This document shows, one piece after another, positions 1-64,000 of a DNA stretch of 64,000 nucleotides. The stretch spans positions 1,550,001 through 1,614,000 of the forward strand of contig NZ_CP063400.1 of NCBI RefSeq assembly GCF_021729865.1, in the 5' to 3' direction. Both the position numbers and the translations under genes were made by a program. This DNA comes from Hydrogenophaga sp. SL48 (lineage in GTDB: Bacteria; Pseudomonadota; Gammaproteobacteria; Burkholderiales; Burkholderiaceae_C). The notes under the pieces were generated by a model. That model did not search any database. It was given only the letters and a program-made list of their open reading frames with translations, and was not told the DNA's origin. Every line of letters starts with the position of its first letter. Positions within the stretch are counted from its first letter, which is position 1.

Positions 1-571
1 TCTCTTTCACCGCGAGTGCGACGTTGCTGTCCTTGATCTCGCCATGGAAACCGGCCTTGCGTGCCAGCGTGCTGTTCACGCCGTCGGCCAGGATCACCAC
101 GTCGGCGTACACGTCGCCGGCTTCGCGGTCGCACTGCACGCCCACCACCTGCTCGCCGTCCATGATCAGGTGGTTGACCGTGGTCTCGCAGATCAGCAGC
201 GCACCGGCCTCGCGCACCTTGGAACTGAACCACTTGTCGAACTGCGCCCGGATGATGGTGTAGCGGTTGTAAGGCGGCTTGTTGTAGTCGTCGCTGCGGT
301 AGTGCGTGCCGACGAAGCTGTTGTCGTCGAGCACCCAGACGCGCTGTTCGATGATGTGGCGCTCCAGCGGCGCGTCGTCGCGGAAGTCGGGAATGATCTT
401 CTCCAGCGCGTCGCTGTAGAGGATGGCGCCCTGCACGTTTTTCGAACCCGGGTATTCGCCGCGTTCGATCTGCAGAACCTTGAGGCCGGCCTTGGCCAGG
501 GTGTAGGCGCAGGCGTTGCCCGAGGGCCCCGCGCCCACCACGATGGCGTCGAATTGAGAGGGTTTTTTCAT
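1..571 (-). CDS. fixC: FixC, electron transfer flavoprotein-quinone oxidoreductase (partial)
   Basis: N-terminal 190 codons of an ETF-quinone oxidoreductase-like flavoprotein; the rest lies beyond base 1. The start is the ATG at 571, 27 bases after the fixB stop. A Rossmann FAD motif ([13 protein letters not shown]) sits at about residues 10-22, followed by a glutamate ([12 protein letters not shown]) typical of FixC. In the family, FixC joins FixAB and FixX in the flavin-bifurcating complex that supplies low-potential electrons to nitrogenase. It is the last visible gene of the nifV-cysE-nifW-fixABC operon. Partial only because of the window edge. Confidence 0.93.
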
Positions 572-598
572 GGCGTTCCCCAGAGGTGGTGGACGGGA

Positions 599-1708
599 TC
601 AAGCAACCAGCGCGCTGCGCTTGGACAGGTGTTCGGCGAACGCCTTGGTCAGCGCGGGCAGCACCAGCATCGCGTTGCCGACGATGCCGTAGTGCGCGAA
701 TTCGAAGATGGGCGCATTCGGGTCGGTGTTGATGGCCACGATCACGTCCGCGCCCTCCATGCCCACGCGGTGCTGCACCGCGCCGCTGATGCCGGCGGCG
801 ATGTAGAGCTTGGGCCGCACGGTCTTGCCGGTCTGGCCCACCTGGCGATCCGCCTCGACCCAGCCGGCCTGCACGCAGGGGCGGGTGGAACCCACCTCGC
901 CGCCGAGCACACGCGCCAGTTCGAACACCAGCTTGAAGTTGTCGGGGTTCTTCAGGCCCTTGCCGCCGCTCACGATCACGTCCGCGTAGGGCAGGTTGAT
1001 CTTGTTGCTGTTCGCATCCGCGATGAAGTCCAGCAGCTTGGTGACGATCTGCGTCTCGACCATGCCGAGCGTGTCATGGATCAGGTTGCCGGTGCGGCTG
1101 CTGTCGGCCTTGGGCATCAGCATCACGCGCGGGCGCACCGTGGCCATCTGTGGCCGGTAGGCCAGGGTCATGATGGTGCAGTAGAGCGAGCCGCCGAAGG
1201 TCGGGCGGGTGGCGGCCAGGGCCTTGGAGACCGGGTCGATGTTGAGCTCGGTGCAGTCGGCGGTCAGGCCGGTGAGCAGGGTGGTGGCCACCGAGCCCGC
1301 GAGGTCGCGACCTTGTGAGGTGGCACCCAGCAGCAGGATCTCGGGCTTGTACTTGTTCACCAGATCGGTCAGGCCCTTGGTGAAGGGCTCGTTGCGGTAG
1401 CCCTTGAGCACCGGGTCGGTCACGATGTACACGGTGTCGGCGCCGAAGCTGATGGCCTCGGCCGCGAACTTGTCCAGGTGCTCGTCGGCGCCGCCCAGCA
1501 GCACCGCACCCACCTGGCTGCCCAAGGTGTCTGCCAGCTTGCGCGCTTCGCCCAGCAGCTCCCATGACACGCTGTGCACATGGCCGCGGTCGTGTTCGAC
1601 GAACACCCAGACGCCTTTGTAGGCCTTGAGTTCGTCCGACAGTTCGAGGTTGCGGCCGCGACCGGCAGGGCGCTTGGCGGGTGCAGCAGGTGTGGTGGGG
1701 GCGTTCAT
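599..1708 (-). CDS. fixB: FixB, electron transfer flavoprotein alpha subunit
   Basis: 369 residues, normal for FixB. The N-terminal half is the ETF alpha/beta nucleotide-binding fold. The C-terminal part (about residues 245-345) is the ETF-alpha FAD domain, with [20 protein letters not shown] and [12 protein letters not shown] motifs. Its ATG overlaps the fixA stop as ATGA, so the subunits are translationally coupled. A short Ala/Pro/Lys-rich tail precedes the ETF domain (residues 1-18). Together with FixA it forms the bifurcating ETF that feeds nitrogenase; the nif operon context separates it from the housekeeping beta-oxidation ETF. Confidence 0.95.
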
Positions 1709-2553
1709 GCTTCTTCCTTCATCAAGAGATCGGCTTCGAGCGTGGGGTGGCGCGTGAAAACCTTCTGCAGCAGGTTCAACGAGATGTCGCGCAGGTTGGA
1801 GGTTTCCAGGTCCAGCATCTCCACCTTCTCGGTGCGTGGCGAAGGGCCGAAGACCTTGCTCACCACGGTGGGCGAACCCTTCAGACCGATCTTGTCGAGG
1901 TCTTCAATGGCCGCCTGCTCCTTGCTCCATTTGCGCACCGGATACGCGGCGGCGTGGATCATGGCGGGCAGGTTGGCGAAGCGCATCTCGTTGGTGTTCT
2001 CCAGCATCGTGATCAGGCAGGGCAGGGCCGTCTTCAGCACCTGCACACCACCTTCGGCGCGGCGCTCGACCGTGATCGTGCGGCCGTCCAGATCGGTCTC
2101 GACGATGCGTGACACATAGGTCAGCAGCTGCAGGCCCATGCGCTTGGCGATGCCCGGGCCGACCTGGGCGGTGTCGCCGTCGATGGTCTGCTTGCCGGTG
2201 AAGACGATGTCCACCGCCTGCTCCTTGGCGATCTGGCGGATGCCCGCGGCCAGCGCGTACGAAGTGGCGAGCGTGTCGGCGCCGGCGAAGGCGCGGTCGG
2301 TCACGAGCACGGCGTCGTCGGCACCGAAGCTGATGCACTTGCGCAGCGCCTCTTCGGCCTGCGGCGGCCCCATGCACAACACGGTCACCTTGCCGCCGAA
2401 CTTGTCCTTGAGGCGCAGCGCCTCTTCGAGCGAGAACAGGTCGTAGGGGTTGACGATGGCCGGCACGCCCTGGCGCATGATGGTGTTGGTGACCGGGTGG
2501 ACGCGGATCTGTGCCGAGTCCGGAACCTGCTTGATGCAGACGACGATGTGCAT
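1705..2553 (-). CDS. fixA: FixA, electron transfer flavoprotein beta subunit
   Basis: 282 residues from the ATG at 2553, the usual FixA length. The reading frame stays open further upstream, but homology begins exactly at [18 protein letters not shown], the standard FixA N-terminus, and the upstream part overlaps nifW. Conserved ETF-beta features include [15 protein letters not shown] and [19 protein letters not shown]. It lies 20 bases after nifW and overlaps fixB by four bases. Its role is the beta subunit of the FixABCX electron-bifurcating complex. Confidence 0.95.
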
Positions 2554-2573
2554 GGTTTTCTCCGTTGCGGGGT

Positions 2574-2912
2574 TCAGGCGACAGCGCGTTGCGGCAGCGA
2601 TGTTTTCAGGCTGTCCAGCGTCACGTGCTGTTTGCCGCCGACGTCCTGGAATACTTTGAACACCTTTTCCTGCGCGGGCGTGGACTTCACGAAGTCGGCG
2701 TAGGCCTTGACCAGCTGTTCGCGGTAGACGGTGTAGAGCGCGAGCTCGTCGTCGGCCGAAGGCAGGGTCTGCTGGCGGATGTACTGGAAGAAGCGCTTGA
2801 GGATGTGCAGGCGGCTCACGTTGACCACCGACTGCTCGAACGGCACGCCGAAGTACTGCAGGAAGTCCTCGGCCGAGGACAGGGCCTTGAGCTGTTGAAC
2901 GAAGTTTTCCAT
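2574..2912 (-). CDS. nifW: NifW, nitrogenase stabilising/protective protein
   Basis: 112 residues, typical for NifW. The N-terminus (LSSAEDFLQYFGVPFEQSVVNVSRLHIL) carries the family hallmark. NifW is known to associate with the MoFe protein and to help its maturation or protection from oxygen. The gene begins 6 bases after the cysE stop and lies between cysE and fixA, an order seen in other proteobacterial nif regions. No unusual features. Confidence 0.92.
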   Translation of the reverse strand: MENFVQQLKALSSAEDFLQYFGVPFEQSVVNVSRLHILKRFFQYIRQQTLPSADDELALYTVYREQLVKAYADFVKSTPAQEKVFKVFQDVGGKQHVTLDSLKTSLPQRAVA

Positions 2913-2918
2913 TGGGAG

Positions 2919-3719
2919 TTACTCCACGGTGGCGGGTTGTAGATGGGGTTTCGCGGTCGCGAACCCCGGTTCGGCACATTGATCGTCACAAAGGCCGCAG
3001 GCGTTGTCGGCACCGGCCAGGCCTTTCAAGCCTTCCAGGCCCTGGCTGTGGGCCAGGCATCGCTCCAACTGGGCCACGCGGTCGAGCAGGCAGGCAATCG
3101 CCTTGCCCACGGGGTCGGGAATGAGGTGGTGTTCGAGGTCGAAGCCGTGCGTGGTGCGGCGCGCGGGAGCGACCACGCGGCCCGGGATGCCGACCACGGT
3201 GGCGCCGGCCGGCACGGCCTCGATCACCACCGAATTGGCCGCCACGCGGGCGCCATCGCCGACCTTGATCGGGCCAAGGATCTTTGCGCCGGCGCCCACC
3301 ACCACCTGGTGGCCCAGGGTGGGGTGGCGCTTGCCGGCGTGCCAGCTCGTGCCGCCCAGCGTGACACCGTGGTAGACCGTGACGTCGTCACCGACCTCGG
3401 CCGTTTCGCCGATCACGACACCGGTGCCGTGGTCGATGAAGAAGCGCGCGCCGATGCGCGCGCCGGGATGGATGTCGATCTGCGTCAGCGCACGCGACAC
3501 GAACGACAGCCAGCGCGGCAGGTAGCGCCAGCCGCGGCTCCACAGCGCGTGAGCCAGGCGGTGCATGGCAATCGCCTGCAGGCCGGGGTAGATGGTCCAG
3601 ACCTCGATCAGGCTGCGTGCGGCCGGATCGCGGGTGAGCACACAGCGCGCGTCTTCACGCAGCAGGCTGAACCAGCTGGAGGGCGCAGTGGAGGCAGCGG
3701 CCGTGGCGTCGGCGTTCAT
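2919..3719 (-). CDS. nifP: Serine O-acetyltransferase of the nif cluster (CysE/NifP)
   Basis: 266 residues from the ATG at 3719, which has a GGAGG ribosome site 10 bases upstream; an in-frame start 7 codons earlier is less likely. It contains the N-terminal helical SATase domain and a left-handed beta-helix hexapeptide domain (about residues 90-190) with [29 protein letters not shown]. It makes O-acetylserine, the acceptor for cysteine synthesis. Nif-linked copies (NifP) raise cysteine supply for NifS/IscS-driven cluster assembly. The C-terminal tail (about residues 200-266) contains four cysteines ([16 protein letters not shown]) and is not part of the catalytic fold, which is unusual. NifP rather than housekeeping CysE is inferred from the operon. 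Confidence 0.9.
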
Positions 3720-3780
3720 TGGAGTGCCTCCGCGCTGCACGCTGCGGCACGAGCACCCTTCGGAGCGGCCGTGCGGGTGC

Positions 3781-4938
3781 TCATGCCCGTCCCCAGGCCG
3801 GCGCCACGTGGGCCATGTTGTGCGCGTCCATCAAAAAGCCGCGCAGCTCTTCGGGTGTGGCTTCTTGCTTCACGCGCATGGCGTGTTCGCGGATGCGGGC
3901 CAGCACGCGTTCGGTCAGCGCATCGTCTTCAATCGCCAGACCCATGGCACCAAAGGCCAGGCGCACGGCCTGCGAACCCGAGTGTTTGCCGAGCACGGTG
4001 CGGCGCTCGCGACCGAGTTCACCCGGGTCGAAGCCTTCGTAGGTCGAGGGGTGCTTCTGCAGGCCGTCGATGTGGATGCCCGACTCGTGCGTGAACACGG
4101 CCTCGCCGACGATGCTTTTGTTGAAGGCCACCGAGCGTCCGGAAGCGCGTGCCACGAGTTGCGAAATGCCGAGCAGGGCGTGGGTGTCGACGCCGGTGTC
4201 GGTCTGTTGCAGATGACGCGCGGCCATCACCACCTCTTCCAGCGCGGCGTTGCCGGCGCGTTCGCCCAGGCCATTGACGGTGGTGTTGGCGTGGGTCGCG
4301 CCGGCGCGCGCGGCGGCCAGGGTGTTGGCGGTGGCGAGGCCCAGGTCGTCGTGGGCGTGCATCTCGATGTCGATGTCCACCGCGTCGCGCAGGCGGGCGA
4401 TGGCGTCGAAGGTGGCAAATGGGTCGAGCACACCCAGGGTGTCGGCGAAGCGGATGCGGCTGGCGCCTGCGGCCTTGGCGCGTTTGGCCACTTCGATCAG
4501 GAAAACGATGTCGGCACGCGATGCGTCTTCGGCACCGAAAGAAATCTGGCGCCCGCTCTGCGCGGCCTGGCTGATCAGGCGCGTGACCTGCTCCAGCACC
4601 CACTCGCGCGACTGGCGCAGCTTGTATTGCAGGTGGATGTCGGAGACCGGGATCGAGAGGTGCACGATCTGCGCGTTGCAGCGCAGCGCGCTGGCGAGGT
4701 CGGTCTCGGTCAGGCGGCCCCAGACCATCAGCCAGGCTGGCAGCTTCAACGCAGCGATGGCGTTGATGCAGGCGATCTCTTCGTCGCCCATGGCCGGGAT
4801 GCCGATTTCCATCTCGGCCACACCCGCGGCCGAGAGGGCCGAGGCGATGGCGCATTTCTCGGACACCGTGAACGCCACCCCGGCGGTCTGTTCGCCGTCG
4901 CGCAGCGTGGTGTCGTTGATGATGAGATTGCGTGGCAT
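3781..4938 (-). CDS. nifV: NifV, homocitrate synthase
   Basis: 385 residues from the ATG at 4938. It is a pyruvate-carboxyltransferase (TIM barrel) enzyme with the N-terminal [16 protein letters not shown] motif and the [21 protein letters not shown] metal-binding signature near residue 195. NifV condenses acetyl-CoA with 2-oxoglutarate to homocitrate, the organic ligand of FeMo-co. The length and the lack of a C-terminal regulatory domain fit NifV rather than LeuA. It is the first gene of the operon and is directly preceded by a sigma-54 promoter with a NifA site. Confidence 0.94.
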
Positions 4939-4966
4939 GTGAGCGGCATCCTTTGGTGGGCTTGAT

Positions 4967-4983
4967 CGCAAGCACCGTGCCAC
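4967..4983 (-). promoter_or_regulatory. Sigma-54 (-24/-12) promoter of the nifV operon
   Basis: On the minus strand the sequence reads TGGCAC-GGTGC-TTGCG, a perfect match to the RpoN consensus TGGCAC-N5-TTGC with the GG-N10-GC spacing. Transcription should start near 4956, giving a leader of about 18 bases before the nifV ATG at 4938. Confidence 0.88.
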
Positions 4984-5086
4984 CTGTTTGGACGCTTCAA
5001 AACCCGCTTTCTCTCGGCATGTGGGGTTGGTTTGTCGGGTCTGGTCTGCTGGGCGCGTTCTGCCCTTGCTTTGCCTCTGTCGGAAA

Positions 5087-5102
5087 TGTGTTGTTTCGGA
5101 CA
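5087..5102. promoter_or_regulatory. NifA upstream activator site for nifV
   Basis: TGT-GTTGTTTCGG-ACA, an exact TGT-N10-ACA NifA binding motif. It is centred about 110 bases upstream of the -24 element of the nifV promoter, a normal enhancer distance. It lies only about 10 bases outside the long inverted-repeat element that starts near 5112. Confidence 0.8.
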
Positions 5103-5111
5103 GGGGTGCGG

Positions 5112-5680
5112 GTTCTCTCGGGTTGCACCTCGCGGCCAATGCGTGTGCGGGCAGGCCGCAGCGCTTCGGTGAGGCGGTCGGCGCTGCGCACCGACTTCCC
5201 TGTGATGCTCGCGACCGTGGCCCGTCGCCAAACTCGCTGCGTTCGCTGGCGCTCTCTCCGCTCAAACAATGGCGACGAGTCAGTCAACGAAGCGCGCTGC
5301 GCGCGCGGCCACGGTCACTGCGCTTCTCGGCGCCTCACAGGCGCGCTACGGCCTACCCGCACACGCCTTGGCAAACAGCAGTGTTGGCGCGCCACTGGTG
5401 GAGAGCAAACCTCCCTTCTTGCTGCGGCAGGCGCTGTCCGGTGGGGGCGATTTCTGGGGCGGCTGTGACCGCCAGCCTGGGGCCGGGCGCGCAAGTGCGC
5501 GCTTCGTTTCTGACTCGCGGCCACTGTCTGAGCGGAGAGAGCGCAGCGAACGCAGCGAGTTTGGCCGCGCCGGCTCCAGGCTGGTGGGCGCAGCGGAGTC
5601 GGCGCAAAGCGCCGACCGTCCCAGCATGAGCCCCCGCCGGGCAGCGCCTGCCGCAGCCGCGAGGTGCTGCGAACGAAACC
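5112..5680. repeat. Long dispersed non-coding inverted-repeat element, copy 1
   Basis: This 569-base stretch between fdx and nifV matches 37459-38020 along its whole length, by eye about 80-85% identical. It has no credible gene; all frames are crossed by short GC-rich open frames without ribosome sites. It is built as a hyphenated palindrome: GCACCTCGCGGC near 5125 pairs with GCCGCGAGGTGC near 5658, and a 36-37 base arm at 5228-5264 (reading CCAAACTCGCTGCG...) is the reverse complement of 5529-5564. It contains many sub-palindromes (GGTCGGCGCTGCGCACCGAC type). Function unknown. Confidence 0.85.
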
Positions 5681-5694
5681 AATGAAAAACTCTG

Positions 5695-6030
5695 TCAGTG
5701 CTCCCGCGCATGGTTGCGCGTGTGGCGCGGAAACTCGATCACCAGATCGGCCTCACGCAGCTTCACGCAACAGGCCAGGCGCGACTGCGCGTCCAATCCC
5801 CAGGCGTGGTCGAGCTGGTCTTCTTCGTCGTCCTTCGGCTTGGACAACGAAGCGCCACCTTCCCGCACGTAGACATGGCATGTCGCGCAGGCTGCCACCA
5901 TCTCGCAGGCGTGTTCGATGGCGATCCCGTGCGCCAGCATGCCCTCACACAGGGACTCACCCTTTTGCAGTTCGATCTCACGCCCCTCGGGGCAGAGGTC
6001 TGGGTGGGGCAACAGACGGACTTTGGGCAT
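5695..6030 (-). CDS. fdx: Isc-type [2Fe-2S] ferredoxin
   Basis: 111 residues, the size of adrenodoxin-like Fdx of isc operons. Cluster ligands appear as C-X5-C-X2-C (CEMVAACATC, about residues 42-51) and a later cysteine in SRLACCV (about residue 85). N-terminal PKVRLLPHPDLCPEG and the acidic DDEEDQLDHAWGL segment are typical of IscFdx. It starts 7 bases after the hscA stop and is the last gene of the isc operon. It supplies electrons for cluster assembly on IscU. Confidence 0.93.
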   Translation of the reverse strand: MPKVRLLPHPDLCPEGREIELQKGESLCEGMLAHGIAIEHACEMVAACATCHVYVREGGASLSKPKDDEEDQLDHAWGLDAQSRLACCVKLREADLVIEFPRHTRNHAREH

Positions 6031-6037
6031 GGGGTTC

Positions 6038-7915
<1,878 letters not shown>

Positions 7916-7923
7916 GTCAACGT

Positions 7924-8036
7924 ACCCCCCGTTTCTTGCTCACTGCGTGTAGCCGAATCCCCCCCAGGGGGCGCACCCAGCGGCCCGGCAAAGCCGGTTC
8001 CGCGGGTGCCCTGGAACGTGCTTCGCTGCGCTCGCA
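7924..8036 (+). repeat. REP-like palindromic repeat (class B)
   Basis: About 110 bases in the iscA-hscA gap. It contains CCCCCCAGGGGGC, the palindrome GGCCCGGCAAAGCCGG and GCTTCGCTGCGCTCGC. Relatives occur at 9411-9497 (inverted), 28291-28401 and 31289-31367. Repeats of this kind are common between genes in Comamonadaceae. Confidence 0.75.
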
Positions 8037-8056
8037 GAGGGATGCGGAGAGGTGTT

Positions 8057-8380
8057 TCATACGGCGAAGCTCTCGCCACATCCGCAGCTGTTTTTCGCGT
8101 TCGGGTTGTTGAACTTGAAGCCTTCGTTCAGGCCTTCGCGCACAAAGTCGAGCTCTGTTCCGTCCAGCATGGCCAGGCTCTTGGCGTCGACGATGAGCTT
8201 GGTTCCCTGGGTCTCGAAGCACTGGTCGTCGGCGTTCAGGGTGTCGACGAATTCCAGTGCGTAGGCGAAGCCCGAGCAGCCGCTGGTCTTGACCGCGAGG
8301 CGCAGACCAATGCCGCTGCCGCGCTTGGCCAGGGATTTTTCAACGTGCCGCGCGGCGGCGGGGGTCAGTGAAACTTGCAT
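8057..8380 (-). CDS. iscA: IscA, A-type iron-sulfur carrier
   Basis: 107 residues with the three conserved cysteines of A-type carriers: SGCSGFAY at about residue 35, and the C-terminal CGCG pair at about 99-101. It receives clusters from IscU and passes them to target proteins. It sits between the ErpA-like gene and hscA in the isc operon. Two A-type carriers in one operon is unusual for a canonical isc set. Confidence 0.93.
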
Positions 8381-8471
8381 GGGGTTTCCTTTCTTCTTTG
8401 GCTGGCTGGCCCCTCACCCCAGCCCTCTCCCCAGAGGGGCGAGGGAGCAAGGCGGAAGCGGGGATGCCATC

Positions 8472-8849
8472 TCAAACTGAAAAAGAGCTGCCGCAACCGC
8501 AGGTCGTGGCGGCGTTCGGGTTGTGGATCACGAAACGCGAGCCTTCCAGGCCGTCCTCGAAATCGACCCGTGCACCCAGCACGTACTGCTGGCTCATGGC
8601 GTCCACGACCAGGGCCACGCCGGCGGTCACGGTCAGGGTGTCGTCTTCGTTGACCTGGTCGTCGAAAGCGAAGCCGTACGAGAAACCCGAGCAACCGCCG
8701 CCGGTCACGTACAGGCGCAGCTTGAGGTTGGGGTTGCCCTCTTCGACGATCAGTTCGGCCACCTTGGCCGCGGCCGCTGGCGTGAACTCCAGCATGGGCG
8801 GCATGGCGATGGGGTCGGCGGGGGTTGAGGCAGCGGCAGCGACTTGCAT
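8472..8849 (-). CDS. ErpA-like iron-sulfur insertion protein
   Basis: 125 residues: a short Ala-rich leader (about 1-17), then an HesB/IscA fold with [11 protein letters not shown] and C-terminal TTCGCGSSF. The segment [33 protein letters not shown] is closer to ErpA than to IscA. A start at an inner methionine ([12 protein letters not shown]) is possible, which would shorten the protein to normal ErpA length. It lies between iscU and iscA. Confidence 0.88.
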
Positions 8850-8886
8850 GGTGGTGACTCCGGTGGTGGTGTGGGGCGATGAGGTT

Positions 8887-9324
8887 TCAGCGCGTGCTGG
8901 AGGCGCAGGCGGGCTGCTCCGAGACCAGGGTGGCGGCTTCGCCGGTGGCCTGGCGCGAGCGGAAGTCGGCCACGGCCGCCTTGATCGCGTCTTCGGCCAG
9001 GATGGAGCAGTGGATCTTCACGGGCGGCAGGGCCAGCTCTTCGGCGATCTGCGAGTTCTTGATCGCGAGCGCTTCGTCCAGCGTGCGCCCGCGCACCCAC
9101 TCGGTCACCAGCGAGCTCGACGCGATGGCCGAGCCGCAGCCGTAGGTCTTGAACTTGGCGTCTTCGATCACGCCCTGCGCGTTGACGCGGATCTGCAGGC
9201 GCATCACGTCGCCGCAGGCCGGCGCGCCGACCATGCCGGTGCCGACGCTGGCGTCGTTGGCGTCGAAGGCGCCCACGTTGCGCGGGTTTTCATAGTGATC
9301 GACGACTTGTTCGCTGTAGGCCAT
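8887..9324 (-). CDS. iscU: IscU, Fe-S cluster scaffold
   Basis: 145 residues from the ATG at 9324 ([20 protein letters not shown]). The frame is open further upstream into repeat sequence, but homology starts here. Scaffold cysteines lie in [21 protein letters not shown] and [11 protein letters not shown], and the HscA recognition motif LPPVK is intact. It lacks the ferredoxin-like and NifU C-terminal domains, so it is IscU and not the modular NifU. It extends about 17 residues past the usual end ([11 protein letters not shown]) with an extra cysteine. Confidence 0.94.
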
Positions 9325-9410
9325 GGTGTTACTCCAGAAGGGGGTGAGTGGGTTACAGGGCGCTGATGCAGAGACCGGCATCAAGCGAGGTGTCTCAAGC
9401 CGGGAATGCC

Positions 9411-9497
9411 GCAGAACCGGCTTTGCCGGGCTGCTGGCATTGCCCCTTGAGGGGCGGAGCGGCGACGCGCAGCGCGCAAGCGACGGGGGTGGGCATG
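9411..9497 (-). repeat. REP-like palindromic repeat (class B, inverted)
   Basis: Between iscU and iscS: GAACCGGCTTTGCCGGGC followed by GCCCCTTGAGGGGC. It is the reverse-complement orientation of the element at 7924-8036. No gene is seen here. Confidence 0.7.
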
Positions 9498-9504
9498 TTG
9501 GTCA

Positions 9505-10749
9505 TCAATGCTCCGACCACTGGATCGTGCTGAGGTCGATGCCGGCCTGCACCATGTCCCACAGCGGGCTCATGGCGCGCAGGCGGTTCACGACCTCGGT
9601 GACCTGGGCAATCGTGAAATCGATCTCTTCAACCGTGGTGAAGCGGCCGATGGAAAAACGCACCGAACTGTGCGCGAGCTCGTCGCTGCGGCCCATGGCG
9701 CGCAACACGTAGCTCGGCTCCAGGCTGGCCGAGGTGCAGGCCGAGCCCGACGACACGGCCACGCCCTTGATGCCCATCAGCAGCGACTCGCCTTCGACGT
9801 AGTTGAAGCTGCAGTTGAGGTACTGCACGGCGCGCTGGCTCTCGTCGCCGTTGAGCACCACGCAGTCCATCTTCTGGAAGCCGGCCCAGAGGCGGTCGCG
9901 CAGGGTCTTGATGCGCGCGTTGTCGGCGGCCATGTTGTCGCGCGCCAGCCAGAAGGCCTCGCCCATGCCCACGATCTGGTGCGTGGCCAGCGTGCCCGAG
10001 CGCATGCCACGTTCGTGGCCACCGCCGTGCATCTGCGCGTCGATGCGCACGCGCGGCTTGCGCCGCACGTACAGGGCGCCGATGCCCTTGGGGCCGTAGA
10101 TCTTGTGCGCCGAGAGCGAGAGCAGATCCACCGGCAGCACGTCCAGATCGATCACCACCTTGCCGGCGGCCTGGGCCGCGTCCACGTGGAAGACCACGCC
10201 CTGGGCGCGGCAGATGGCGCCCAGCGCAGCGATGTCCTGGATCACGCCGGTCTCGTTGTTGACCATCATCACCGAGGCCAGCACCGTGTCGGGTCGCAAC
10301 GCGGCTTCGAACACCGCGATGTCGAGCAGGCCGCTGGGCAGCACCGGCAGCACCGTGACCTCATAGCCTTCGCGCTCCAGCTCGCGCATGCTGTCGAGCA
10401 CCGCCTTGTGTTCGGTCGCGACCGTGATCAGGTGCTTGCCCTTGGCGCGGTTGAAATGCGCGGCGCCCTTGATCGCGAGGTTGTTCGATTCGGTGGCGCC
10501 GGAGGTCCAGACGATCTCGCGCGGGTCGGCGTTGATCAGCGAGCAGACCTGTTCGCGCGCCAGCTCCACCGCCTCGTCGGCGGCCCAGCCAAACGCATGC
10601 GAGCGACTCGCCGGATTGCCATACAACTCCGTCAGATAGGGAATCATCTTGTTCGCCACGCGGCGGTCCACGGGAGTGGTGGCGGCGTAGTCGAGGTAGA
10701 CGCTGGCGGCGGCACGGGCGGGGGCGGGATCTCGGCTGCTGAGCGACAT
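9505..10749 (-). CDS. iscS: IscS, cysteine desulfurase
   Basis: 414 residues from the ATG at 10749; the longer open frame upstream overlaps the promoter and is rejected. PLP lysine motif [18 protein letters not shown] and the active-site cysteine loop [17 protein letters not shown] identify a group I desulfurase of IscS type. The C-terminus ends [21 protein letters not shown] as in IscS, the IscU docking tail. It is the first gene of the operon and lies behind a perfect sigma-54 promoter, so it probably serves as the nif cysteine desulfurase although its sequence is IscS-like. No iscR precedes it. Confidence 0.94.
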
Positions 10750-10788
10750 GGAAGACTCCAGACAAATGGGGTGGGCCGCAGCACTTTC

Positions 10789-10805
10789 CGCAATTTCGGT
10801 GCCAT
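10789..10805 (-). promoter_or_regulatory. Sigma-54 (-24/-12) promoter of the isc operon
   Basis: On the minus strand TGGCAC-CGAAA-TTGCG, a perfect RpoN consensus with GG-N10-GC spacing. Start expected near 10778, about 30 bases before the iscS ATG. I found no exact TGT-N10-ACA site between here and nifA. Confidence 0.85.
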
Positions 10806-10946
10806 GCCATTTGTTGCCTGTTCGCGACGTTTTTCGGCCTGTTTTGTGGGTTTTGTTCGCGCCATCCGCCGTGTCATCGAACAGCCCTGTCCGGTTTGTC
10901 GGAAAGCCGGGTGGCATGCGACCGGCGGCAGCCAACAAGAGGTCGT

Positions 10947-10962
10947 TGGTGCATTTCTTGCG
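10947..10962 (+). promoter_or_regulatory. Possible sigma-54 promoter of nifA
   Basis: TTGGTGC-ATTTC-TTGCG on the plus strand: GG-N10-GC spacing and a good -12 box, with a weaker -24 box (TGGTGC). It lies about 120 bases before the nifA ATG. nifA is transcribed from an RpoN promoter in some betaproteobacteria, so this is plausible but not certain. Confidence 0.45.
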
Positions 10963-11082
10963 TGATGACGTTCTCGAAGGTGGTTTTTGGTGTCAGAAAT
11001 CCCGGCGTTGGTGCTCACCGGCCACGCTGGACCCGACCTTGCCTTTCACAGGTTCCTGCCTTGCACCTACCCGGAGCGCACC

Positions 11083-12774
<1,692 letters not shown>

Positions 12775-12779
12775 TCTAG

Positions 12780-13950
12780 GGCTACGCTGAACAAGTCCAG
12801 GGGTGGCGCGAGGTTTGCATGTATCGATGCACCCGAGACACGAAGGTGAAGATGAAGCAACAGACCCTGGCGATGGCAGCCGATCAAGGCGACGGATTCG
12901 AGCCCTACCGCAAGCCGACCAAGCGCGATGTGTTCCTTGCGACGATGGAACAGATCGTGCCCTGGCAGGCGCTGTGCTCTGTCGTCGAACCTCACTACCC
13001 CAAAGCCGGCAACGGGCGCCCACCGATCGGGCTCGAACGCATGCTGCGGATGTACTTCGTGCAGCACTGGTTCAACCTGGCCGATGAGGCCTGCGAAGAG
13101 GCCCTGCTCGACAGCACGGCGCTGCGCCGCTTTGTGGGCATCGATCTTGGGCGGGAGCGCGTGCCTGACGGGACCACCCTGCTGAAGTTTCGCCGCCTGC
13201 TGGAGCAGCACAAACTGGGCGAGGCCCTGTTTGCCAAAGTGGGGGAGGTGCTGCAGGCGCGAGGCTTGAAGGTGGGCACCGGCACCATCGTGGACGCCAC
13301 CATCATCGGCGCGCCCAGTTCGACCAAGAACGCCGACAAGCAGCGCGACCCCGAGATGCACCAAACCCGCAAAGGCCAGCAGTGGTATTTCGGGATGAAG
13401 ATGCACATTGGCGTGGACAGCCGCACCGGGCTGGCGCACAGCGCTGTGGTGACAGCAGCCAACGTACACGACAAACACCCGCTGCCCGATCTGCTGCACG
13501 GCAACGAGCAGCGTGTGTATGGCGACAGTGCCTACGCCAGCCAGAAAGCGTTGATCGGATCGAAGGCCCCCAAGGCCAAGGACTTCACCAACCAGCGCGT
13601 GCGCAGGGGTGGCGATATCGACGAGGCCGAGCGCTCCAGAAACCACAACAAGTCCAAGGTCCGCGCCCGGGTCGAACACGTCTTCGCTGTGGTCAAACGG
13701 CTCTGGGGCTTTGCCAAGGTGCGCTACCGGGGCCTGGCCAAGAACGCCACGCGCTCGTTCGTTGTGCTGGGTCTGGCCAATATCTATTTGGCGCGTCAGC
13801 GCCTCATGGCATGAGTGCGTCCGTTGCGCACGACGGGTGCGCGAGCACGGCTGGTATGTTCAGGGAACGCGGTCGAATCGCGCTGCTTGCCCGCGTCGGC
13901 AACCCTTTGCGTAGCGGGCCACTCAATTCGGCTACTTGTTCAGCGCAGCC
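12780..13950 (+). mobile_element. IS5-family insertion sequence (1171 bp)
   Basis: Complete element with 17-base terminal inverted repeats (GGCTACGCTGAACAAGT left, GGCTGCGCTGAACAAGT as the complement of the right end) differing at one position. It is flanked by the direct duplication CTAG (12776-12779 and 13951-13954), the YTAR-type target of IS5. It carries one intact transposase. The insertion point is two bases after the nifA stop, so nifA is intact. Confidence 0.93.
12819..13814 (+). CDS. IS5-family transposase
   Basis: 331 residues with the IS5-type N-terminal domain (MYFVQHWFNLADEACEEALLDS) and the DDE catalytic core: GTIVDATIIGAPSSTKN, the second aspartate in YGDSAYAS, and RARVEHVFAVVKR with the glutamate. 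The frame is complete, so the element may still be active. A start at the inner methionine near 12852 (MKQQTLAMAADQ) is also possible. It shares the architecture of the second transposase at 43897-44886 but is a different element. Confidence 0.93.
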   Translation: MYRCTRDTKVKMKQQTLAMAADQGDGFEPYRKPTKRDVFLATMEQIVPWQALCSVVEPHYPKAGNGRPPIGLERMLRMYFVQHWFNLADEACEEALLDSTALRRFVGIDLGRERVPDGTTLLKFRRLLEQHKLGEALFAKVGEVLQARGLKVGTGTIVDATIIGAPSSTKNADKQRDPEMHQTRKGQQWYFGMKMHIGVDSRTGLAHSAVVTAANVHDKHPLPDLLHGNEQRVYGDSAYASQKALIGSKAPKAKDFTNQRVRRGGDIDEAERSRNHNKSKVRARVEHVFAVVKRLWGFAKVRYRGLAKNATRSFVVLGLANIYLARQRLMA

Positions 13951-13999
13951 CTAGACCGCCTGAGAGGCCGCGTGCACCCCTCAGCCCTGGCGATGCGGC

Positions 14000-14971
14000 T
14001 CACATCAGAAGCACGCCCGGCCCCGGATCGGCACTGACGTCCTTGTACTGACTGGGTGTGCAGTTGAAGGTGGCCCGGAACAGGCGGTTGAAGTACGACA
14101 GGTCGTTGAAACCGACGCTGTAGGCAATGGTGGAGATGAAGGTCTTGTTCTCCGTCATGCGCTGCTGCTTCAAGGCCTCGCAAGCGCTGGCCAGGCGCTT
14201 TTGCAGCAGGTACTCGGTGGGCGTGATGTCCAGCGACGTGAAGGCCCTTTGCAGCTGGCGGCTCGACGCCTTGAGATCCACGGCCATGCGCTGGATGGTC
14301 AATTCGCAGTCGGTGTGGTTCGCATCAATGTAGGCCACCGCTCGCTCCAGCAAACGGGCGTTGCCCACGTCCGCGTCGATGCAGCGGGCCGGCGTGCCGT
14401 TGGCAAACAGCATGGACCCGAGCAGTCCGTACATGGCCTCGCCCAGGTAGCTGGATTGCGTCGGGTTGTTGCTCGGTTGAAAAGCCTTGGCGAGCACCGC
14501 AATGATGGCCAGCGTGGTGTGGTCGCTGCGCGGCATGAACAGCCCGCCGCGCAAGGCATCGCCAAACCTTTTTTGAAGTTCCATGCGCGGCAGATGCACC
14601 GACAGCTGCCGGCTGTAGCTGCCAAAGAACGTGAATTCGGAGGGCTCGGCGCTGTCGATCAGGACCAGATCGCCGGGGCGCAGCATGCTGACCGATTCGC
14701 GCTGGCTCATCAGCGCTCGGCCCTCTTCCTGAACGATGAGAAAGAAGTGCTCCGCGCTGTCGCGGGCGATGTTGCTTCGGTCGCGGCGGATCGACTGCGC
14801 GTCTTTGGCCACATGCGCGAACTCGAATCCGCCCCGCGCTTCGTGGGCCACCGCGCCGCGCAAAAAGTCGCGGCTGGCGGCCGGCTGGACATCGAACGAG
14901 CCGCAGATGGCATGCAGATCCGACCGGAACTGGTCCACGGGAAGTGAGGAGGTGGAAAGCGTGGTCAGCAT
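14000..14971 (-). CDS. AraC-family transcriptional regulator
   Basis: 323 residues from the ATG at 14971. The N-terminal part is an AraC-binding-like beta domain (FeaR type: HFFLIVQEEGRALMSQ, LRPGDLVLIDSAEPSEF). The C-terminal double HTH (about 220-318) contains SSRQLQRAFTSLDITPTEYLLQKRL and IAYSVGFNDLSYFNRLFRATFNCTPSQY. It is divergent from an aldehyde dehydrogenase and alcohol oxidase operon, which it probably controls; FeaR relatives act on aromatic amine/aldehyde pathways. The frame extends 35 codons upstream, but that part has no homology. Confidence 0.88.
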   Translation of the reverse strand: MLTTLSTSSLPVDQFRSDLHAICGSFDVQPAASRDFLRGAVAHEARGGFEFAHVAKDAQSIRRDRSNIARDSAEHFFLIVQEEGRALMSQRESVSMLRPGDLVLIDSAEPSEFTFFGSYSRQLSVHLPRMELQKRFGDALRGGLFMPRSDHTTLAIIAVLAKAFQPSNNPTQSSYLGEAMYGLLGSMLFANGTPARCIDADVGNARLLERAVAYIDANHTDCELTIQRMAVDLKASSRQLQRAFTSLDITPTEYLLQKRLASACEALKQQRMTENKTFISTIAYSVGFNDLSYFNRLFRATFNCTPSQYKDVSADPGPGVLLM

Positions 14972-14982
14972 GGGGCGCTGAT

Positions 14983-15022
14983 GTTGATCATCAACGCGGG
15001 TTGAGGCTATTCGGGTTAACCC
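14983..15022. promoter_or_regulatory. Two perfect palindromes in the araC-type/aldehyde dehydrogenase divergent region
   Basis: GTTGAT-C-ATCAAC (14983-14995) and GGGTTAACCC (15013-15022) lie in the 168-base divergent intergenic region. Either could be an operator for the AraC-type regulator or another factor. No experimental match is known to me. Confidence 0.4.
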
Positions 15023-15139
15023 ACACCCGCAAAAGCGCTGTCGTTTGCGTCCTATTCGCGTGTCGCTGGAGCCCAAGTGGGCGCAGGGGTGTCGCTCCTA
15101 CGATCCGTCCGCTGAATCAACCACTCCACTGGAGGAGAC

Positions 15140-16546
15140 ATGACGGACTTTCCCATGATCATCAACGGCCAGCCCGTGAGCGCGGCCGAACACTTCGACG
15201 TGAAGAACCCGGCCACCGGGGAAACGGTGGGCCGCGCGCCCAACGCTTCGCGTGACCACCTTGACCAGGCGGTGGCCGCCGCCGAAGCGGCGTTCGCGAG
15301 CTGGTCGCAGCAGCCCGACGCCGTGCGCGCCCAGGCCTGCCTGGACATTGCGGACAAGCTCGGCGAGCAGGCCGAAGACCTGGCGCAGCTGCTGACGCGG
15401 GAGCAGGGCAAGCCGCTCAACGGGCTGGGCTCGCGCTTTGAGATCGGTGGCGCGCGGGCCTGGGCCGCGCACACGGCCAGCCTGTCGCTGCCGGTGAAGG
15501 TGTTGCAGGACAACGAGCAAGGCCGCGTCGAACTGCACCGAAAGCCCATCGGGGTGGTGGGCTCCATCACGCCGTGGAACTGGCCGGTGATGATCGCGGT
15601 CTGGCACATCCTGCCGGCCGTGCGCAGCGGCAACACCGTGGTGGTCAAGCCTTCGCCCTTCACCCCGCTGTCCACCATCCGGCTGGTCGAGCTCATGAAC
15701 GAGGTGCTGCCGCCCGGCGTGGTCAACGTGGTCTGCTCAGACGACCAGAAGACCAACATCGGCGCCGCGATCTCCGCCCACCCGGGCATCCGCAAGATCG
15801 TCTTCACCGGCTCCATCAACACCGGCAAGAAGGTCATGGCCTCGGCCGCCGAAACGGTCAAGCGGCTCACGCTGGAGCTGGGCGGCAACGACGCGGCCAT
15901 CGTGTTGCCCGACGTGGACCCGAAGGCCATTGCCGAAGGCCTGTTCTGGGGCGCCTTCATCAACAACGGCCAGACCTGCGCGGCAATGAAGCGCCTCTAC
16001 GTGCACGAGAGCGTGTACGACGAAGTCTGCTCGGCGCTGGTCGATTACGCCAAGGCCGTCCCCGTGGGCGCTGGCACCGACGAAGCGTCGGCCCTGGGTC
16101 CGGTGAACAACCGCATGCAGTTCGACAAGGTCAAGCGCCTGGTGGACGCGGCCAAACACCAGGGCAGGGTGCTGCTGGGCGGCGAGCCTGGCGAGGGCTT
16201 GTTCTTTCCGCCGACGCTGATTGCCGATCTGTCCCACGACGACCCGCTGGTGTTCGAAGAGCAGTTCGGCCCTGCGCTGCCCATCATCCGGTACAGCGAC
16301 GTGGAAGACGCCATCCGCCAGGCCAATCACAGCCCCAACGGCCTGGGCGGCTCGGTCTGGTCGCGGGACATCGACAAAGCCCGGCAGGTGGCCAGCCGCC
16401 TGGAGTGCGGCTCCGTGTGGATCAACAAGCACGGTGCGATCCAGCCGAACGCACCCTTCGGCGGGGTGAAGTCCTCGGGCTGCGGTGTGGAGTTCGGTGA
16501 AGAAGGCCTGGCCGAATACACCGACATCCAGGTCATCTTCAACTGA
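15140..16546 (+). CDS. NAD(P)-dependent aldehyde dehydrogenase
   Basis: 468 residues, full ALDH superfamily length. GSITPWNWPVMIA, the cofactor loop VFTGSINTGKKV, the catalytic base in LELGGNDAAIVL (Glu about 246) and the nucleophile in NNGQTCAAMKRLYV (Cys about 280) are intact. It oxidises an aldehyde to the acid. Fourteen bases after it starts a GMC-type alcohol oxidase, so the pair probably converts an imported alcohol via aldehyde to acid. A GGAGGAG ribosome site lies before its ATG. Substrate not deducible. Confidence 0.93.
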   Translation: MTDFPMIINGQPVSAAEHFDVKNPATGETVGRAPNASRDHLDQAVAAAEAAFASWSQQPDAVRAQACLDIADKLGEQAEDLAQLLTREQGKPLNGLGSRFEIGGARAWAAHTASLSLPVKVLQDNEQGRVELHRKPIGVVGSITPWNWPVMIAVWHILPAVRSGNTVVVKPSPFTPLSTIRLVELMNEVLPPGVVNVVCSDDQKTNIGAAISAHPGIRKIVFTGSINTGKKVMASAAETVKRLTLELGGNDAAIVLPDVDPKAIAEGLFWGAFINNGQTCAAMKRLYVHESVYDEVCSALVDYAKAVPVGAGTDEASALGPVNNRMQFDKVKRLVDAAKHQGRVLLGGEPGEGLFFPPTLIADLSHDDPLVFEEQFGPALPIIRYSDVEDAIRQANHSPNGLGGSVWSRDIDKARQVASRLECGSVWINKHGAIQPNAPFGGVKSSGCGVEFGEEGLAEYTDIQVIFN

Positions 16547-16559
16547 GAGCAACGCAACC

Positions 16560-18146
16560 ATGGAACAGTTTGACTACATCGTCGTGGGCGGTGGCGCCTC
16601 GGGTTGTGTGATGGCCTCGCGCCTGAGCGAGAACCCGCGCTCCAAGGTGTTGCTGATCGAGAGCGGGCGCCGCGACGACGACCGCTACATCAAGATGCCA
16701 GCGACCTTCTTCAAGGTCATTGAAAAGGGGCGCGACATCGTCGCCTACGTGGGCGAACCGTCGCCGTGCGTGAACGGGCGCCCCTCCATCGTCATCCAGG
16801 GGCAGGTGATCGGCGGCGGCTCGTCGATCAACGCCATGCTCTACATCCGTGGCCAGGCGCAGGACTACGACGGCTGGGCCGCCGCTGGCAACCCGGGCTG
16901 GGCTTATGCCGACGTGTTGCCCGTGTTCAAGGCGCTGGAAAACAACATGGAGCTGGCCGATGTCTTCCACGGCACCGAGGGCGAGCTGCACGTGTCGGGA
17001 ACCGGCTACCACCACCCGCTCTGCCGCGCCTTCATCCGCGCCGCGCAAGAGGTGGGCCTGCCCAACAACCCCGACTTCAACGGCGCCAGCCAAGAGGGCG
17101 TGGGCTTCTACCAGACCACCACGCACGATGGCCGGCGCTGGTCCGCCGCCGAGGCCTTTCTGCGCAAGGCCGAGGGGCGTCCCAACCTGAAGATCATGAC
17201 CGAGACCCGGGTGGCCCGGGTGGTGTTCGAGGGCACGCGGGCGGTCGGTGTGGCGCTGGAAAACGGAACCACCATCAAGGCCGCGGCCGAGGTGATTCTG
17301 TGCGCCGGTGCCATCGAAACGCCGCGCCTGTTGCAGCTGTCGGGTGTGGGCGACGCCGCCCACCTGCAGTCCTTCGGCATCAAGGTGGTGGCAAACCTGC
17401 CGGGCGTGGGCCAGAACTACCAGGACCACCTGGAGAGCACGGTGCAGGGCGTGACCCGCGACCCCATCTCCTTCCTGGGGCAAGACAAAGGCTTGCAGGC
17501 CGTCAAGCACCTGGCGCAGTACCTCCTGTTCCGCTCCGGGCTGCTCACCTCCAACGTGGTCGAGTGTGGCGGCTTCGCCGACGTGTCCAACGCGGGGGTG
17601 CCCGATGTGCAGTTTCACGTGTTGCCCTTCATGGTGGGCTGGGCCGACCGCGAGCCGGTGCAGGAACACGGCATCGCCATCGGCCCGTGCTTTCTGCGGC
17701 CCAAGTCGCGCGGCTCGGTGCGCCTGCGTTCGGCCAAAGCGCAGGACCCGGCCCTGTTCGACGCGGGCGCCTTTTCAGACGAGGCAGACCTCGACGTGCT
17801 CGTCCGGGGTGTGCGCAAGGGCATCGAGATTCTGGAAGCCCCTGCGCTGGCCAAGCTGATCAAGCGACGCGCGCTGCCGCAAGCCGGGATCGAGAAGGAC
17901 CCAGAAGCCCTTAGGAACTATGTGCGCCAGACCGCCAAGACGGTGTTCCACCCGGTGGGCACCGCCAAGATGGGCGCCGAGTCAGACCCCATGGCCGTGT
18001 TGGACCAGCAGCTGCGCGTGCGCGGCACCCAAGGCCTGCGCGTGGCCGATGCGTCCGCCATGCCGGCCTTGGTGTCCGGCAACACCAATGCCCCGACCAT
18101 GATGATTGCCGAGCGGGCGGCGAGGTTCATTGCAGGCAAGCAGTGA
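16560..18146 (+). CDS. GMC-family flavin alcohol dehydrogenase/oxidase (choline-dehydrogenase-like)
   Basis: 528 residues from the ATG at 16560. The N-terminal FAD motif VVGGGASGCVMASRLSENP, GMC signature 1 around GQVIGGGSSINAMLYIRG, and the C-terminal active-site block VFHPVGTAKMGAESDPMAVLD (His about 464) identify the family. It oxidises a primary alcohol, probably feeding the adjacent aldehyde dehydrogenase. It could be choline, a polyol or an aromatic alcohol dehydrogenase; sequence alone does not decide. The next gene, 38 bases on, is a solute-binding protein. Confidence 0.92.
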   Translation: MEQFDYIVVGGGASGCVMASRLSENPRSKVLLIESGRRDDDRYIKMPATFFKVIEKGRDIVAYVGEPSPCVNGRPSIVIQGQVIGGGSSINAMLYIRGQAQDYDGWAAAGNPGWAYADVLPVFKALENNMELADVFHGTEGELHVSGTGYHHPLCRAFIRAAQEVGLPNNPDFNGASQEGVGFYQTTTHDGRRWSAAEAFLRKAEGRPNLKIMTETRVARVVFEGTRAVGVALENGTTIKAAAEVILCAGAIETPRLLQLSGVGDAAHLQSFGIKVVANLPGVGQNYQDHLESTVQGVTRDPISFLGQDKGLQAVKHLAQYLLFRSGLLTSNVVECGGFADVSNAGVPDVQFHVLPFMVGWADREPVQEHGIAIGPCFLRPKSRGSVRLRSAKAQDPALFDAGAFSDEADLDVLVRGVRKGIEILEAPALAKLIKRRALPQAGIEKDPEALRNYVRQTAKTVFHPVGTAKMGAESDPMAVLDQQLRVRGTQGLRVADASAMPALVSGNTNAPTMMIAERAARFIAGKQ

Positions 18147-18183
18147 CAGAGAAGCGTTTTACCCATAACCAAAGGAGACAAGC

Positions 18184-19446
18184 ATGAGAAAACTGTTGCA
18201 AGCCGGCGCCGCTGCGCTCGCGTTCATGACCCTGCCCGCGATGGCGCTGGCCGCAGGCGAGCCCACCCCCAGCTGCGGCCCCGGCAAGGGCAAAGCGGCC
18301 ACGGGCAAACCCATCAAGGTCGGTGCCATCCACGGCAACGCGGCCCCGGGTGATTTTTCCTCGGCCACCGACGCGGCCGCGGCCTACTTTGCCTGCGTCA
18401 ATGCCTCCGGCGGCGTGCATGGTCGCCCGATCCAGTACCTGGTTGAAAACGACCAGTGGAACCCCGAGCTGGCGGCGCAGGCCGTGTCCAAACTGGTTCA
18501 GGACCAGAAGGTCGTGGCGATGGTGGGCAACGCCTCGTTCGTCGAGATGAGCGTGAACGCGCCGTTCTACGCCAAGAACAACATCATGGCGATGGCCTCG
18601 GGTTGCGCGGTGTCGGAGTGTTTCGAGAGCTCGAACATCGTGTCCACCAACCAGGGTCCGCTGGCATCGTCCATCGGGGCCGCCATGCACGCGGTTGAAA
18701 AGCTCGGCGCCAAGAACATCGCGTGCATCGGCCTGGCCATTCCTTCGGTGGGCAACTGGTCTTGCGGGGCGGTGGAAAAGTACATGGCGGGCAAGGGCCT
18801 CAAGGCCTCGTCGGTGCTGCTCAACCCGGGGGCGCCCGACGTGAACGCCGCCCTGCTGGAGGCGATGGCCTCGGGCGCGAACTCGGTGCTGGTCAACCTG
18901 CCCGCCGGTCTGGCCATCGCTTTCCTGCGCGCCGCGCAGGAGCAGGACCTGCGCGACAACTACAGCTGGACCTCGTCCACGCCGCTGTACGACAAGTCGG
19001 TTCCCGCTGCGCTGGGCAAGTACTGGAGCGGCAAGGTCTACGTCAACGCCGAGCTCACCATGCTCGACGGCAAGGGTGCCGACAACCAGCACTGGCTCAA
19101 GGTCATGGATGCCTATGCCAAGAAGGACGATCCGCGCGACACGTTCAGCCAGTCGGGCTACCTGTCGGCCAAGTACTTCACCCAGACGCTGGCCGCCATG
19201 GACCCGTCCAAGGTCGACGACCGCGCGGCCGTGACGGCGGCGATCAAGAAGATCTCGGGTCTGCGTTCGGACCTGAGCTGCGGCCCCTACTACGTGGGCG
19301 AGGCCAAGCAGCACATGCCCAACCACGCCGGGATCATGGTGGTGGTCAAGGACGGTGGCTTCCAGAAGGTGCGCGACTGCTACGAGTACGAAGGCCCGTA
19401 CTTCACACCCCTGGTGAATGCCGAGAAGGCGCTCGGACTGCGCTGA
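18184..19446 (+). CDS. ABC transporter periplasmic substrate-binding protein (branched-chain amino acid type)
   Basis: 420 residues with an AGGAG site and a clear Sec signal peptide (about 1-23, cut after ALA-AG). The body is a type I periplasmic-binding fold (Peripla_BP_6) as in LivJ relatives: KVGAIHGNAAPGDFSSATDAAAAYF and INASGGVHGRPI-like core. It holds several cysteines, probably paired as disulfides in the periplasm. It starts the transporter part of the alcohol/aldehyde operon, which suggests that the ligand is the alcohol or a precursor rather than leucine. Confidence 0.92.
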   Translation: MRKLLQAGAAALAFMTLPAMALAAGEPTPSCGPGKGKAATGKPIKVGAIHGNAAPGDFSSATDAAAAYFACVNASGGVHGRPIQYLVENDQWNPELAAQAVSKLVQDQKVVAMVGNASFVEMSVNAPFYAKNNIMAMASGCAVSECFESSNIVSTNQGPLASSIGAAMHAVEKLGAKNIACIGLAIPSVGNWSCGAVEKYMAGKGLKASSVLLNPGAPDVNAALLEAMASGANSVLVNLPAGLAIAFLRAAQEQDLRDNYSWTSSTPLYDKSVPAALGKYWSGKVYVNAELTMLDGKGADNQHWLKVMDAYAKKDDPRDTFSQSGYLSAKYFTQTLAAMDPSKVDDRAAVTAAIKKISGLRSDLSCGPYYVGEAKQHMPNHAGIMVVVKDGGFQKVRDCYEYEGPYFTPLVNAEKALGLR

Positions 19447-19500
19447 TGACCTTGCCCCTGTTCTGGTTGCGCCAGGACAGGGGCTCGCCAAGCCTGGCTT

Positions 19501-20454
19501 ATGAAATCCAAACTGCCTTTTCTGGCCGCCTACCTCGTGGGCATGGCCCTTGTCTGCGGCATCCTGGCGTGGGGCAAGCCGCTGCCCATGGTCGGTCTGT
19601 TCGTCGTGTCCGGTCTGGCCATCGGCTCCTTGTACGCCCTGGGTGGCGTGGGGCTGGTGGTGCTGTACCGCACCACGGGCGTGCTCAACTTTGCCAGCGG
19701 CGCCATGGGGGCCATGGGCGTCATGACGGCCTGGCAACTGGAGCAATGGGGTTGGTCTGAGCCCCTGTCCTGGGCCATCGCGCTGTTGCTGGCCACGGCG
19801 CTGTCGCTGGGCTATGGCCGGGTGATCGCGCCCCGCCTGGCCTGGCGCGACCCGGTGGTCAAGGCCATTGCCACGCTCGGCTACGCCTTGATCATCCTGG
19901 GCATCACGTCGTTTCTGTGGGTGGACCAGGTCCGCTCGTTCACCCTGCCCACCGACCAGATGGCCTTTCGCGTCTGGGGCCTGCGGGTCACGGTCACGCG
20001 CTTCATGGCGCTGCTGGCGACGCTGGCCGTGGTGGTGGGCATCTGGGTCTACCTGGAGCGCACCCGCACCGGCCTGCAGATGCGCGCGCTGGCCAACGAA
20101 CGCGAGCTGTCGGCGCTGATCGGTGTGCGCATCCTCAAGGTGGAAACCATCGCCTGGGGCATGGCGGGGCTCATCGCCGGGTTCACCGGTCTGATGTTTG
20201 GTGACCTCATCCGGCTGGAGCCCAGCATCATCACCTTCATGGTCATCCCGTCCATCGCGGCGGCCATCTGCGGGCGGCTCGACAGCCTGGGCATGGTGCT
20301 GGTCGGTGGCCTGTCCATCGGCGTGCTGGAGTCGTTGTTGACACTGTCGCCCGCCCTCAAGTCCGTGCGCACCGTGGCCCCGTTCATGGTGGCCATTGTC
20401 ATGCTGCTCCTGCTGCAGCGGGGCCGGCGCATCCCTTTCGAGAGAGACGAATGA
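19501..20454 (+). CDS. Branched-chain-type ABC transporter permease (LivH-like)
   Basis: 317 residues, mostly hydrophobic with eight or so membrane segments. The LivH signature SLYALGGVGLVVLYRTTGVLNFASGAMGAMGVMTAW is near residue 40. The cytoplasmic contact loop MRALANERELSALIGVRI is at about 198. Its stop overlaps the start of the next permease by four bases (ATGA). It forms the inner membrane channel with the LivM-like protein. Confidence 0.93.
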   Translation: MKSKLPFLAAYLVGMALVCGILAWGKPLPMVGLFVVSGLAIGSLYALGGVGLVVLYRTTGVLNFASGAMGAMGVMTAWQLEQWGWSEPLSWAIALLLATALSLGYGRVIAPRLAWRDPVVKAIATLGYALIILGITSFLWVDQVRSFTLPTDQMAFRVWGLRVTVTRFMALLATLAVVVGIWVYLERTRTGLQMRALANERELSALIGVRILKVETIAWGMAGLIAGFTGLMFGDLIRLEPSIITFMVIPSIAAAICGRLDSLGMVLVGGLSIGVLESLLTLSPALKSVRTVAPFMVAIVMLLLLQRGRRIPFERDE

Positions 20455-21491
20455 TGAATCGCCCCCACGTTCCCCCACTGCGTGTGGGTCACTGCCCCCC
20501 GAGGGGGCGCCTTTCGCCTTGGGGCGGCCCGGCGGCGAAACGCCTGCTGCCCCTGTCGTGCGGGTTGGTGGCGCTGGTGGTCATCCCCATGTTCCTCGGC
20601 GGGCAGTGGGTACAGATCCTCACCTCCACCGCCTGCTTCGCCCTGGCTGCGGCAGGCGTCGGGTTCATGTATTCGCGCCTGGGCATGGTGTCGCTCGCCC
20701 AGGTGGGGCTGATGGGCGTGGGCGGCTGGGTGATGCTGCGCATGAACCATGGCTTCGACCTGCCGTTTGAGCTCAACCTGGCGGTGGCCGCGACCGTGAC
20801 CATGGTGTTTGGCTGGGTCATGGCCTTGCCCGCCTTGCGCATGCGCGGCCTGTACCTGGCGCTCATCACCCTGATGGCGGCGAGTGGCCTGGAGATCGTC
20901 TTTTCCACCTTCCGCTTTCCCAATGGCGGCGAGGGCTTCTGGGGCGTGATGCCTTCGCTGATCGCGCCGTTCCGGCGGCCCTGGCTGGCCACTGGCGACG
21001 AAGCCTACCTGCGCTACACCGTGGTCATGCTGCTGGTGGGCTTCCTGCTGATCGAGGCCCACCGGCGCATGGCGCCCGGGCGGGCCTGGGCCATGATCCG
21101 GCGCTCCGAGGCCGCTGCCATGGCTTCGGGTGTGAACGTGGTCTATTACAAAGCCTGGGCCTTCGGCATGTCCGGCCTGCTGGCAGGAATGGCGGGCGCG
21201 CTGTTGGCCGGTACCTTGGGGCTGCTGGACCCGGCCACGTTCAGGGCGTCGGAGTCCATCATGCTGTTTGCCCTGGCCGTGGTGGGCGGCGCCCGGCACT
21301 GGCTGGGCGCGGTGCTGGCGGCGGTGCTCTACCGCGTGTTGCCCGGGCTGTTCAACAACTGGGGCCTCGATGCCGATCTGGCCCTGGTGATCTTCGGTGC
21401 CGCGCTGCTGCACGCGCTGATGACGGCGCCCGATGGCTTGGCCGGGCAACTGCTGGGCCTGGTGCGCCGCAAAGAAGGGAGCGCCACGTGA
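20451..21491 (+). CDS. Branched-chain-type ABC transporter permease (LivM-like)
   Basis: 346 residues. The permease core starts near residue 30 (KRLLPLSCGLVALVVIPMFLGG) and shows LivM features (YSRLGMVSLAQVGLMGVGG, MRMRGLYLALITLMAASGLE). The first about 27 residues (MMNRPHVPPLRVGHCPPRGR onward) are translated from a REP-like repeat at 20462-20535, so the natural start may have been displaced. It overlaps livH upstream and livG downstream by four bases each. Confidence 0.9.
   Translation: MMNRPHVPPLRVGHCPPRGRLSPWGGPAAKRLLPLSCGLVALVVIPMFLGGQWVQILTSTACFALAAAGVGFMYSRLGMVSLAQVGLMGVGGWVMLRMNHGFDLPFELNLAVAATVTMVFGWVMALPALRMRGLYLALITLMAASGLEIVFSTFRFPNGGEGFWGVMPSLIAPFRRPWLATGDEAYLRYTVVMLLVGFLLIEAHRRMAPGRAWAMIRRSEAAAMASGVNVVYYKAWAFGMSGLLAGMAGALLAGTLGLLDPATFRASESIMLFALAVVGGARHWLGAVLAAVLYRVLPGLFNNWGLDADLALVIFGAALLHALMTAPDGLAGQLLGLVRRKEGSAT
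20462..20540 (+). repeat. REP-like palindromic repeat (class A) inside a permease gene
   Basis: CCCCCACGTTCCCCCACTGC, then ACTGCCCCCCGAGGGGGCG and TTGGGGCGGCCCGGCGGCG. The same design occurs reversed at 46810-46880. It forms codons 4-30 of the LivM-like gene in frame. Confidence 0.75.
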
Positions 21492-22201
21492 TCGAGCTCA
21501 AAGACATCACCGTGCGCTTCGGCGGCGTGACCGCGCTGGACGCCGTTTCCGTGGTGTTCGACGCCCCGGTCTCCGGCATCATCGGTCCCAACGGGGCGGG
21601 CAAGACCACCACCATGAACGTGATCTCGGGCTTCCTGCCGTCTTCCGGGCAGATCGCCTGCGACGGCGAGGTGATTTCGCACCAGGCGCCGCACAAGCGG
21701 ACCCGCTGGGGTTTGCGCCGCTCGTTCCAGCGCGAACAGCTGGCCGACGACCTGAGCGTGATCGACAACCTGCGCGTGATCCTTGACGTATTGCCGGGCA
21801 GCCGGCGCGACAAGGTGGCCGACATGGACCGGGCTTTGGACGTCACGGGCCTGGCCCCCCAAGCCCACACCCTGGCCGCCCGCCTCAACACCTACGAACG
21901 CCGCCTGGCCGACGTGGCCCGCTGCCTGGTGGGCCGACCGCGCATCGTGATGTTTGACGAACCGGCCGGGGGGCTCACCCCCGAAGAAACCCGGCACCTG
22001 GGCGACCTGATCCTGCAGATCCATGGCCTGACCGGCGCCTCCACCTTGGTCATTGACCACGATGTGGACCTGATCACCCGGATCTGCGAGCAGACGCTGG
22101 TGCTGGACTTTGGCCGGCGCATCGCGATGGGCCCCACCGCAGCGGTGTTGGCCGATCCGCTGGTGCAGGCGGCCTATCTGGGCATGGAGGAGTTGGGCTG
22201 A
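21488..22201 (+). CDS. ABC transporter ATP-binding protein (LivG-like)
   Basis: 237 residues with Walker A GPNGAGKTT (about 37-45) and Walker B IVMFDEPAGGL (about 155). The usual signature region LSYGQQ/LSGGQ is degenerate, reading LNTYERRLADVARCL, which is unusual for an ABC ATPase. It overlaps the LivM-like gene (ATGA-type) and the LivF-like gene by one base. It energises import with the LivF-like partner, whose signature is intact. Confidence 0.92.
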   Translation: MIELKDITVRFGGVTALDAVSVVFDAPVSGIIGPNGAGKTTTMNVISGFLPSSGQIACDGEVISHQAPHKRTRWGLRRSFQREQLADDLSVIDNLRVILDVLPGSRRDKVADMDRALDVTGLAPQAHTLAARLNTYERRLADVARCLVGRPRIVMFDEPAGGLTPEETRHLGDLILQIHGLTGASTLVIDHDVDLITRICEQTLVLDFGRRIAMGPTAAVLADPLVQAAYLGMEELG

Positions 22202-22902
22202 TGGCACTGATCATTGAAAACCTCACGGTGGCCAAACAGGGGCGGGAGCTGGTCCGCAACGTCTCGATGTCGGTCGAGCAAGGGCAGGTCACGGCGGTGC
22301 TGGGGGCCAATGGCGCGGGCAAGTCGGAGCTGGTGCTGGCCGTGGCCGGCATGCTGCCCATCGCCCAGGGGCGCATCAGCGTCGATGGCCGCGCCATCCA
22401 GGGCTGCCCGCCCGACGTGGTGCGCCTGGCGGGCGTGGCCGCGGTGCCCGAAGGCCACCGGGTGTTGTCGAAGCTGTCGGTGGACGACAACCTGCGTGTG
22501 GCCGGCTCCATGCTGGCGCGGGATCGGGTCGGTCCTGCCGTGGCCGAGGTGTATGCGCTGTTTCCCGAGCTGGCGGAACGCAAGCGCCAGCTGGCCGGCA
22601 CCATGTCCGGCGGGCAACAGCAGATGCTGTCCATCGGGCATGCGCTGATGGCGCGCCCCAAGTACCTGCTGATCGACGAAATGTCGCTGGGCCTGGCGCC
22701 CCTGATCGTCAAGCGCCTGGTCAGGACCATCGAATCGCTGGTGGACCAGGGCGTGGGCGTCATCCTGGTGGAGCAGTTCACCGAGGTGGCCTTGTCGGTG
22801 GCGACCTCGGCCGTGGTGATGCGCACGGGGGACGTGCGCTACAGCGGGCCCGCCAGCGAGATCAGGGCCCAGCCCAAGATACTGGAAGCAGCGTACTTCT
22901 AG
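22201..22902 (+). CDS. ABC transporter ATP-binding protein (LivF-like)
   Basis: 233 residues with Walker A GANGAGKSE, the signature MSGGQQQMLSIGHALM and Walker B LLIDEMSLGLAPL. LivF relatives have this conserved VPEGHRVLSKLSVDDNL segment. Last gene of the alcohol oxidation/transport operon. Two hairpins follow it at 22940-22991. Confidence 0.93.
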   Translation: MALIIENLTVAKQGRELVRNVSMSVEQGQVTAVLGANGAGKSELVLAVAGMLPIAQGRISVDGRAIQGCPPDVVRLAGVAAVPEGHRVLSKLSVDDNLRVAGSMLARDRVGPAVAEVYALFPELAERKRQLAGTMSGGQQQMLSIGHALMARPKYLLIDEMSLGLAPLIVKRLVRTIESLVDQGVGVILVEQFTEVALSVATSAVVMRTGDVRYSGPASEIRAQPKILEAAYF

Positions 22903-22936
22903 CGGAAGGGGGCGACGTCGTTTGCGTCGCTGTGTG

Positions 22937-22991
22937 CTGAGCGCGCCGGCTGGCGCCGCTCAGTCACCAACGCCACGCGCCGGGCGTTGGC
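22937..22991. terminator. Paired hairpins after the transporter operon
   Basis: CTGAGCG...CGCTCAG (about 22937-22963) and the perfect stem CCAACGCC-N8-GGCGTTGG (22968-22991). No U-tract follows, so this is a structural repeat or a factor-dependent end rather than a classic intrinsic terminator. The rest of 22992-23198 shows no gene. Confidence 0.4.
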
Positions 22992-23198
22992 GCCGCGCCC
23001 CAGCAGCGGCGGGCCGAAGCGCAGGCTCAGCGCTCTGGCTGTTGTGTTCGGTGTCGCACGGAAATCTCTGCTCATCAGGCAGACACTCTGCCCGTTGCTT
23101 CGAGGGCCGCAGCCCCGACCCGGATTCGATTGCCCAGCGCAACACGCTGAATCCGCGTCACTCCAATGGCCCTTGGTTTTACTTGCAGAGAGATTTTC

Positions 23199-23750
23199 AT
23201 GAACAAGCTCACCACCCTCAAGGCCGCTCTCCTGGCCGCCAGCCTGCTGTCGCTTCCGGCGGCCTACGCTGCCAACCTGAGCAAGGCCGACTACCAGGCC
23301 GGCAAGACCCGCATCAGCGCGGACTACAAGGCAGACAAGGCGGCGTGTGACACGAAGACGTCCAACGCCAAAGACATCTGCATGGAAGAGGCCAAGGCCA
23401 AAGAGAAGGTCGCGCTCGCCGAGCTGGAGCACAGCTACACCGGCAAGGCCGCCGACCGCACCAAGATGCTGGAAGCCAAGGCCGAATCGACCTACGCCGT
23501 GGCCAAGGAGCGCTGCGACGACCTGGCCGGCAACGCCAAAGACGTGTGTGTGAAAGAGGCCAAGGCCGCTGAGGTCAAAGCCATGGCCGACGCCAAGATG
23601 GGCAAAGAAATCGCCGAGGCCAGGAAAGACGCGTCCACCGACAAGATGGCCGCCGACTACAAGGTGGCCGCTGAGAAGTGCGACGCCATGGCGGGCGACG
23701 CCAAGAGCGCTTGCATCGCTGCGGCCAAAACGAAGTTTGGCCAAAACTGA
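23199..23750 (+). CDS. Repeated Lys/Ala-rich periplasmic protein, function unknown
   Basis: 183 residues from the ATG at 23199, with a Sec signal peptide (LLAASLLSLPAAYA, cut about residue 25). The mature part is predicted helical and highly charged. It contains three copies of a unit with two cysteines spaced CX10C and the core N-A-K-D-x-C (ACDTKTSNAKDIC, RCDDLAGNAKDVC, KCDAMAGDAKSAC), separated by about 56 residues. The cysteine pairs could form disulfide-pinned helical hairpins. I do not recognise a function; similar small exported proteins are common in Comamonadaceae. Confidence 0.8.
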   Translation: MNKLTTLKAALLAASLLSLPAAYAANLSKADYQAGKTRISADYKADKAACDTKTSNAKDICMEEAKAKEKVALAELEHSYTGKAADRTKMLEAKAESTYAVAKERCDDLAGNAKDVCVKEAKAAEVKAMADAKMGKEIAEARKDASTDKMAADYKVAAEKCDAMAGDAKSACIAAAKTKFGQN

Positions 23751-23757
23751 GTTGAGT

Positions 23758-23906
23758 TGAGTTGATGTGAGGAAGAACCGGCCGGCCGCACCAGCGCCGC
23801 GCCGGTCTCTTCGTTCGGCTTCAATGCCATCACGACCAGCTGGCGGTTCTTCGCGGTGTAGAGCACCTGGCGGAAGTGCTCGTTGCGAATGGCGATGGCT
23901 TCGATG
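23758..23906 (-). pseudogene. Fragment of a cupin-domain protein gene
   Basis: On the minus strand the frame reads IRNEHFRQVLYTAKNRQLVVMALKPNEE in two parts, the typical N-terminal part of small cupin proteins, then runs into unrelated sequence. No start or C-terminal cupin barrel is left. A decayed remnant. Confidence 0.6.
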
Positions 23907-23917
23907 ATGGGCGCGGC

Positions 23918-24109
23918 TCAGGTCAGCCTGGGCAAGTCACTTGCCGCAAGCAGCGCAACACGAGCCTCGTCGAGTACCTCGACAAGCTCGTTTGCAACGA
24001 ACTGCCGACACTCGATTTCGAGCAAGCCTTCGCTTTGAAGCACATGCGCCAGTCTGTAAGCCCGCTCCAACAAAGCAGCGGCAGCCAACAAGTCCTTTGG
24101 GTTCTTCAT
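23918..24109 (-). CDS. Small hypothetical protein downstream of the permease
   Basis: 63 residues, Leu/Ala/Glu-rich and helical (DLLAAAALLERAYRLAHVLQ). Its ATG lies 6 bases after the stop of the TauE-type permease on the same strand, so it could be translationally coupled. No family recognised; it could also be a chance frame in decayed sequence. Confidence 0.35.
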   Translation of the reverse strand: MKNPKDLLAAAALLERAYRLAHVLQSEGLLEIECRQFVANELVEVLDEARVALLAASDLPRLT

Positions 24110-24115
24110 GACACG

Positions 24116-24858
24116 TCAAAGCGCCTGGATCAGGTTGGCCGCGCCCAAGGCGACAAAGATCACAAAAAGCGCCTTCTGGAAGGCGGGGCCCGCAAGGCGG
24201 CCTCGCAGCACCTCACCGAGCTTGAGCCCGCCAAAGGCGCCGATCAATGCCCCGCCCAATGCAATGGCAAGGTCGGCCGACCCCGACTCGAAAGGGGCCG
24301 ACATTTGCACCCTCACCGCCAGAGACAGTGTGGCGACGGTGAATGACAGGCCCAGCGCTTGCACCATCTCATCCTTGCTCAGCCGCAGCGTCTGCAAATA
24401 GGGAACCCAGGGCAACACGAAGACGGCCGTGAGCGCCGTGACCAACCCGGTGGCCGTGCCTGCCAGCACGCTGAGCCATTGGCTGGAGCGCGACAGATCG
24501 GGCAGATGAGGGCGCCACAGACCCCAGAGGCCATAGGCCATGAGAATTCCGCCCAACCAGGCCTTGGCCCATGGCAATTGGACGGCTCCCCCCAGGCCTG
24601 GCGCGCTGACCGTCACGATGGCCATCGCCAACCAGCCAGGCCACATCCGGGATGCCAGCGAGCGCAGGTGAGGGCCACAGCATTGCGCCACGTTGGTCGC
24701 CAGCGAAGGGATGACCAGCAGCGCGGCCGCTTGCACCGGCTGCATCCACAGCCCCAGCAAGCTCATGGCCACCGTGGGCAGGCCCATGCCGGTGACGCCC
24801 TTCACGCCGCCCGCGAGAACGAAGACAACGACCACCATCGAGAGCTGCAATGTGTCCA
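24116..24858 (-). CDS. TauE/SafE-family membrane permease
   Basis: 247 residues from the ATG at 24858 (a start 12 codons earlier is also possible). About eight hydrophobic segments, with the family pattern GGVKGVTGMGLPTVAMSLLGL near the N-terminus and GTATGLVTALTAVFVLPWVPYLQ in the second half. The family exports sulfite or organosulfonates; the ligand here is unknown. It is divergent from a LysR regulator that may control it. Confidence 0.85.
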
Positions 24859-24942
24859 TGCCCCATGGTGTCTGCGCAGCGCAGGTGCTGTCCATCGGAT
24901 TGCTGCGAACGTGTCCTTCGCAGATTCCGTAGGATGAAGCCC

Positions 24943-25878
24943 ATGAGCACCACCCCCAAGCGCCGCACCTCCGACTACCGCATCGATCCGTTCGATCTGC
25001 ACCTCTTCGCCGCCGTGATGGCGCATGGAACCATCACTGCCGCGGCTTCAGCGGTGAACCTCTCGCTCGCCGCGGCCAGTGCACGCCTCAAGCATCTTGA
25101 AGACGCGACCGGTTCGCGCCTGCTGGAGCGCTCCAAGTCGGGCGCGGTGCCCACCGACGCGGGGCGCGCGCTGATGCGCCACGCCAACCGTGTGCTTGCT
25201 GAACTCGAATCGCTGCATGTCGAGATGGCGAGCTTTGGCCATGGATTGCGCGGTACGGTTCGACTGCTTTGCAACACGGCCGCCATGTCCGAGACCCTTC
25301 CGCGCACGATCGGACAATTCTTGGTGAAGACCCCTGACCTTGATGTGGACGTGCAAGAGCTGCCGAGCGAGGCGGTCATTGACGCATTGCGCCGTGGCAC
25401 CGCTGACCTGGGCATCGTCGCGGACTACGTCGACACCTCCGGGCTGCTGGTGCAGCCTTGGGTTGATGACCGATTGGTGGCGCTGTTGCCTGCGCGCTGG
25501 CCCCTGGGCCGCCGCCGCTCAATGGCCTATGGCGAGTTGCTGGAGCACCCCTTTGTTGGCTTGGCTCGGGACAGCGGACTCAGCCGCTTTCTGGCGGCCC
25601 AGGCCAGCCGCAGCGGCCGCGTCCCGCGCCATCGGGTGCGCCTGGGCGGCTTTGACGCTGTCGCAGAGCTTGTGGTTGCGGGCGTGGGGGCGGCGGTCAT
25701 GCCCGAGAGCGCTGCCGTGCGCTTTGGCAAGGCAGGCGCCCGCATCGTCGCACTTTCAGATGCCTGGTCTCGCAGAAAGCTGCTCGTTTGCATGACAACA
25801 GCGGGCAGCGAGCTGCCAAGCGTTTGCGCGCTCGCCGATGCGCTGCTGGGCGCGCGATCGAAGGTGTTCAGTCAATGA
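24943..25878 (+). CDS. LysR-family transcriptional regulator
   Basis: 311 residues. N-terminal winged HTH (about 12-75: DLHLFAAVMAHGTITAAASAVNLSLAAASARLKHLEDATGSRLLER) and a LysR substrate domain (about 95-300). A start three codons upstream (24934) is equally possible. It is divergent from the TauE-type permease, the usual layout for a LysR target. Confidence 0.9.
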   Translation: MSTTPKRRTSDYRIDPFDLHLFAAVMAHGTITAAASAVNLSLAAASARLKHLEDATGSRLLERSKSGAVPTDAGRALMRHANRVLAELESLHVEMASFGHGLRGTVRLLCNTAAMSETLPRTIGQFLVKTPDLDVDVQELPSEAVIDALRRGTADLGIVADYVDTSGLLVQPWVDDRLVALLPARWPLGRRRSMAYGELLEHPFVGLARDSGLSRFLAAQASRSGRVPRHRVRLGGFDAVAELVVAGVGAAVMPESAAVRFGKAGARIVALSDAWSRRKLLVCMTTAGSELPSVCALADALLGARSKVFSQ

Positions 25879-26026
25879 ACTGGGGACGCTTTGTCAGAGA
25901 CGGGAGAACGCCAGCGTCCGGAGGCGTTTGCAGTCAGCGACCAGACTTGAGCCGATGAACGGATCGCTGCAGAGCAGCCCTCCTGCATGGCTGCTTGAGG
26001 CTGGCAGCAGCCAGCCAGGTCTCGCA

Positions 26027-26063
26027 GACCAATGACAGCGGCCGCCGGAACCTGCCATTGGTC
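26027..26063. other. Hairpin in the long intergenic region before nifB
   Basis: GACCAATG (26027-26034) and CATTGGTC (26056-26063) form an 8-base perfect stem with a 21-base loop. The region 25879-26270 holds no gene that I can support on either strand. Confidence 0.4.
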
Positions 26064-26271
26064 ATCCTGCGGGGCGACCTACCGCTGCACCCCATACAGC
26101 CAGCATTCGAGACTTCGCGTGCGACCAGGCCCAAACGACTGCTTGATGCCGGGCAGCAAGAGTACTCCCGCAGCCAGCGACCGGCTCCAAACGCTGCATT
26201 CCGGCCATCCACGCTGCCGATACCCTCAGCCGCGCTGAGTAGACCCCCATCCTCCCACCCATTTCCCGCTT

Positions 26272-26326
26272 TGTCGCAACCCCGACGGCCCCCGACAAAA
26301 CCACCCCCGTTGTCCCATTCCCGACA
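26272..26326. promoter_or_regulatory. NifA upstream activator site(s) for nifB
   Basis: TGT-CCCATTCCCG-ACA at 26311-26326 is an exact NifA site. A near match, TGT-N10-ACG, lies at 26272-26287. The exact site is centred about 55 bases before the -24 box, closer than usual. Confidence 0.72.
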
Positions 26327-26371
26327 ACCGACAGAACCACCAAGCCATTGATCTGAAACGTTTTTTTTCGA

Positions 26372-26387
26372 TGGCACGAAATTCGCT
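26372..26387 (+). promoter_or_regulatory. Sigma-54 (-24/-12) promoter of the nifB operon
   Basis: TGGCAC-GAAAT-TCGCT, a full -24 box and GG-N10-GC spacing; the -12 box is TCGC instead of TTGC. Start expected near 26398, about 37 bases before nifB. Confidence 0.83.
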
Positions 26388-26434
26388 GAAGACCTGCCCA
26401 AGCGGCCGTTGTTGGTTGCACGAAAGGGGTCTTC

Positions 26435-28051
26435 ATGTCGACAGCATTGAGCAGTGGTGGCAGTGCAGCGGCGGGCGCCATGCCCGCCAGGACGTATGTG
26501 TCCATCGGACAGATCAAACCCTTGGGCGCCGCGCCCGAGCTGCCTTCCACCGGTGGTGGCTGTGGCACCTCCGGCGGTGAGGGCAAGGCCAGTTGCGGCA
26601 CGTCCGATGGCCCGGACGACATGCCCCAGGAAGTCTGGGACAAGGTCAAGAACCACCCCTGCTATTCCGAAGAAGCCCACCACCACTACGCGCGCATGCA
26701 CGTGGCCGTGGCGCCGGCCTGCAACATCCAGTGCAACTACTGCAACCGCAAATACGACTGCAGCAACGAGTCGCGCCCCGGTGTGGTGTCGCAAAAGCTC
26801 ACGCCCGAACAGGCGGTGAAGAAGGTGGTGGCCGTGGCCAGCGAGATCCCGCAGATGACGGTGCTCGGTGTCGCCGGCCCGGGCGATGCGCTGGCCAACC
26901 CGGCCAAGACCTTCGACACCTTCCGCATGCTGCAGGAGCAGGCGCCCGACATCAAGCTCTGCCTGTCCACCAACGGCCTGGCGCTGCCGGACCAGGTGGA
27001 CGAGATCTGCAAATACAACGTCGACCACGTGACCATCACCATCAACATGGTGGACCCGGCCGTGGGCGAAAAGATCTACCCCTGGATCTTCTGGAACCAC
27101 AAGCGCGTGACCGGCTACGAGGCCGCCAAGATCCTGCACGAGCGCCAGATGCTCGGCCTGGAGATGCTCACCGCGCGCGGCGTGCTCACCAAGATCAACT
27201 CGGTGCTGATCCCCGGCATCAACGACGAGCACCTGATCGAGGTGAACCGCGAGGTGAAGAAGCGCGGCGCCTTCCTGCACAACATCATGCCGCTGATCTC
27301 CGAAGCCGAACACGGCACGGTGTTCGGCCTCACCGGCCAGCGCGGCCCGACCGCTTCGGAGTTGAAGGCTGTGCAGGACGCCTGCATGGGCGGCGCCAAC
27401 CTCATGCGCCACTGCCGCCAGTGCCGTGCCGACGCGGTGGGCCTGCTTGGCGAAGACCGCTCGGAAGAGTTCACGCTCGACAAGCTGGAGCAGATGGAAG
27501 TGGTCTACGACCTGGACAAGCGCAAGAGCTACCAGGACAAGGTCGAGGTCGAGCGCCAGGCGCAACAGGCCGCCAAACACGAAGCCCTGGCCGCAGCCAG
27601 CGCCATCGATGTGGATCAAGACCTGAAGGTGCTGGTCGCGGTCGCCACCAAAGGCGGCGGCCGGGTCAACGAGCACTTCGGCCACGTCACCGAATTCCAG
27701 GTGTTTGAAGTCTCGGCCGCGCAGGCCCTGTTCGTCGGACACCGCCGCGTCGACCTGTATTGCCAGGGCGGCCACGGCGACGACGAGCAGCTGCCTTCGG
27801 TGGTCAACGCCATCAACGACTGCCACGCCGTGCTGGTCGCCAAGATCGGCGCCTGCCCGCGCGACGAGCTGCTGGCCGCCGGTGTCGAGCCGGTCGACCA
27901 GTACGTCGGCGAGTTCATCGAAAAGGCCGCGCTCGAGTGGTTCAACGGCTACCGCGGCCGCATTGCCAGCGGCGCCATCACGCACCAGCCGCGCGGTGAC
28001 GCGCAGATCCGCCAGGGTGCCTTCACCGGCGGCCTCGCCGAAGCCGCCTGA
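26435..28051 (+). CDS. nifB: NifB, radical SAM FeMo-co precursor synthase
   Basis: 538 residues. The radical SAM cluster motif CX3CX2C is CNIQCNYC at about residues 96-103, preceded by a Gly/Ser-rich leader with three cysteines or so. The NifB-specific region ([17 protein letters not shown]) follows near 330. The last about 120 residues are a NifX/NafY-like cofactor-carrying domain ([18 protein letters not shown]). NifB builds NifB-co (8Fe-9S-C), the core of FeMo-co. First gene of the long operon that runs to 37.4 kb. Confidence 0.97.
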
Positions 28052-28091
28052 CCCTCATTTCCCCACGACGTTCCATAGAAGGAGAGCCACC

Positions 28092-28286
28092 ATGCCCATG
28101 AAGATCATCGCTTCCACCTGCACCGCCTGCTCGGCCTGCGAACCCGAATGCCCGAACGTCGCGATCCGCGAAAAAGGCGGCACCTACGTCATCGACCCCA
28201 AGAAGTGCACCGACTGCGAAGGCCACTACGACGAGCCGCAGTGCGTCGCCGTGTGCCCGGTTGACGGCTGCATCGTAAAAATCTGA
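28092..28286 (+). CDS. fdxN: FdxN, 2[4Fe-4S] ferredoxin
   Basis: 64 residues with two four-cysteine blocks: [12 protein letters not shown] and CTDC...[10 protein letters not shown] with the extended spacing of nif-type FdxN. A GGAG site lies before the ATG at 28092; a second ATG is at 28098. It follows nifB by 40 bases, as in most diazotrophs, and donates electrons for NifB-co assembly. Confidence 0.95.
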
Positions 28287-28290
28287 AGCA

Positions 28291-28401
28291 CCCCCGCGCC
28301 GCGCCCAAGGGCGCGTCACCCCCTCAAGGGGGCAACACCAGCGGCCCGGCAAAGCCGGTTCCGCGGTGTTCTGAAGGGGGCTTTGCTGCGCTCGCCCTAG
28401 G
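28291..28401 (+). repeat. REP-like palindromic repeat (class B)
   Basis: GCGCCGCGCCCAAGGGCGCG, ACCCCCTCAAGGGGG and GGCCCGGCAAAGCCGGTTCC, then GGCTTTGCTGCGCTCGCC. Located between fdxN and the iscA-type gene; it could reduce read-through or stabilise the 5' mRNA. Confidence 0.75.
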
Positions 28402-28467
28402 GCGTGCGGTCTGTGCTTGAGACCTCCCGAGTTATTTGCATTCATCCCGTACATCGAGACCACCACC

Positions 28468-28878
28468 ATGCTGCCCAACATCGTCCTCAAGCCCGCCGCC
28501 GTCAAGTTCATCTCGCGTATCGTGCGCTTCTCTGGCTTGCCGGCCGGTGCGGGTTTTCGTCTGGCGGTGTCGCCCGGCGGTTGCTCGGGCTACAGCTCGG
28601 AATTCAGCGCCGAGGCCACGCCCGGCCCGGGTGAGCAGGTGCTGGAGATCGAAGGCCTGCGCCTGTTCCTCGGCGCCGAGAGCCGCCTGATGCTCGAAGG
28701 CGTGATTGTCGATTTCGCCGACACGCCGACCCAGTCGGGCCTTACGTTCACCAACCCCAACCAGGCCGCTTGCGGCTGCAGCAGCGCATCGAGTGAGAGC
28801 CCGGCGCCGATGGTGGGGGTGACCAAGATCGAGATCGGCGCCATCGGGCGCGGCCGCCCGGCCACGCTGGCCTCCTGA
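28468..28878 (+). CDS. Nif-associated A-type Fe-S carrier (IscA-nif/HesB family)
   Basis: 136 residues. HesB/IscA fold with GGCSGYSSEFS near 38 and C-terminal AACGCSSAS. It is longer than IscA, with a C-terminal extension of about 25 residues (VGVTKIEIGAIGRGRP). Proteins of this type accompany nifB/fdxN in betaproteobacterial nif clusters. It could deliver Fe-S clusters to nitrogenase maturation proteins. Confidence 0.88.
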   Translation: MLPNIVLKPAAVKFISRIVRFSGLPAGAGFRLAVSPGGCSGYSSEFSAEATPGPGEQVLEIEGLRLFLGAESRLMLEGVIVDFADTPTQSGLTFTNPNQAACGCSSASSESPAPMVGVTKIEIGAIGRGRPATLAS

Positions 28879-28887
28879 GCGCAGGCC

Positions 28888-29472
28888 ATGAACGCCGCCG
28901 TCGTCAACCTGGGGCTGGACGACGCGCTCGACGCGTTCGGCGCCGGTGCGATCGGCGGCGCGGTCAGCCCTGAGGTCGATGCACTGATCAAGGAAGCGGG
29001 CCTCAAGCGCGACCAGCCTGAGGAGGCCCTGGCACTGCTGGAAAAGGCGAGGGCGCTGGCGCCCAGCCACCCCGGGCCGCTGATCGCGCTCTACCGGTTT
29101 CATTTCTATGGCCATGCGCTGGACAAGGCCCGCGCGGTCGGTGAAGACGCGCTGGCGATTGCGCGCAGCGCGCTCGGCCCCAGCTTCGGCGACGCGCCGC
29201 CCGACGACGATGCCCTGCGCCACGACCCGGCTGTGCGCTTCTACCTGTTCACGCTCAAGGGCCTGGCCTACCTGAGCCTGCGCCTGGGCGACTTCGACGA
29301 AGCGCGTCTGATGCTGGCCGCGCTGCGCCAGCTCGACCCGAAAGACCACCTCGGTGGAGCCTTGCTCTTGCATGTGCTCGCACGCCGAGAAGCCGCCAAC
29401 ACCCCCGACGCGGTGGACCCGCTGAGCGCCTACCCGGTGCGCGGCTGGAGCGGAAACGGGGCCAAGTTATGA
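28888..29472 (+). CDS. Nif-cluster tetratricopeptide-type helical protein
   Basis: 194 residues, helical, with TPR-like pairs (EEALALLEKARALAPSHPGPLIALYRFHFYGHALDKA and FYLFTLKGLAYLSLRLGDFDEARLMLAALRQLDPKD). No catalytic motif. It starts 9 bases after the iscA-type gene and overlaps the next gene by four bases (ATGA), so it is part of the operon. Similar genes occur next to the LRV protein in other nif regions; role unknown. Confidence 0.8.
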   Translation: MNAAVVNLGLDDALDAFGAGAIGGAVSPEVDALIKEAGLKRDQPEEALALLEKARALAPSHPGPLIALYRFHFYGHALDKARAVGEDALAIARSALGPSFGDAPPDDDALRHDPAVRFYLFTLKGLAYLSLRLGDFDEARLMLAALRQLDPKDHLGGALLLHVLARREAANTPDAVDPLSAYPVRGWSGNGAKL

Positions 29473-30305
29473 GCGCCCAAGACACCTCGCTCGCCGAGTT
29501 CAGGGGCACCCGCGCGCCCGCTGGCGACATCGAGGCCTCGCACTGGCAGGGCGGCCCGGTGGACTGCAGCGCCTGCGAATACCAGGCCCTGCGCGATCTG
29601 CCAGCCGAACAAGGCTGCGAACCGGGCCACGCCTGCATGCAGGACGTGTACGCGCGCCGCATCGACCGTTTTTTCCGCTGGCACCCGGAACAGGGCGACC
29701 GCCAGCTCGGCCATGCGTACTTCGAGGTGCGCGCCATCGCCGCGCGCCACGCCAACGTGTTCCGCCTGGCCTCGCTGATGGACGACCCGGACGAAACCGT
29801 GCGCCTGCAGATCGCGCTGCGCCTGCCGCAGCAGCTGCTCGGCCGCATGGCGCACGACCCGCACCGCGAGGTCCGCATCCGCGTCGCCCAGCGCCTGGAA
29901 ACCGCCGAACTCGCCGCCATGCGCAACGACACCGACTACGGCGTGCGCGAGTGGGTGGCGCGGCGCCTGCCGCTGGCGCTGTTGCCCACCATGGCGCGCG
30001 ACCCCGACCGCGCCGTGCGCCTGATCGTGGCGCAGCGCCTGGAGATGCCGGCGCTGCTGATCCTGCTCAGCGACAAGTCGCCCGAGGTGCGCCGCACCGT
30101 CGCCGAGCGACTGCCCGCGCCGCTGCTGCCGCGCCTGATGGCCGACACCGACTGGCGGGTGCGCTGGGAAGTGGCGCAGCGCGCCGACCCGGACCTGCTC
30201 GGCCCGCTGCGCGAGGACGACGACCCATTGGTGCGCCAGAGCGTGCTCGAACGCCAGGACCCGCGCCAGGCCCTTTCACTCGTACCGGGAGCGCCCCATG
30301 GCTGA
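29469..30305 (+). CDS. 4Fe-4S leucine-rich-variant (LRV) repeat protein
   Basis: 278 residues. The N-terminal part carries cysteines in VDCSACEYQAL and GCEPGHACMQDVY, the LRV FeS4 domain pattern. From about residue 90 on come repeated helical units (VRLQIALRLPQQLLGRMAHDPH, VRIRVAQRLETAELAAMRND and so on), the LRV repeats first seen near Azotobacter nif genes. Probably a scaffold for protein contacts. It overlaps nifZ by eight bases. Confidence 0.92.
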   Translation: MSAQDTSLAEFRGTRAPAGDIEASHWQGGPVDCSACEYQALRDLPAEQGCEPGHACMQDVYARRIDRFFRWHPEQGDRQLGHAYFEVRAIAARHANVFRLASLMDDPDETVRLQIALRLPQQLLGRMAHDPHREVRIRVAQRLETAELAAMRNDTDYGVREWVARRLPLALLPTMARDPDRAVRLIVAQRLEMPALLILLSDKSPEVRRTVAERLPAPLLPRLMADTDWRVRWEVAQRADPDLLGPLREDDDPLVRQSVLERQDPRQALSLVPGAPHG

Positions 30306-30660
30306 CATCAACCGCGACGACGCCGAGATCGAACTCGCCTTTCCACCGCGCTTCCAGTACGGCGAACGCGTGATCGCGCGCTCCGTGGTGCGCAACGACG
30401 GCACCTACAACGGCAAGGACATCGGCGAGGTGCTGGTGAACAAGGGCGAGATCGGCTACGTCATCAACATCAACACCTTCCTGCAGCAGTTCTACATCTA
30501 CGCGGTCGACTTCGTCGACTCCGGCCACCGCGTCGGCATGCGCGCCAAAGAACTCTGCACCCTGGACAACCTGCCCGACGAGGTGCTGGCGCAACTCGGC
30601 GACAAAGCCTCCAGCATCACGACGCTCGGTCAACCCCAACCTGAAAAGGAAGCCCCATGA
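30298..30660 (+). CDS. nifZ: NifZ
   Basis: 120 residues with the NifZ core (PRFQYGERVIARSVVRNDGTY, GEIGYVINI, FYIYAVDFVDSGHRVGMRAKEL). NifZ is needed for maturation of the second P-cluster of the MoFe protein. It overlaps the LRV gene and a second NifZ-like gene. Confidence 0.95.
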   Translation: MADINRDDAEIELAFPPRFQYGERVIARSVVRNDGTYNGKDIGEVLVNKGEIGYVININTFLQQFYIYAVDFVDSGHRVGMRAKELCTLDNLPDEVLAQLGDKASSITTLGQPQPEKEAP

Positions 30661-30938
30661 ACGGCATTGAACCCCGCGAACCCGTCTACGCCTGGGGCCA
30701 GCGCGTGATCGCGCTGGACGACCTGGTCAACGACGGCAGCCACCCCGAACGCGGACCCGACGCCTTGCTGGCCGCGCGCGGCACGGTGGGCGAGATCGTC
30801 AACATCGGCCACGCTCAGGAACTCAACGAGCCGGTCTACCTGGTGCAGTTCCCCGGCTGCGTGGTCGGCTGCATGGAAATCGAACTCGTGCCCGCACCCG
30901 CCGGCCTCTTGCCTGAGACCGAAGACGAGGTTGCATGA
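30657..30938 (+). CDS. Second NifZ-family protein
   Basis: 93 residues. The NifZ pattern recurs: YAWGQRVIALDDLVNDGS, GTVGEIVNIG and VYLVQFPGCVVGCMEIEL. It is shorter and diverged from the adjacent NifZ, so the tandem is old rather than a fresh duplication. ATGA overlaps with both neighbours suggest strict co-translation. Confidence 0.88.
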   Translation: MNGIEPREPVYAWGQRVIALDDLVNDGSHPERGPDALLAARGTVGEIVNIGHAQELNEPVYLVQFPGCVVGCMEIELVPAPAGLLPETEDEVA

Positions 30939-31279
30939 ACGCTGTCCCCGAAGCGCGCAACCTGCCGCGTGACCTGACGCTGCACCGCCTGGAGCGGGCA
31001 CTGAAGGAACGCGTGCGCTACCGCTTCGTGCAACCCACCGTGTGGATCGACGAGCAGGGCTACCGGGTCGAGAGCCCGTGCTGCTCGCGCAACGTGGACC
31101 CGAGCGGCGGCACCATCGCCATCGCCTTGCTGAAGCCGCCCATGGGCGAGCACCCCTGCTGGACGCTGTGCGCCCGCGACCACACACAGCAGGCCTGGGT
31201 GGTGAAGGAGCGGGCCGACCAGATCGAACCCTTACTGGACTTGCTGTGTTTGGACAGCGAGAGGCAGTTCTGGCCATGA
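30935..31279 (+). CDS. Small nif-operon protein, unknown function
   Basis: 114 residues. Contains CCSRNVDPSGG in the middle and a later cysteine pair (HPCWTLCARDHT). Predicted alpha/beta with no membrane segment. It overlaps the second nifZ gene by four bases. I do not recognise the family with confidence. The cysteines could bind metal, but that is only a guess. Confidence 0.75.
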   Translation: MNAVPEARNLPRDLTLHRLERALKERVRYRFVQPTVWIDEQGYRVESPCCSRNVDPSGGTIAIALLKPPMGEHPCWTLCARDHTQQAWVVKERADQIEPLLDLLCLDSERQFWP

Positions 31280-31288
31280 AGAACCTGA

Positions 31289-31367
31289 CACCCCCCGCAG
31301 CGCTTCGCGCTACCCCCCAGGGGGCGGCACTGGCCGTCCGGCAAAGTCGGCCCGGCGGTGCCCTGGG
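31289..31367 (+). repeat. REP-like palindromic repeat (class B variant)
   Basis: GCAGCGCTTCGCGCTACCCC, CCCCCAGGGGGC and GGCCGTCCGGCAAAGTCGGCC before nifS. The 106-base gap has no gene. Confidence 0.7.
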
Positions 31368-31385
31368 TTGGAGGAGAAGCTCGCC

Positions 31386-32537
31386 ATGATCTACCTGGAC
31401 CACAACGCGACCACCCCACCCGCGCCGGAGGTGCTGGATGCCATGGGGCCGGTGTTTGTCACCGCCTGGGCCAACGCTTCGTCGCAGCACGGTCCGGGGC
31501 AGGACGCCAAGCGCGTGCTCGGCGCGGCGCGGGCCACGGCGGCCAAGGCGCTGGGCTGCAAGACCAGCGAACTCATCTTCACCAGCGGCGCCACCGAGGC
31601 CAACCACATGGCCTTGACCGGCCTGCTGGCGACGGCCCGGGCGCAGGGCCGCCAGCGCCTGCTGATCGGCGCGGTCGAACACTCGGCCCTTCTGCGCCTG
31701 GCGCGCTCGCTGGCCGAGCAGGGCGTGCCCGTGGACGTCATGCCAGTGTCGCCCGACGGCCGCATCGACCTCACCGCCGCTGCGGCCCTGATGGGCCCGG
31801 ATCTGGCCCTGGTCTCGCTGATGGCGGCCAACAACGAAACCGGTGCGTTGATGCCGGTGACGGAAGTCGCCGCGATGGCCCACGCGGCCGGCGCCGCCAT
31901 GCACGTGGACGCGACGCAGTGGATCGGCAAGCTGCCGTTTGCTTTTTCCGAATACCCGGCCGACGCGGTTTCGCTCTCGGCCCACAAATTCCACGGTCCC
32001 AAGGGTGCGGGCGCCTTGTTGCTGCGCCAGGGCCGGGCCCTCGTGCCGCCAGTGCCGGGCAGCCAGGAGCGCGGCCGCCGCGGCGGCACTGAGAACCTGC
32101 CGGCCATCGTTGGTTTGGCCGCGGCGCTGGAGCGTCTGGGCGATCTGGCGGTGCAGTCAGAACGGGCCGAACAGGTGGCCAGCCTGCGCGACGCGCTCGA
32201 GCGCGGCCTGGCCGAACTGCCCGGCCTGCACGTGTGGTGCCAGGGCGTGCCGCGCCTGCCGGGCACCAGCTACCTGCGCTTTGGCATGGTCGACGCTGAC
32301 GTGGTGCTGCAGCGCCTCTCGCGCCTGAACGTGGCGGCGTCCAGCGGCGCGGCCTGCTCGTCGGGCGGCAGCGAACCCTCGCACGTGTTGACCGCCATGG
32401 GCGTTCCGCGCGACGAGGCGCTGTGCGCCATCCGCTTTTCACTCGGCGATGAAACCCAAAGCGAAGACATCGCCCTGTTGCTCAACAGCCTGCCCGCCTT
32501 GCTGGAACCCTTGCTCAGCGTTGCCGCCGAGTCCTGA
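31386..32537 (+). CDS. nifS: NifS, nitrogenase cysteine desulfurase
   Basis: 383 residues from ATG 31386 (MIYLDHNATTPPAP); the frame is open six codons further upstream. PLP lysine in SLSAHKFHGPKGAGALLL and catalytic cysteine loop SSGAACSSGGSEPSHVL mark a group I NifS-type desulfurase. It gives the window a second desulfurase beside IscS at 9.5 kb. No nifU is beside it. Confidence 0.93.
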   Translation: MIYLDHNATTPPAPEVLDAMGPVFVTAWANASSQHGPGQDAKRVLGAARATAAKALGCKTSELIFTSGATEANHMALTGLLATARAQGRQRLLIGAVEHSALLRLARSLAEQGVPVDVMPVSPDGRIDLTAAAALMGPDLALVSLMAANNETGALMPVTEVAAMAHAAGAAMHVDATQWIGKLPFAFSEYPADAVSLSAHKFHGPKGAGALLLRQGRALVPPVPGSQERGRRGGTENLPAIVGLAAALERLGDLAVQSERAEQVASLRDALERGLAELPGLHVWCQGVPRLPGTSYLRFGMVDADVVLQRLSRLNVAASSGAACSSGGSEPSHVLTAMGVPRDEALCAIRFSLGDETQSEDIALLLNSLPALLEPLLSVAAES

Positions 32538-32563
32538 ATTTTTGTGTTTGCCCACTGGAGCCG

Positions 32564-32791
32564 ATGATGAAAGTGATGATCCGCCGCGATGCCAAAGGTG
32601 TGCTGAGCGCCTATGTGCCGAAGAAAGACCTGGAGGAGCCCATCGTCGACATGGTGAATCCCGGCATGTGGGGTGGTCTGGTCACGCTGGCCAACGGTTG
32701 GCAACTGGACCTGCCGGTCATGCCCGAAGGCACGAGCCTGCCCATCACCGTCGAAGCGCGCCGCCTGGCGTCTTCGGTTTCCGAGGACTGA
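32564..32791 (+). CDS. nifT: NifT/FixU
   Basis: 75 residues (MMKVMIRRDAKGVLSAYVPKKD), the NifT/FixU family size, with the conserved GGLVTLANGWQLDLP segment. The function of NifT is not established and it is usually dispensable. 26 bases after nifS. Confidence 0.93.
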   Translation: MMKVMIRRDAKGVLSAYVPKKDLEEPIVDMVNPGMWGGLVTLANGWQLDLPVMPEGTSLPITVEARRLASSVSED

Positions 32792-32796
32792 ACACC

Positions 32797-33057
32797 ATGT
32801 CCATCAGCACCGAACACCTGCGCGCCGCCGGCGAACTCGTGGGCGCTGCCGCCACCCTGCGCGACGCGGCCTCGATCTGGCGTTCCCAGCACCCCGAGAT
32901 GAAGGTGGTGCTGGTCGATGCGATGGACATGCGCGACGAAAAACCCGCGCTGCTGCTGGGCGCACGCAAGGTCTACCTCGCCACCTCCAACGGCCACTGC
33001 TGGAGCGTGACCGATGCGCCCGAAGAAGCCGATGCGCTCATCCTCACTCAGGAATAA
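32797..33057 (+). CDS. Small nif-associated protein (DUF6129-like)
   Basis: 86 residues: an N-terminal helical part and a C-terminal beta part (LGARKVYLATSNGHCWSVTDAPEEADALIL). The pattern resembles the small DUF6129-type proteins encoded in Azotobacter-type nif regions; the match is from memory. It starts 5 bases after nifT. Confidence 0.72.
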   Translation: MSISTEHLRAAGELVGAAATLRDAASIWRSQHPEMKVVLVDAMDMRDEKPALLLGARKVYLATSNGHCWSVTDAPEEADALILTQE

Positions 33058-33060
33058 AAA

Positions 33061-34224
33061 ATGGAAATCGATGCCATCTCCCTCTACGAGCCCGAGTGCG
33101 GCGAGCGCGAGATCCAGCTCGTCACCGCGGTGCTGGAATCGGCCCGCTGGGGCGATGGCCCCATGCTGGAATCGTTCGAGCGCGCTTTCGCGGGCTGGGC
33201 CGGGCGGCGCCATGCGGTCGCGGTGGGCAGCGGCACCCTGGGCACCTGGATCGCCCTGCGCGCCTACGGCATCGGGCCGGGTGACGAGGTGGTCTGCAGC
33301 AGCCACTCGTGGCACCAGGTGGCGCAGGCCATCACGCTCGCGGGCGCCACGCCGGTGTTCGCCGACATCAACTACTGGACCGGCTGCCTGAGCCCCGAGG
33401 AGGCCGCGCTCAAGATCACGCCGCAGACCCGCGCCATCCTGGCCGGCAACACCAACGGCCACCCGGCCGACTGGGACCCACTGCGTGCGCTCACGAAAGC
33501 GCACGGCATCCACCTGATCGAAGACAGCACCGAAGCCCTGGGCTCGCGCTACAAGGGCCAGACCGTGGGCAGCTTCGGCGACGTGTCGGTGTTCGACTTT
33601 TCGCAGCCCTCGGCCCTGTGCACCGGCGAGGGCGGCATGCTGGTCACCGACGACGACGTGCTGGTGCACGAACTGCGCTATCTGCGCCAGCGCCGCGTGA
33701 GCGACCGGCATTCGGTCTCGGTCGGTTCGCGTGTGCCACTGCAGGCCGGCATGAGCGAGATGACCGCCGCGCTCGGCCTGGCCCAGCTCGCCAGCCTGGA
33801 CGACCGGCTGATGGAGCGCAAGCAGGTCGAGCTCTGGTACCACGAGCAGATGCAGAGCTTCGAGGGCGTGAAGCCGCCTTACCTGGCCGAGAACGTCGAC
33901 GAGGTGCACTGGATGCTGTACGTGGTGCACCTGGGCAAACGCTTCACCGCCAGCGCCCGCGCGCAGATGGTGGACGACATGGCCTCCAGCGGCATCGAGA
34001 CCGCCGCCTACAGCCACCCGCTGCACCAGCAGTTCCATTACATGAACGCGGCCGAGTCCATCGGCCAGCAGCGCGGCCTGCTGCGCGACACCGACCGCAT
34101 CGGCGACCGCGCCCTGGCCCTGCCGCTGCACACCCAGATGGACGCGGTGCAGGTGCAGTACATCGTCACGACGCTCAAGGACACCGCCACCAATGTCGGC
34201 GCCGGCGCTGCCATTTACCTCTAA
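33061..34224 (+). CDS. DegT/DnrJ/EryC1/StrS-family protein lacking the PLP lysine
   Basis: 387 residues, a complete fold-type I aminotransferase of the DegT family: AVAVGSGTLGTWIALRAYGIGPGDEVV, EDSTEALGSRYKGQTVGSFG, GEGGMLVTDDD. In the family the catalytic lysine sits six residues before GEGG in the F-x-F-x-x-x-K motif. Here the motif is FDFSQPSALCTGEGG, with Ser (about 184) in that place. The protein therefore probably cannot form the usual Schiff base. The Asp that contacts the PLP ring (EDST) is kept. It starts 3 bases after the DUF6129-like gene. The role in nitrogen fixation is unknown. Confidence 0.88.
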   Translation: MEIDAISLYEPECGEREIQLVTAVLESARWGDGPMLESFERAFAGWAGRRHAVAVGSGTLGTWIALRAYGIGPGDEVVCSSHSWHQVAQAITLAGATPVFADINYWTGCLSPEEAALKITPQTRAILAGNTNGHPADWDPLRALTKAHGIHLIEDSTEALGSRYKGQTVGSFGDVSVFDFSQPSALCTGEGGMLVTDDDVLVHELRYLRQRRVSDRHSVSVGSRVPLQAGMSEMTAALGLAQLASLDDRLMERKQVELWYHEQMQSFEGVKPPYLAENVDEVHWMLYVVHLGKRFTASARAQMVDDMASSGIETAAYSHPLHQQFHYMNAAESIGQQRGLLRDTDRIGDRALALPLHTQMDAVQVQYIVTTLKDTATNVGAGAAIYL

Positions 34225-34233
34225 GGAAACACC

Positions 34234-35070
34234 ATGACCGACCTGATCCAAGACATCGCCAGCCGCCTCGACGCCGGCAGCGTCATCCCTTACCTGGGCC
34301 CGGACATGTTGTCGCTGTGTGAACCCGGCAAGGTGCCGGCCACGCCGCTGGACCTGGCGACCTTCATGACGGCCAAGGTCAGCGTGCCGCACAAGGTGCG
34401 CAGCCGCCTCACGCAGGCAGCACAGTTCATCGAGAACTTCAAGCACCGCAAGTCCGTCGTGCACCTGATGAACGAGGCCTTTGCCAGCTCGCCCGAGCCT
34501 TCGGCGCTGCAGCTGGCCCTGGCGGGCAGCAACGCCGGCCTCTGGGTCGACACCTGGTACGACGACACCATGCTGAACGCGCTGACCCGCGTGCGCGGCG
34601 ACAGCGGCTGGAACCAGGTGCAAGGCCTGTCGCAGTCCGAACATTTCGGCCACTGGACCGGCGCCTACGACGCCCAGGGCCAGGCGCTCGAAGCCCTGCC
34701 CGTGGCGCCAACGCACTACAAGCCCTGGGGCGGTCACAGCCCGGCCGGCAACTACCTCGTGTCCGACAGCGACTACGTCGAGGTGCTGACCGAGATCGAC
34801 ATCCAGACCCCCATCCCCGCGGCCGTGCAGGCCTGGCGCAGCGGCCGCCATTTCCTGTTCCTCGGCTGCCGCTTCGACGACCAGCTCACGCGCTGTTTTG
34901 CCCGCCAGATCATGAAGCGCTCCAGCGACCAACACTGGGCCGTGCTGCCCAACGAGCCGACCCGCATGGAAGCGCGTTTTCTGGAAGAGCAGGGCATCAC
35001 CCGCATCAACATGCCGCTGGCCGATTTTTCGGCGGCCTTCATTGATGCACTCCAACCCGCGCTCGCCTGA
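34234..35070 (+). CDS. SIR2-like domain protein of the nif operon
   Basis: 278 residues. The start (IASRLDAGSVIPYLGPDMLSL) and the end (HFLFLGCRFDDQLTRCFARQ) resemble the SIR2-like (SIR2_2) fold, which binds NAD. The canonical glycine motif is altered to YLGPD. It lies 9 bases after the DegT-type gene and 43 bases before a ferredoxin. Such proteins are known mainly from defence systems; a nif-linked subfamily could act in NAD-based control or modification. Function not known. Confidence 0.78.
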   Translation: MTDLIQDIASRLDAGSVIPYLGPDMLSLCEPGKVPATPLDLATFMTAKVSVPHKVRSRLTQAAQFIENFKHRKSVVHLMNEAFASSPEPSALQLALAGSNAGLWVDTWYDDTMLNALTRVRGDSGWNQVQGLSQSEHFGHWTGAYDAQGQALEALPVAPTHYKPWGGHSPAGNYLVSDSDYVEVLTEIDIQTPIPAAVQAWRSGRHFLFLGCRFDDQLTRCFARQIMKRSSDQHWAVLPNEPTRMEARFLEEQGITRINMPLADFSAAFIDALQPALA

Positions 35071-35113
35071 CCTTTTTGCTTCCCTTTTCCCAACCAGCCA
35101 TGAGGCCACAACC

Positions 35114-35410
35114 ATGACCACGATCACCGTCCTTCCTTCCGGCAAGTCCTACGAAGTCGCCGCCGGCACCACCCTGCTCAAAGCCTTGCTCGGCGTGGGC
35201 GAGCCGGTCATGAGCAAATGCGGCGGCAACGCCAAGTGCGAGGCTTGCCACGTCTTCGTCACCAGCGGCCGCAAGAGCCTGTCGCGCATCCAGCCGCTCG
35301 AAAACGAAAAACTCGACGGCATGGTCGGCATCGGATCGGCCTCGCGCCTGGCTTGCCAGGCCGTGCTCGGCGAAGACCCGATCACCGTCGAACTCCTGAT
35401 GACAAGCTGA
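35114..35410 (+). CDS. [2Fe-2S] ferredoxin (nif operon)
   Basis: 98 residues. Cluster ligands CGGNAKCEAC and a distal cysteine in RLACQ define a plant/vertebrate-like 2Fe-2S ferredoxin. It lies between the SIR2-like and amine-oxidase-like genes. It could transfer electrons to the flavoprotein or to nitrogenase maturation. Confidence 0.92.
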   Translation: MTTITVLPSGKSYEVAAGTTLLKALLGVGEPVMSKCGGNAKCEACHVFVTSGRKSLSRIQPLENEKLDGMVGIGSASRLACQAVLGEDPITVELLMTS

Positions 35411-35429
35411 GCCCCGGGGCGCATCCGCC

Positions 35430-37034
35430 ATGGCCGCCTTGCTCCATCTGCCGACCCACCAAGTGGCCGACGTCGTGGTGGTTGGCGCGGGCCTGTGTGG
35501 CCTGGCGCTCACCCGCAGCCTGGTCGCACGCGGCCTGAGCGTGACCCTGCTCGAAGCGCGGGATCGCATCGGCGGCCGGGTGCTGACCTGCGCCGATGCG
35601 CAGACCGGCCAGGCGCTTGACCTGGGCGCCACCTGGACCTGGCCCGAGACCGAGCCGCGCATCAGCGCGCTGCTCGGCGAGCTGGGCCTGGCCACGCTGG
35701 CACAACACGACCCGGGCGACGCGCTCTGGCTCACCGACCCGAACCGCCAGCCCGAACGGCGGCAGGAAGAGGGCGGCGTGCACGCGGGTGCCAGGCGCAT
35801 CCAGGGCGGCGCGGCCCGGCTCGTGGACGCGCTGGCCGCCGGTCTGCCTGAAGGCTGTCTGCGGCTGGGCCAACCGGTGCGCGTGCTGCGCGACCGTGGC
35901 TCGTACATCGAGCTTATGCTGGAAGCTGGCGCGCCGCTGCGCGCGCGCCAGGTGGTGCTCGCCCTGCCGCCGCGCCTGGTGCATGACCGCGTTCTGTTCG
36001 ATCCACCCCTGCCGGCGACGGTCTGGGATGCGATGGAAAGCACCGCCACCTGGATGGCCACCCACGCCAAAGCCTTGATCGCTTTTGACCACGCTTTCTG
36101 GCGCGAAGCCGGGCACTCGGGCAACGCCTTCGTGCGCCACGCGCAGGCCGTGCTCGGCGAGGTGTTCGACGCCTGCGACGAAACCAACGGCGCGGCGCTG
36201 GGCGGCTTCGTGGCGCTGAACCCGGCGCAGCGCGAACACTTCCAGCGCGGCCTGCCACTGCTCATCGACAGCCAGCTCGCCCAGCTCTACGGCCAGGCCG
36301 CGCAGAGCGGCCGGCTGCAACTGCAGGACTGGGCCCTGGAGCCCTGGACCTGCAGCGACACCGACCGCGCCACCCCGCCCGAACCGCCGTTGGCCAGCCC
36401 GCTGCTGCGCCAACCGCTGTGGAGCGGCCGGGTGCTTCTGGGTGGCAGCGAAACGGCGGCCCATGGCGCCGGGCACATGGAAGGCGCGCTCGAAGCGGCC
36501 GACCGCATCGCCCACGCGCTGCTGCGCCAGAAAGCGCCCACCGCCACCACCCAAGAGACTGTGGCGCTGGACCGCGAATCGGCGCTGCAAGCCTTTGCCG
36601 AGGGCGTGGCCGCCCGCGCCGCCGCCGCACCCGACCAGTACCGCCGCCACCTCACGCGCCTGCTCTCCAGCCAGCAACACGATCTGCTCACGCAGCGCGC
36701 CTTGCTCGCGACGGTGGACCGCGTCTACAGCGAAAGCCTGGCGCAGATCGACGCGCTGTTGCCGGCGCTCGACGCCGCCGAGGCTGCGGTCGCGCAAGGG
36801 CAGCACGCGCTCACGCCCCAGCTGCTGGCACCGTTCGCGGGCTGGAACAAGGGCTTGCTGCAGGCCGCGCTGGCCTTCAACGCCAGCTCGTGCGCCTTGT
36901 CGAACTTTGCGCAGGACCAGGTGCCCGACGCCGAGACACAACGCGCCATCACGCTCGACCTGGCCGCCGCCTGGCGCGAGTTCGCCATCGAGCTCAACGC
37001 CCGGTTGCTGCAGGCCCAACCGGTGACCGCTTGA
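35430..37034 (+). CDS. FAD-dependent amine-oxidase-like protein with C-terminal extension
   Basis: 534 residues. The N-terminal FAD-binding motif VVVGAGLCGLALTRSLVARGLSVTLLEARDRIGGRV and the second FAD block LLGGSETAAHGAGHMEGALEAADRIA (about 345) belong to the flavin amine oxidase family. The oxidase part ends near residue 370. A helical extension of about 160 residues follows (DRESALQAFAEGVAARAAAA, LLPALDAAEAAVAQGQ) with no family that I recognise. It is 19 bases after the ferredoxin, a possible redox partner. Substrate unknown. Confidence 0.85.
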   Translation: MAALLHLPTHQVADVVVVGAGLCGLALTRSLVARGLSVTLLEARDRIGGRVLTCADAQTGQALDLGATWTWPETEPRISALLGELGLATLAQHDPGDALWLTDPNRQPERRQEEGGVHAGARRIQGGAARLVDALAAGLPEGCLRLGQPVRVLRDRGSYIELMLEAGAPLRARQVVLALPPRLVHDRVLFDPPLPATVWDAMESTATWMATHAKALIAFDHAFWREAGHSGNAFVRHAQAVLGEVFDACDETNGAALGGFVALNPAQREHFQRGLPLLIDSQLAQLYGQAAQSGRLQLQDWALEPWTCSDTDRATPPEPPLASPLLRQPLWSGRVLLGGSETAAHGAGHMEGALEAADRIAHALLRQKAPTATTQETVALDRESALQAFAEGVAARAAAAPDQYRRHLTRLLSSQQHDLLTQRALLATVDRVYSESLAQIDALLPALDAAEAAVAQGQHALTPQLLAPFAGWNKGLLQAALAFNASSCALSNFAQDQVPDAETQRAITLDLAAAWREFAIELNARLLQAQPVTA

Positions 37035-37041
37035 AAGACCC

Positions 37042-37416
37042 ATGAACCAACACCCCATGCTGCTCAGCGCCTTGTTGGGCCTGATCCAGAACGCCTGCGA
37101 ATCGGTGCTGATCCTGGTCGAACAGCTGCCGCGAGAAGAGTTGATGCGTTCGCGCCTCACGCGCGCCGAGGTGCAGCGCCAGCTCGCCACCCTGGCCGCC
37201 AGCGTGGCGCAGATCGAGCCGGAGCAACGCGCCACCATGCACGAGCTCGACTGGTCGGGCTGGGCACTGATGCGGGTGCAACTCGCTGGCCCGCCCGGCG
37301 AGACCCTGGACGAAGCCCTGTGGTTCGCCAGTCAGTCGCTGGTGCCCGCGACGCTGCTGTGGTTAAGGGTGTACCGGCAGAGTCAACCCGATCTGTTTCG
37401 CATGAGTCTGGCTTGA
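37042..37416 (+). CDS. Small helical protein ending the nifB operon, unknown function
   Basis: 124 residues with a helical N-terminal half (LLSALLGLIQNACESVLILVEQLPREELMRSRLTRAEVQRQL). It follows the amine-oxidase-like gene by 7 bases, so it is co-transcribed. No catalytic motif. The long inverted-repeat element begins 43 bases after its stop. Confidence 0.7.
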   Translation: MNQHPMLLSALLGLIQNACESVLILVEQLPREELMRSRLTRAEVQRQLATLAASVAQIEPEQRATMHELDWSGWALMRVQLAGPPGETLDEALWFASQSLVPATLLWLRVYRQSQPDLFRMSLA

Positions 37417-37458
37417 GGGCGCTGGCGCTTTTCAGCTCTCTCCGGGTGAGCAGTCGGT

Positions 37459-38020
37459 CTCTCTCGTGGCACCTCGGGTGCCAAGGCGTGTGCGCTCAGG
37501 CCGCAGCGCTTGAGTGAAGCGGCCGGCGCTGCGCACCGACTGCCCTGCGATGCTCGCGGCCGTGGCCCGTCGCCAAACTCGCTGCGTTCGCTGGCGCTCT
37601 CTCCGCTCAGACATGGCGACGATTCAGATGACGAAGCGCGCTGCGCGCGCGGCCACAACCCCTGCGCTTCTCGGCGCCTCACATGGCGCGCTGCGGCCTG
37701 AGCGCACACGCCTCGGCAGGACCGGCGTGGGTTCTCTATCAGTTGAGAGTCAAGTCATTTCATGCTGCGGCAGGCGCTGTCCGGTGGGGGCGACTTTCCG
37801 GGGTGGCTGTGTCCGCCCGTCTGGGGCCGGGCGCGCCAGTGCGCGCTTCGCTGACTGACTTGCGGCCACTGTCTGAGCAGAGAGAGCGCAGCGAACGGCG
37901 CGAGTTTGGCCGCACCGGCCCCAGATGGGTGGGCGCAGCGAAGTCGGCGCAGCCGACCACCCGGATGAGCCCCCGCCGGGCAGCGCCTGCCGCAGCACGC
38001 GAGGTGCCACGAGCGAGATC
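37459..38020. repeat. Long dispersed non-coding inverted-repeat element, copy 2
   Basis: A 562-base relative of 5112-5680 in the same orientation. The ends TCTCGTGGCACCTCG (about 37462) and CGAGGTGCCACGAG (about 38000) are inverted repeats; their loops differ from copy 1 while the pairing is kept. The inner 36-37 base arms are at 37573-37609 and 37874-37909. It separates the nifB operon from the molybdenum operon. No gene is supported inside. Confidence 0.85.
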
Positions 38021-38074
38021 TGCGCCCACCCAAAAAGAGCACAGAAAAAGAGACCAGCGTTCCCTTCCGCAAGC

Positions 38075-38090
38075 TGGCCCACGTATTGCA
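38075..38090 (+). promoter_or_regulatory. Probable sigma-54 promoter of the molybdenum operon
   Basis: TGGCCC-ACGTA-TTGCA, one mismatch to TGGCAC-N5-TTGCA with correct GG-N10-GC spacing. Start expected near 38101, about 110 bases before the first gene. Confidence 0.68.
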
Positions 38091-38120
38091 AACCAGGTCA
38101 ACAAGCCACGTAAGCGTGGA

Positions 38121-38144
38121 CGTTGTGTAGCAAAGCACACAACG
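38121..38144. promoter_or_regulatory. Perfect 8-8-8 palindrome, possible ModE box
   Basis: CGTTGTGT-N8-ACACAACG. The 8-8-8 layout with CGTT and AACG ends resembles known ModE (molybdate-repressor) boxes of modABC operons. It also contains TGT-N10-ACA, so it could be read as a NifA site, but it lies downstream of the likely promoter. A further half site CGTTGTGT is at 38162-38169. Confidence 0.55.
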
Positions 38145-38213
38145 CTGTCCTTGGACCCGTCCGTTGTGTCGTGACCAATACAGAGCCGGTCCCCTTGTTC
38201 ACAGGAACTCCTC

Positions 38214-38498
38214 ATGTCCCCGTCCGAGTTGAACGCCACCAGCCAGCCCCTGATGGGCAAGCTGCTGATCGACACCGCCATGGGCAGCTTCCTCGGCGAC
38301 AAGCGCATCCGCCTGCTCGAAGCCATCGCCCAGCACGGCACCGTCAATGCCGAGGTCACGCTGGACCTGCCGGGCGGCCACCACGTGCTGACCGCCGTGG
38401 TCACCGACCAGAGCGTCGAGCGCCTCGGTCTCGCCGTGGGCCAGCCGGTGACCGCGATCTTCAAGGCCTCCAGCGTCTTCCTCGTTTCCACCGACTGA
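38214..38498 (+). CDS. Mop/TOBE molybdate-binding protein with a ModE-like N-terminal remnant
   Basis: 94 residues. The C-terminal two thirds (VNAEVTLDLPGGHHVLTAVVTDQSVERLGLAVGQPVTAIFKASSVFLV) is one complete Mop/TOBE domain that binds molybdate. The first 33 residues (LIDTAMGSFLGDKRIRLLEAIAQHG) look like the start of the ModE winged helix, which then breaks off and joins the Mop domain in frame. It cannot bind DNA as ModE does. It could be a molybdate store (molbindin) or a deletion derivative of modE. Confidence 0.82.
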   Translation: MSPSELNATSQPLMGKLLIDTAMGSFLGDKRIRLLEAIAQHGTVNAEVTLDLPGGHHVLTAVVTDQSVERLGLAVGQPVTAIFKASSVFLVSTD

Positions 38499-38517
38499 AC
38501 AACACCAAGGACCTTTC

Positions 38518-39637
<1,120 letters not shown>

Positions 39638-39670
39638 GGCGGGGCGGCTGACGCTCACCGGCTGGATCAC

Positions 39671-40342
39671 ATGCTGTCGAATCACGACCTCGCCGCCGTG
39701 TGGCTCACGGTCCAGCTCGCGGGCCTCACCACCGTGCTGCTGCTCGCGCTGGGCACGCCGGTGGCCTGGTGGCTGGCGCGCACGCCCTCGCGGCTGAAGG
39801 GCCTGGTGGGTTCGGTGGTCACGCTGCCGCTGGTGTTGCCGCCTGCTGTGCTCGGCTTCTACCTGCTGGTGCTCATGGGCCCCGAGGGGCCGGTGGGCCG
39901 GCTCACTCAATCGCTGGGCTTGGGCCTGCTGCCGTTCACCTTTGCCGGGCTGGTGGTGGCCTCGTGTCTGTATTCCATGCCCTTCGTGATCCAGCCCCTG
40001 CAGCAGGCCTTCGTCGCCATCGGCCGCGCGCCCATGGAGGCGGCGGCCACGTTGCGCGCCTCGCCACTGGACGCGTTTTTCACCGTGGCGCTGCCGCTCG
40101 CGCGGCCGGGGTTCATCACCGCCGCTGTGCTCGGCTTCGCTCACACGGTCGGCGAGTTCGGTGTGGTGCTGATGATCGGCGGCAACATCCCGGGCAAGAC
40201 ACAGGTGCTGTCGATGGCGATCTACAACCACGTGGAGGCGATGGAGTATCACAACGCGCACTGGTTGGCCGGCGGCATGCTGGCTTTTTCTCTCGCCGTG
40301 CTGCTGTTGCTCAACAGCCGTGGCTGGAACCGTTCGCCATGA
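39671..40342 (+). CDS. modB: ModB, molybdate ABC permease
   Basis: 223 residues, about five membrane segments. The EAA loop that contacts ModC is [30 protein letters not shown] (about 117-146). Its stop overlaps the modC start as ATGA. Confidence 0.95.
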
Positions 40343-41412
40343 GCCTTGATATCCGTTTCCGGCAGGACTTCCCCGGCTTCACGCTCCACGTGGACCTGCA
40401 ACTGCCCGGCCGCGGGGTGACCGCGCTGTTCGGCCCCTCGGGCTGCGGCAAGTCCACGCTGCTGCGCTGCATCGCCGGACTCAACGCCGCGCCCGGCGGC
40501 CGTTGCGTGGTGAATGGCGAGGTCTGGCAGGACGGCCTACACAGCCTGCCCACGCACCGGCGCCCGCTGGGCTACGTGTTCCAGGAGCCGCAGCTGTTTG
40601 CGCACCTGAGCGTGAGCGCGAACCTGATGTACGGCCGCCAGCGCACCGCGGGCACAACCCAGCAAGTGGAATGGAGCAGGGTCATCGAACTGCTGGGCAT
40701 CGGCCACCTGCTGGAGCGCCGCACCGCCGGGCTATCGGGCGGCGAACGCCAGCGCATCGCCATCGCGCGCGCCCTGCTCACCAGCCCACGCCTGCTGCTG
40801 ATGGACGAGCCGCTGGCCGCGCTGGACCTGGCGCGCAAGAACGAGTTCATGCCCTACCTGGAGCGCCTGCACCGCGAGCTGGACGTGCCGGTGATCTACG
40901 TGAGCCACGCGCCCGACGAGGTGGCGCGGCTGGCCGACCACATCGTGGCCATGGAAGCGGGCAGGGCGCTGGCCTCGGGCCCGCTGGCCGAGGTGTTGTC
41001 GCGCGTCGATCTGCCGATCCGCCTGGGCGAAGACGCGGGCGTGGTGCTGGAGGGCGTGGTGGTCGAGCGAGATGCGGCCTGGAGCCTGGCCCGGGTGGCG
41101 TTCCCGGGCGGCTGCCTCTGGGTGCGCGACGGCGGGCAAGCGAAGGGTGCCACGGTGCGCATCCGCATCCTGGCGCGCGACGTGAGCCTGGCGCTCTCGC
41201 CCGCGACCGACACGAGCCTGCTCAACAGCCTGCCGGTGGTGGTCGACCAACTGGCCGACGACAGCCACCCCGCGCTGGCCCTGTGCCGTTTGCAGGTGGG
41301 GACATCGTCCTCGCTGCTCGCGCGGTTAACGCGGCGCTCGGCTGCCGCGTTGGGGCTGGCGCAGGGTCAGCAGGTGTGGGCGCAAATCAAGGCCGTCGCT
41401 TTGATCGGGTAG
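40339..41412 (+). CDS. modC: ModC, molybdate ABC ATPase
   Basis: 357 residues from the ATG at 40339; a much longer open frame upstream is only the modB shadow. Walker [11 protein letters not shown], signature [16 protein letters not shown], Walker [13 protein letters not shown], and a C-terminal Mop/TOBE domain (about 290-355) that senses molybdate. Last gene of the operon. Confidence 0.95.
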
Positions 41413-41442
41413 AACTGAGCGCCGCGAAGGTGGGGTTCGGCG

Positions 41443-42018
41443 TCACTTCGGTCGCTTGGAAGAGCGACTGCGATCACTGATGACTGTTTCAACTTCAGCG
41501 GCGCTCCGCAAAATGTCTGCAATGTTGTCTGTCACTTCTCCGTTGAAACGATTCTTGCCCCACTCAAGTAGCTCATTCACGGTAGCCACAGCGGCGTTGC
41601 GCCACACGCTGTTCCCGAGTGTCTCGTCGTACCCCTTCCTTCCGGATTTCGGTGGACTTCCGATTGGAAAGAAGTACTCGTGTACGTCAACGGAGTAGCG
41701 CAGGCTGACGCTGAATGAACCGAAGTACTCGCAAGCGCGGCCATGCACATCAGAAGGAAAAGCCAAATCAGCTGCTGTGGCGAGCTCCTTGATGTTGTGT
41801 TGGAAGCCCTTCACCTCGCTATAGGCCTCAGCTAGGGAAAGATGCTCTCTCGCCACGATGCACTGTGCTTTCAGCATGCACTCGCAAGCCATGAGCAGAT
41901 CAACAAAGCTCTTCACGCGAGATGACTTGCGTGGCTGGTCTTCCCAGTGAGCTTGGAATCTGTGGCAGAGGTCCAGCGCGTCTAAGAAATAGTGTTGCGC
42001 CAGTGTGTTGTGACTCAT
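41443..42018 (-). CDS. Hypothetical HEPN-like protein
   Basis: 191 residues, helical. VDLLMACECMLKAQCIV and FQHNIKELATAADL resemble the core helices of HEPN domains, and LRYSVDVHEYFF gives an R-X5-H pair as in HEPN ribonucleases. The C-terminus is basic (SDRSRSSKRPK). It begins the foreign, AT-richer islet after modC and is convergent with modC. HEPN is an inference from pattern only. Confidence 0.6.
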   Translation of the reverse strand: MSHNTLAQHYFLDALDLCHRFQAHWEDQPRKSSRVKSFVDLLMACECMLKAQCIVAREHLSLAEAYSEVKGFQHNIKELATAADLAFPSDVHGRACEYFGSFSVSLRYSVDVHEYFFPIGSPPKSGRKGYDETLGNSVWRNAAVATVNELLEWGKNRFNGEVTDNIADILRSAAEVETVISDRSRSSKRPK

Positions 42019-42103
42019 CGAGAGAGAGGGACTACGGATTTTGGTGACGGTAACAGCAATCAGCAGCGAAGCACGCCTTAGGCGACTGGACTGGACTGTA
42101 TCG

Positions 42104-42913
42104 CTATGTGAATCTTATCAATGCTCTGCTTAATTCTCTAAGCTGCAGCTCTAAAAGTTGTAGTTCTTTGAGTCTCTGATCGCCTGGCAAATATCCGTAC
42201 TTGTATTTCTTTAAATGTGCACACTTTCCTCTTGCATCTACAAGGCCATCTACTAAGGTCTCGAATGCAGCATCATTTTTAGAGCTGCTTGTAGCTATTG
42301 AATAAAATACTTGTTTTAGAGTGTTGGAGCCTTTAAGCTGATTTTTGGCGGGCACTCTTGAATTGTTTTCGATAAACTCCGCTTCTAGAATCTTGAACCT
42401 TGTCAAGAACTTGTCAATTAAATCTGTTTTTTGCTCCGCTTCATTGAATAGCTTTAACAAAACCGGATTGTATCTTTGCAGTTCGAAATCATTCAGTATG
42501 CTAGGGTTAAATGTCTGTTTTTCAAGAACTGTTTGTAAAGAGATCTGCAAAATTTGATGAGTTAATTCCCCGATTTCTTCTTTTTCCTGCTCGGTCTCGG
42601 GAATTCTTTCGCAATACAGCAGTGCCCAGCTAATCTGAAAATCTCCGAACTCAAAAGCCATTGTTTGGCTAAATTCATACGCGATTTTATGAGCCATTGT
42701 CGTACCTTCTTTTATATCAAATGGTATCGATACTGCAACAGTTCCTGATGTCGATATGGTCTTTTCGAGTTTATTGTTTGGTCTTATCTCGATGAATCCC
42801 TGAATCTTCTTTGAGGAATCTGAGTTTCCTTTTTGTAAATCAATACTGTACCTCACCACTTTATCAAACTGTAGTAATTTGGTTGTGAAGCTATATTGCC
42901 ATTCATATCTCAT
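42104..42913 (-). CDS. Hypothetical AT-rich gene with HEPN-like C-terminus
   Basis: 269 residues, with codon use far more AT-rich (about 35% GC) than the rest of the window, a sign of recent transfer. The N-terminal half is beta-rich (VRYSIDLQKGNSD, GTVAVSIPFDI), and the C-terminal half is helical with VDARGKCAHLKKYKYG, an R-X4-H motif of HEPN nucleases. The layout recalls ApeA-type abortive infection proteins. No partner domain is identified. Confidence 0.65.
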   Translation of the reverse strand: MRYEWQYSFTTKLLQFDKVVRYSIDLQKGNSDSSKKIQGFIEIRPNNKLEKTISTSGTVAVSIPFDIKEGTTMAHKIAYEFSQTMAFEFGDFQISWALLYCERIPETEQEKEEIGELTHQILQISLQTVLEKQTFNPSILNDFELQRYNPVLLKLFNEAEQKTDLIDKFLTRFKILEAEFIENNSRVPAKNQLKGSNTLKQVFYSIATSSSKNDAAFETLVDGLVDARGKCAHLKKYKYGYLPGDQRLKELQLLELQLRELSRALIRFT

Positions 42914-43761
42914 GTGTTTTATTGTGCATAAGGTTTAGGTGGTGCGACCCCAGCGAAGTACAGCGACGTATTGGGGTCGGGTATTGCCTTTTGCTCAACA
43001 GAATAAAATGGATCACGAAAAGGCAAGCCGTGACCTCCAATCTTATGCTCTTCCCAATGGGGTTCAAATCATCTGGCTCTTGCCGTTGATGGAAGCCCAT
43101 GTACAACCTGTTAGGCTCTAAATGGGCGACAAGCTTCTACGAATGCTTTTCCGGCAACCGTTGGATTAACTCGACCATAGCTTTCGCCTCCGCCCCAAGT
43201 CATGCCAGGACGCAAACAACCTAGACGGACAAGATTGCTAAGCGAAATTACAACATCTTCGGTTGGAAGACGCAGTTCTTGTTCCTTCTCCATCTTGATA
43301 CGGGCGTGTAGGGGTAAATCTGCGGTGATTATGCCGTGGTGTTGGCTATCTTCAAATGGCAAGGAATACAGCACATCAAGAATACGCGCGTCTAATGGAT
43401 TTAGTTGTTCGAGAATCGCTACGTATGCGCGACGAACTTCGCTGCCGAAATTGGCATTGGCAGCATTAACGAGTAAGGCAGCCCATCGATCTTGAAGATC
43501 GTCATCTTCTTCCAAGCTGGCGCCCTGCATAATGGGAATGAGGAGTTTCAGCGGAACTGGTCGCGTTGGAACTGGTAGCCCCACAAGTTTAAGAAAATCT
43601 TGTGATCGCTGCATCATCCGGATTTGGCGCTCCCAGCGCATGTATCTTAGGCGATCCTCAAAGATGCCTATTCCTTGCTCCAGAGGACCAGATACAAATT
43701 TTGCAATAAACCCTCCTGCCTCACGTGCTGCATCTATAGCCTTCCCTGTTGACTTCGCTAG

Positions 43762-44937
43762 GGAAGGTCTGCACAACACCCGCTACGGCGCGAGGTGATG
43801 CATGCAATTTCAAATGATGGCGATTTCAGGCTCACGAGGGCGCTTTGTTGGCCGATTTCGCCCTGATTCGTGGCCGTTGGCCGCATTCGGACGCACTCAT
43901 CCTCGGGTCTCCTTCAAAAGCGTTCGGCGCACCATCCAGATGTTGGACAACGCAAACAGGGTGTGCAGCTGCGCCGTGTTCTTGGCCAATCCCCGGTAGC
44001 GCACCTTCACATATCCGAACTGGCGCTTGATCACCCGGAACGGGTGTTCGACCTTGGCTCGGATGCGCGCCTTGGTTTTCTCCAGCGCTTCCATGATCGA
44101 GCCCATGGGCGTTTCCTTGTCCAGCGCCTTGCGATGGCTGGGCATCATGGCCACGTACCAGTGGACCTCGGGATGGTCCTTGATCACCTCATCGCGCTTG
44201 TGAACGCCCCGGTAGCCAGAGTCGGCAAAGACATCGGTTTCGTCGCCGTGCAGCAGTTCGCTGGCCTGGGTGATGTCGTGCGCGTTGGCCGCTGTGGCCT
44301 TGACGGTGTGCACCAGGCCCGATTCGGCATCGACCCCAATATGCGCTTTCATCCCGAAGTGCCACTGGTTGCCCTTCTTGGTCTGATGCATCTCGGGGTC
44401 GCGTTCGCCGCTGTTGTTCTTGGTCGAGCTGGGGGCGGCAATGAGCGTGGCGTCGACGACCGTACCGCTCTTGAGCAGCAGGCCTTTGTCGGCCAGGGTG
44501 GCGTTGACCGTGGCAAGCAATTGCAGGCTCAAGTTGTGTTGTTCGAGCAGATGGCGAAAGCGCAGGATGGTGCTCTCGTCAGGCAAGTTCTCCTCACCCT
44601 GGTCCAGCCCCGCAAACTCTCGAAACATGGGCGTGTCGTACAGCGCCTCCTCCATCGCCGGGTCGGACAGGTTGAACCACTGCTGCAGGAAGTGAATGCG
44701 AAGCATGGTTCGCACGGCAAACGGCGGACGACCACCCTTGGCGCCAGGCGTTGGTGCATGCTGTGCAATCAGCGACACCAGCTCGGTCCACGGCACTACC
44801 AGGTTCATCTCGTCGAGGAACTCGCGCTTGCGCGTTCTCTTGGTCTTGCGCTCGAATCCGCTCTCGCCCAGGCTCATTTGCTTCATGACGTCACTGTCTC
44901 ACATCGGCCCACGGCGCCGCGGTTTTGCAGACCTTCC
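43762..44937 (-). mobile_element. IS5-family insertion sequence (1176 bp) inside the Abi-alpha gene
   Basis: Ends GGAAGGTCTGCACAAC and the complement of GTTTTGCAGACCTTCC (one mismatch). CTAG is duplicated at 43758-43761 and 44938-44941. It carries one complete transposase on the minus strand, the same direction as the interrupted gene. It is a different IS from that at 12780. Confidence 0.93.
43897..44886 (-). CDS. IS5-family transposase
   Basis: 329 residues: N-terminal IS5 domain (MLRIHFLQQWFNLSDPAMEEALYD) and DDE core (GTVVDATLIAAPSSTKNN, DVFADSGYRG, RAKVEHPFRVIKRQFG). Intact, so possibly active. Related to the other IS5 transposase in the window at the family level only. Confidence 0.94.
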   Translation of the reverse strand: MKQMSLGESGFERKTKRTRKREFLDEMNLVVPWTELVSLIAQHAPTPGAKGGRPPFAVRTMLRIHFLQQWFNLSDPAMEEALYDTPMFREFAGLDQGEENLPDESTILRFRHLLEQHNLSLQLLATVNATLADKGLLLKSGTVVDATLIAAPSSTKNNSGERDPEMHQTKKGNQWHFGMKAHIGVDAESGLVHTVKATAANAHDITQASELLHGDETDVFADSGYRGVHKRDEVIKDHPEVHWYVAMMPSHRKALDKETPMGSIMEALEKTKARIRAKVEHPFRVIKRQFGYVKVRYRGLAKNTAQLHTLFALSNIWMVRRTLLKETRG

Positions 44938-45043
44938 CTAGTTCCTGGACAGCCTTGGCTTCTTCTTCCATAGATAACTTTCATTCGTAACGGAGTCAGC
45001 GTGGGGATAGCAATCCTTGTAGTTTGCACTCTTCTTTGAAAAA

Positions 45044-45223
45044 TCAATCACGTGTAAGGTCGATCTGCTCTTGGATGCGTAATCTTTCTCGGGCCTGTTC
45101 TAACAGAACCTTCAGGTCGAAATCTTTCTCCTTCATCTTTACTTGCTGTTCCAAACTATGGACCTCATCTCTGCACTCTCCAAGAATCCGCTCATGTCGT
45201 TCATTTTGATTTTGACTTCCCAT
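45044..45223 (-). CDS. Small coiled-coil protein of the Abi-alpha cassette
   Basis: 59 residues, highly charged and predicted as one long coiled coil (CRDEVHSLEQQVKMKEKDFD, LLEQARERLRIQEQ). A CGGAG ribosome site precedes its ATG at 45223, overlapping the end of the 103-residue gene upstream. The interrupted Abi-alpha gene starts 72 bases downstream. Unknown family. Confidence 0.6.
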   Translation of the reverse strand: MGSQNQNERHERILGECRDEVHSLEQQVKMKEKDFDLKVLLEQARERLRIQEQIDLTRD

Positions 45224-45240
45224 TTTTAGCTCCGTTTTTA

Positions 45241-45552
45241 TTAACGCTCAATGGCCTTGCCGATATCTACGAGCTTCTTCCCATTTTTCTTGGCTAGGTT
45301 GTATATTTCAGTAATGAGTGTGTCGACCTCATTGAGAAATTTATCCCTCTCTTTTTTCGAGGTGGCGCTACGAGCAGAATTGATTCGGTTAGTAATTATT
45401 CTCTTCTTTCCGAGTAAGCTGTAATCACTGACGCTCCAATAGATTTCCCAATACCCATATTTTCCAGAATACTTGCTCCAGATGTCTGAGATGTTCGTAC
45501 CATTTTCGAGTAGACGATTCATTTCCTTGAGCTCATGCTGTGGAATAGCCAT
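45241..45552 (-). CDS. Hypothetical protein of the Abi-alpha cassette
   Basis: 103 residues, basic and mostly helical (ELKEMNRLLENGTNISDIWSKYSGKYGYWEIYWSV). The N-terminal ENGTNISDIWSKY could be a short HTH-like segment. It is AT-rich like its neighbours and the first gene of a three-gene minus-strand set with the 59-residue protein and Abi-alpha. Confidence 0.65.
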   Translation of the reverse strand: MAIPQHELKEMNRLLENGTNISDIWSKYSGKYGYWEIYWSVSDYSLLGKKRIITNRINSARSATSKKERDKFLNEVDTLITEIYNLAKKNGKKLVDIGKAIER

Positions 45553-45890
45553 TTTTTACTCCCTTTCCGATGTTGAGTGAGTGGATAAACTTGTTGCGGC
45601 CTATTATCAATAACGGCACAGGAGCATGGGTGCGATTTGCAGGATGCGGCTTCTTTTGATAATAATTCATGTCTTTTCAACATCGTGCTGTGCGATGCTG
45701 CATACATAGCCCGCATTGACAAGACCAAGAAAAACCTCGGCCAGCCGCTCGGAATGTACCCCGCCTTTTGGACTATGTGTGCAAATGTATTCGCGATGAA
45801 ATCCATGGCGTACCCACGAGAATGTCCAAGTAAAGGCGAGCTGGCCAACCTCAGCACACCACTGTGTCGAAGCCGGCCACCGTGGCGGCG
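45553..45890. other. Intergenic stretch without a supported gene
   Basis: Moderately AT-rich. Open frames on both strands lack ribosome sites and family resemblance. It is the right border of the foreign islet. Confidence 0.5.
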
Positions 45891-45894
45891 CGGT

Positions 45895-45990
45895 GTTTCA
45901 GGTGCCCTGGCCATGCGCCGCGTCCACCGCGCAGGCCATCAACTCCAGCGTGCGCGCAGCCACCTGCAAGTCATCGCAGTGGCATTGATC
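45895..45990 (-). pseudogene. Degenerate glutathione S-transferase fragment
   Basis: Minus-strand frame with QVAARTLELMACAVDAAHGQGT, clearly related to FLAARTLDLLDYAVNTVHGQG of the GST at 46.5-47.25 kb. No complete gene surrounds it. Confidence 0.6.
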
Positions 45991-46048
45991 GGGTGAGTGA
46001 TTGCGGCGCGGGACTCGCAGGTGGCCGAGGCCCAGCCCACTGCTGTGA

Positions 46049-46489
46049 TCAACCGCCCGCCACCAAACCAAACGCCTCACGCAGCAACAGCAATTCCGCC
46101 ATGTTGCCGCCGCGCAGTTCGCTCAGGGCCTTGAAGTTGCCGCCCATGGCGGCGATGGCGGGCTTGGGGGCGTCCGGGGTGGTGAAGCGCAGCAGGTGCA
46201 CGCGCACGTGGCCCTCGGGGGTTTGGAACCAGGGCTGGAAGGCGGTCACTTCTTCGATGTCTTCGGGGTTCAGGTCGCTGCCTTGCAGCACGGCGGCGAT
46301 CAGGGCCGCGCTGGAGATGGTTGCGGGCTGTGGCTCGGGCGGGCTGCTCAGGGCTTGTGCGCCTTCGGGCAGGGCTTGAGGCCAGAGCATGCCGTGCGCC
46401 CAGCGCGGGAACACCAGAGCGTGGCTGTAGTCGTCAAAGTGGCAGAGGATGACGCGGTGGTGGCGTTGGATGTCGGCGAGGGTGGTCAT
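46049..46489 (-). CDS. Hypothetical protein
   Basis: 146 residues. Short alpha/beta protein with HHRVILCHFDDYSHALVF at the start and a Pro-rich middle. No recognised domain, signal or membrane segment. It lies 34 bases after the broken GST on the same strand. Confidence 0.6.
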   Translation of the reverse strand: MTTLADIQRHHRVILCHFDDYSHALVFPRWAHGMLWPQALPEGAQALSSPPEPQPATISSAALIAAVLQGSDLNPEDIEEVTAFQPWFQTPEGHVRVHLLRFTTPDAPKPAIAAMGGNFKALSELRGGNMAELLLLREAFGLVAGG

Positions 46490-46523
46490 GGTGGGGTGGG
46501 GTGTGTGACAGCAAAAAGCAACT

Positions 46524-47251
46524 TCAGCGGTAGCCTTCTTCGCGCAGCACCTGGTGCACCACCGGGCGTGCGCGCAAGCGTTCGAACAGGGCCTGGCAGC
46601 GCGGCGGCCGGGGGATGTCGGTCTTGCTGGCCCAGAAGAACACGTAGAACAGCGCCGCGTCGGCGATCGTGAAGTCGGCGCCCATGGCGTAACCGGTCTC
46701 GGGCAGACGGATCTCGATCACGTCGAAAGCCTCCCGCACGATGGCCCGGCCGCGCTCGGTGATCGCGCTGGTCCACCGGGCCTTGTCGGTCGGGTCCAGC
46801 GGATCCGGCGCCGGGCCGCCCCAAGCCGGATCAGCCCCCTTGGGGGCAGCGACCCGCGCGGCGGTGAAGCGTGGGGGCCGAGACTTTCTGGCAAGTACAC
46901 GTCGGTGGTGAAGATGCGCGTGAAACCCTGGCCGTGCACCGTGTTCACCGCATAGTCCAGCAGGTCCAGCGTGCGCGCGGCCAGAAACGGGTCGTCGCTC
47001 AGCAGGCGCTTGCGCGGGTGGCGCCGCGCCAGCCAGTAGGCGATGGACTGGAAGCTGGTGAGGGCGCTCCCGTCGTCGAGCACCAGGGTCGGGATCGTGC
47101 CCTTGGGGTTGATCGCGAGGTAGGCGGGTTTTTGGTGGTCGCCCGCCGGCAGGTTGACGATGTTCACCTCGAAGGGCAGCTCCAGTTCTTCGAGCAGGAT
47201 GTGGATGCCGGTCGTGCAGGAGCCGGGGGTCATGTGGAACTTGAGCGTCAT
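46524..47251 (-). pseudogene. Glutathione S-transferase broken by a REP-like repeat
   Basis: From ATG 47251 the frame gives the thioredoxin-fold half (MTPGSCTTGIHILLEELELPFE, NPKGTIPTLVLDDGSALTSFQSIAYWLA) and the start of the helical half up to TTDVYLPESL. A 70-90 base repeat at 46810-46880 then shifts the frame. The rest of the GST (DKARWTSAITERGRAIVREAF, DFTIADAALFYVFFWASK, VHQVLREEGYR) continues in another frame to 46524. No full-length product can form without frameshifting. Confidence 0.85.
46810..46880 (-). repeat. REP-like palindromic repeat (class A) inside the GST gene
   Basis: Reverse complement reads CCCCCACGCTTCACCGCCGC, CTGCCCCCAAGGGGGC and CTTGGGGCGGCCCGGC, the same design as 20462-20540. 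It disrupts the GST frame. Confidence 0.8.
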
Positions 47252-47411
47252 GACCCAGACAGTCTGCAAGACCCGCGCCATGCGTCCTGCCTTGCACGCC
47301 CCTTGCTAATTGACAGGCATCCACCGTTGCGAAGGCCTGCCGCGCGCTCGTGCCTGTGGCCTTTGTGCCGGTTCCCGTCCGGTCCTGTGTCGGCTTTGTC
47401 TGATAGCGCCC

Positions 47412-48950
47412 ATGGTTTTTGCTCCGCCCCTCAACACCGACGACCTGCGCCGCTGGCGCAGTTGCGAGCGCCGCTTCTGGCTGGCGCGCCGCCAGCTGGA
47501 GCGCGGCCTGGCGGCGCCCGCGCCAGCGCCCACCCCAGAGGCCGCGGAGCTGGCGCCCGCCACGGGCCTGGACGTGGCCCTGCACGCCTCGTTCCCGCAC
47601 GCCGACACGGTGGCCGCGCCGCAAAGCCCGGCGCAGTGGCTGCAGGCCGTGCGCCACACCCTGAACTGCCTCGACAGTGACGCCGAGCCGCCCGAGGGCT
47701 GGGCCATCCTCGGCGCCTGCCTGACCAGCGAAGACCGCGCCCAGGTGCGCATCGACGTGTTGACCGCGGGTGAACATGGCCTGCGCCTGTTCAAGCTGCG
47801 CTACGCCACCGTGGGCGACGACACCGACGTGGACGATGTCGCGCTCTGGACCCACGTGGCCGCGCGCTGCGGCTTCGCGGTGCAGAGCGTGGGCCTGCTG
47901 CTGGTGGACACCGACTTCGTCTACCCCGGCCACGACTGTTACGCCGGCCTGTTCCGCGAGGTGGACCTGGGCCCTGTGCTCGGCTCGCGCCCGGTGGCCG
48001 ACTGGCTGCACGCCATGCGCCAGTGCGAGCGCGGCGCCGAACCCGTGGCCACCCCCGGGCCGCATTGCCATGAGGGCAGCGGCTGCGAGTTCGCGGCGAA
48101 CTGCAAGGCCTGTGTTGTGCCGGCCGTGGCCGAGCCTGCGGAAACCAGCCTCGACATCCTGGGGCGCGAAGCCGCGGCCGAATGGCGCGCAGCCGGCCAC
48201 CACAGCGTGATGAGCCTGCGCCCCGAAGACATCGCGCCGCCGCGCCAGCGCCGCGCCGTGCGCGCGGTGCAGCAGGGCGCGCCGCTGCTGGAGCCCGAGG
48301 TGGCCGCGCTGGCGCGGGCCTGGCCCTACCCGCGCCACTGCCTGCGCTTCGACACCATCGGTCTGGCCGTGCCGATCTGGCCCGGCACCCGGCCCTACCA
48401 GACGCTGCCGTTCCAGTGGAGCTGCGCGGTTCAGGCGGCCGACGGCGCGTGGAGCGACCACCACTTTCTGGCCGAGGGGCAGAGCGGTGACCCGCGCCGC
48501 GCCTTTGCGCTGTCGTTGCTGCGGGTGCTGGGCGAGCAGGGCTCGGTGCTGGCCTACAACGCCGGTTTCGAGCGCAACCGCATCCGCGAGCTCGCGCAGT
48601 GGTTCGACGACCTCGCGCCCGCGCTCGACGCACTGCTGCCCCGCATCGTCGATCTGTTCCAGATCGCGCGCAGCCACTATTACCACCCGGTCATAGCCGG
48701 CTCGTGGTCGTTCCGCTCCATGGCGCGCGCCGTGGCCCCCGAGCTGGAAGTGGACATCGTGCTCGACCCCGCGCTGGGCGCGGGCGCCGGGCGCTCGGCA
48801 CAGGCGGTGTTTGCGCTGATGCAGAAGCCCGGGCAAAACGCCGTCGTGCGCGAGGCCTGCCGGGCCGCGCTGCACGCCCATGGCCAGCGCGAGACAGCCG
48901 TGCTGCGCCAACTGCTGGCCTTGTTTGAACAAGCGGGAACCGCACCATGA
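47412..48950 (+). CDS. DUF2779-domain putative nuclease
   Basis: 512 residues from the ATG at 47412. The N-terminal part resembles a Cas4-like domain: one early cysteine in RRWRSCERRFWLARR and a later cluster HCHEGSGCEFAANC, four possible 4Fe-4S ligands. The C-terminal part (about 305-420) is the DUF2779 RNase H-like exonuclease domain (RFDTIGLAVPIWPGTRPYQTLPFQWSCAV, LAYNAGFERNRIRELAQWF). It overlaps the next gene by four bases. Role probably DNA repair or defence; not shown. Confidence 0.85.
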   Translation: MVFAPPLNTDDLRRWRSCERRFWLARRQLERGLAAPAPAPTPEAAELAPATGLDVALHASFPHADTVAAPQSPAQWLQAVRHTLNCLDSDAEPPEGWAILGACLTSEDRAQVRIDVLTAGEHGLRLFKLRYATVGDDTDVDDVALWTHVAARCGFAVQSVGLLLVDTDFVYPGHDCYAGLFREVDLGPVLGSRPVADWLHAMRQCERGAEPVATPGPHCHEGSGCEFAANCKACVVPAVAEPAETSLDILGREAAAEWRAAGHHSVMSLRPEDIAPPRQRRAVRAVQQGAPLLEPEVAALARAWPYPRHCLRFDTIGLAVPIWPGTRPYQTLPFQWSCAVQAADGAWSDHHFLAEGQSGDPRRAFALSLLRVLGEQGSVLAYNAGFERNRIRELAQWFDDLAPALDALLPRIVDLFQIARSHYYHPVIAGSWSFRSMARAVAPELEVDIVLDPALGAGAGRSAQAVFALMQKPGQNAVVREACRAALHAHGQRETAVLRQLLALFEQAGTAP

Positions 48951-49651
48951 ACACCGTTGCCACCGAATGGCTGCCGCTGAGCGCCGACGACTTTGCCGCG
49001 CTGGAGACCTGGCTCAGTGCGCGACGCAAGAGCTTCCCCGAGACACCCGATTGGGAGTTCTGCGAAGGCTTCCTGGCGGCCCTGGTCTGCTGCCGCCGCG
49101 CCATCGAGCCCAGCGAATACTGGCCCCGGCTGTTGGGCCTGGCGGCCGACGCCGTGCCCGCCGATGTGACGGCCCTGTGGGCGCGGCGCTGGGCGTTGGT
49201 GGAGCAGGCGCTCGACACCCGGGTGAGCGCGCTCGACGACCCCGCCGCCTACCAGCCCGAGCTGGGCGAGAGCGACGGCTCGTTTGCCCAGCGCTGGGCG
49301 CAAGGCTTCATGGCCGCCGTGGCCGCCTGGCCCGAAGAATGGGCCGGCCCGCGCAACGCCCAGGCGCAGCAGTGGCGCGAGGCCGCGCTCAAGCTCTTGC
49401 GCGCGCTCACGCTGCCCGACACCGGCGCGCCCACGCTCCACGCCTACGAAGACCAGCAAGGCCCACCGAGCGTGAGCGCGGCGCGTTTGAAGGCCGTGGG
49501 CGCCGCGATCTGGGCGGTCTACAACCTGCGCGAAACCTGGCAGCGCCTGGGCCCGCGCGTCGAGACGGTAAAACACGCTGAGGCCGTGCCGGGCCGCAAC
49601 GACCCGTGCCACTGCGGGAGCGGGAAGAAGTTCAAGAAGTGCTGCGGTTGA
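48947..49651 (+). CDS. UPF0149-family protein with SEC-C zinc motif
   Basis: 234 residues. UPF0149/YecA fold (WEFCEGFLAALVCC) followed by a C-terminal SEC-C zinc finger (GRNDPCHCGSGKKFKKCC). The zinc motif resembles that at the end of SecA and may bind ribosomes or SecB. A decayed copy of its C-terminal part lies at 57520-57742. Confidence 0.9.
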   Translation: MNTVATEWLPLSADDFAALETWLSARRKSFPETPDWEFCEGFLAALVCCRRAIEPSEYWPRLLGLAADAVPADVTALWARRWALVEQALDTRVSALDDPAAYQPELGESDGSFAQRWAQGFMAAVAAWPEEWAGPRNAQAQQWREAALKLLRALTLPDTGAPTLHAYEDQQGPPSVSAARLKAVGAAIWAVYNLRETWQRLGPRVETVKHAEAVPGRNDPCHCGSGKKFKKCCG

Positions 49652-49796
49652 GGGCGGCACTCTGCCTTTCCCATCGCCGCGAAGTGAGTTCTCTTCCAAG
49701 TAGACTGCCAAACGGTTTGACGGCCTGACTGGCAGGCCAGTGTGGCTTCGAGAGCATGGTCCGGTGTTTTGCGGACTTAAATCAAAGTAATACGCT

Positions 49797-50159
49797 ATGA
49801 CGAAACTTTTAGTTCTCATGCTGCTGATAGAGCAAGGCACGTTTGTTGCCGGCATCGAAACAGCCGAGGGGCTTCGGTCACAGAGCTTCACGAACAGCCC
49901 AAAGGGAGTAGAGGGCTTTTTCGCATTCGCTGAGCCAATCGTCACGGCGGGCAGCGACAGATACTTTCCATGTTTAGTGCCAGTGGGAGAGGGTGAGTGG
50001 GGAGCTATTTGGGAGGCACTCGATGCAGAAAAAATTGTCAATGCGGTGGTGCCGCAGTCTGCGCTTGACCTGCATGGCATCGGGGCGCGACCTGACATCA
50101 AGTCAGCTGCAAACGCGTGCGTGAATTTCTTGAAAATTTATGGGCAAAAGAGCTTTTAG
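49797..50159 (+). CDS. Hypothetical protein
   Basis: 120 residues, hydrophobic start (LLVLMLLIEQGTFVAG), then a mixed fold. No family recognised. Low GC for the region in the upstream 150 bases (AAATCAAAGTAATACGCT), which could hold its promoter. Confidence 0.55.
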   Translation: MTKLLVLMLLIEQGTFVAGIETAEGLRSQSFTNSPKGVEGFFAFAEPIVTAGSDRYFPCLVPVGEGEWGAIWEALDAEKIVNAVVPQSALDLHGIGARPDIKSAANACVNFLKIYGQKSF

Positions 50160-50216
50160 CTGGCCGTTCATATGGGATGGCTGCGCCTCCCCCCACAAAA
50201 CCGGCGTCAAGAATCA

Positions 50217-50516
50217 ATGTCCCAGCAAGTGATCTTTGTGGATATTGACGACACCATGGTGCGGTCTGTGGGCGTCAAGCGCATCCCAATGCCCGCAGTG
50301 ATTGCGCAAGTGCGACGGCTCAAGGCAGAAGGTGCAACGTTGTACCTGTGGAGCTCCGGCGGCGCCGAATTCTGCAAGGCTACGGCAGTCGAGCTCGATA
50401 TTGCTGAGAGCTTTGATGGCTTCTTACCCAAGCCAACTGTGTACATTGACGATCAGCCCGTGCATGAGTGGCGGTTTTGCAAGCACCTGTACCCGTCACA
50501 AGCCGAGAACGTCTAA
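50217..50516 (+). CDS. Small HAD-like phosphatase
   Basis: 99 residues. VIFVDIDDTMVRSVG is the HAD motif I (DxDxT), and LYLWSSGG is motif II; FLPKPTVYIDDQP carries the lysine and the acidic motif. It lacks a cap domain. An upstream start 15 codons earlier is possible but without ribosome site. Substrate unknown. Confidence 0.8.
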   Translation: MSQQVIFVDIDDTMVRSVGVKRIPMPAVIAQVRRLKAEGATLYLWSSGGAEFCKATAVELDIAESFDGFLPKPTVYIDDQPVHEWRFCKHLYPSQAENV

Positions 50517-50660
50517 CCAGCTCGGCTAGGCATGAGCTGCGCTTGACGGCGGCCACCGCCATGCCGCTTTGAACCAAGGCAAGAAGGCCCACGGTGCTGG
50601 GGCTTTGGTAGGCGTTGTGCGGTAGCGGCGTCCGTCGCGGCGCAGTGCCTGCTCGGGCTC
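50516..50660 (-). pseudogene. Decayed LysR-gene fragment
   Basis: Matches 55724-55860 of the LysR gene at 55587-56453, about 80% identical by eye, with small indels (shared GCATGAGCTGCG, TTGACGGCGGCCACCGCC, CACGGTGCTGGGGCTTTGGT). Only this part of the C-terminal domain remains. Confidence 0.75.
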
Positions 50661-50691
50661 TCAGTGCCTGGACATCCGGTTCGGGTATGGA

Positions 50692-51630
50692 TCAGGCAGA
50701 CATCCGCGCCAGAGGAGGGGGCGCAACGCGGGCGTGTGCGATGTGCGCGGCAGCAGCTGATCGCAGGCCGTTCAGGCCAGAAACATCGTATCGAGCGACT
50801 GCTTGATCGCCGTTCAAGTCTTCAAGGAGCAACAAACCTGCCGCTTGCAGCTGCTCCCTGACCTCGGCCGGATCGAAGCCCGACAAAAACGCCTCACCGG
50901 CGGAAGACACCTCCGACTTCAGCTTGCTGAACGCATCTGCCACGAGGGCGCCGGGCTTGAGGGCGGCTTGGTCAACGTAGTTGAACACCAGTTCGCTGCC
51001 CTCTGGTGCGGATGAGGCGATCGCCGCAAGGGCAGAGAGGTTCGCCTCCCGGGTCAGGTACATGGTCACGCCGAGCCATGAAAAGAATGTCAATCGACTG
51101 CGCTGGAATGAAGAGCGAGCCAGGGCCGAGCCCAAGGTCTCTGCCGAAAGGTCAGCGGCGATGAATTCAACGGATGCCGACGCATCGACGCCGCATGCCG
51201 ACAAGCGTTGTCGTTTCATCTCTTGCGTCGCGGGATGGTCGATCTCGTAGACGTTCAGTTCGGCGGCCCAGATGGGTCTCCGATACGCAAAGCTGTCGAA
51301 GCCAGCGCCGATGATCACGTACTGCGTGGCGCCCCGTTCGACAGCGGCCTTCAGCGCGTCCTCCGAATAGCGAGCCCGGGTGATCACATCGGCGTAGGCG
51401 GCATTCGAGCGCAACGACTGGGCGAGGATGTCGGCAGGGTTCGCCGCTTCGGCTCGCGCGGTCGGCGGCATGCTGCTGAGAACGCGCTGGAACAGCGCTG
51501 TTCGAACGGTATCTGGAACCAGTCGATCACCCCAATGGTCTTCAAGCAGAGGAGCAGGGTCGTGGCGCGAATGCAGTGCGCGCATCAGTGACGTGGCGAG
51601 GGCTGTGCGGCTGGCGTCGATTGGGTTCAA
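50692..51630 (-). CDS. SAM-dependent methyltransferase (leucine carboxyl methyltransferase-like)
   Basis: 312 residues. ILAQSLRSNAAYADVITRARYSEDAL and YVIIGAGFDSFAYRRP fit the LCM/PpmC-like class I methyltransferases; acidic residue after the second strand (VYEIDHPATQEMKRQRL). The substrate is unknown; bacterial members act on polyketides or small acids. Divergent from a LysR gene, with which it probably forms a regulator/target pair. Confidence 0.85.
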   Translation of the reverse strand: MNPIDASRTALATSLMRALHSRHDPAPLLEDHWGDRLVPDTVRTALFQRVLSSMPPTARAEAANPADILAQSLRSNAAYADVITRARYSEDALKAAVERGATQYVIIGAGFDSFAYRRPIWAAELNVYEIDHPATQEMKRQRLSACGVDASASVEFIAADLSAETLGSALARSSFQRSRLTFFSWLGVTMYLTREANLSALAAIASSAPEGSELVFNYVDQAALKPGALVADAFSKLKSEVSSAGEAFLSGFDPAEVREQLQAAGLLLLEDLNGDQAVARYDVSGLNGLRSAAAAHIAHARVAPPPLARMSA

Positions 51631-51680
51631 TGCGGTCTCCGGGATTCAGGGGTGCGCAGTGTCCAACCCCGGGATCATTC

Positions 51681-51715
51681 TGTACAGTGCATTGTTCTGA
51701 ACGAATACCTGTACA
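51681..51715. promoter_or_regulatory. Paired TGTACA sites between methyltransferase and LysR genes
   Basis: TGTACA occurs at 51681-51686 and 51710-51715, 29 bases apart and only 2 bases before the LysR ATG at the second site. The spacing (almost three helical turns) suits a LysR-type operator used for autoregulation. Confidence 0.45.
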
Positions 51716-51717
51716 AA

Positions 51718-52668
51718 ATGAACTCGTTGGATCTCAACCTCCTGGCTGCGCTGGATGCCCTGTTGACGACGGGCAGCGTTGCCGCAGCAGCGCAACGCAT
51801 GCACCTGAGCGCTCCGGCGATGAGCCACAAGCTGGCCCGAATCCGCGATGCGCTGGACGATCCCATCCTTGTTCGTGCAGGCCAAAAGTTGATTCCAACA
51901 CCTCGCGCGGAGGAGATGCGCGCGCCGTTGCGGCGCTTGATCGGCGAAGCGGCCGCGCTGATGCAACCCGGTGGAGGGCTGGACCTGACTCGGGTGCAGC
52001 GTGAATTTATCGTCCGAGCACCTGAAGGGATGGGTATCGTCTACGGGGCCGCACTGCTTGCGGAAATCCAGCGAGAAATGCCGCTCGCAACGTTGCGTTT
52101 CATTCCTGAAAGCGACAGCGACGCGATGGCCTTGCGGGAAGGCCGCATTGATCTCGATGTCGGCATCGTTCGGGACGCCGGTCCCGAGGTGAAGACCGCG
52201 CCGCTGTACGAGCAGCGCATCGTGGGCGTCGCGAAGGCCGGGCATCGTTTGTTGGCCGCCCGTTTGACGCCGAAGCGGTTTTCTGCCGAGCAGCATGTGA
52301 GCATCGCCCAGCGAGGGCGGAACAAGGAAGCGGTAGATGCATTGCTTGCTGATATTGGCTGTGCAAGACGCATCGTGTTGACCGTGCCGAGCGCCTACGG
52401 TGCGCTGATCGCCGCCGCGCGTTCATCTTTGATCGCCTGCGTGCCCGAGCCCTTGGCGCGCACGGTGGCCAGCGGACTGGGGCTGGAGATATTCAAGCTG
52501 CCCGTGGCCATTCCCGTTGAGCAGGTGGTTCAGGCTTGGCATCCTCGCGTTGATGCCGAGCCGGCCAGTCAGTGCCTGCGTCGCTGCGTGGCTTCGTTGT
52601 CGGGGAGTGCAACGTTTGGGCCGCTTGGGCGACGCGCTGTGGCTGGACACAACGCGCTTATTTCGTAG
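51718..52668 (+). CDS. LysR-family transcriptional regulator
   Basis: 316 residues from the ATG at 51718. N-terminal HTH NLLAALDALLTTGSVAAAAQRMHLSAPAMSHKLARIRDALDDPILVRAG, the NodD/MexT-like class with PR motif, then the ligand domain. Divergent from the methyltransferase. Confidence 0.9.
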   Translation: MNSLDLNLLAALDALLTTGSVAAAAQRMHLSAPAMSHKLARIRDALDDPILVRAGQKLIPTPRAEEMRAPLRRLIGEAAALMQPGGGLDLTRVQREFIVRAPEGMGIVYGAALLAEIQREMPLATLRFIPESDSDAMALREGRIDLDVGIVRDAGPEVKTAPLYEQRIVGVAKAGHRLLAARLTPKRFSAEQHVSIAQRGRNKEAVDALLADIGCARRIVLTVPSAYGALIAAARSSLIACVPEPLARTVASGLGLEIFKLPVAIPVEQVVQAWHPRVDAEPASQCLRRCVASLSGSATFGPLGRRAVAGHNALIS

Positions 52669-52754
52669 CCACCCACTGTTCGTCCTTGGGGCCGAGAGCA
52701 GTCAAACAACCAAGCGACGGCTCGGCATGTGGACAGGCTTTTACCCCGTCATGT

Positions 52755-53786
52755 TCAGCCGTTCGCGATGCGGCTGACCAACGCCTGGGTGAATGCCGCT
52801 GTGCTTGCCTTGCCGCCCAGGTCGCCCGTCCGCACCTTGTCGATGTTCAGCGTGGCATCGAGCGCCTGGCGCAGGTGGGTGGCCTTTTCCGTGAGCTTGA
52901 CGTGGTCCAGCATCATCGCGGCGGCCAGCAGCAGGGCAGTGGGGTTGGCGATTCCCTTACCTGCGATGTCCGGCGCTGAACCGTGGACCGCTTCGAAGAT
53001 GGCAGCGTCGGCACCGATGTTGGCGCCCGGCGCCATGCCGAGCCCGCCCACCAGGCCGGCCACCAGATCCGACAGGATGTCGCCGAAGAGGTTGGTGGTG
53101 ACCAGCATGTCGAACTGCCAAGGGTTGAGCACCAGCTTCATCGCGCAGGCATCGATGATGACGGTGTCGAGTTCGAACTGGCCCTTGTACTTGCGCTCGT
53201 ACAACTCAAGGCCGGTCTCCAGAAAGATGCCCGTGAGCGCTTTCATGATGTTGGCCTTGTGCACGATCGTGACCTTCTTGCGGCCGGTGGCGACGGCGTG
53301 TTCAAAGGCGTACTCCAGCAACCGGCGGCTGCCTGCGCGGGTGTTGATGCCGGTGGCCATGGCCACGGCATGCGGGTCGTCATCGATCTGCACGAAATGC
53401 TCGTGTCCGATGTACAGGCCTTCCAGGTTTTCGCGCACCACGACGAGGTCGATCTTGTCGAAGCGACCGCCGGGAATGATGGTCAGGGCAGGGCGCAGGT
53501 TGGCATACAGCTTGAATTCTTCGCGCAGCCGAACGTTGGACGAGCGATAGCCTCCGCCCGAGGGCGTTTCCAGCGGGCCCTTGAGCGCCAGGCGCGTGCG
53601 TCGGATGCTGTCCAGGGTGGCCTGTGGCAGGGGGTCTCCGGCCTGCTTGACACCTTCGAGACCGGCGATCTGTCGGTCCCAGTCGAAAGGGGCCTTGAGC
53701 GCATCCAGGGCCGCCAGCGTGGCGTCGACGATCTCCGGGCCAATGCCGTCGCCGGGGATCAGGGTGGCAGGAATCAATGTGGTCAT
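52755..53786 (-). CDS. NAD-dependent isocitrate/isopropylmalate dehydrogenase family protein
   Basis: 343 residues. IPGDGIGPEIVDA start, RENLEGLYIGHEHF, KANIMKAL and the metal site TTNLFGDILSDLVAGLVGGLG, then GSAPDIAGKGIANPTALLLAAAMMLDH. The motif ETPSGGGYRSSNVRLREEF (phospho-site serine) supports NAD-isocitrate dehydrogenase; homoisocitrate or tartrate dehydrogenase are alternatives. It stands alone. Confidence 0.88.
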   Translation of the reverse strand: MTTLIPATLIPGDGIGPEIVDATLAALDALKAPFDWDRQIAGLEGVKQAGDPLPQATLDSIRRTRLALKGPLETPSGGGYRSSNVRLREEFKLYANLRPALTIIPGGRFDKIDLVVVRENLEGLYIGHEHFVQIDDDPHAVAMATGINTRAGSRRLLEYAFEHAVATGRKKVTIVHKANIMKALTGIFLETGLELYERKYKGQFELDTVIIDACAMKLVLNPWQFDMLVTTNLFGDILSDLVAGLVGGLGMAPGANIGADAAIFEAVHGSAPDIAGKGIANPTALLLAAAMMLDHVKLTEKATHLRQALDATLNIDKVRTGDLGGKASTAAFTQALVSRIANG

Positions 53787-53832
53787 GGTGGCGGTCCTCG
53801 ATAGAGAGTTGCAGGAAGAAAGAGGCAGGTGG

Positions 53833-53940
53833 CTCAGGCCTTGCGCACGAACCCGGACTTGGGTTGCATGGCCCCGATGCCATCGACCTGGCAGTCTATG
53901 TCGTGGTCGCCTTCAATGCGGCGGATGTGGCGGGCTTTCG
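53833..53940 (-). pseudogene. C-terminal gene fragment of an unidentified enzyme
   Basis: Minus-strand frame ends GDHDIDCQVDGIGAMQ then KSGFVRKA and a stop, and looks like the C-terminal end of a metabolic enzyme. There is no start or upstream part. I could not name the family. Confidence 0.35.
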
Positions 53941-53962
53941 TGCCCACCCTTCGAGGGGGTGA

Positions 53963-54817
53963 TCAACTGAACGTCCGCAAACTTCTGGCTTCCCGCAACA
54001 CGGTGTGTACGTCGGTCTCAATGCCGGCCCAGGCCTGTTCGGACATGCCCGCCGGACACCGCAGGCGGTTGGGCATGCGCGCGTTGATGGCCACATCCTT
54101 TCGGGCAAACACCACGCTGTTGCCACACTCCCGGGTCGCCACGGCCAGTGACTCGCCGTCGAAACTCAGGGCGATGCGTTCCAGGTAGGCACCGAAGTGC
54201 AGATCAAGTTCGTGCAGGTTGCAGACCATGACGCCACCCGTGGTGAGCAGCCGGGCGCACAGGCCGTAAAAGTTCTGGGTGCCCAGCGATGGCGCCATGC
54301 TCTCGGCATCGAAGCCATCGACCATGATGATGTCGTGGCTCGCATCGTCCATGGCGGCGACGAAGTCCGCGCCATCGGCGTGCACCACCCGGAAACGATC
54401 CTGATCTGGCGGCACCTCAAACTGGTCTCGCAGCGCAATGACCCGTGGGTCGATTTCCACCACCGTGACGTCGGTGCCGGGAAAGTGTCGGTGGCAAAAC
54501 TTGGGCAGCGATCCCCCACCCAGCCCGATCATCAGCATGTTGCGCGGTTGAGGCGCAAACACCATGAACCCCATCATCAGGCGCGTGTAGTCCAACACCA
54601 GGCGGTCGGGTTGGCGCGGGTCCATCGCGCTTTGCACATCGGTCATGCCGAAGCTGAGCGTTTGCTCAAACCGCTTGTGCCGAATGCGCACGTCCCGCAC
54701 GTTCAGGCCCGCATCGATGAGAGCGGTTTGCAGTGCCGATCCAAAATTGAAGCTCATGCCGTTTTGCTGGTTGTGGTCGTGTTCTCGCGCATGGCGATGA
54801 ACGATCCATGTGTTCAT
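53963..54817 (-). CDS. Spermidine-synthase-like methyltransferase-fold protein
   Basis: 284 residues. MLMIGLGGGSLPKFCHRHFPG and VTVVEIDPRVIALRDQF match the SpeE fold; VHADGADFVAAMDDASHDIIMVDGFD gives the acidic catalytic region. Polyamine-specific gatekeeper residues are not obvious, so it could be a SpeE-like protein of other function. Divergent from two small genes. Confidence 0.82.
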   Translation of the reverse strand: MNTWIVHRHAREHDHNQQNGMSFNFGSALQTALIDAGLNVRDVRIRHKRFEQTLSFGMTDVQSAMDPRQPDRLVLDYTRLMMGFMVFAPQPRNMLMIGLGGGSLPKFCHRHFPGTDVTVVEIDPRVIALRDQFEVPPDQDRFRVVHADGADFVAAMDDASHDIIMVDGFDAESMAPSLGTQNFYGLCARLLTTGGVMVCNLHELDLHFGAYLERIALSFDGESLAVATRECGNSVVFARKDVAINARMPNRLRCPAGMSEQAWAGIETDVHTVLREARSLRTFS

Positions 54818-54819
54818 TA

Positions 54820-54834
54820 CACATCTTTGATGTG
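54820..54834. promoter_or_regulatory. Palindrome CACATC-TTT-GATGTG at the SpeE-like gene start
   Basis: A perfect 6-3-6 palindrome directly upstream of the ATG at 54817, followed by an AT-rich stretch (54840-54890) that probably holds divergent promoters. Confidence 0.45.
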
Positions 54835-54961
54835 ACTATAGTGCGCTTTTGATTTAAATAACATTATCATGTGATGCTCATGTTTTCCAACGTGCACCTT
54901 GCAACGCGCCTCGTCGCGCACGCCTGCACGTCCGCACCGTGTGTGAAAAGAGGTTGATCGC

Positions 54962-55312
54962 ATGTCACTGTCCGCCCTGGAACGAAGCGTGCGCGCCACG
55001 CGCCCCCGCTGTGTCCGCGTCAACCTGCGTCTCTGGTACGCGCTGAAGGCCGCGAACCTCATTGAGCAGCGTGAGGTTGCACCCAGCGCCACGGCGCTCG
55101 CCGGTGTGCTGTTTCCCCACTTTGGCGAGGCGCTGCTGGTGCTGGACCCCGATCTCGATGGGCATGCGTTCGAGATCGAACAACCCGCCAAAGGGCCTGC
55201 TCCGGCGCCAGTTCAAAGGCGCATCGCGGCGCCACCGCCGGCCGCTTCGTCCGCGCCGAAAGACGCCCACACCGGGGCGGCGTTCGACCGTCGCTGGATG
55301 GGGCGTTACTGA
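54962..55312 (+). CDS. Hypothetical small protein
   Basis: 116 residues with a GAGG-type ribosome site before ATG 54962. Basic N-terminus (ERSVRATRPRCVRVNLRLWYALKAANLI) and Pro/Ala-rich C-terminus. No domain recognised. An opposite-strand open frame (to 55191) is judged its shadow. Confidence 0.5.
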   Translation: MSLSALERSVRATRPRCVRVNLRLWYALKAANLIEQREVAPSATALAGVLFPHFGEALLVLDPDLDGHAFEIEQPAKGPAPAPVQRRIAAPPPAASSAPKDAHTGAAFDRRWMGRY

Positions 55313-55359
55313 GCGCAGGCCCCGGACGCATGCACATGCAATTTACATAGAATGCGCAC

Positions 55360-55566
55360 ATGGAGCTCAAAACTGCCCGCCTGACGGTCCTCATCGACCC
55401 CGCCAAAAAGAAGGCCTTTGAAGGCCTTTGCGCGAGCCAAGACGTGACGCCGTCACAGGTGGTGCGCCGTCTGATCCGCGATTACCTCGCCGCCCACGGC
55501 GAAGGCTTCATTCCCAGCGGCTCCGCTCCACAAGTCGCCGAAGAAGACAGCGAAACACCTGTGTGA
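55360..55566 (+). CDS. Small ribbon-helix-helix-like protein
   Basis: 68 residues. KTARLTVLIDPAKKKAFEGLCASQDVTPSQVVRRLIRDYLAAHG has the short strand and two helices of CopG/Arc-type DNA-binding proteins. It might be a lone antitoxin-type regulator; no toxin is adjacent. 47 bases after the preceding small gene. Confidence 0.72.
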   Translation: MELKTARLTVLIDPAKKKAFEGLCASQDVTPSQVVRRLIRDYLAAHGEGFIPSGSAPQVAEEDSETPV

Positions 55567-55586
55567 TCGGCAGGAACGGGGCGACC

Positions 55587-56453
55587 TCACCCTCGCCGCA
55601 GTTCATCAACCACATGGTCGTGAAGCGCCTGCGCCGCGGCATCCTTGCGCGCGGACGATGAGATCACGGCCGCGACCTGCAGCCGGCTCAGCGGCGGCAA
55701 CCCGTGTCGGGCGTCCAGCTGCACCAGCTCGGGTGGGCATGAGCTGCGTTTGACGGCGGCCACCGCCAACCCGCTTTGCACCACGGCCAGCAGGCCCACG
55801 GTGCTGGGGCTTTGGTAGGCGATGCGGTAGCGGCGCCCGGCGCGGCGCAAGGCCTGCTCGGGCATCTTGCGCGCCATCGAACCCGGCTCGAACACCGCCA
55901 GCGGCAGCGGGGCCCGTTGCCACACCGGGCTGCTGGCCAGGCCCACCCAGACATACGCCTCATCGAACAGGCGGGTGCCTCGCGAAGGCCGATCCTGCGT
56001 CACCAGGGCCACATCCAGATCGCCGGATGTCAGCGCCGGGATCAGCACCGTGGACTGGGCGCAGACCATCTCCACTTCGACCTCGGGGTGCGTCTGCGCA
56101 AAGCGCCGCAGCGCCGGCCCCAGGTGGGCCGCAGCGTAGTCCTCGGGAAACCCGAAACGCACATGGCCCGTCACGGGCACGGTCGCCAGCGCGGACTGCG
56201 CCGCCGCATGCGCCAACAGCACCTCGCGCGCCTTCGGTAGCAGCCGCTCGCCAGCGGGTGTGAGCGCAAAGCGCCGCGCATCGCGCAGCAACAGCGGCAC
56301 CGCCGCCGCTTGCTCCAGCTTCTTGATCTGCATGCTCAGCGCCGCTGGCGAGCGGTGCACCACACGGCAGGCCGCCGACAGCGAACCACCGTCGACCGCG
56401 GCGACGAAAGCACGCAGCCAGTCCAGCTGCAGGTCACGGGAACGGTTGGTCAT
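55587..56453 (-). CDS. LysR-family transcriptional regulator
   Basis: 288 residues from the ATG at 56453. HTH DLQLDWLRAFVAAVDGGSLSAACRVVHRSPAALSMQIKKLEQAA, and substrate domain. Divergent from an EamA-type exporter, its probable target. Part of it has a decayed copy at 50516-50660. Confidence 0.9.
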   Translation of the reverse strand: MTNRSRDLQLDWLRAFVAAVDGGSLSAACRVVHRSPAALSMQIKKLEQAAAVPLLLRDARRFALTPAGERLLPKAREVLLAHAAAQSALATVPVTGHVRFGFPEDYAAAHLGPALRRFAQTHPEVEVEMVCAQSTVLIPALTSGDLDVALVTQDRPSRGTRLFDEAYVWVGLASSPVWQRAPLPLAVFEPGSMARKMPEQALRRAGRRYRIAYQSPSTVGLLAVVQSGLAVAAVKRSSCPPELVQLDARHGLPPLSRLQVAAVISSSARKDAAAQALHDHVVDELRRG

Positions 56454-56550
56454 ATCGGGTTGGCTGCAACAGAGATGGTTTCGTTTATCGAATGGATCAC
56501 ACAAGAATATCGCGCTTTGCGAACTTCAGGAATCCGCCGACAGTGCTGCC

Positions 56551-57474
56551 ATGACAGACACACAACGCTCTTCCGGTGCTGGGTTCATGGTGGCCGGTGG
56601 CCTGCTGATGGGAACGCTCGGGCTGTTTCTTGAGCAGGCCGGCCAGCACCCACTGACCGCGGTGTTCTTCCGCTGCCTCTTTGGCGGCGCGGCATTGCTG
56701 GCCTATGCGCTGGCGACCGGCAGGCTCAAGGAGCTTCGCCCGACACGCCAAGGCATGGCCGTGGCAACGCTGACGGGCAGCCTGATGGTGGTGATGTGGG
56801 CCAGTTTTTTTGCCGCCATCCAGTGGACCTCGATCGCGTTGGCGACGGTGACGTTTCACTTGCAGCCCTTGTGGTTGCTGCTGGCCGGAACCTGGCTGTT
56901 CGGCGAGCGGCTGGGCCTCGCGCGGGCGCTGGGCGTCTTCGGCGCCTTTGCGGGGTTGACGATGGCCACCGGGCTGCTTCACACCGGCCTGCCGGCAGGG
57001 CAGCCGCTGTTCGCCTGGGGCCTGGCCTTGGCTGTGATGGGGTCGGTGTGCTATGCGGCCGTGTCGCTGCTGGCCCAGCGGCAGCGCGCGCTCAGCTCCC
57101 TGGGTTTGACGTTCTGGCAGTGCGCCACCGGCACGCTGCTGCTGGCCTGGTGGCCCGCCTGGCACGGCCTGCCCGCCCAGTGGGGCGGTTGGCCTGCCGC
57201 CACCTGGGGCTGGCTCGTGGGTCTGGGCGTGCTGCACACAGGCTTGGCCTATGCGCTGATCTATGCCGGCATGCAGCGGCTGGAGGTCGGGCGGATTGCG
57301 CTGCTGCAGTTCGTCTACCCCATTGCCGCGATCACGCTCGATGTGGCGATCTATGGCCGGGCGCTGGATGGCACGCAGTGGGCGGGCGTGTTGCTGATGG
57401 GCGCGGCGCTGTGGTGGGCCGGCCGAACCGATGCGGTTCGCCCGCTGGCTGCCCGTGGTGTGCAAAGCGGCTGA
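56551..57474 (+). CDS. EamA/DMT-family transporter
   Basis: 307 residues, ten hydrophobic segments in two EamA halves (GGLLMGTLGLFLEQAG and the second starting near GLALAVMGSVCYAAVSLLAQRQR). Exports or imports small metabolites. Divergent from the LysR gene. Confidence 0.9.
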   Translation: MTDTQRSSGAGFMVAGGLLMGTLGLFLEQAGQHPLTAVFFRCLFGGAALLAYALATGRLKELRPTRQGMAVATLTGSLMVVMWASFFAAIQWTSIALATVTFHLQPLWLLLAGTWLFGERLGLARALGVFGAFAGLTMATGLLHTGLPAGQPLFAWGLALAVMGSVCYAAVSLLAQRQRALSSLGLTFWQCATGTLLLAWWPAWHGLPAQWGGWPAATWGWLVGLGVLHTGLAYALIYAGMQRLEVGRIALLQFVYPIAAITLDVAIYGRALDGTQWAGVLLMGAALWWAGRTDAVRPLAARGVQSG

Positions 57475-57519
57475 AGCGACGGCACCCGTTCTTGATCTCG
57501 ACGGTGTGGATGTGACGGG

Positions 57520-57742
57520 CGGCCCATGAGGTCCAGGCGCAGCAGTGGCGCGAGGCCGCGCTGAAGCTGTTGCACGTTTGAAGGCGGTGGGCGATGCGAT
57601 CTGGGCGGTCTACAACCTGCGTGAAACCTGGAAGAGCCTGGGACCGCGCGTGGAGACGGCGAAACACGCTGCGGCTGCGCCGTGCCGCAACGATGCTTGC
57701 CTTTGTGGGAGTGGGAAGAAATTCAAGAAGTGCTGGGGTTGA
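57520..57742 (+). pseudogene. Decayed copy of the UPF0149/SEC-C gene
   Basis: CAGCAGTGGCGCGAGGCCGC and the following sequence match the C-terminal part of 48947-49651. About 85 bases are deleted after AAGCT(G/C)TTG, producing a frameshift and a stop; then the frame resumes (RLKAVGDAIWAVYNLRETW...NDACLCGSGKKFKKC) with a lost zinc cysteine (CW instead of CC). Confidence 0.8.
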
Positions 57743-57901
57743 GCACGGGAGGGATTTCAGGCAGCCTCGGCCAGGAGCTGGCATTCAGAGGCGGACCGCT
57801 TTCCGGTTACCCAGCGAGCCAATTGCAGACCAGTATCAAGCGTCTGAAGTGGTCGCCATAGAATCCTCCTACTACAAGGCAACTAGGGTGGAGATACGGC
57901 T

Positions 57902-58807
57902 ATGGCGATCCCGGACTTTCAGTCATTAATGCTTCCTGTGCTCAAGGAGTCTGCCGCCGGCGAGGTGCGAATTTCTGATGTCGTCGCTGTACTGGGGGGC
58001 AAGCTGGCTTTGACTGAGGCTGAGTTATCAGAGCTCCTGCCCTCGGGCAAACAGACTACGTTTGCCAACCGCGTGAACTGGGCCAAGAGCTATCTGGGCA
58101 AGGCCGGCCTGATCAAGCTCACTAAGCGCGCGTACTTCGAGATTAGTGAACGAGGCCGGGCCGTGCTGGCCAACCCGCCGCAGACGATCAATATCAAATT
58201 CCTCGAGTCCTTTCCCGAGTTCAAGGCATTCCGAGAGACGGCGGCTGAGAGTCCTACCACTCCGCAATCGCAGCCTACCAACTTCAAGGAGCTGGCGCCC
58301 GATGAGGTGATCAGGTCCGCAAGTGATGAGCTTCAGCAATCACTCAGTGCCGAGCTGCTCGCAAAGATCCTCTCCTCACCCCCAGACTTCTTTGAGCGCC
58401 TCGTCGTTCAGCTCCTAATCGCCATGGGCTACGGTGGGTCAGCCATTGAAGCCGGTAAAGCCCTGGGTAAGAGCGGCGACGGTGGCGTTGACGGCGTTAT
58501 TGATCAGGATGCGTTGGGACTGGATCGGATCTACGTCCAGGCAAAGCGCTACACGGATAACAAGGTGTCGTCAGGCGAGATCCGGGACTTCTTCGGATCG
58601 CTGGATCGGTTCAAAGCAAACAAGGGTCTTTTCGTCACGACGTCTACGTTCTCACAGGCAGCTAAAGAAACGGCCGACATGCTGAGCAAGCGCATCGTGT
58701 TGATCGATGGGCTACTTCTCACCCGGCTGATGATCCGATTTGACATAGGCTGTCGGGTCGAAGAGGTTGTCTATATTAAAAAACTCGACGAGGACTTCTT
58801 CGACTGA
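57902..58807 (+). CDS. mrr: Mrr-type restriction endonuclease
   Basis: 301 residues. N-terminal winged-helix Mrr_N domain (about 5-95) and C-terminal Mrr catalytic domain (about 160-290) with FERLVVQLLIAMGYGG, SGDGGVDGVIDQDALGLDRIYVQAKRY (D...QxK active site) and GLFVTTSTFSQAAKETA. It cleaves modified DNA (type IV restriction). A GGAG site precedes the ATG. The next gene starts 136 bases later. Confidence 0.92.
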   Translation: MAIPDFQSLMLPVLKESAAGEVRISDVVAVLGGKLALTEAELSELLPSGKQTTFANRVNWAKSYLGKAGLIKLTKRAYFEISERGRAVLANPPQTINIKFLESFPEFKAFRETAAESPTTPQSQPTNFKELAPDEVIRSASDELQQSLSAELLAKILSSPPDFFERLVVQLLIAMGYGGSAIEAGKALGKSGDGGVDGVIDQDALGLDRIYVQAKRYTDNKVSSGEIRDFFGSLDRFKANKGLFVTTSTFSQAAKETADMLSKRIVLIDGLLLTRLMIRFDIGCRVEEVVYIKKLDEDFFD

Positions 58808-58943
58808 CGATTTGCCGGCGCCCACCGAGCGAGCATCGCAGCTCGGTCAGGAGTTTTCAGTCCTGATCGCTCGGAACTGGATAGTCTGCGGCACAAAATG
58901 GGCTCAAGGCAGAATTCGATCCTGCTCGGTACACCGACCTCGC

Positions 58944-59831
58944 ATGCCGTCCACAGCTTTCCCTTCTTTAGTTCGGCTGCAAGGCCTCGACCGCTCAGAC
59001 CGTGTTCAGACCTACGCTCAAGTCGCCGAGACTGTGCTGCGCGTCCAAACAGCCCTTGAGACACGAGGCTTTAAGTGCCGACCTAACAGCGCACTTGGCT
59101 CGTTGTTTCGGAAGGCCCAAGTACTGAACGAGCAGTGGGAAGCCCAAACCAACGGACAAGACATCCTGACTTTGATGCAGGCTGATGAAGCTGTTCGCAT
59201 CGCGCAGGCCGTCGAAGCAGTGCTTCACGAACCCGAAGCCGAAGAGGCGATTCGACGCATCACCAAGAGCGACATGCACTTGTCTACGCGGCAGCCATCG
59301 CAGGGGAAAGACGCGCTATGGGAACTCGACCTCCATCTGTTTCTGAAAAACCGCAAAGTGCCCGTGAGGATCCACGAGCCGGACCTCGTTGTGAAACTTT
59401 CTGACTTCCTTGGTGATTACGGCGTGGCCTGTAAGAAGGTCTACTCTGAGGACAGTGTCGAAAAGCAGCTTCAGAAAGGATGTCGGCAACTGCGTGCGAC
59501 GGGGGTACCTGGTGTCGTTGCATTCAATCTGGACGACATCACGCCGCAACGCTCCATCTTGGCTAAACCCACGCGTCTGGCGACGAATGACTCGCTCCAT
59601 GGGCTGAATATCGCGTTCATAGAACGGCATCGAATCGTGCTGCAAGAGGCGGTAGTGTCAGGTGCCTGCGACGCGATCTTGCTGGCGACAGCGGTGCAGG
59701 CAGACATCGAAGGAATGTCTCCGCGCTTCAATCGGGTCACCGAGTTCACGCTATGGACTGTCAATGAAGCAGGAGCCGCAACCCGCATGCGAATCGCAGC
59801 GCTGCGTCGCCTTATCGACGGCACCCTATAG
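58944..59831 (+). CDS. Putative PD-(D/E)XK nuclease-like protein beside mrr
   Basis: 295 residues from ATG 58944; the frame is open further back and overlaps mrr. ALWELDLHLFLKNRKVPVRIHEPDLVV then YGVACKKVYSE has the E...PD...CKK order of PD-(D/E)XK nucleases (about residues 130-175). The rest is helical and unassigned. It may work with Mrr in defence; inferred. Confidence 0.65.
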   Translation: MPSTAFPSLVRLQGLDRSDRVQTYAQVAETVLRVQTALETRGFKCRPNSALGSLFRKAQVLNEQWEAQTNGQDILTLMQADEAVRIAQAVEAVLHEPEAEEAIRRITKSDMHLSTRQPSQGKDALWELDLHLFLKNRKVPVRIHEPDLVVKLSDFLGDYGVACKKVYSEDSVEKQLQKGCRQLRATGVPGVVAFNLDDITPQRSILAKPTRLATNDSLHGLNIAFIERHRIVLQEAVVSGACDAILLATAVQADIEGMSPRFNRVTEFTLWTVNEAGAATRMRIAALRRLIDGTL

Positions 59832-59957
59832 AGACCGGGGTCGGGAGATGAAACCCGATAGATAAGATCGCCTGGATGCGGCAAGCTGACGTCGCAAGAG
59901 GTTGGCGGTGGTCTGCAGCCAACCAGATCCACCCGGTCGGTCACCCGCGCAATCCAC

Positions 59958-60692
59958 TCACCGCCGTATCTCGTCAAACCCCGCCGCCATGGCCTCGCGC
60001 TCGTCCCAATCCACCGCCGCCTCCGCCAGCGGATCAGCGCCCTGCAACCAGGCGGCTTGCGCATCCGGCGCGTCCAGCGCCAGCACCAGGGCGTGGTTCA
60101 GTTCGTAGGCGCCCCAGGCCAGACCCTGCTGGCGCAGGGCGGCCTGCAAGGCCGACTGCAGCAGCATGCGCACCATCCGGTGCGGCCCGGAAAACGGCAC
60201 CTCGCTCACGCGCCCGGCCGCGGCGTCCACGCAGGCGCGCCGGTCGTGCGAGGCGTGGCCCCGGCAGGCCAGCGGTCGCGCGCGGTGGATCAGGCACACG
60301 CCCTTGACCACGAAGGCGCAGCGCCGGTGCATGGTCACGCGCGCCGTTTCGTCCTGCCCCCGGGTGGCGGCGTCGGTTTCGCGCACAGCGGTGATGAGGT
60401 GAATGCCGTGGCTGGCCAGCGTGGGCGCGGTGGCGCGCAGGTAGTTGGCCAGCACAAACACCTCGGGCGCGAGCGCGGTGACGCGCAGCGTGCAGCAGCT
60501 GGCGCAGCCTTTGCCGCAGGCCACGGGCGGCTGGCCCTCGCACTGGATCGCCACGTTGCCGTCGAAGCTGTCCCAGGCCTGCAGCAGCGCGGCCTCGGGG
60601 CCGGCGGTGGCGAGCGTGTGTTCAAAGGCGCCGCGCTGCTGGCGGAAGAGGGCTTCGGCGCCGTGCTCGTCGGGGGTGGTCTGTTCTGGCAT
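59958..60692 (-). CDS. YkgJ-family cysteine cluster protein
   Basis: 244 residues. Cysteine pattern ACGKGCASCCTLRVT, RCAFVVKGVCLIHRARPLACRGHAS fits the YkgJ zinc/iron binding family. It is last in the draT operon, 20 bases after the ohr-type gene. Function of the family unknown. Confidence 0.85.
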   Translation of the reverse strand: MPEQTTPDEHGAEALFRQQRGAFEHTLATAGPEAALLQAWDSFDGNVAIQCEGQPPVACGKGCASCCTLRVTALAPEVFVLANYLRATAPTLASHGIHLITAVRETDAATRGQDETARVTMHRRCAFVVKGVCLIHRARPLACRGHASHDRRACVDAAAGRVSEVPFSGPHRMVRMLLQSALQAALRQQGLAWGAYELNHALVLALDAPDAQAAWLQGADPLAEAAVDWDEREAMAAGFDEIRR

Positions 60693-60712
60693 GGGCGAAA
60701 CCTCTCAAGCGG

Positions 60713-61150
60713 TCATGCGGTCACCGGCGTGTCCAGCACCGCCTTGAGGTTGAGGCTCATGTTGGTCTTGGTCGCGTCGGCGTAGGGGCAGATGCCCTTG
60801 GCGCGTTCCATCAGGCTGTCGGCCGTGACCTGGTCCAGCGGGCCGGCCAGCGTGGCCGTGAGGCTGAGCGCCATGCGGTAGGCGCCTTCGAAGTTCACGT
60901 ACATCGACAGCGTGGCCTCGACGTAGCAGCCGCGCAGCGGCAGCTTGTCGGCCTTGGCGATGTGGCGGATGGAGTGTTCGAAACAGGCCGCGAAGGCGGC
61001 CGCGAACAGCATCTCGGGGTTCGGGCCTTCGCCGCTGCCGCCCATCTCTTTGGGCACGGCGAGCTTGAGCTTGAAGCTGCCGTCTTCGCTCTGCACCTGA
61101 CCACCGCGACCACCCTGGGTCAGCATGGTTGTTTTGTAGACGAGGTCCAT
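60713..61150 (-). CDS. Ohr/OsmC-family peroxiredoxin
   Basis: 145 residues. Conserved cysteines in FAACFEHSI (about 57) and GICPYADATK (about 125) are the Ohr catalytic pair. Ohr reduces organic hydroperoxides with lipoylated partners. It starts one base after the fmdB-type stop. Presence in the operon suggests peroxide protection of nitrogenase. Confidence 0.9.
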   Translation of the reverse strand: MDLVYKTTMLTQGGRGGQVQSEDGSFKLKLAVPKEMGGSGEGPNPEMLFAAAFAACFEHSIRHIAKADKLPLRGCYVEATLSMYVNFEGAYRMALSLTATLAGPLDQVTADSLMERAKGICPYADATKTNMSLNLKAVLDTPVTA

Positions 61151-61151
61151 G

Positions 61152-61400
61152 TCAAACGCTCTTTCCTTTGAGCAGCCGCGCCTTTTCGGACGGGCTGTAG
61201 TTGTTGAAGTGGCCCTGTGCCGCAGCGAGCCGGCGGTTGGACATGCGGATGGCTTCGATCTTGCCGGCCGGGGCGATGCGCGAGACGCACTTCTCCAGCT
61301 CGGTGCTCGCGCAGTGCGGGCAGGTGGGCACCGTGCTGGAACGCACCAGCAGCTCGAACTCGGCCTGGCAGGCTTTGCAGTGGTAGTCAAACATGGGCAT
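61152..61400 (-). CDS. FmdB-family zinc ribbon protein
   Basis: 82 residues. MPMFDYHCKACQAEFELLV and TCPHCAST give the CxxC...CxxC zinc ribbon. It overlaps the nifO-like gene by 14 bases. FmdB-like proteins act as putative regulators; role here unknown. Confidence 0.88.
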   Translation of the reverse strand: MPMFDYHCKACQAEFELLVRSSTVPTCPHCASTELEKCVSRIAPAGKIEAIRMSNRRLAAAQGHFNNYSPSEKARLLKGKSV

Positions 61401-61836
61401 GTTGGCCTCCGGTGGGGGTGGAACAAGACTTGGTGGGCGAGGCGCAGCCTTCCAGCGAGCTCGGGCGCTGCGCCGAGGGCACGAGGCCGATCCAGGCCGT
61501 GACCGCCGCGGTGTCGAAACCGACATGGCGGCTGCCGTCGGCGGCGTTCAGCATCAGCGGGCGGCGGATCAGCAATGGCTCGGAAATCAGCAGAGCGAGG
61601 GCGGCCTCGGCGTTCAGCGCCTCGGGCACCACCTCGCCGCTCTTGATGCGCGGGGCGGCGCGGTTGAACCACTCGGGCACGGACAGCGGTGCGAGAAACG
61701 CGAGCAGGGCCTCGGGTGTCCAGTGGGCGGTCAGCAGGTTGCGCCGCTCCAGCGTGTGGCCGGCGGCCTGGAGCACCGCGCGCTGGCGCGCGTTGCCGCC
61801 GCAGCCGGGCTTTTCAAAGAAGGTGATGTGGCTCAT
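61387..61836 (-). CDS. Nitrogenase-associated ArsC-like protein (NifO family)
   Basis: 149 residues. ITFFEKPGCGGNARQRAVLQAAGH and the SVPEWFNRAAPRIKSG and SEPLLIRRPLM segments match the nitrogenase-associated subfamily of the arsenate-reductase-like fold. In Azotobacter the relative NifO influences molybdenum/nitrate partitioning. It overlaps the rhodanese/ankyrin gene by four bases and has an extension with two cysteines at the C-terminus. Confidence 0.85.
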   Translation of the reverse strand: MSHITFFEKPGCGGNARQRAVLQAAGHTLERRNLLTAHWTPEALLAFLAPLSVPEWFNRAAPRIKSGEVVPEALNAEAALALLISEPLLIRRPLMLNAADGSRHVGFDTAAVTAWIGLVPSAQRPSSLEGCASPTKSCSTPTGGQHAHV

Positions 61837-62660
61837 GTGGGGCTTTCGCTGGGGGCGGGTTGGCGCGCGGGGCGCAGCAGGCGCAGGCATTCCAGGCTGG
61901 CGGCCATGTCGAGCGCGCTGAAATCGTCTTGCGTGCGCAGGCTGGCGTCGGCGCCGAGCGCAAGCAGCTGGCGCAGCACGGCGGCCTTGCCGCTGCTGGA
62001 GGCGTACATCAGCGCGGTGGCGCCGGTGGTGTTGGTCTGGTCGATGGGCACGCCTGCGCGCACCAGGCGCTGAATGCCCGAGAGATCGCCGTGCACGCAG
62101 GCCAGCCAGAGCGCGTTGTTGCCGTCGCGGTTGACCGCGTTGAGCGTGACGCCCTGTTGAAGCAGGGCGCTCACGGTGGCGGCGTCGCCGCGCCAGGCCG
62201 CGAGCATCAGGGGCGTGTTGCCGTGGGGGCCGCGCGCATCGGGATCGTCGAAGCCTTCGGCGCGCAGCCAGTCCGACAGCGCTTGCGCGGGTGGTTTGCG
62301 TGGCGGTGCGGGCGGAGGCGGTGGGGGCGCTGCAGGGGCTGGTGCGTTCTGCGCCGCGACCCATGCCGCCTGGCCACCGATGAGGTCGCGGACCTCGGTG
62401 AAACCGAAGTCGGCAAACATCTGAGCCCACGTCTGGCTGGCGTTGCCGTGGTGGCAGTAGATCAACACGGGGCGGGTGCGGGCGGTGCGCAGCAACAGGG
62501 TGTCCTGGTTGTCGCTGCAGAGCCGCACGGCACCGGGCCAGCCGTCGCGCTCATGGCTGGCGGCATCGCGCGCGTCGAGCAGCAGGGCGTTGGGGTGGGC
62601 CGCGCACCAGGGGCCGAGCTCGGCCACGGTGAGACGGCGGAAGACGCGTTGGCCTTTCAT
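61833..62660 (-). CDS. Rhodanese-ankyrin fusion protein
   Basis: 275 residues from ATG 62660. Rhodanese domain (about 5-105) with the active-site loop YCHHGNASQTW (Cys about 70), a Pro-rich linker (about 107-125), then four ankyrin repeats (HGNTPLMLAAWRGDAATVSALLQQG; DGNNALWLACVHGDLSGIQRLV; TGATALMYASSSGKAAVLRQLL). Probably carries sulfane sulfur to a protein partner held by the ankyrin part. Overlaps draG by four bases. Confidence 0.9.
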   Translation of the reverse strand: MKGQRVFRRLTVAELGPWCAAHPNALLLDARDAASHERDGWPGAVRLCSDNQDTLLLRTARTRPVLIYCHHGNASQTWAQMFADFGFTEVRDLIGGQAAWVAAQNAPAPAAPPPPPPAPPRKPPAQALSDWLRAEGFDDPDARGPHGNTPLMLAAWRGDAATVSALLQQGVTLNAVNRDGNNALWLACVHGDLSGIQRLVRAGVPIDQTNTTGATALMYASSSGKAAVLRQLLALGADASLRTQDDFSALDMAASLECLRLLRPARQPAPSESPT

Positions 62661-63616
62661 GGGCGGGGCTCCGGGCAGGGGGGGGTGCTGGCGATGTGTG
62701 CGTCCGTCGGGCCACGCGAGAGCGCGAGCAGGCCGCTGCACTGGTCGGTGATGTCCCTCACGGTCTGCGGCTTCAGGCGCTGCAGCCAGCGCCGGGGCAG
62801 GGCGGCCGCGCCGCAGCGCGCACCTGCCAGCATGCCGATCAGGGCGCCGGTGGTGTCGGCGTCGTCGCCCTGGTTCACGGTGGCGATCAGTGCTTCTTCG
62901 AAGTCGTTGTGCCGGGTGTAGAAGTGCAACACGGTCTGCACCGTGTCCACCACATAGGCCGTGGCGTGGCCGCGGTACGGTGCAAAGTTGAAGGCCGGGT
63001 GCTGCTCGATCCAGCGGTGAATCCAGAGCAGGCTGTCCACCTGGCTGGCGCCATCGATGAGCTGGCGCACAAGGTGGCCAAACCCCAGCGTGGCGGCGTC
63101 GGACAGCGGGTGGTGGTGCGTCAGCCGCGCCTGCGCGATGGACAGGCGCTCGAAGGCGGCGTCGTTGCCCAGCGTGGCCAGGGCGACGGGCAGGTTGCGC
63201 ATCAGCGCGCCGTTGCCGCCGTCGCCTGCGTTGTACGGGCCGGAGAGACTGTGTTCGTGGAGGTAACGCAAGATGCCGCGCCGGCAGGTGTTGCCGATGT
63301 CCACCGGCTTGGCCTGGAACCACTTCACGAAGGCCTGGCCGATGGCGTGCACCAGTGCGTCGTCGCCCAGGGCGTGGGCCTGCTGGGCCTGCGGGCCGCC
63401 TCGCAGCAGGGCCTCACCGAGAGCCAGGCACATGGTGGTGTCGTCGGTGACCTGGCCGCGCGCGAGCTTGAGCCAGCCGCCGCCCACGATGTCGCGGTGC
63501 ACGCCGTATTGCAGGGCGATCTCACGCGGGCGCATGAACTCCACCGTGGCGCCCAGCGCATCGCCGATGGCGAGACCCAGGTAGGCGCCGAGCACCTTGT
63601 CGAAGCGATCATTCAT
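62657..63616 (-). CDS. draG: DraG, ADP-ribosyl-[dinitrogen reductase] hydrolase
   Basis: 319 residues from ATG 63616. GAYLGLAIGDALGATVEFM, TDDTTMCLAL and GDDADTTGALIGMLAGARCG carry the two-metal site of ADP-ribosylglycohydrolases. It removes ADP-ribose from the Fe protein to restore nitrogenase activity. It overlaps draT by eight bases. Confidence 0.95.
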   Translation of the reverse strand: MNDRFDKVLGAYLGLAIGDALGATVEFMRPREIALQYGVHRDIVGGGWLKLARGQVTDDTTMCLALGEALLRGGPQAQQAHALGDDALVHAIGQAFVKWFQAKPVDIGNTCRRGILRYLHEHSLSGPYNAGDGGNGALMRNLPVALATLGNDAAFERLSIAQARLTHHHPLSDAATLGFGHLVRQLIDGASQVDSLLWIHRWIEQHPAFNFAPYRGHATAYVVDTVQTVLHFYTRHNDFEEALIATVNQGDDADTTGALIGMLAGARCGAAALPRRWLQRLKPQTVRDITDQCSGLLALSRGPTDAHIASTPPCPEPRP

Positions 63617-64000
63617 AACGCGCCACCACGTCGTAGTCGCCACCGAGGGCGATCACCTCCTGCTCGCCCTGCAGCACATGGCCCGGCAGCAGGCCGGGGA
63701 ACACCAGCAGTTTGCTGCGCGGCACCAGCAGCTCGAACACCCAGTCGCCAAAACAAGAGGCGTCTTCGGGGCTGAGGCTGAAGGACACCACGTTGTTGAG
63801 CCGCACGCGGCACTGGCGCCCGCGCAGGGAACCGCTCAGCAGCTGCTCTTCCACCCGGTTGCTGCCGCGCCAGAGCCGCAGGTGGCGGCCCTGCATCTGA
63901 GGCGCTGGCAGCGGGAAACGGGCCAGCGCCCACTGGCAGAACTCGTACAGCAGGTCGAGCTGCTGGTGGATGTTGTTGCTGTGGTGGCGGCTGCTGGCTT
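63609..64000 (-). CDS. draT: DraT, dinitrogen reductase ADP-ribosyltransferase (partial)
   Basis: C-terminal 129 codons; the start is outside the window. Visible: HLRLWRGSNRVEEQ (Arg of the NAD site), VSFSLSPEDASCFGDWVFELLVPRSKLLVF and LLPGHVLQGEQEVIALGGDYDVV. DraT inactivates Fe protein by ADP-ribosylation when fixed nitrogen or darkness/anoxia signals arrive. Confidence 0.93.
   Translation of the reverse strand, partial: ASSRHHSNNIHQQLDLLYEFCQWALARFPLPAPQMQGRHLRLWRGSNRVEEQLLSGSLRGRQCRVRLNNVVSFSLSPEDASCFGDWVFELLVPRSKLLVFPGLLPGHVLQGEQEVIALGGDYDVVARYE

Follow-up and report, generated by a model that had tools for sequence, protein, structure and literature searches.

Introduction

Mobile insertion cassettes, among them MIC231 of Bacillus cereus and mic-qnrD of the Proteeae, are outlined in the part of the source drawn upon here as inverted ends placed around passenger genes, with no inner transposase and with a supposed movement in trans (PMC3913671). 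The REPINs of Pseudomonas and Escherichia were summarised, in the corresponding part of their description, as a non-coding, inverted pair of hairpin-forming repeats for which an enzyme acting in trans was supposed as well (PMC3116915), and the size of the single REP was given elsewhere, in an abstract, as ~20-40 nt (PMC3733652). Next to these, the repeats R0, R1, R2 and R6 of Pseudomonas fluorescens were characterised as intergenic sequences of 80-177 bp that consist of inverted repeats around a variable core and show a tail-to-tail bias, the excerpt of their description holding neither a double hairpin nor cargo (PMC2718517).

Within the window, i.e. the whole stretch of 64,000 nucleotides from Hydrogenophaga sp. 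SL48 that was analysed, two copies of an element locate whose working mode, judged by analogy, appears closest to that of mobile insertion cassettes and REPINs. Like the former, the element possesses inverted ends, and 7 of its 83 hairpin pairs enclose genes, none of them a transposase (10 ORFs); unlike the former, its ends are folded hairpins of 240 nt, most of its paired copies are empty, and neither a parent IS nor a target duplication was found at the loci examined, the flanks of which have diverged. Its unit is an inverted hairpin pair as in REPINs (83 of 93 neighbouring pairs being arranged plus-then-minus), and solo hairpins occur too, but the hairpins of the element measure ~240 nt, some elements carry genes and a RAYT link was not seen (0 hairpins in 12 Y1_Tnp loci). 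A REP carries a GTAG-like tag, whereas inspection of the element alignments by eye revealed none at the stem base. Terminal inverted repeats are shared with the classical MITE, yet no autonomous parent was found among the loci examined; the intergenic position, the inverted repeats and the tail-to-tail bias are shared with the P. fluorescens repeats, which, in contrast to the ~540 bp of the element, are much shorter.

Folded single-strand sites are also known from integrons, where attC sites, with GTTRRRY as partner box, stand in direct orientation in arrays by intI and accompany small accessory genes, so that the cargo varies between strains. The cargo of the element likewise consists of small accessory genes which differ between genomes, but its ends are inverted, attC boxes were not seen and no link to integron platforms was found. 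Invertible intergenic segments such as phase-variable promoters are bounded by inverted repeats and occur both ways round. The element is alike in that inverted repeats bound it and both orientations exist at one site, although its differences were seen between species and not within a population, and we know of no invertase acting on it. A literature search covering titles and abstract openings, and leaving most subscription journals outside its coverage, found no published description of such an element.

The two copies in the window

The original prediction, which saw a non-coding element at 5112-5680 recurring in the same orientation at 37459-38020, was reproduced by local alignment of copies e1 (5114-5676) and e2 (37458-38016), both on the + strand, in which 486 of 551 aligned positions are identical and 14 gaps occur; blastn gave 85.4% identity (E ~1e-163). 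Alignment of the family set the element ends (GCACCTCGCG/CGCGAGGTGC) to 5125-5667 and 37469-38007. Each window copy comprises an LE and an RE hairpin of ~240 nt each in inverted arrangement, a short linker and short inverted ends, whereby the following features were assigned:

5125..5667, + strand: element copy 1 (e1), from LE to RE, bounded by the conserved GCACCTCGCG ends of the family alignment
3781-4938, - strand, and 5695-6030, - strand: neighbours of e1, a homocitrate synthase gene (nifV-like) and a 2Fe-2S ferredoxin gene (Pfam)
5125..5136, + strand: left terminal inverted repeat of e1, 12/12 complementary to 5656-5667
5135..5373, + strand: LE hairpin of e1, arms 5135-5176 / 5331-5372, core match of our model R1 at 5197-5331 (141.1 bits)
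5374..5419, no strand: linker of e1, the position of cargo genes in other members
5420..5658, - strand: RE hairpin of e1, inverted, arms 5421-5462 / 5616-5657, R1 match at 5461-5596, - strand (85.7 bits)
5656..5667, - strand: right terminal inverted repeat of e1, partner of 5125-5136
37469..38007, + strand: element copy 2 (e2), whole, ends from the family alignment
37042-37416, + strand, and 38214-38498, + strand: neighbours of e2, a 124-aa gene and a TOBE-domain gene
37478..37719, + strand: LE hairpin of e2, arms 37479-37509 / 37688-37718, R1 match at 37542-37675 (133.7 bits)
37720..37761, no strand: linker of e2
37762..37998, - strand: RE hairpin of e2, inverted, arms 37763-37791 / 37969-37997, R1 match at 37805-37941, - strand (84.3 bits)
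37458..37481, + strand: extended left inverted repeat of e2, pairing with 37995-38018 (22/24, 92% complementary)
37995..38018, - strand: extended right inverted repeat of e2, partner of 37458-37481

Both copies thus possess the inverted ends that had been predicted. The inner arms of 36-37 bases, also part of that prediction, are present in e1 (5213-5248 with 5281-5316), where with 72% complementarity they are weaker than the outer stems, whose complementarity amounts to 86% and 83% in e1 (42 nt each) and to 97% (31 nt) and 93% (29 nt) in e2. The notion that the ends differ between the copies with their pairing kept applies to these outer hairpin stems but not to the termini, as the terminal GCACCTCG is identical in e1 and e2. 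LE and RE hairpins have a common core and different outer stems. Mechanically called ORFs run over the copies, e.g., 4988-5629 on the + strand (213 aa) and 37760-38491 on the - strand (243 aa); since the 14 gaps are mostly of a single base, e1 and e2 share no reading frame, in agreement with the earlier impression that no gene is visible. Copy e2 lies upstream of the TOBE-domain gene and a solute-binding protein gene. Elsewhere in the nif region a DDE transposase gene (PF01609/PF05598) is found at 12819-13814 on the + strand.

Spread, pair arrangement and cargo

Copies of the element are present far outside Hydrogenophaga sp. SL48. Restriction to this strain had been named in the original prediction as a refuting condition, and the two others, pairing not kept among copies and a real protein frame under purifying selection, did not arise either. 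The own genome of SL48 (5.43 Mb) contains seven full copies and an internally deleted one at unrelated places (40 of 121 candidates scored), and related genomes of the genus hold further copies. Two subtypes were recognised, type A ending in GCACCTCGCG and type B in TTGGTTGGCG, with the internal hairpin core being conserved. With a type-B hairpin as query, matches to this core were obtained in at least 77 of 250 genomes of the family and at least 48 of 126 genera, a lower bound based on three scored candidates per genome. A DNA pattern of the core occurs in at least 115 stretches of the GTDB species set; among the 80 matches listed, titles name Hydrogenophaga, Rubrivivax, Rhizobacter, Methylibium, Aquabacterium, Albitalea, Inhella, Ramlibacter, Variovorax, Rhodoferax and others, next to bins named only Burkholderiales, beta-, gamma- or proteobacteria. 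A class-wide model search with nine scored candidates per genome, which does not imply absence elsewhere, gave a match in at least 1 of 370 genomes, i.e. the own genome. On plasmids the type-A element had no match and type B one partial match in Comamonas, phages yielded no match to the type-A element and viral contigs no exact match to one core pattern. The closest pair of copies is 94% identical over 360 nt; near-identical copies were not seen, hence there is no sign of present activity.

Two internally deleted copies were noted (L008 and G034:C15:180346-180468), one of which is without most of its LE hairpin and the other has little left beyond its ends, and one type-A copy in G015 is broken by a 90-base insert within the RE hairpin (L070 2466-2555).

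Scanning the loci with a profile made from 142 hairpins, by which a few copies were counted twice owing to overlap between window and fetched loci, revealed 76 of 93 neighbouring pairs to be plus-then-minus at less than 300 nt (57-253 nt between core matches) and 7 of 93 to be plus-then-minus at 0.7-2.5 kb, enclosing genes. The remaining pairs are minus-minus (4), plus-plus (2) and minus-then-plus (4), the last all more than 3 kb apart. Furthermore, 33 loci whose inner sequence extends over 1.2 kb or more possess one strong hairpin only (e.g., L066, L069, L121, L126). Among those analysed with the covariance model, two showed weak partners nearby (L113, L134); the others may be solo remnants or may have larger cargo. 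The cargo of the seven wide pairs was as follows:

L060: AbiC-like protein (PF16872, 5.7e-18)
L059: MauJ-domain protein (PF17419, MauJ-like)
L063: PF20383 protein
L062: proteins of 253 aa and 310 aa
L108: PF09234 protein
L127: two unknowns
L109: 150-aa protein

NCBIfam yielded no name for 10 cargo proteins, and a PDB sequence search with the 310-aa protein gave no match. PADLOC identified one cargo protein as AbiP/AbiC-like and gave no match for five of the same set and four more; for the cargo of sites B and D described below, weak or generic helix-turn-helix hits or nothing were returned.

Filled and empty sites in relatives

Empty sites, for which the original prediction had suggested a look at sister strains, were found in relatives. 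Site D locates between two convergent genes. Here, G027 and G083 enclose different genes between their hairpin pairs, G076 carries an OmdA-domain gene and a helix-turn-helix gene by one intact hairpin with the other end decayed, the contigs of G077 break within the element, and the site is empty in each of the 11 remaining genomes for which both flanks were read, among them the own genome, with 7-143 nt between the flanks. Site B carries a two-gene cargo in G027, a 216-aa ORF with one intact hairpin and one decayed end in G077 and a P-loop kinase-like gene between decayed ends in G061; it is empty in G022 and holds 7.4 kb without a hairpin in G076. The site of L004 is filled in four species and empty in G075. 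None of the further genomes examined at the L060 site possesses a full element; G063 retains remnants, and of the rest some are empty and some contain different inserts. Different, hairpin-free inserts were seen in further genomes at the L062 site as well as at that of L060. Because some of the cargo copies at sites B and D have a decayed end and the inserts at the L060 and L062 sites are hairpin-free, gene acquisition by other means at these variable sites is possible. Target-site duplications, also brought up by the original prediction, were not recognisable at the empty/filled pairs examined, the flanks of which have diverged by roughly 10-25%.

The empty site D of G022 (L382) retains GGCGGGTGTCAG. 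This sequence matches the left end of the type-B elements exactly and resembles either a scar that a lost element left behind or a target that is preferred.

Orientation and probable exchange among copies

Considering 38 type-A matches in nine genomes, eight sites were identified that are common to at least two species on both flanks, and at three of these eight (e1, e2 and the site of L006) the element exists in opposite orientations. For e1, G000 (the own genome), G088 and G069 oppose G015, G060, G067 and G080, the assignment of G069 being made by one flank only. For e2, G000, G060 and G067 oppose G015, G069, G080 and G088, whereby G060 and G088 possess half elements with one clear flank each. 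At the site of L006, G000 and G066 oppose G034 and G069. Apart from the 26-nt match of G088, the distance between the element end and the start of the flank match ranges from 1 to 106 nt. As all four e1/e2 combinations of orientation occur, at least three orientation changes have to be assumed on any single tree. These differences were seen between species, not within a population, and inversion in place or removal followed by fresh insertion at the same point would fit them alike.

In the tree of 29 full copies, site labels (25 labelled rows, seven sites) have to change 15 times and genome labels (nine genomes) 16 times, both counted without a shuffled baseline. In this tree e1 and e2 of G067 are sisters (100/98), and elements at one site do not form one clade. 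Because neither site nor genome sorts the tree, an exchange among copies is indicated.

Proposed mode of movement

Based on these findings, the element is probably a non-autonomous mobile cassette with structured, hairpin ends that is moved or exchanged in trans, and of which the window copies represent the empty form. Of the three possibilities originally offered, MITE-like mobility, taken together with structured ends, suits the data better than a structured RNA or a protein site. It stays incomplete with regard to paired hairpins that can enclose genes and to both orientations at one site across species. The assumed mechanism would start with an enzyme, encoded elsewhere, whose recognition sites are the hairpin cores in folded form, perhaps as a single strand of each. 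This enzyme would insert, remove or exchange the unit at intergenic sites, often just behind stop codons, and the unit would be turned round in place when its inverted ends recombine or the template is switched between them. Exchange between copies would finally mix the element sequences. Since the searches made found neither a mobilising enzyme nor a target duplication, we infer the movement itself, along with its trans mode, the strand involved and the turning in place; family, architecture, covariation, occupied and empty sites, different cargo at one site and opposite orientations between species were observed. Several observations speak against this reading. Within the part of the genus that was scored, types A and B track lineages, which fits vertical inheritance and loss as well, and the 33 loci with only one strong hairpin count against a cassette. 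So do the missing target duplications, the lack of a transposase among the 10 ORFs scanned in the wide pairs and of a recurrent mobile gene beside solo hairpins, the lack of near-identical copies among those seen, and the possible gene acquisition by other means at the variable sites. If the mobile cassette does hold true, a large group of environmental bacteria would carry an unnamed class of mobile cassettes with small accessory genes and no enzyme of their own, and recognition would rest on DNA structure, because the stems are re-written while the pairing stays. The host enzyme, a single-strand action like that on attC and an effect of orientation on neighbours such as the nif genes would be testable, and sites B and D make presence, absence and cargo traceable across close species.

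As a more specific and rather tentative suggestion, the two large inverted hairpins may be single-strand-folded recombination sites of a new gene-cassette class of the Burkholderiales, at which an enzyme in trans would insert units, swap their cargo and invert them; under this suggestion one site would receive different accessory genes across species, and at least one element a gene resembling phage abortive infection genes.

A plain MITE family is considered unlikely. It would consist of deletion derivatives of a DDE insertion sequence that was lost or not recognised, with flips due to homologous recombination between the inverted ends and cargo due to occasional passenger capture, and short terminal inverted repeats, dispersed copies and empty next to filled sites agree with it. 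However, no transposase is present among the 10 ORFs scanned (Pfam) in the seven wide pairs, the parent transposase expected of a MITE was not found at the loci examined, and no target duplication was recognised. Furthermore, the ends vary by subtype (GCACCTCGCG/TTGGTTGGCG) and the internal core is conserved, which is the reverse of a MITE.

Hairpin folding and covariation

Covariation was assessed with 63 diverse hairpins (less than 84% alike), for which RNAalifold proposed 43 pairs, 39 of these having changed on both sides. Paired cells account for 93.0% of 2660, a level that none of 500 shuffles reached (71.7% paired), both-sided changes for 550 cells as compared to 159, and the covariation score is 0.513 as compared to 0.149 in shuffles and 0.05-0.09 with partners slid by 1 to 3 columns. 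Conservation of pairing, originally proposed from the two window copies, hence extends across the family. Watson-Crick pairs make up 2447 of the 2660 cells (92%) and G-U pairs 27. When one column pair is excluded (2598 cells), the strand as written shows 15 G-U and 49 A-C cells; including it, the counts are 27 and 50. With that column pair excluded, the A-C/G-U ratio of 3.2 has bootstrap limits of 1.9-7.5, but by column pair the balance is only 16 versus 8 (p = 0.15). Only 36 of 180 hairpins fold at a lower energy on the strand as written than on the complementary one, and the advantage of the latter may originate from a few conserved columns. Taken together, the sequences hint at one strand of each hairpin being the folding strand, and the scarcity of wobble pairs argues for a DNA rather than an RNA fold.

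The very strong covariation would also be expected of an immobile structured intergenic sequence, i.e. a small RNA gene, a terminator or a nucleoid-protein site that is kept by selection and rarely spread, and so would the genomic context. Using a simple codon-usage gene caller, 57 elements with called genes at most 600 nt away on both sides were evaluated, genes overlapping the element by more than 40% being set aside. Their gene pairs are tail-to-tail in 15, same-direction in 40 and head-to-head in 2 cases, as compared to 77, 478 and 92 of 647 other gene pairs, and this tail-to-tail excess gave a Fisher p of 0.006 with some orthologous sites counted more than once. Such an immobile sequence is nevertheless improbable, as relatives have empty sites and different cargo at one site, the wobble given above is rare for an RNA, and the orientation differences would reverse a transcript. 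Rfam points the same way, with no family at gathering score in the 64-kb window and, in four loci searched up to E = 5, four weak matches of which none lies on an element.

Pairing may also be kept by mutation: template switching at quasi-palindromes copies arm onto arm and thereby changes both sides without wobble intermediates, as the 92% Watson-Crick cells with hardly any wobble would suggest, and the element could then be inert. Such correction could create part of the covariation without selection and may act in addition. As the whole explanation it is scarcely probable, since it leaves the near-invariant blocks outside the stems (e.g., CCCTGCG.TGCTCG and CTGCGCTTCTCGG), the plus-then-minus pairing, the cargo and the orientation changes unexplained.

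Candidate mobilising enzymes

For the mobile cassette with hairpin ends, the enzyme assumed to act in trans was sought among the loci examined, which contained neither an autonomous copy nor a transposase bearing the ends of the element. Beside solo hairpins no recurrent mobile gene was identified (60 of 87 listed proteins scanned); their neighbours represent 118 Pfam families, of which only LysR domains (3) and response regulators (2) occur in more than one protein. An IS21 pair next to the solo hairpin L146 is regarded as being there by chance.

It is quite improbable that the element is a giant relative of REPINs or of IS200/IS605 and is mobilised in single-stranded form through a Y1 tyrosine transposase acting in trans. 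The inverted hairpin pair as a unit resembles REPINs as outlined in the part of their description used here (PMC3116915), and the wobble asymmetry suggests one folded strand. Yet the own genome has just one Y1_Tnp (RAYT-like) match (L194, G000:C1:308632-308913), which lies beside a glutamate synthase gene and has no hairpins nearby, and its HUH motif reads NQFQ, as compared to NHFH and NHLH in two relatives, where it also lies beside the glutamate synthase gene; with its HUH histidines lost it was rejected as mobiliser in the own genome. Moreover, 11 of 12 other genomes tested have one Y1_Tnp match each, with or without the element, and the 12 Y1_Tnp loci contain no hairpin (best E 0.93).

Highly improbable are integron-related cassettes, with the hairpins as outsized attC-like sites of an integron integrase: folded-hairpin recombination, small cargo genes, an integrase over cut-off in 4 of 16 element-bearing genomes (with partial matches under cut-off in the own genome and G015) and a decayed integrase fragment inside one element would fit, but an integrase over cut-off is also present in 1 of 5 element-free genomes, 12 of the 16 element-bearing genomes have none, model R1 gave 0 matches in 13 integron-region sources, the hairpins are inverted and not direct, and the GTTRRRY box was not seen in the alignment. 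As no link was seen, the integron integrase was rejected as mobiliser. The fragment mentioned is the decayed C-terminal part of an integron-type integrase and locates just behind the LE hairpin of a cargo-bearing element (L062 2302-2442, - strand).

Apart from types A and B, a further subtype was observed at L159, L187 and L190, which possesses long outer ends of CAAAGAAAGG-type hairpins. Hairpins of this type are known from many beta- and gammaproteobacterial genomes, and the core pattern may capture only a part of the element family.
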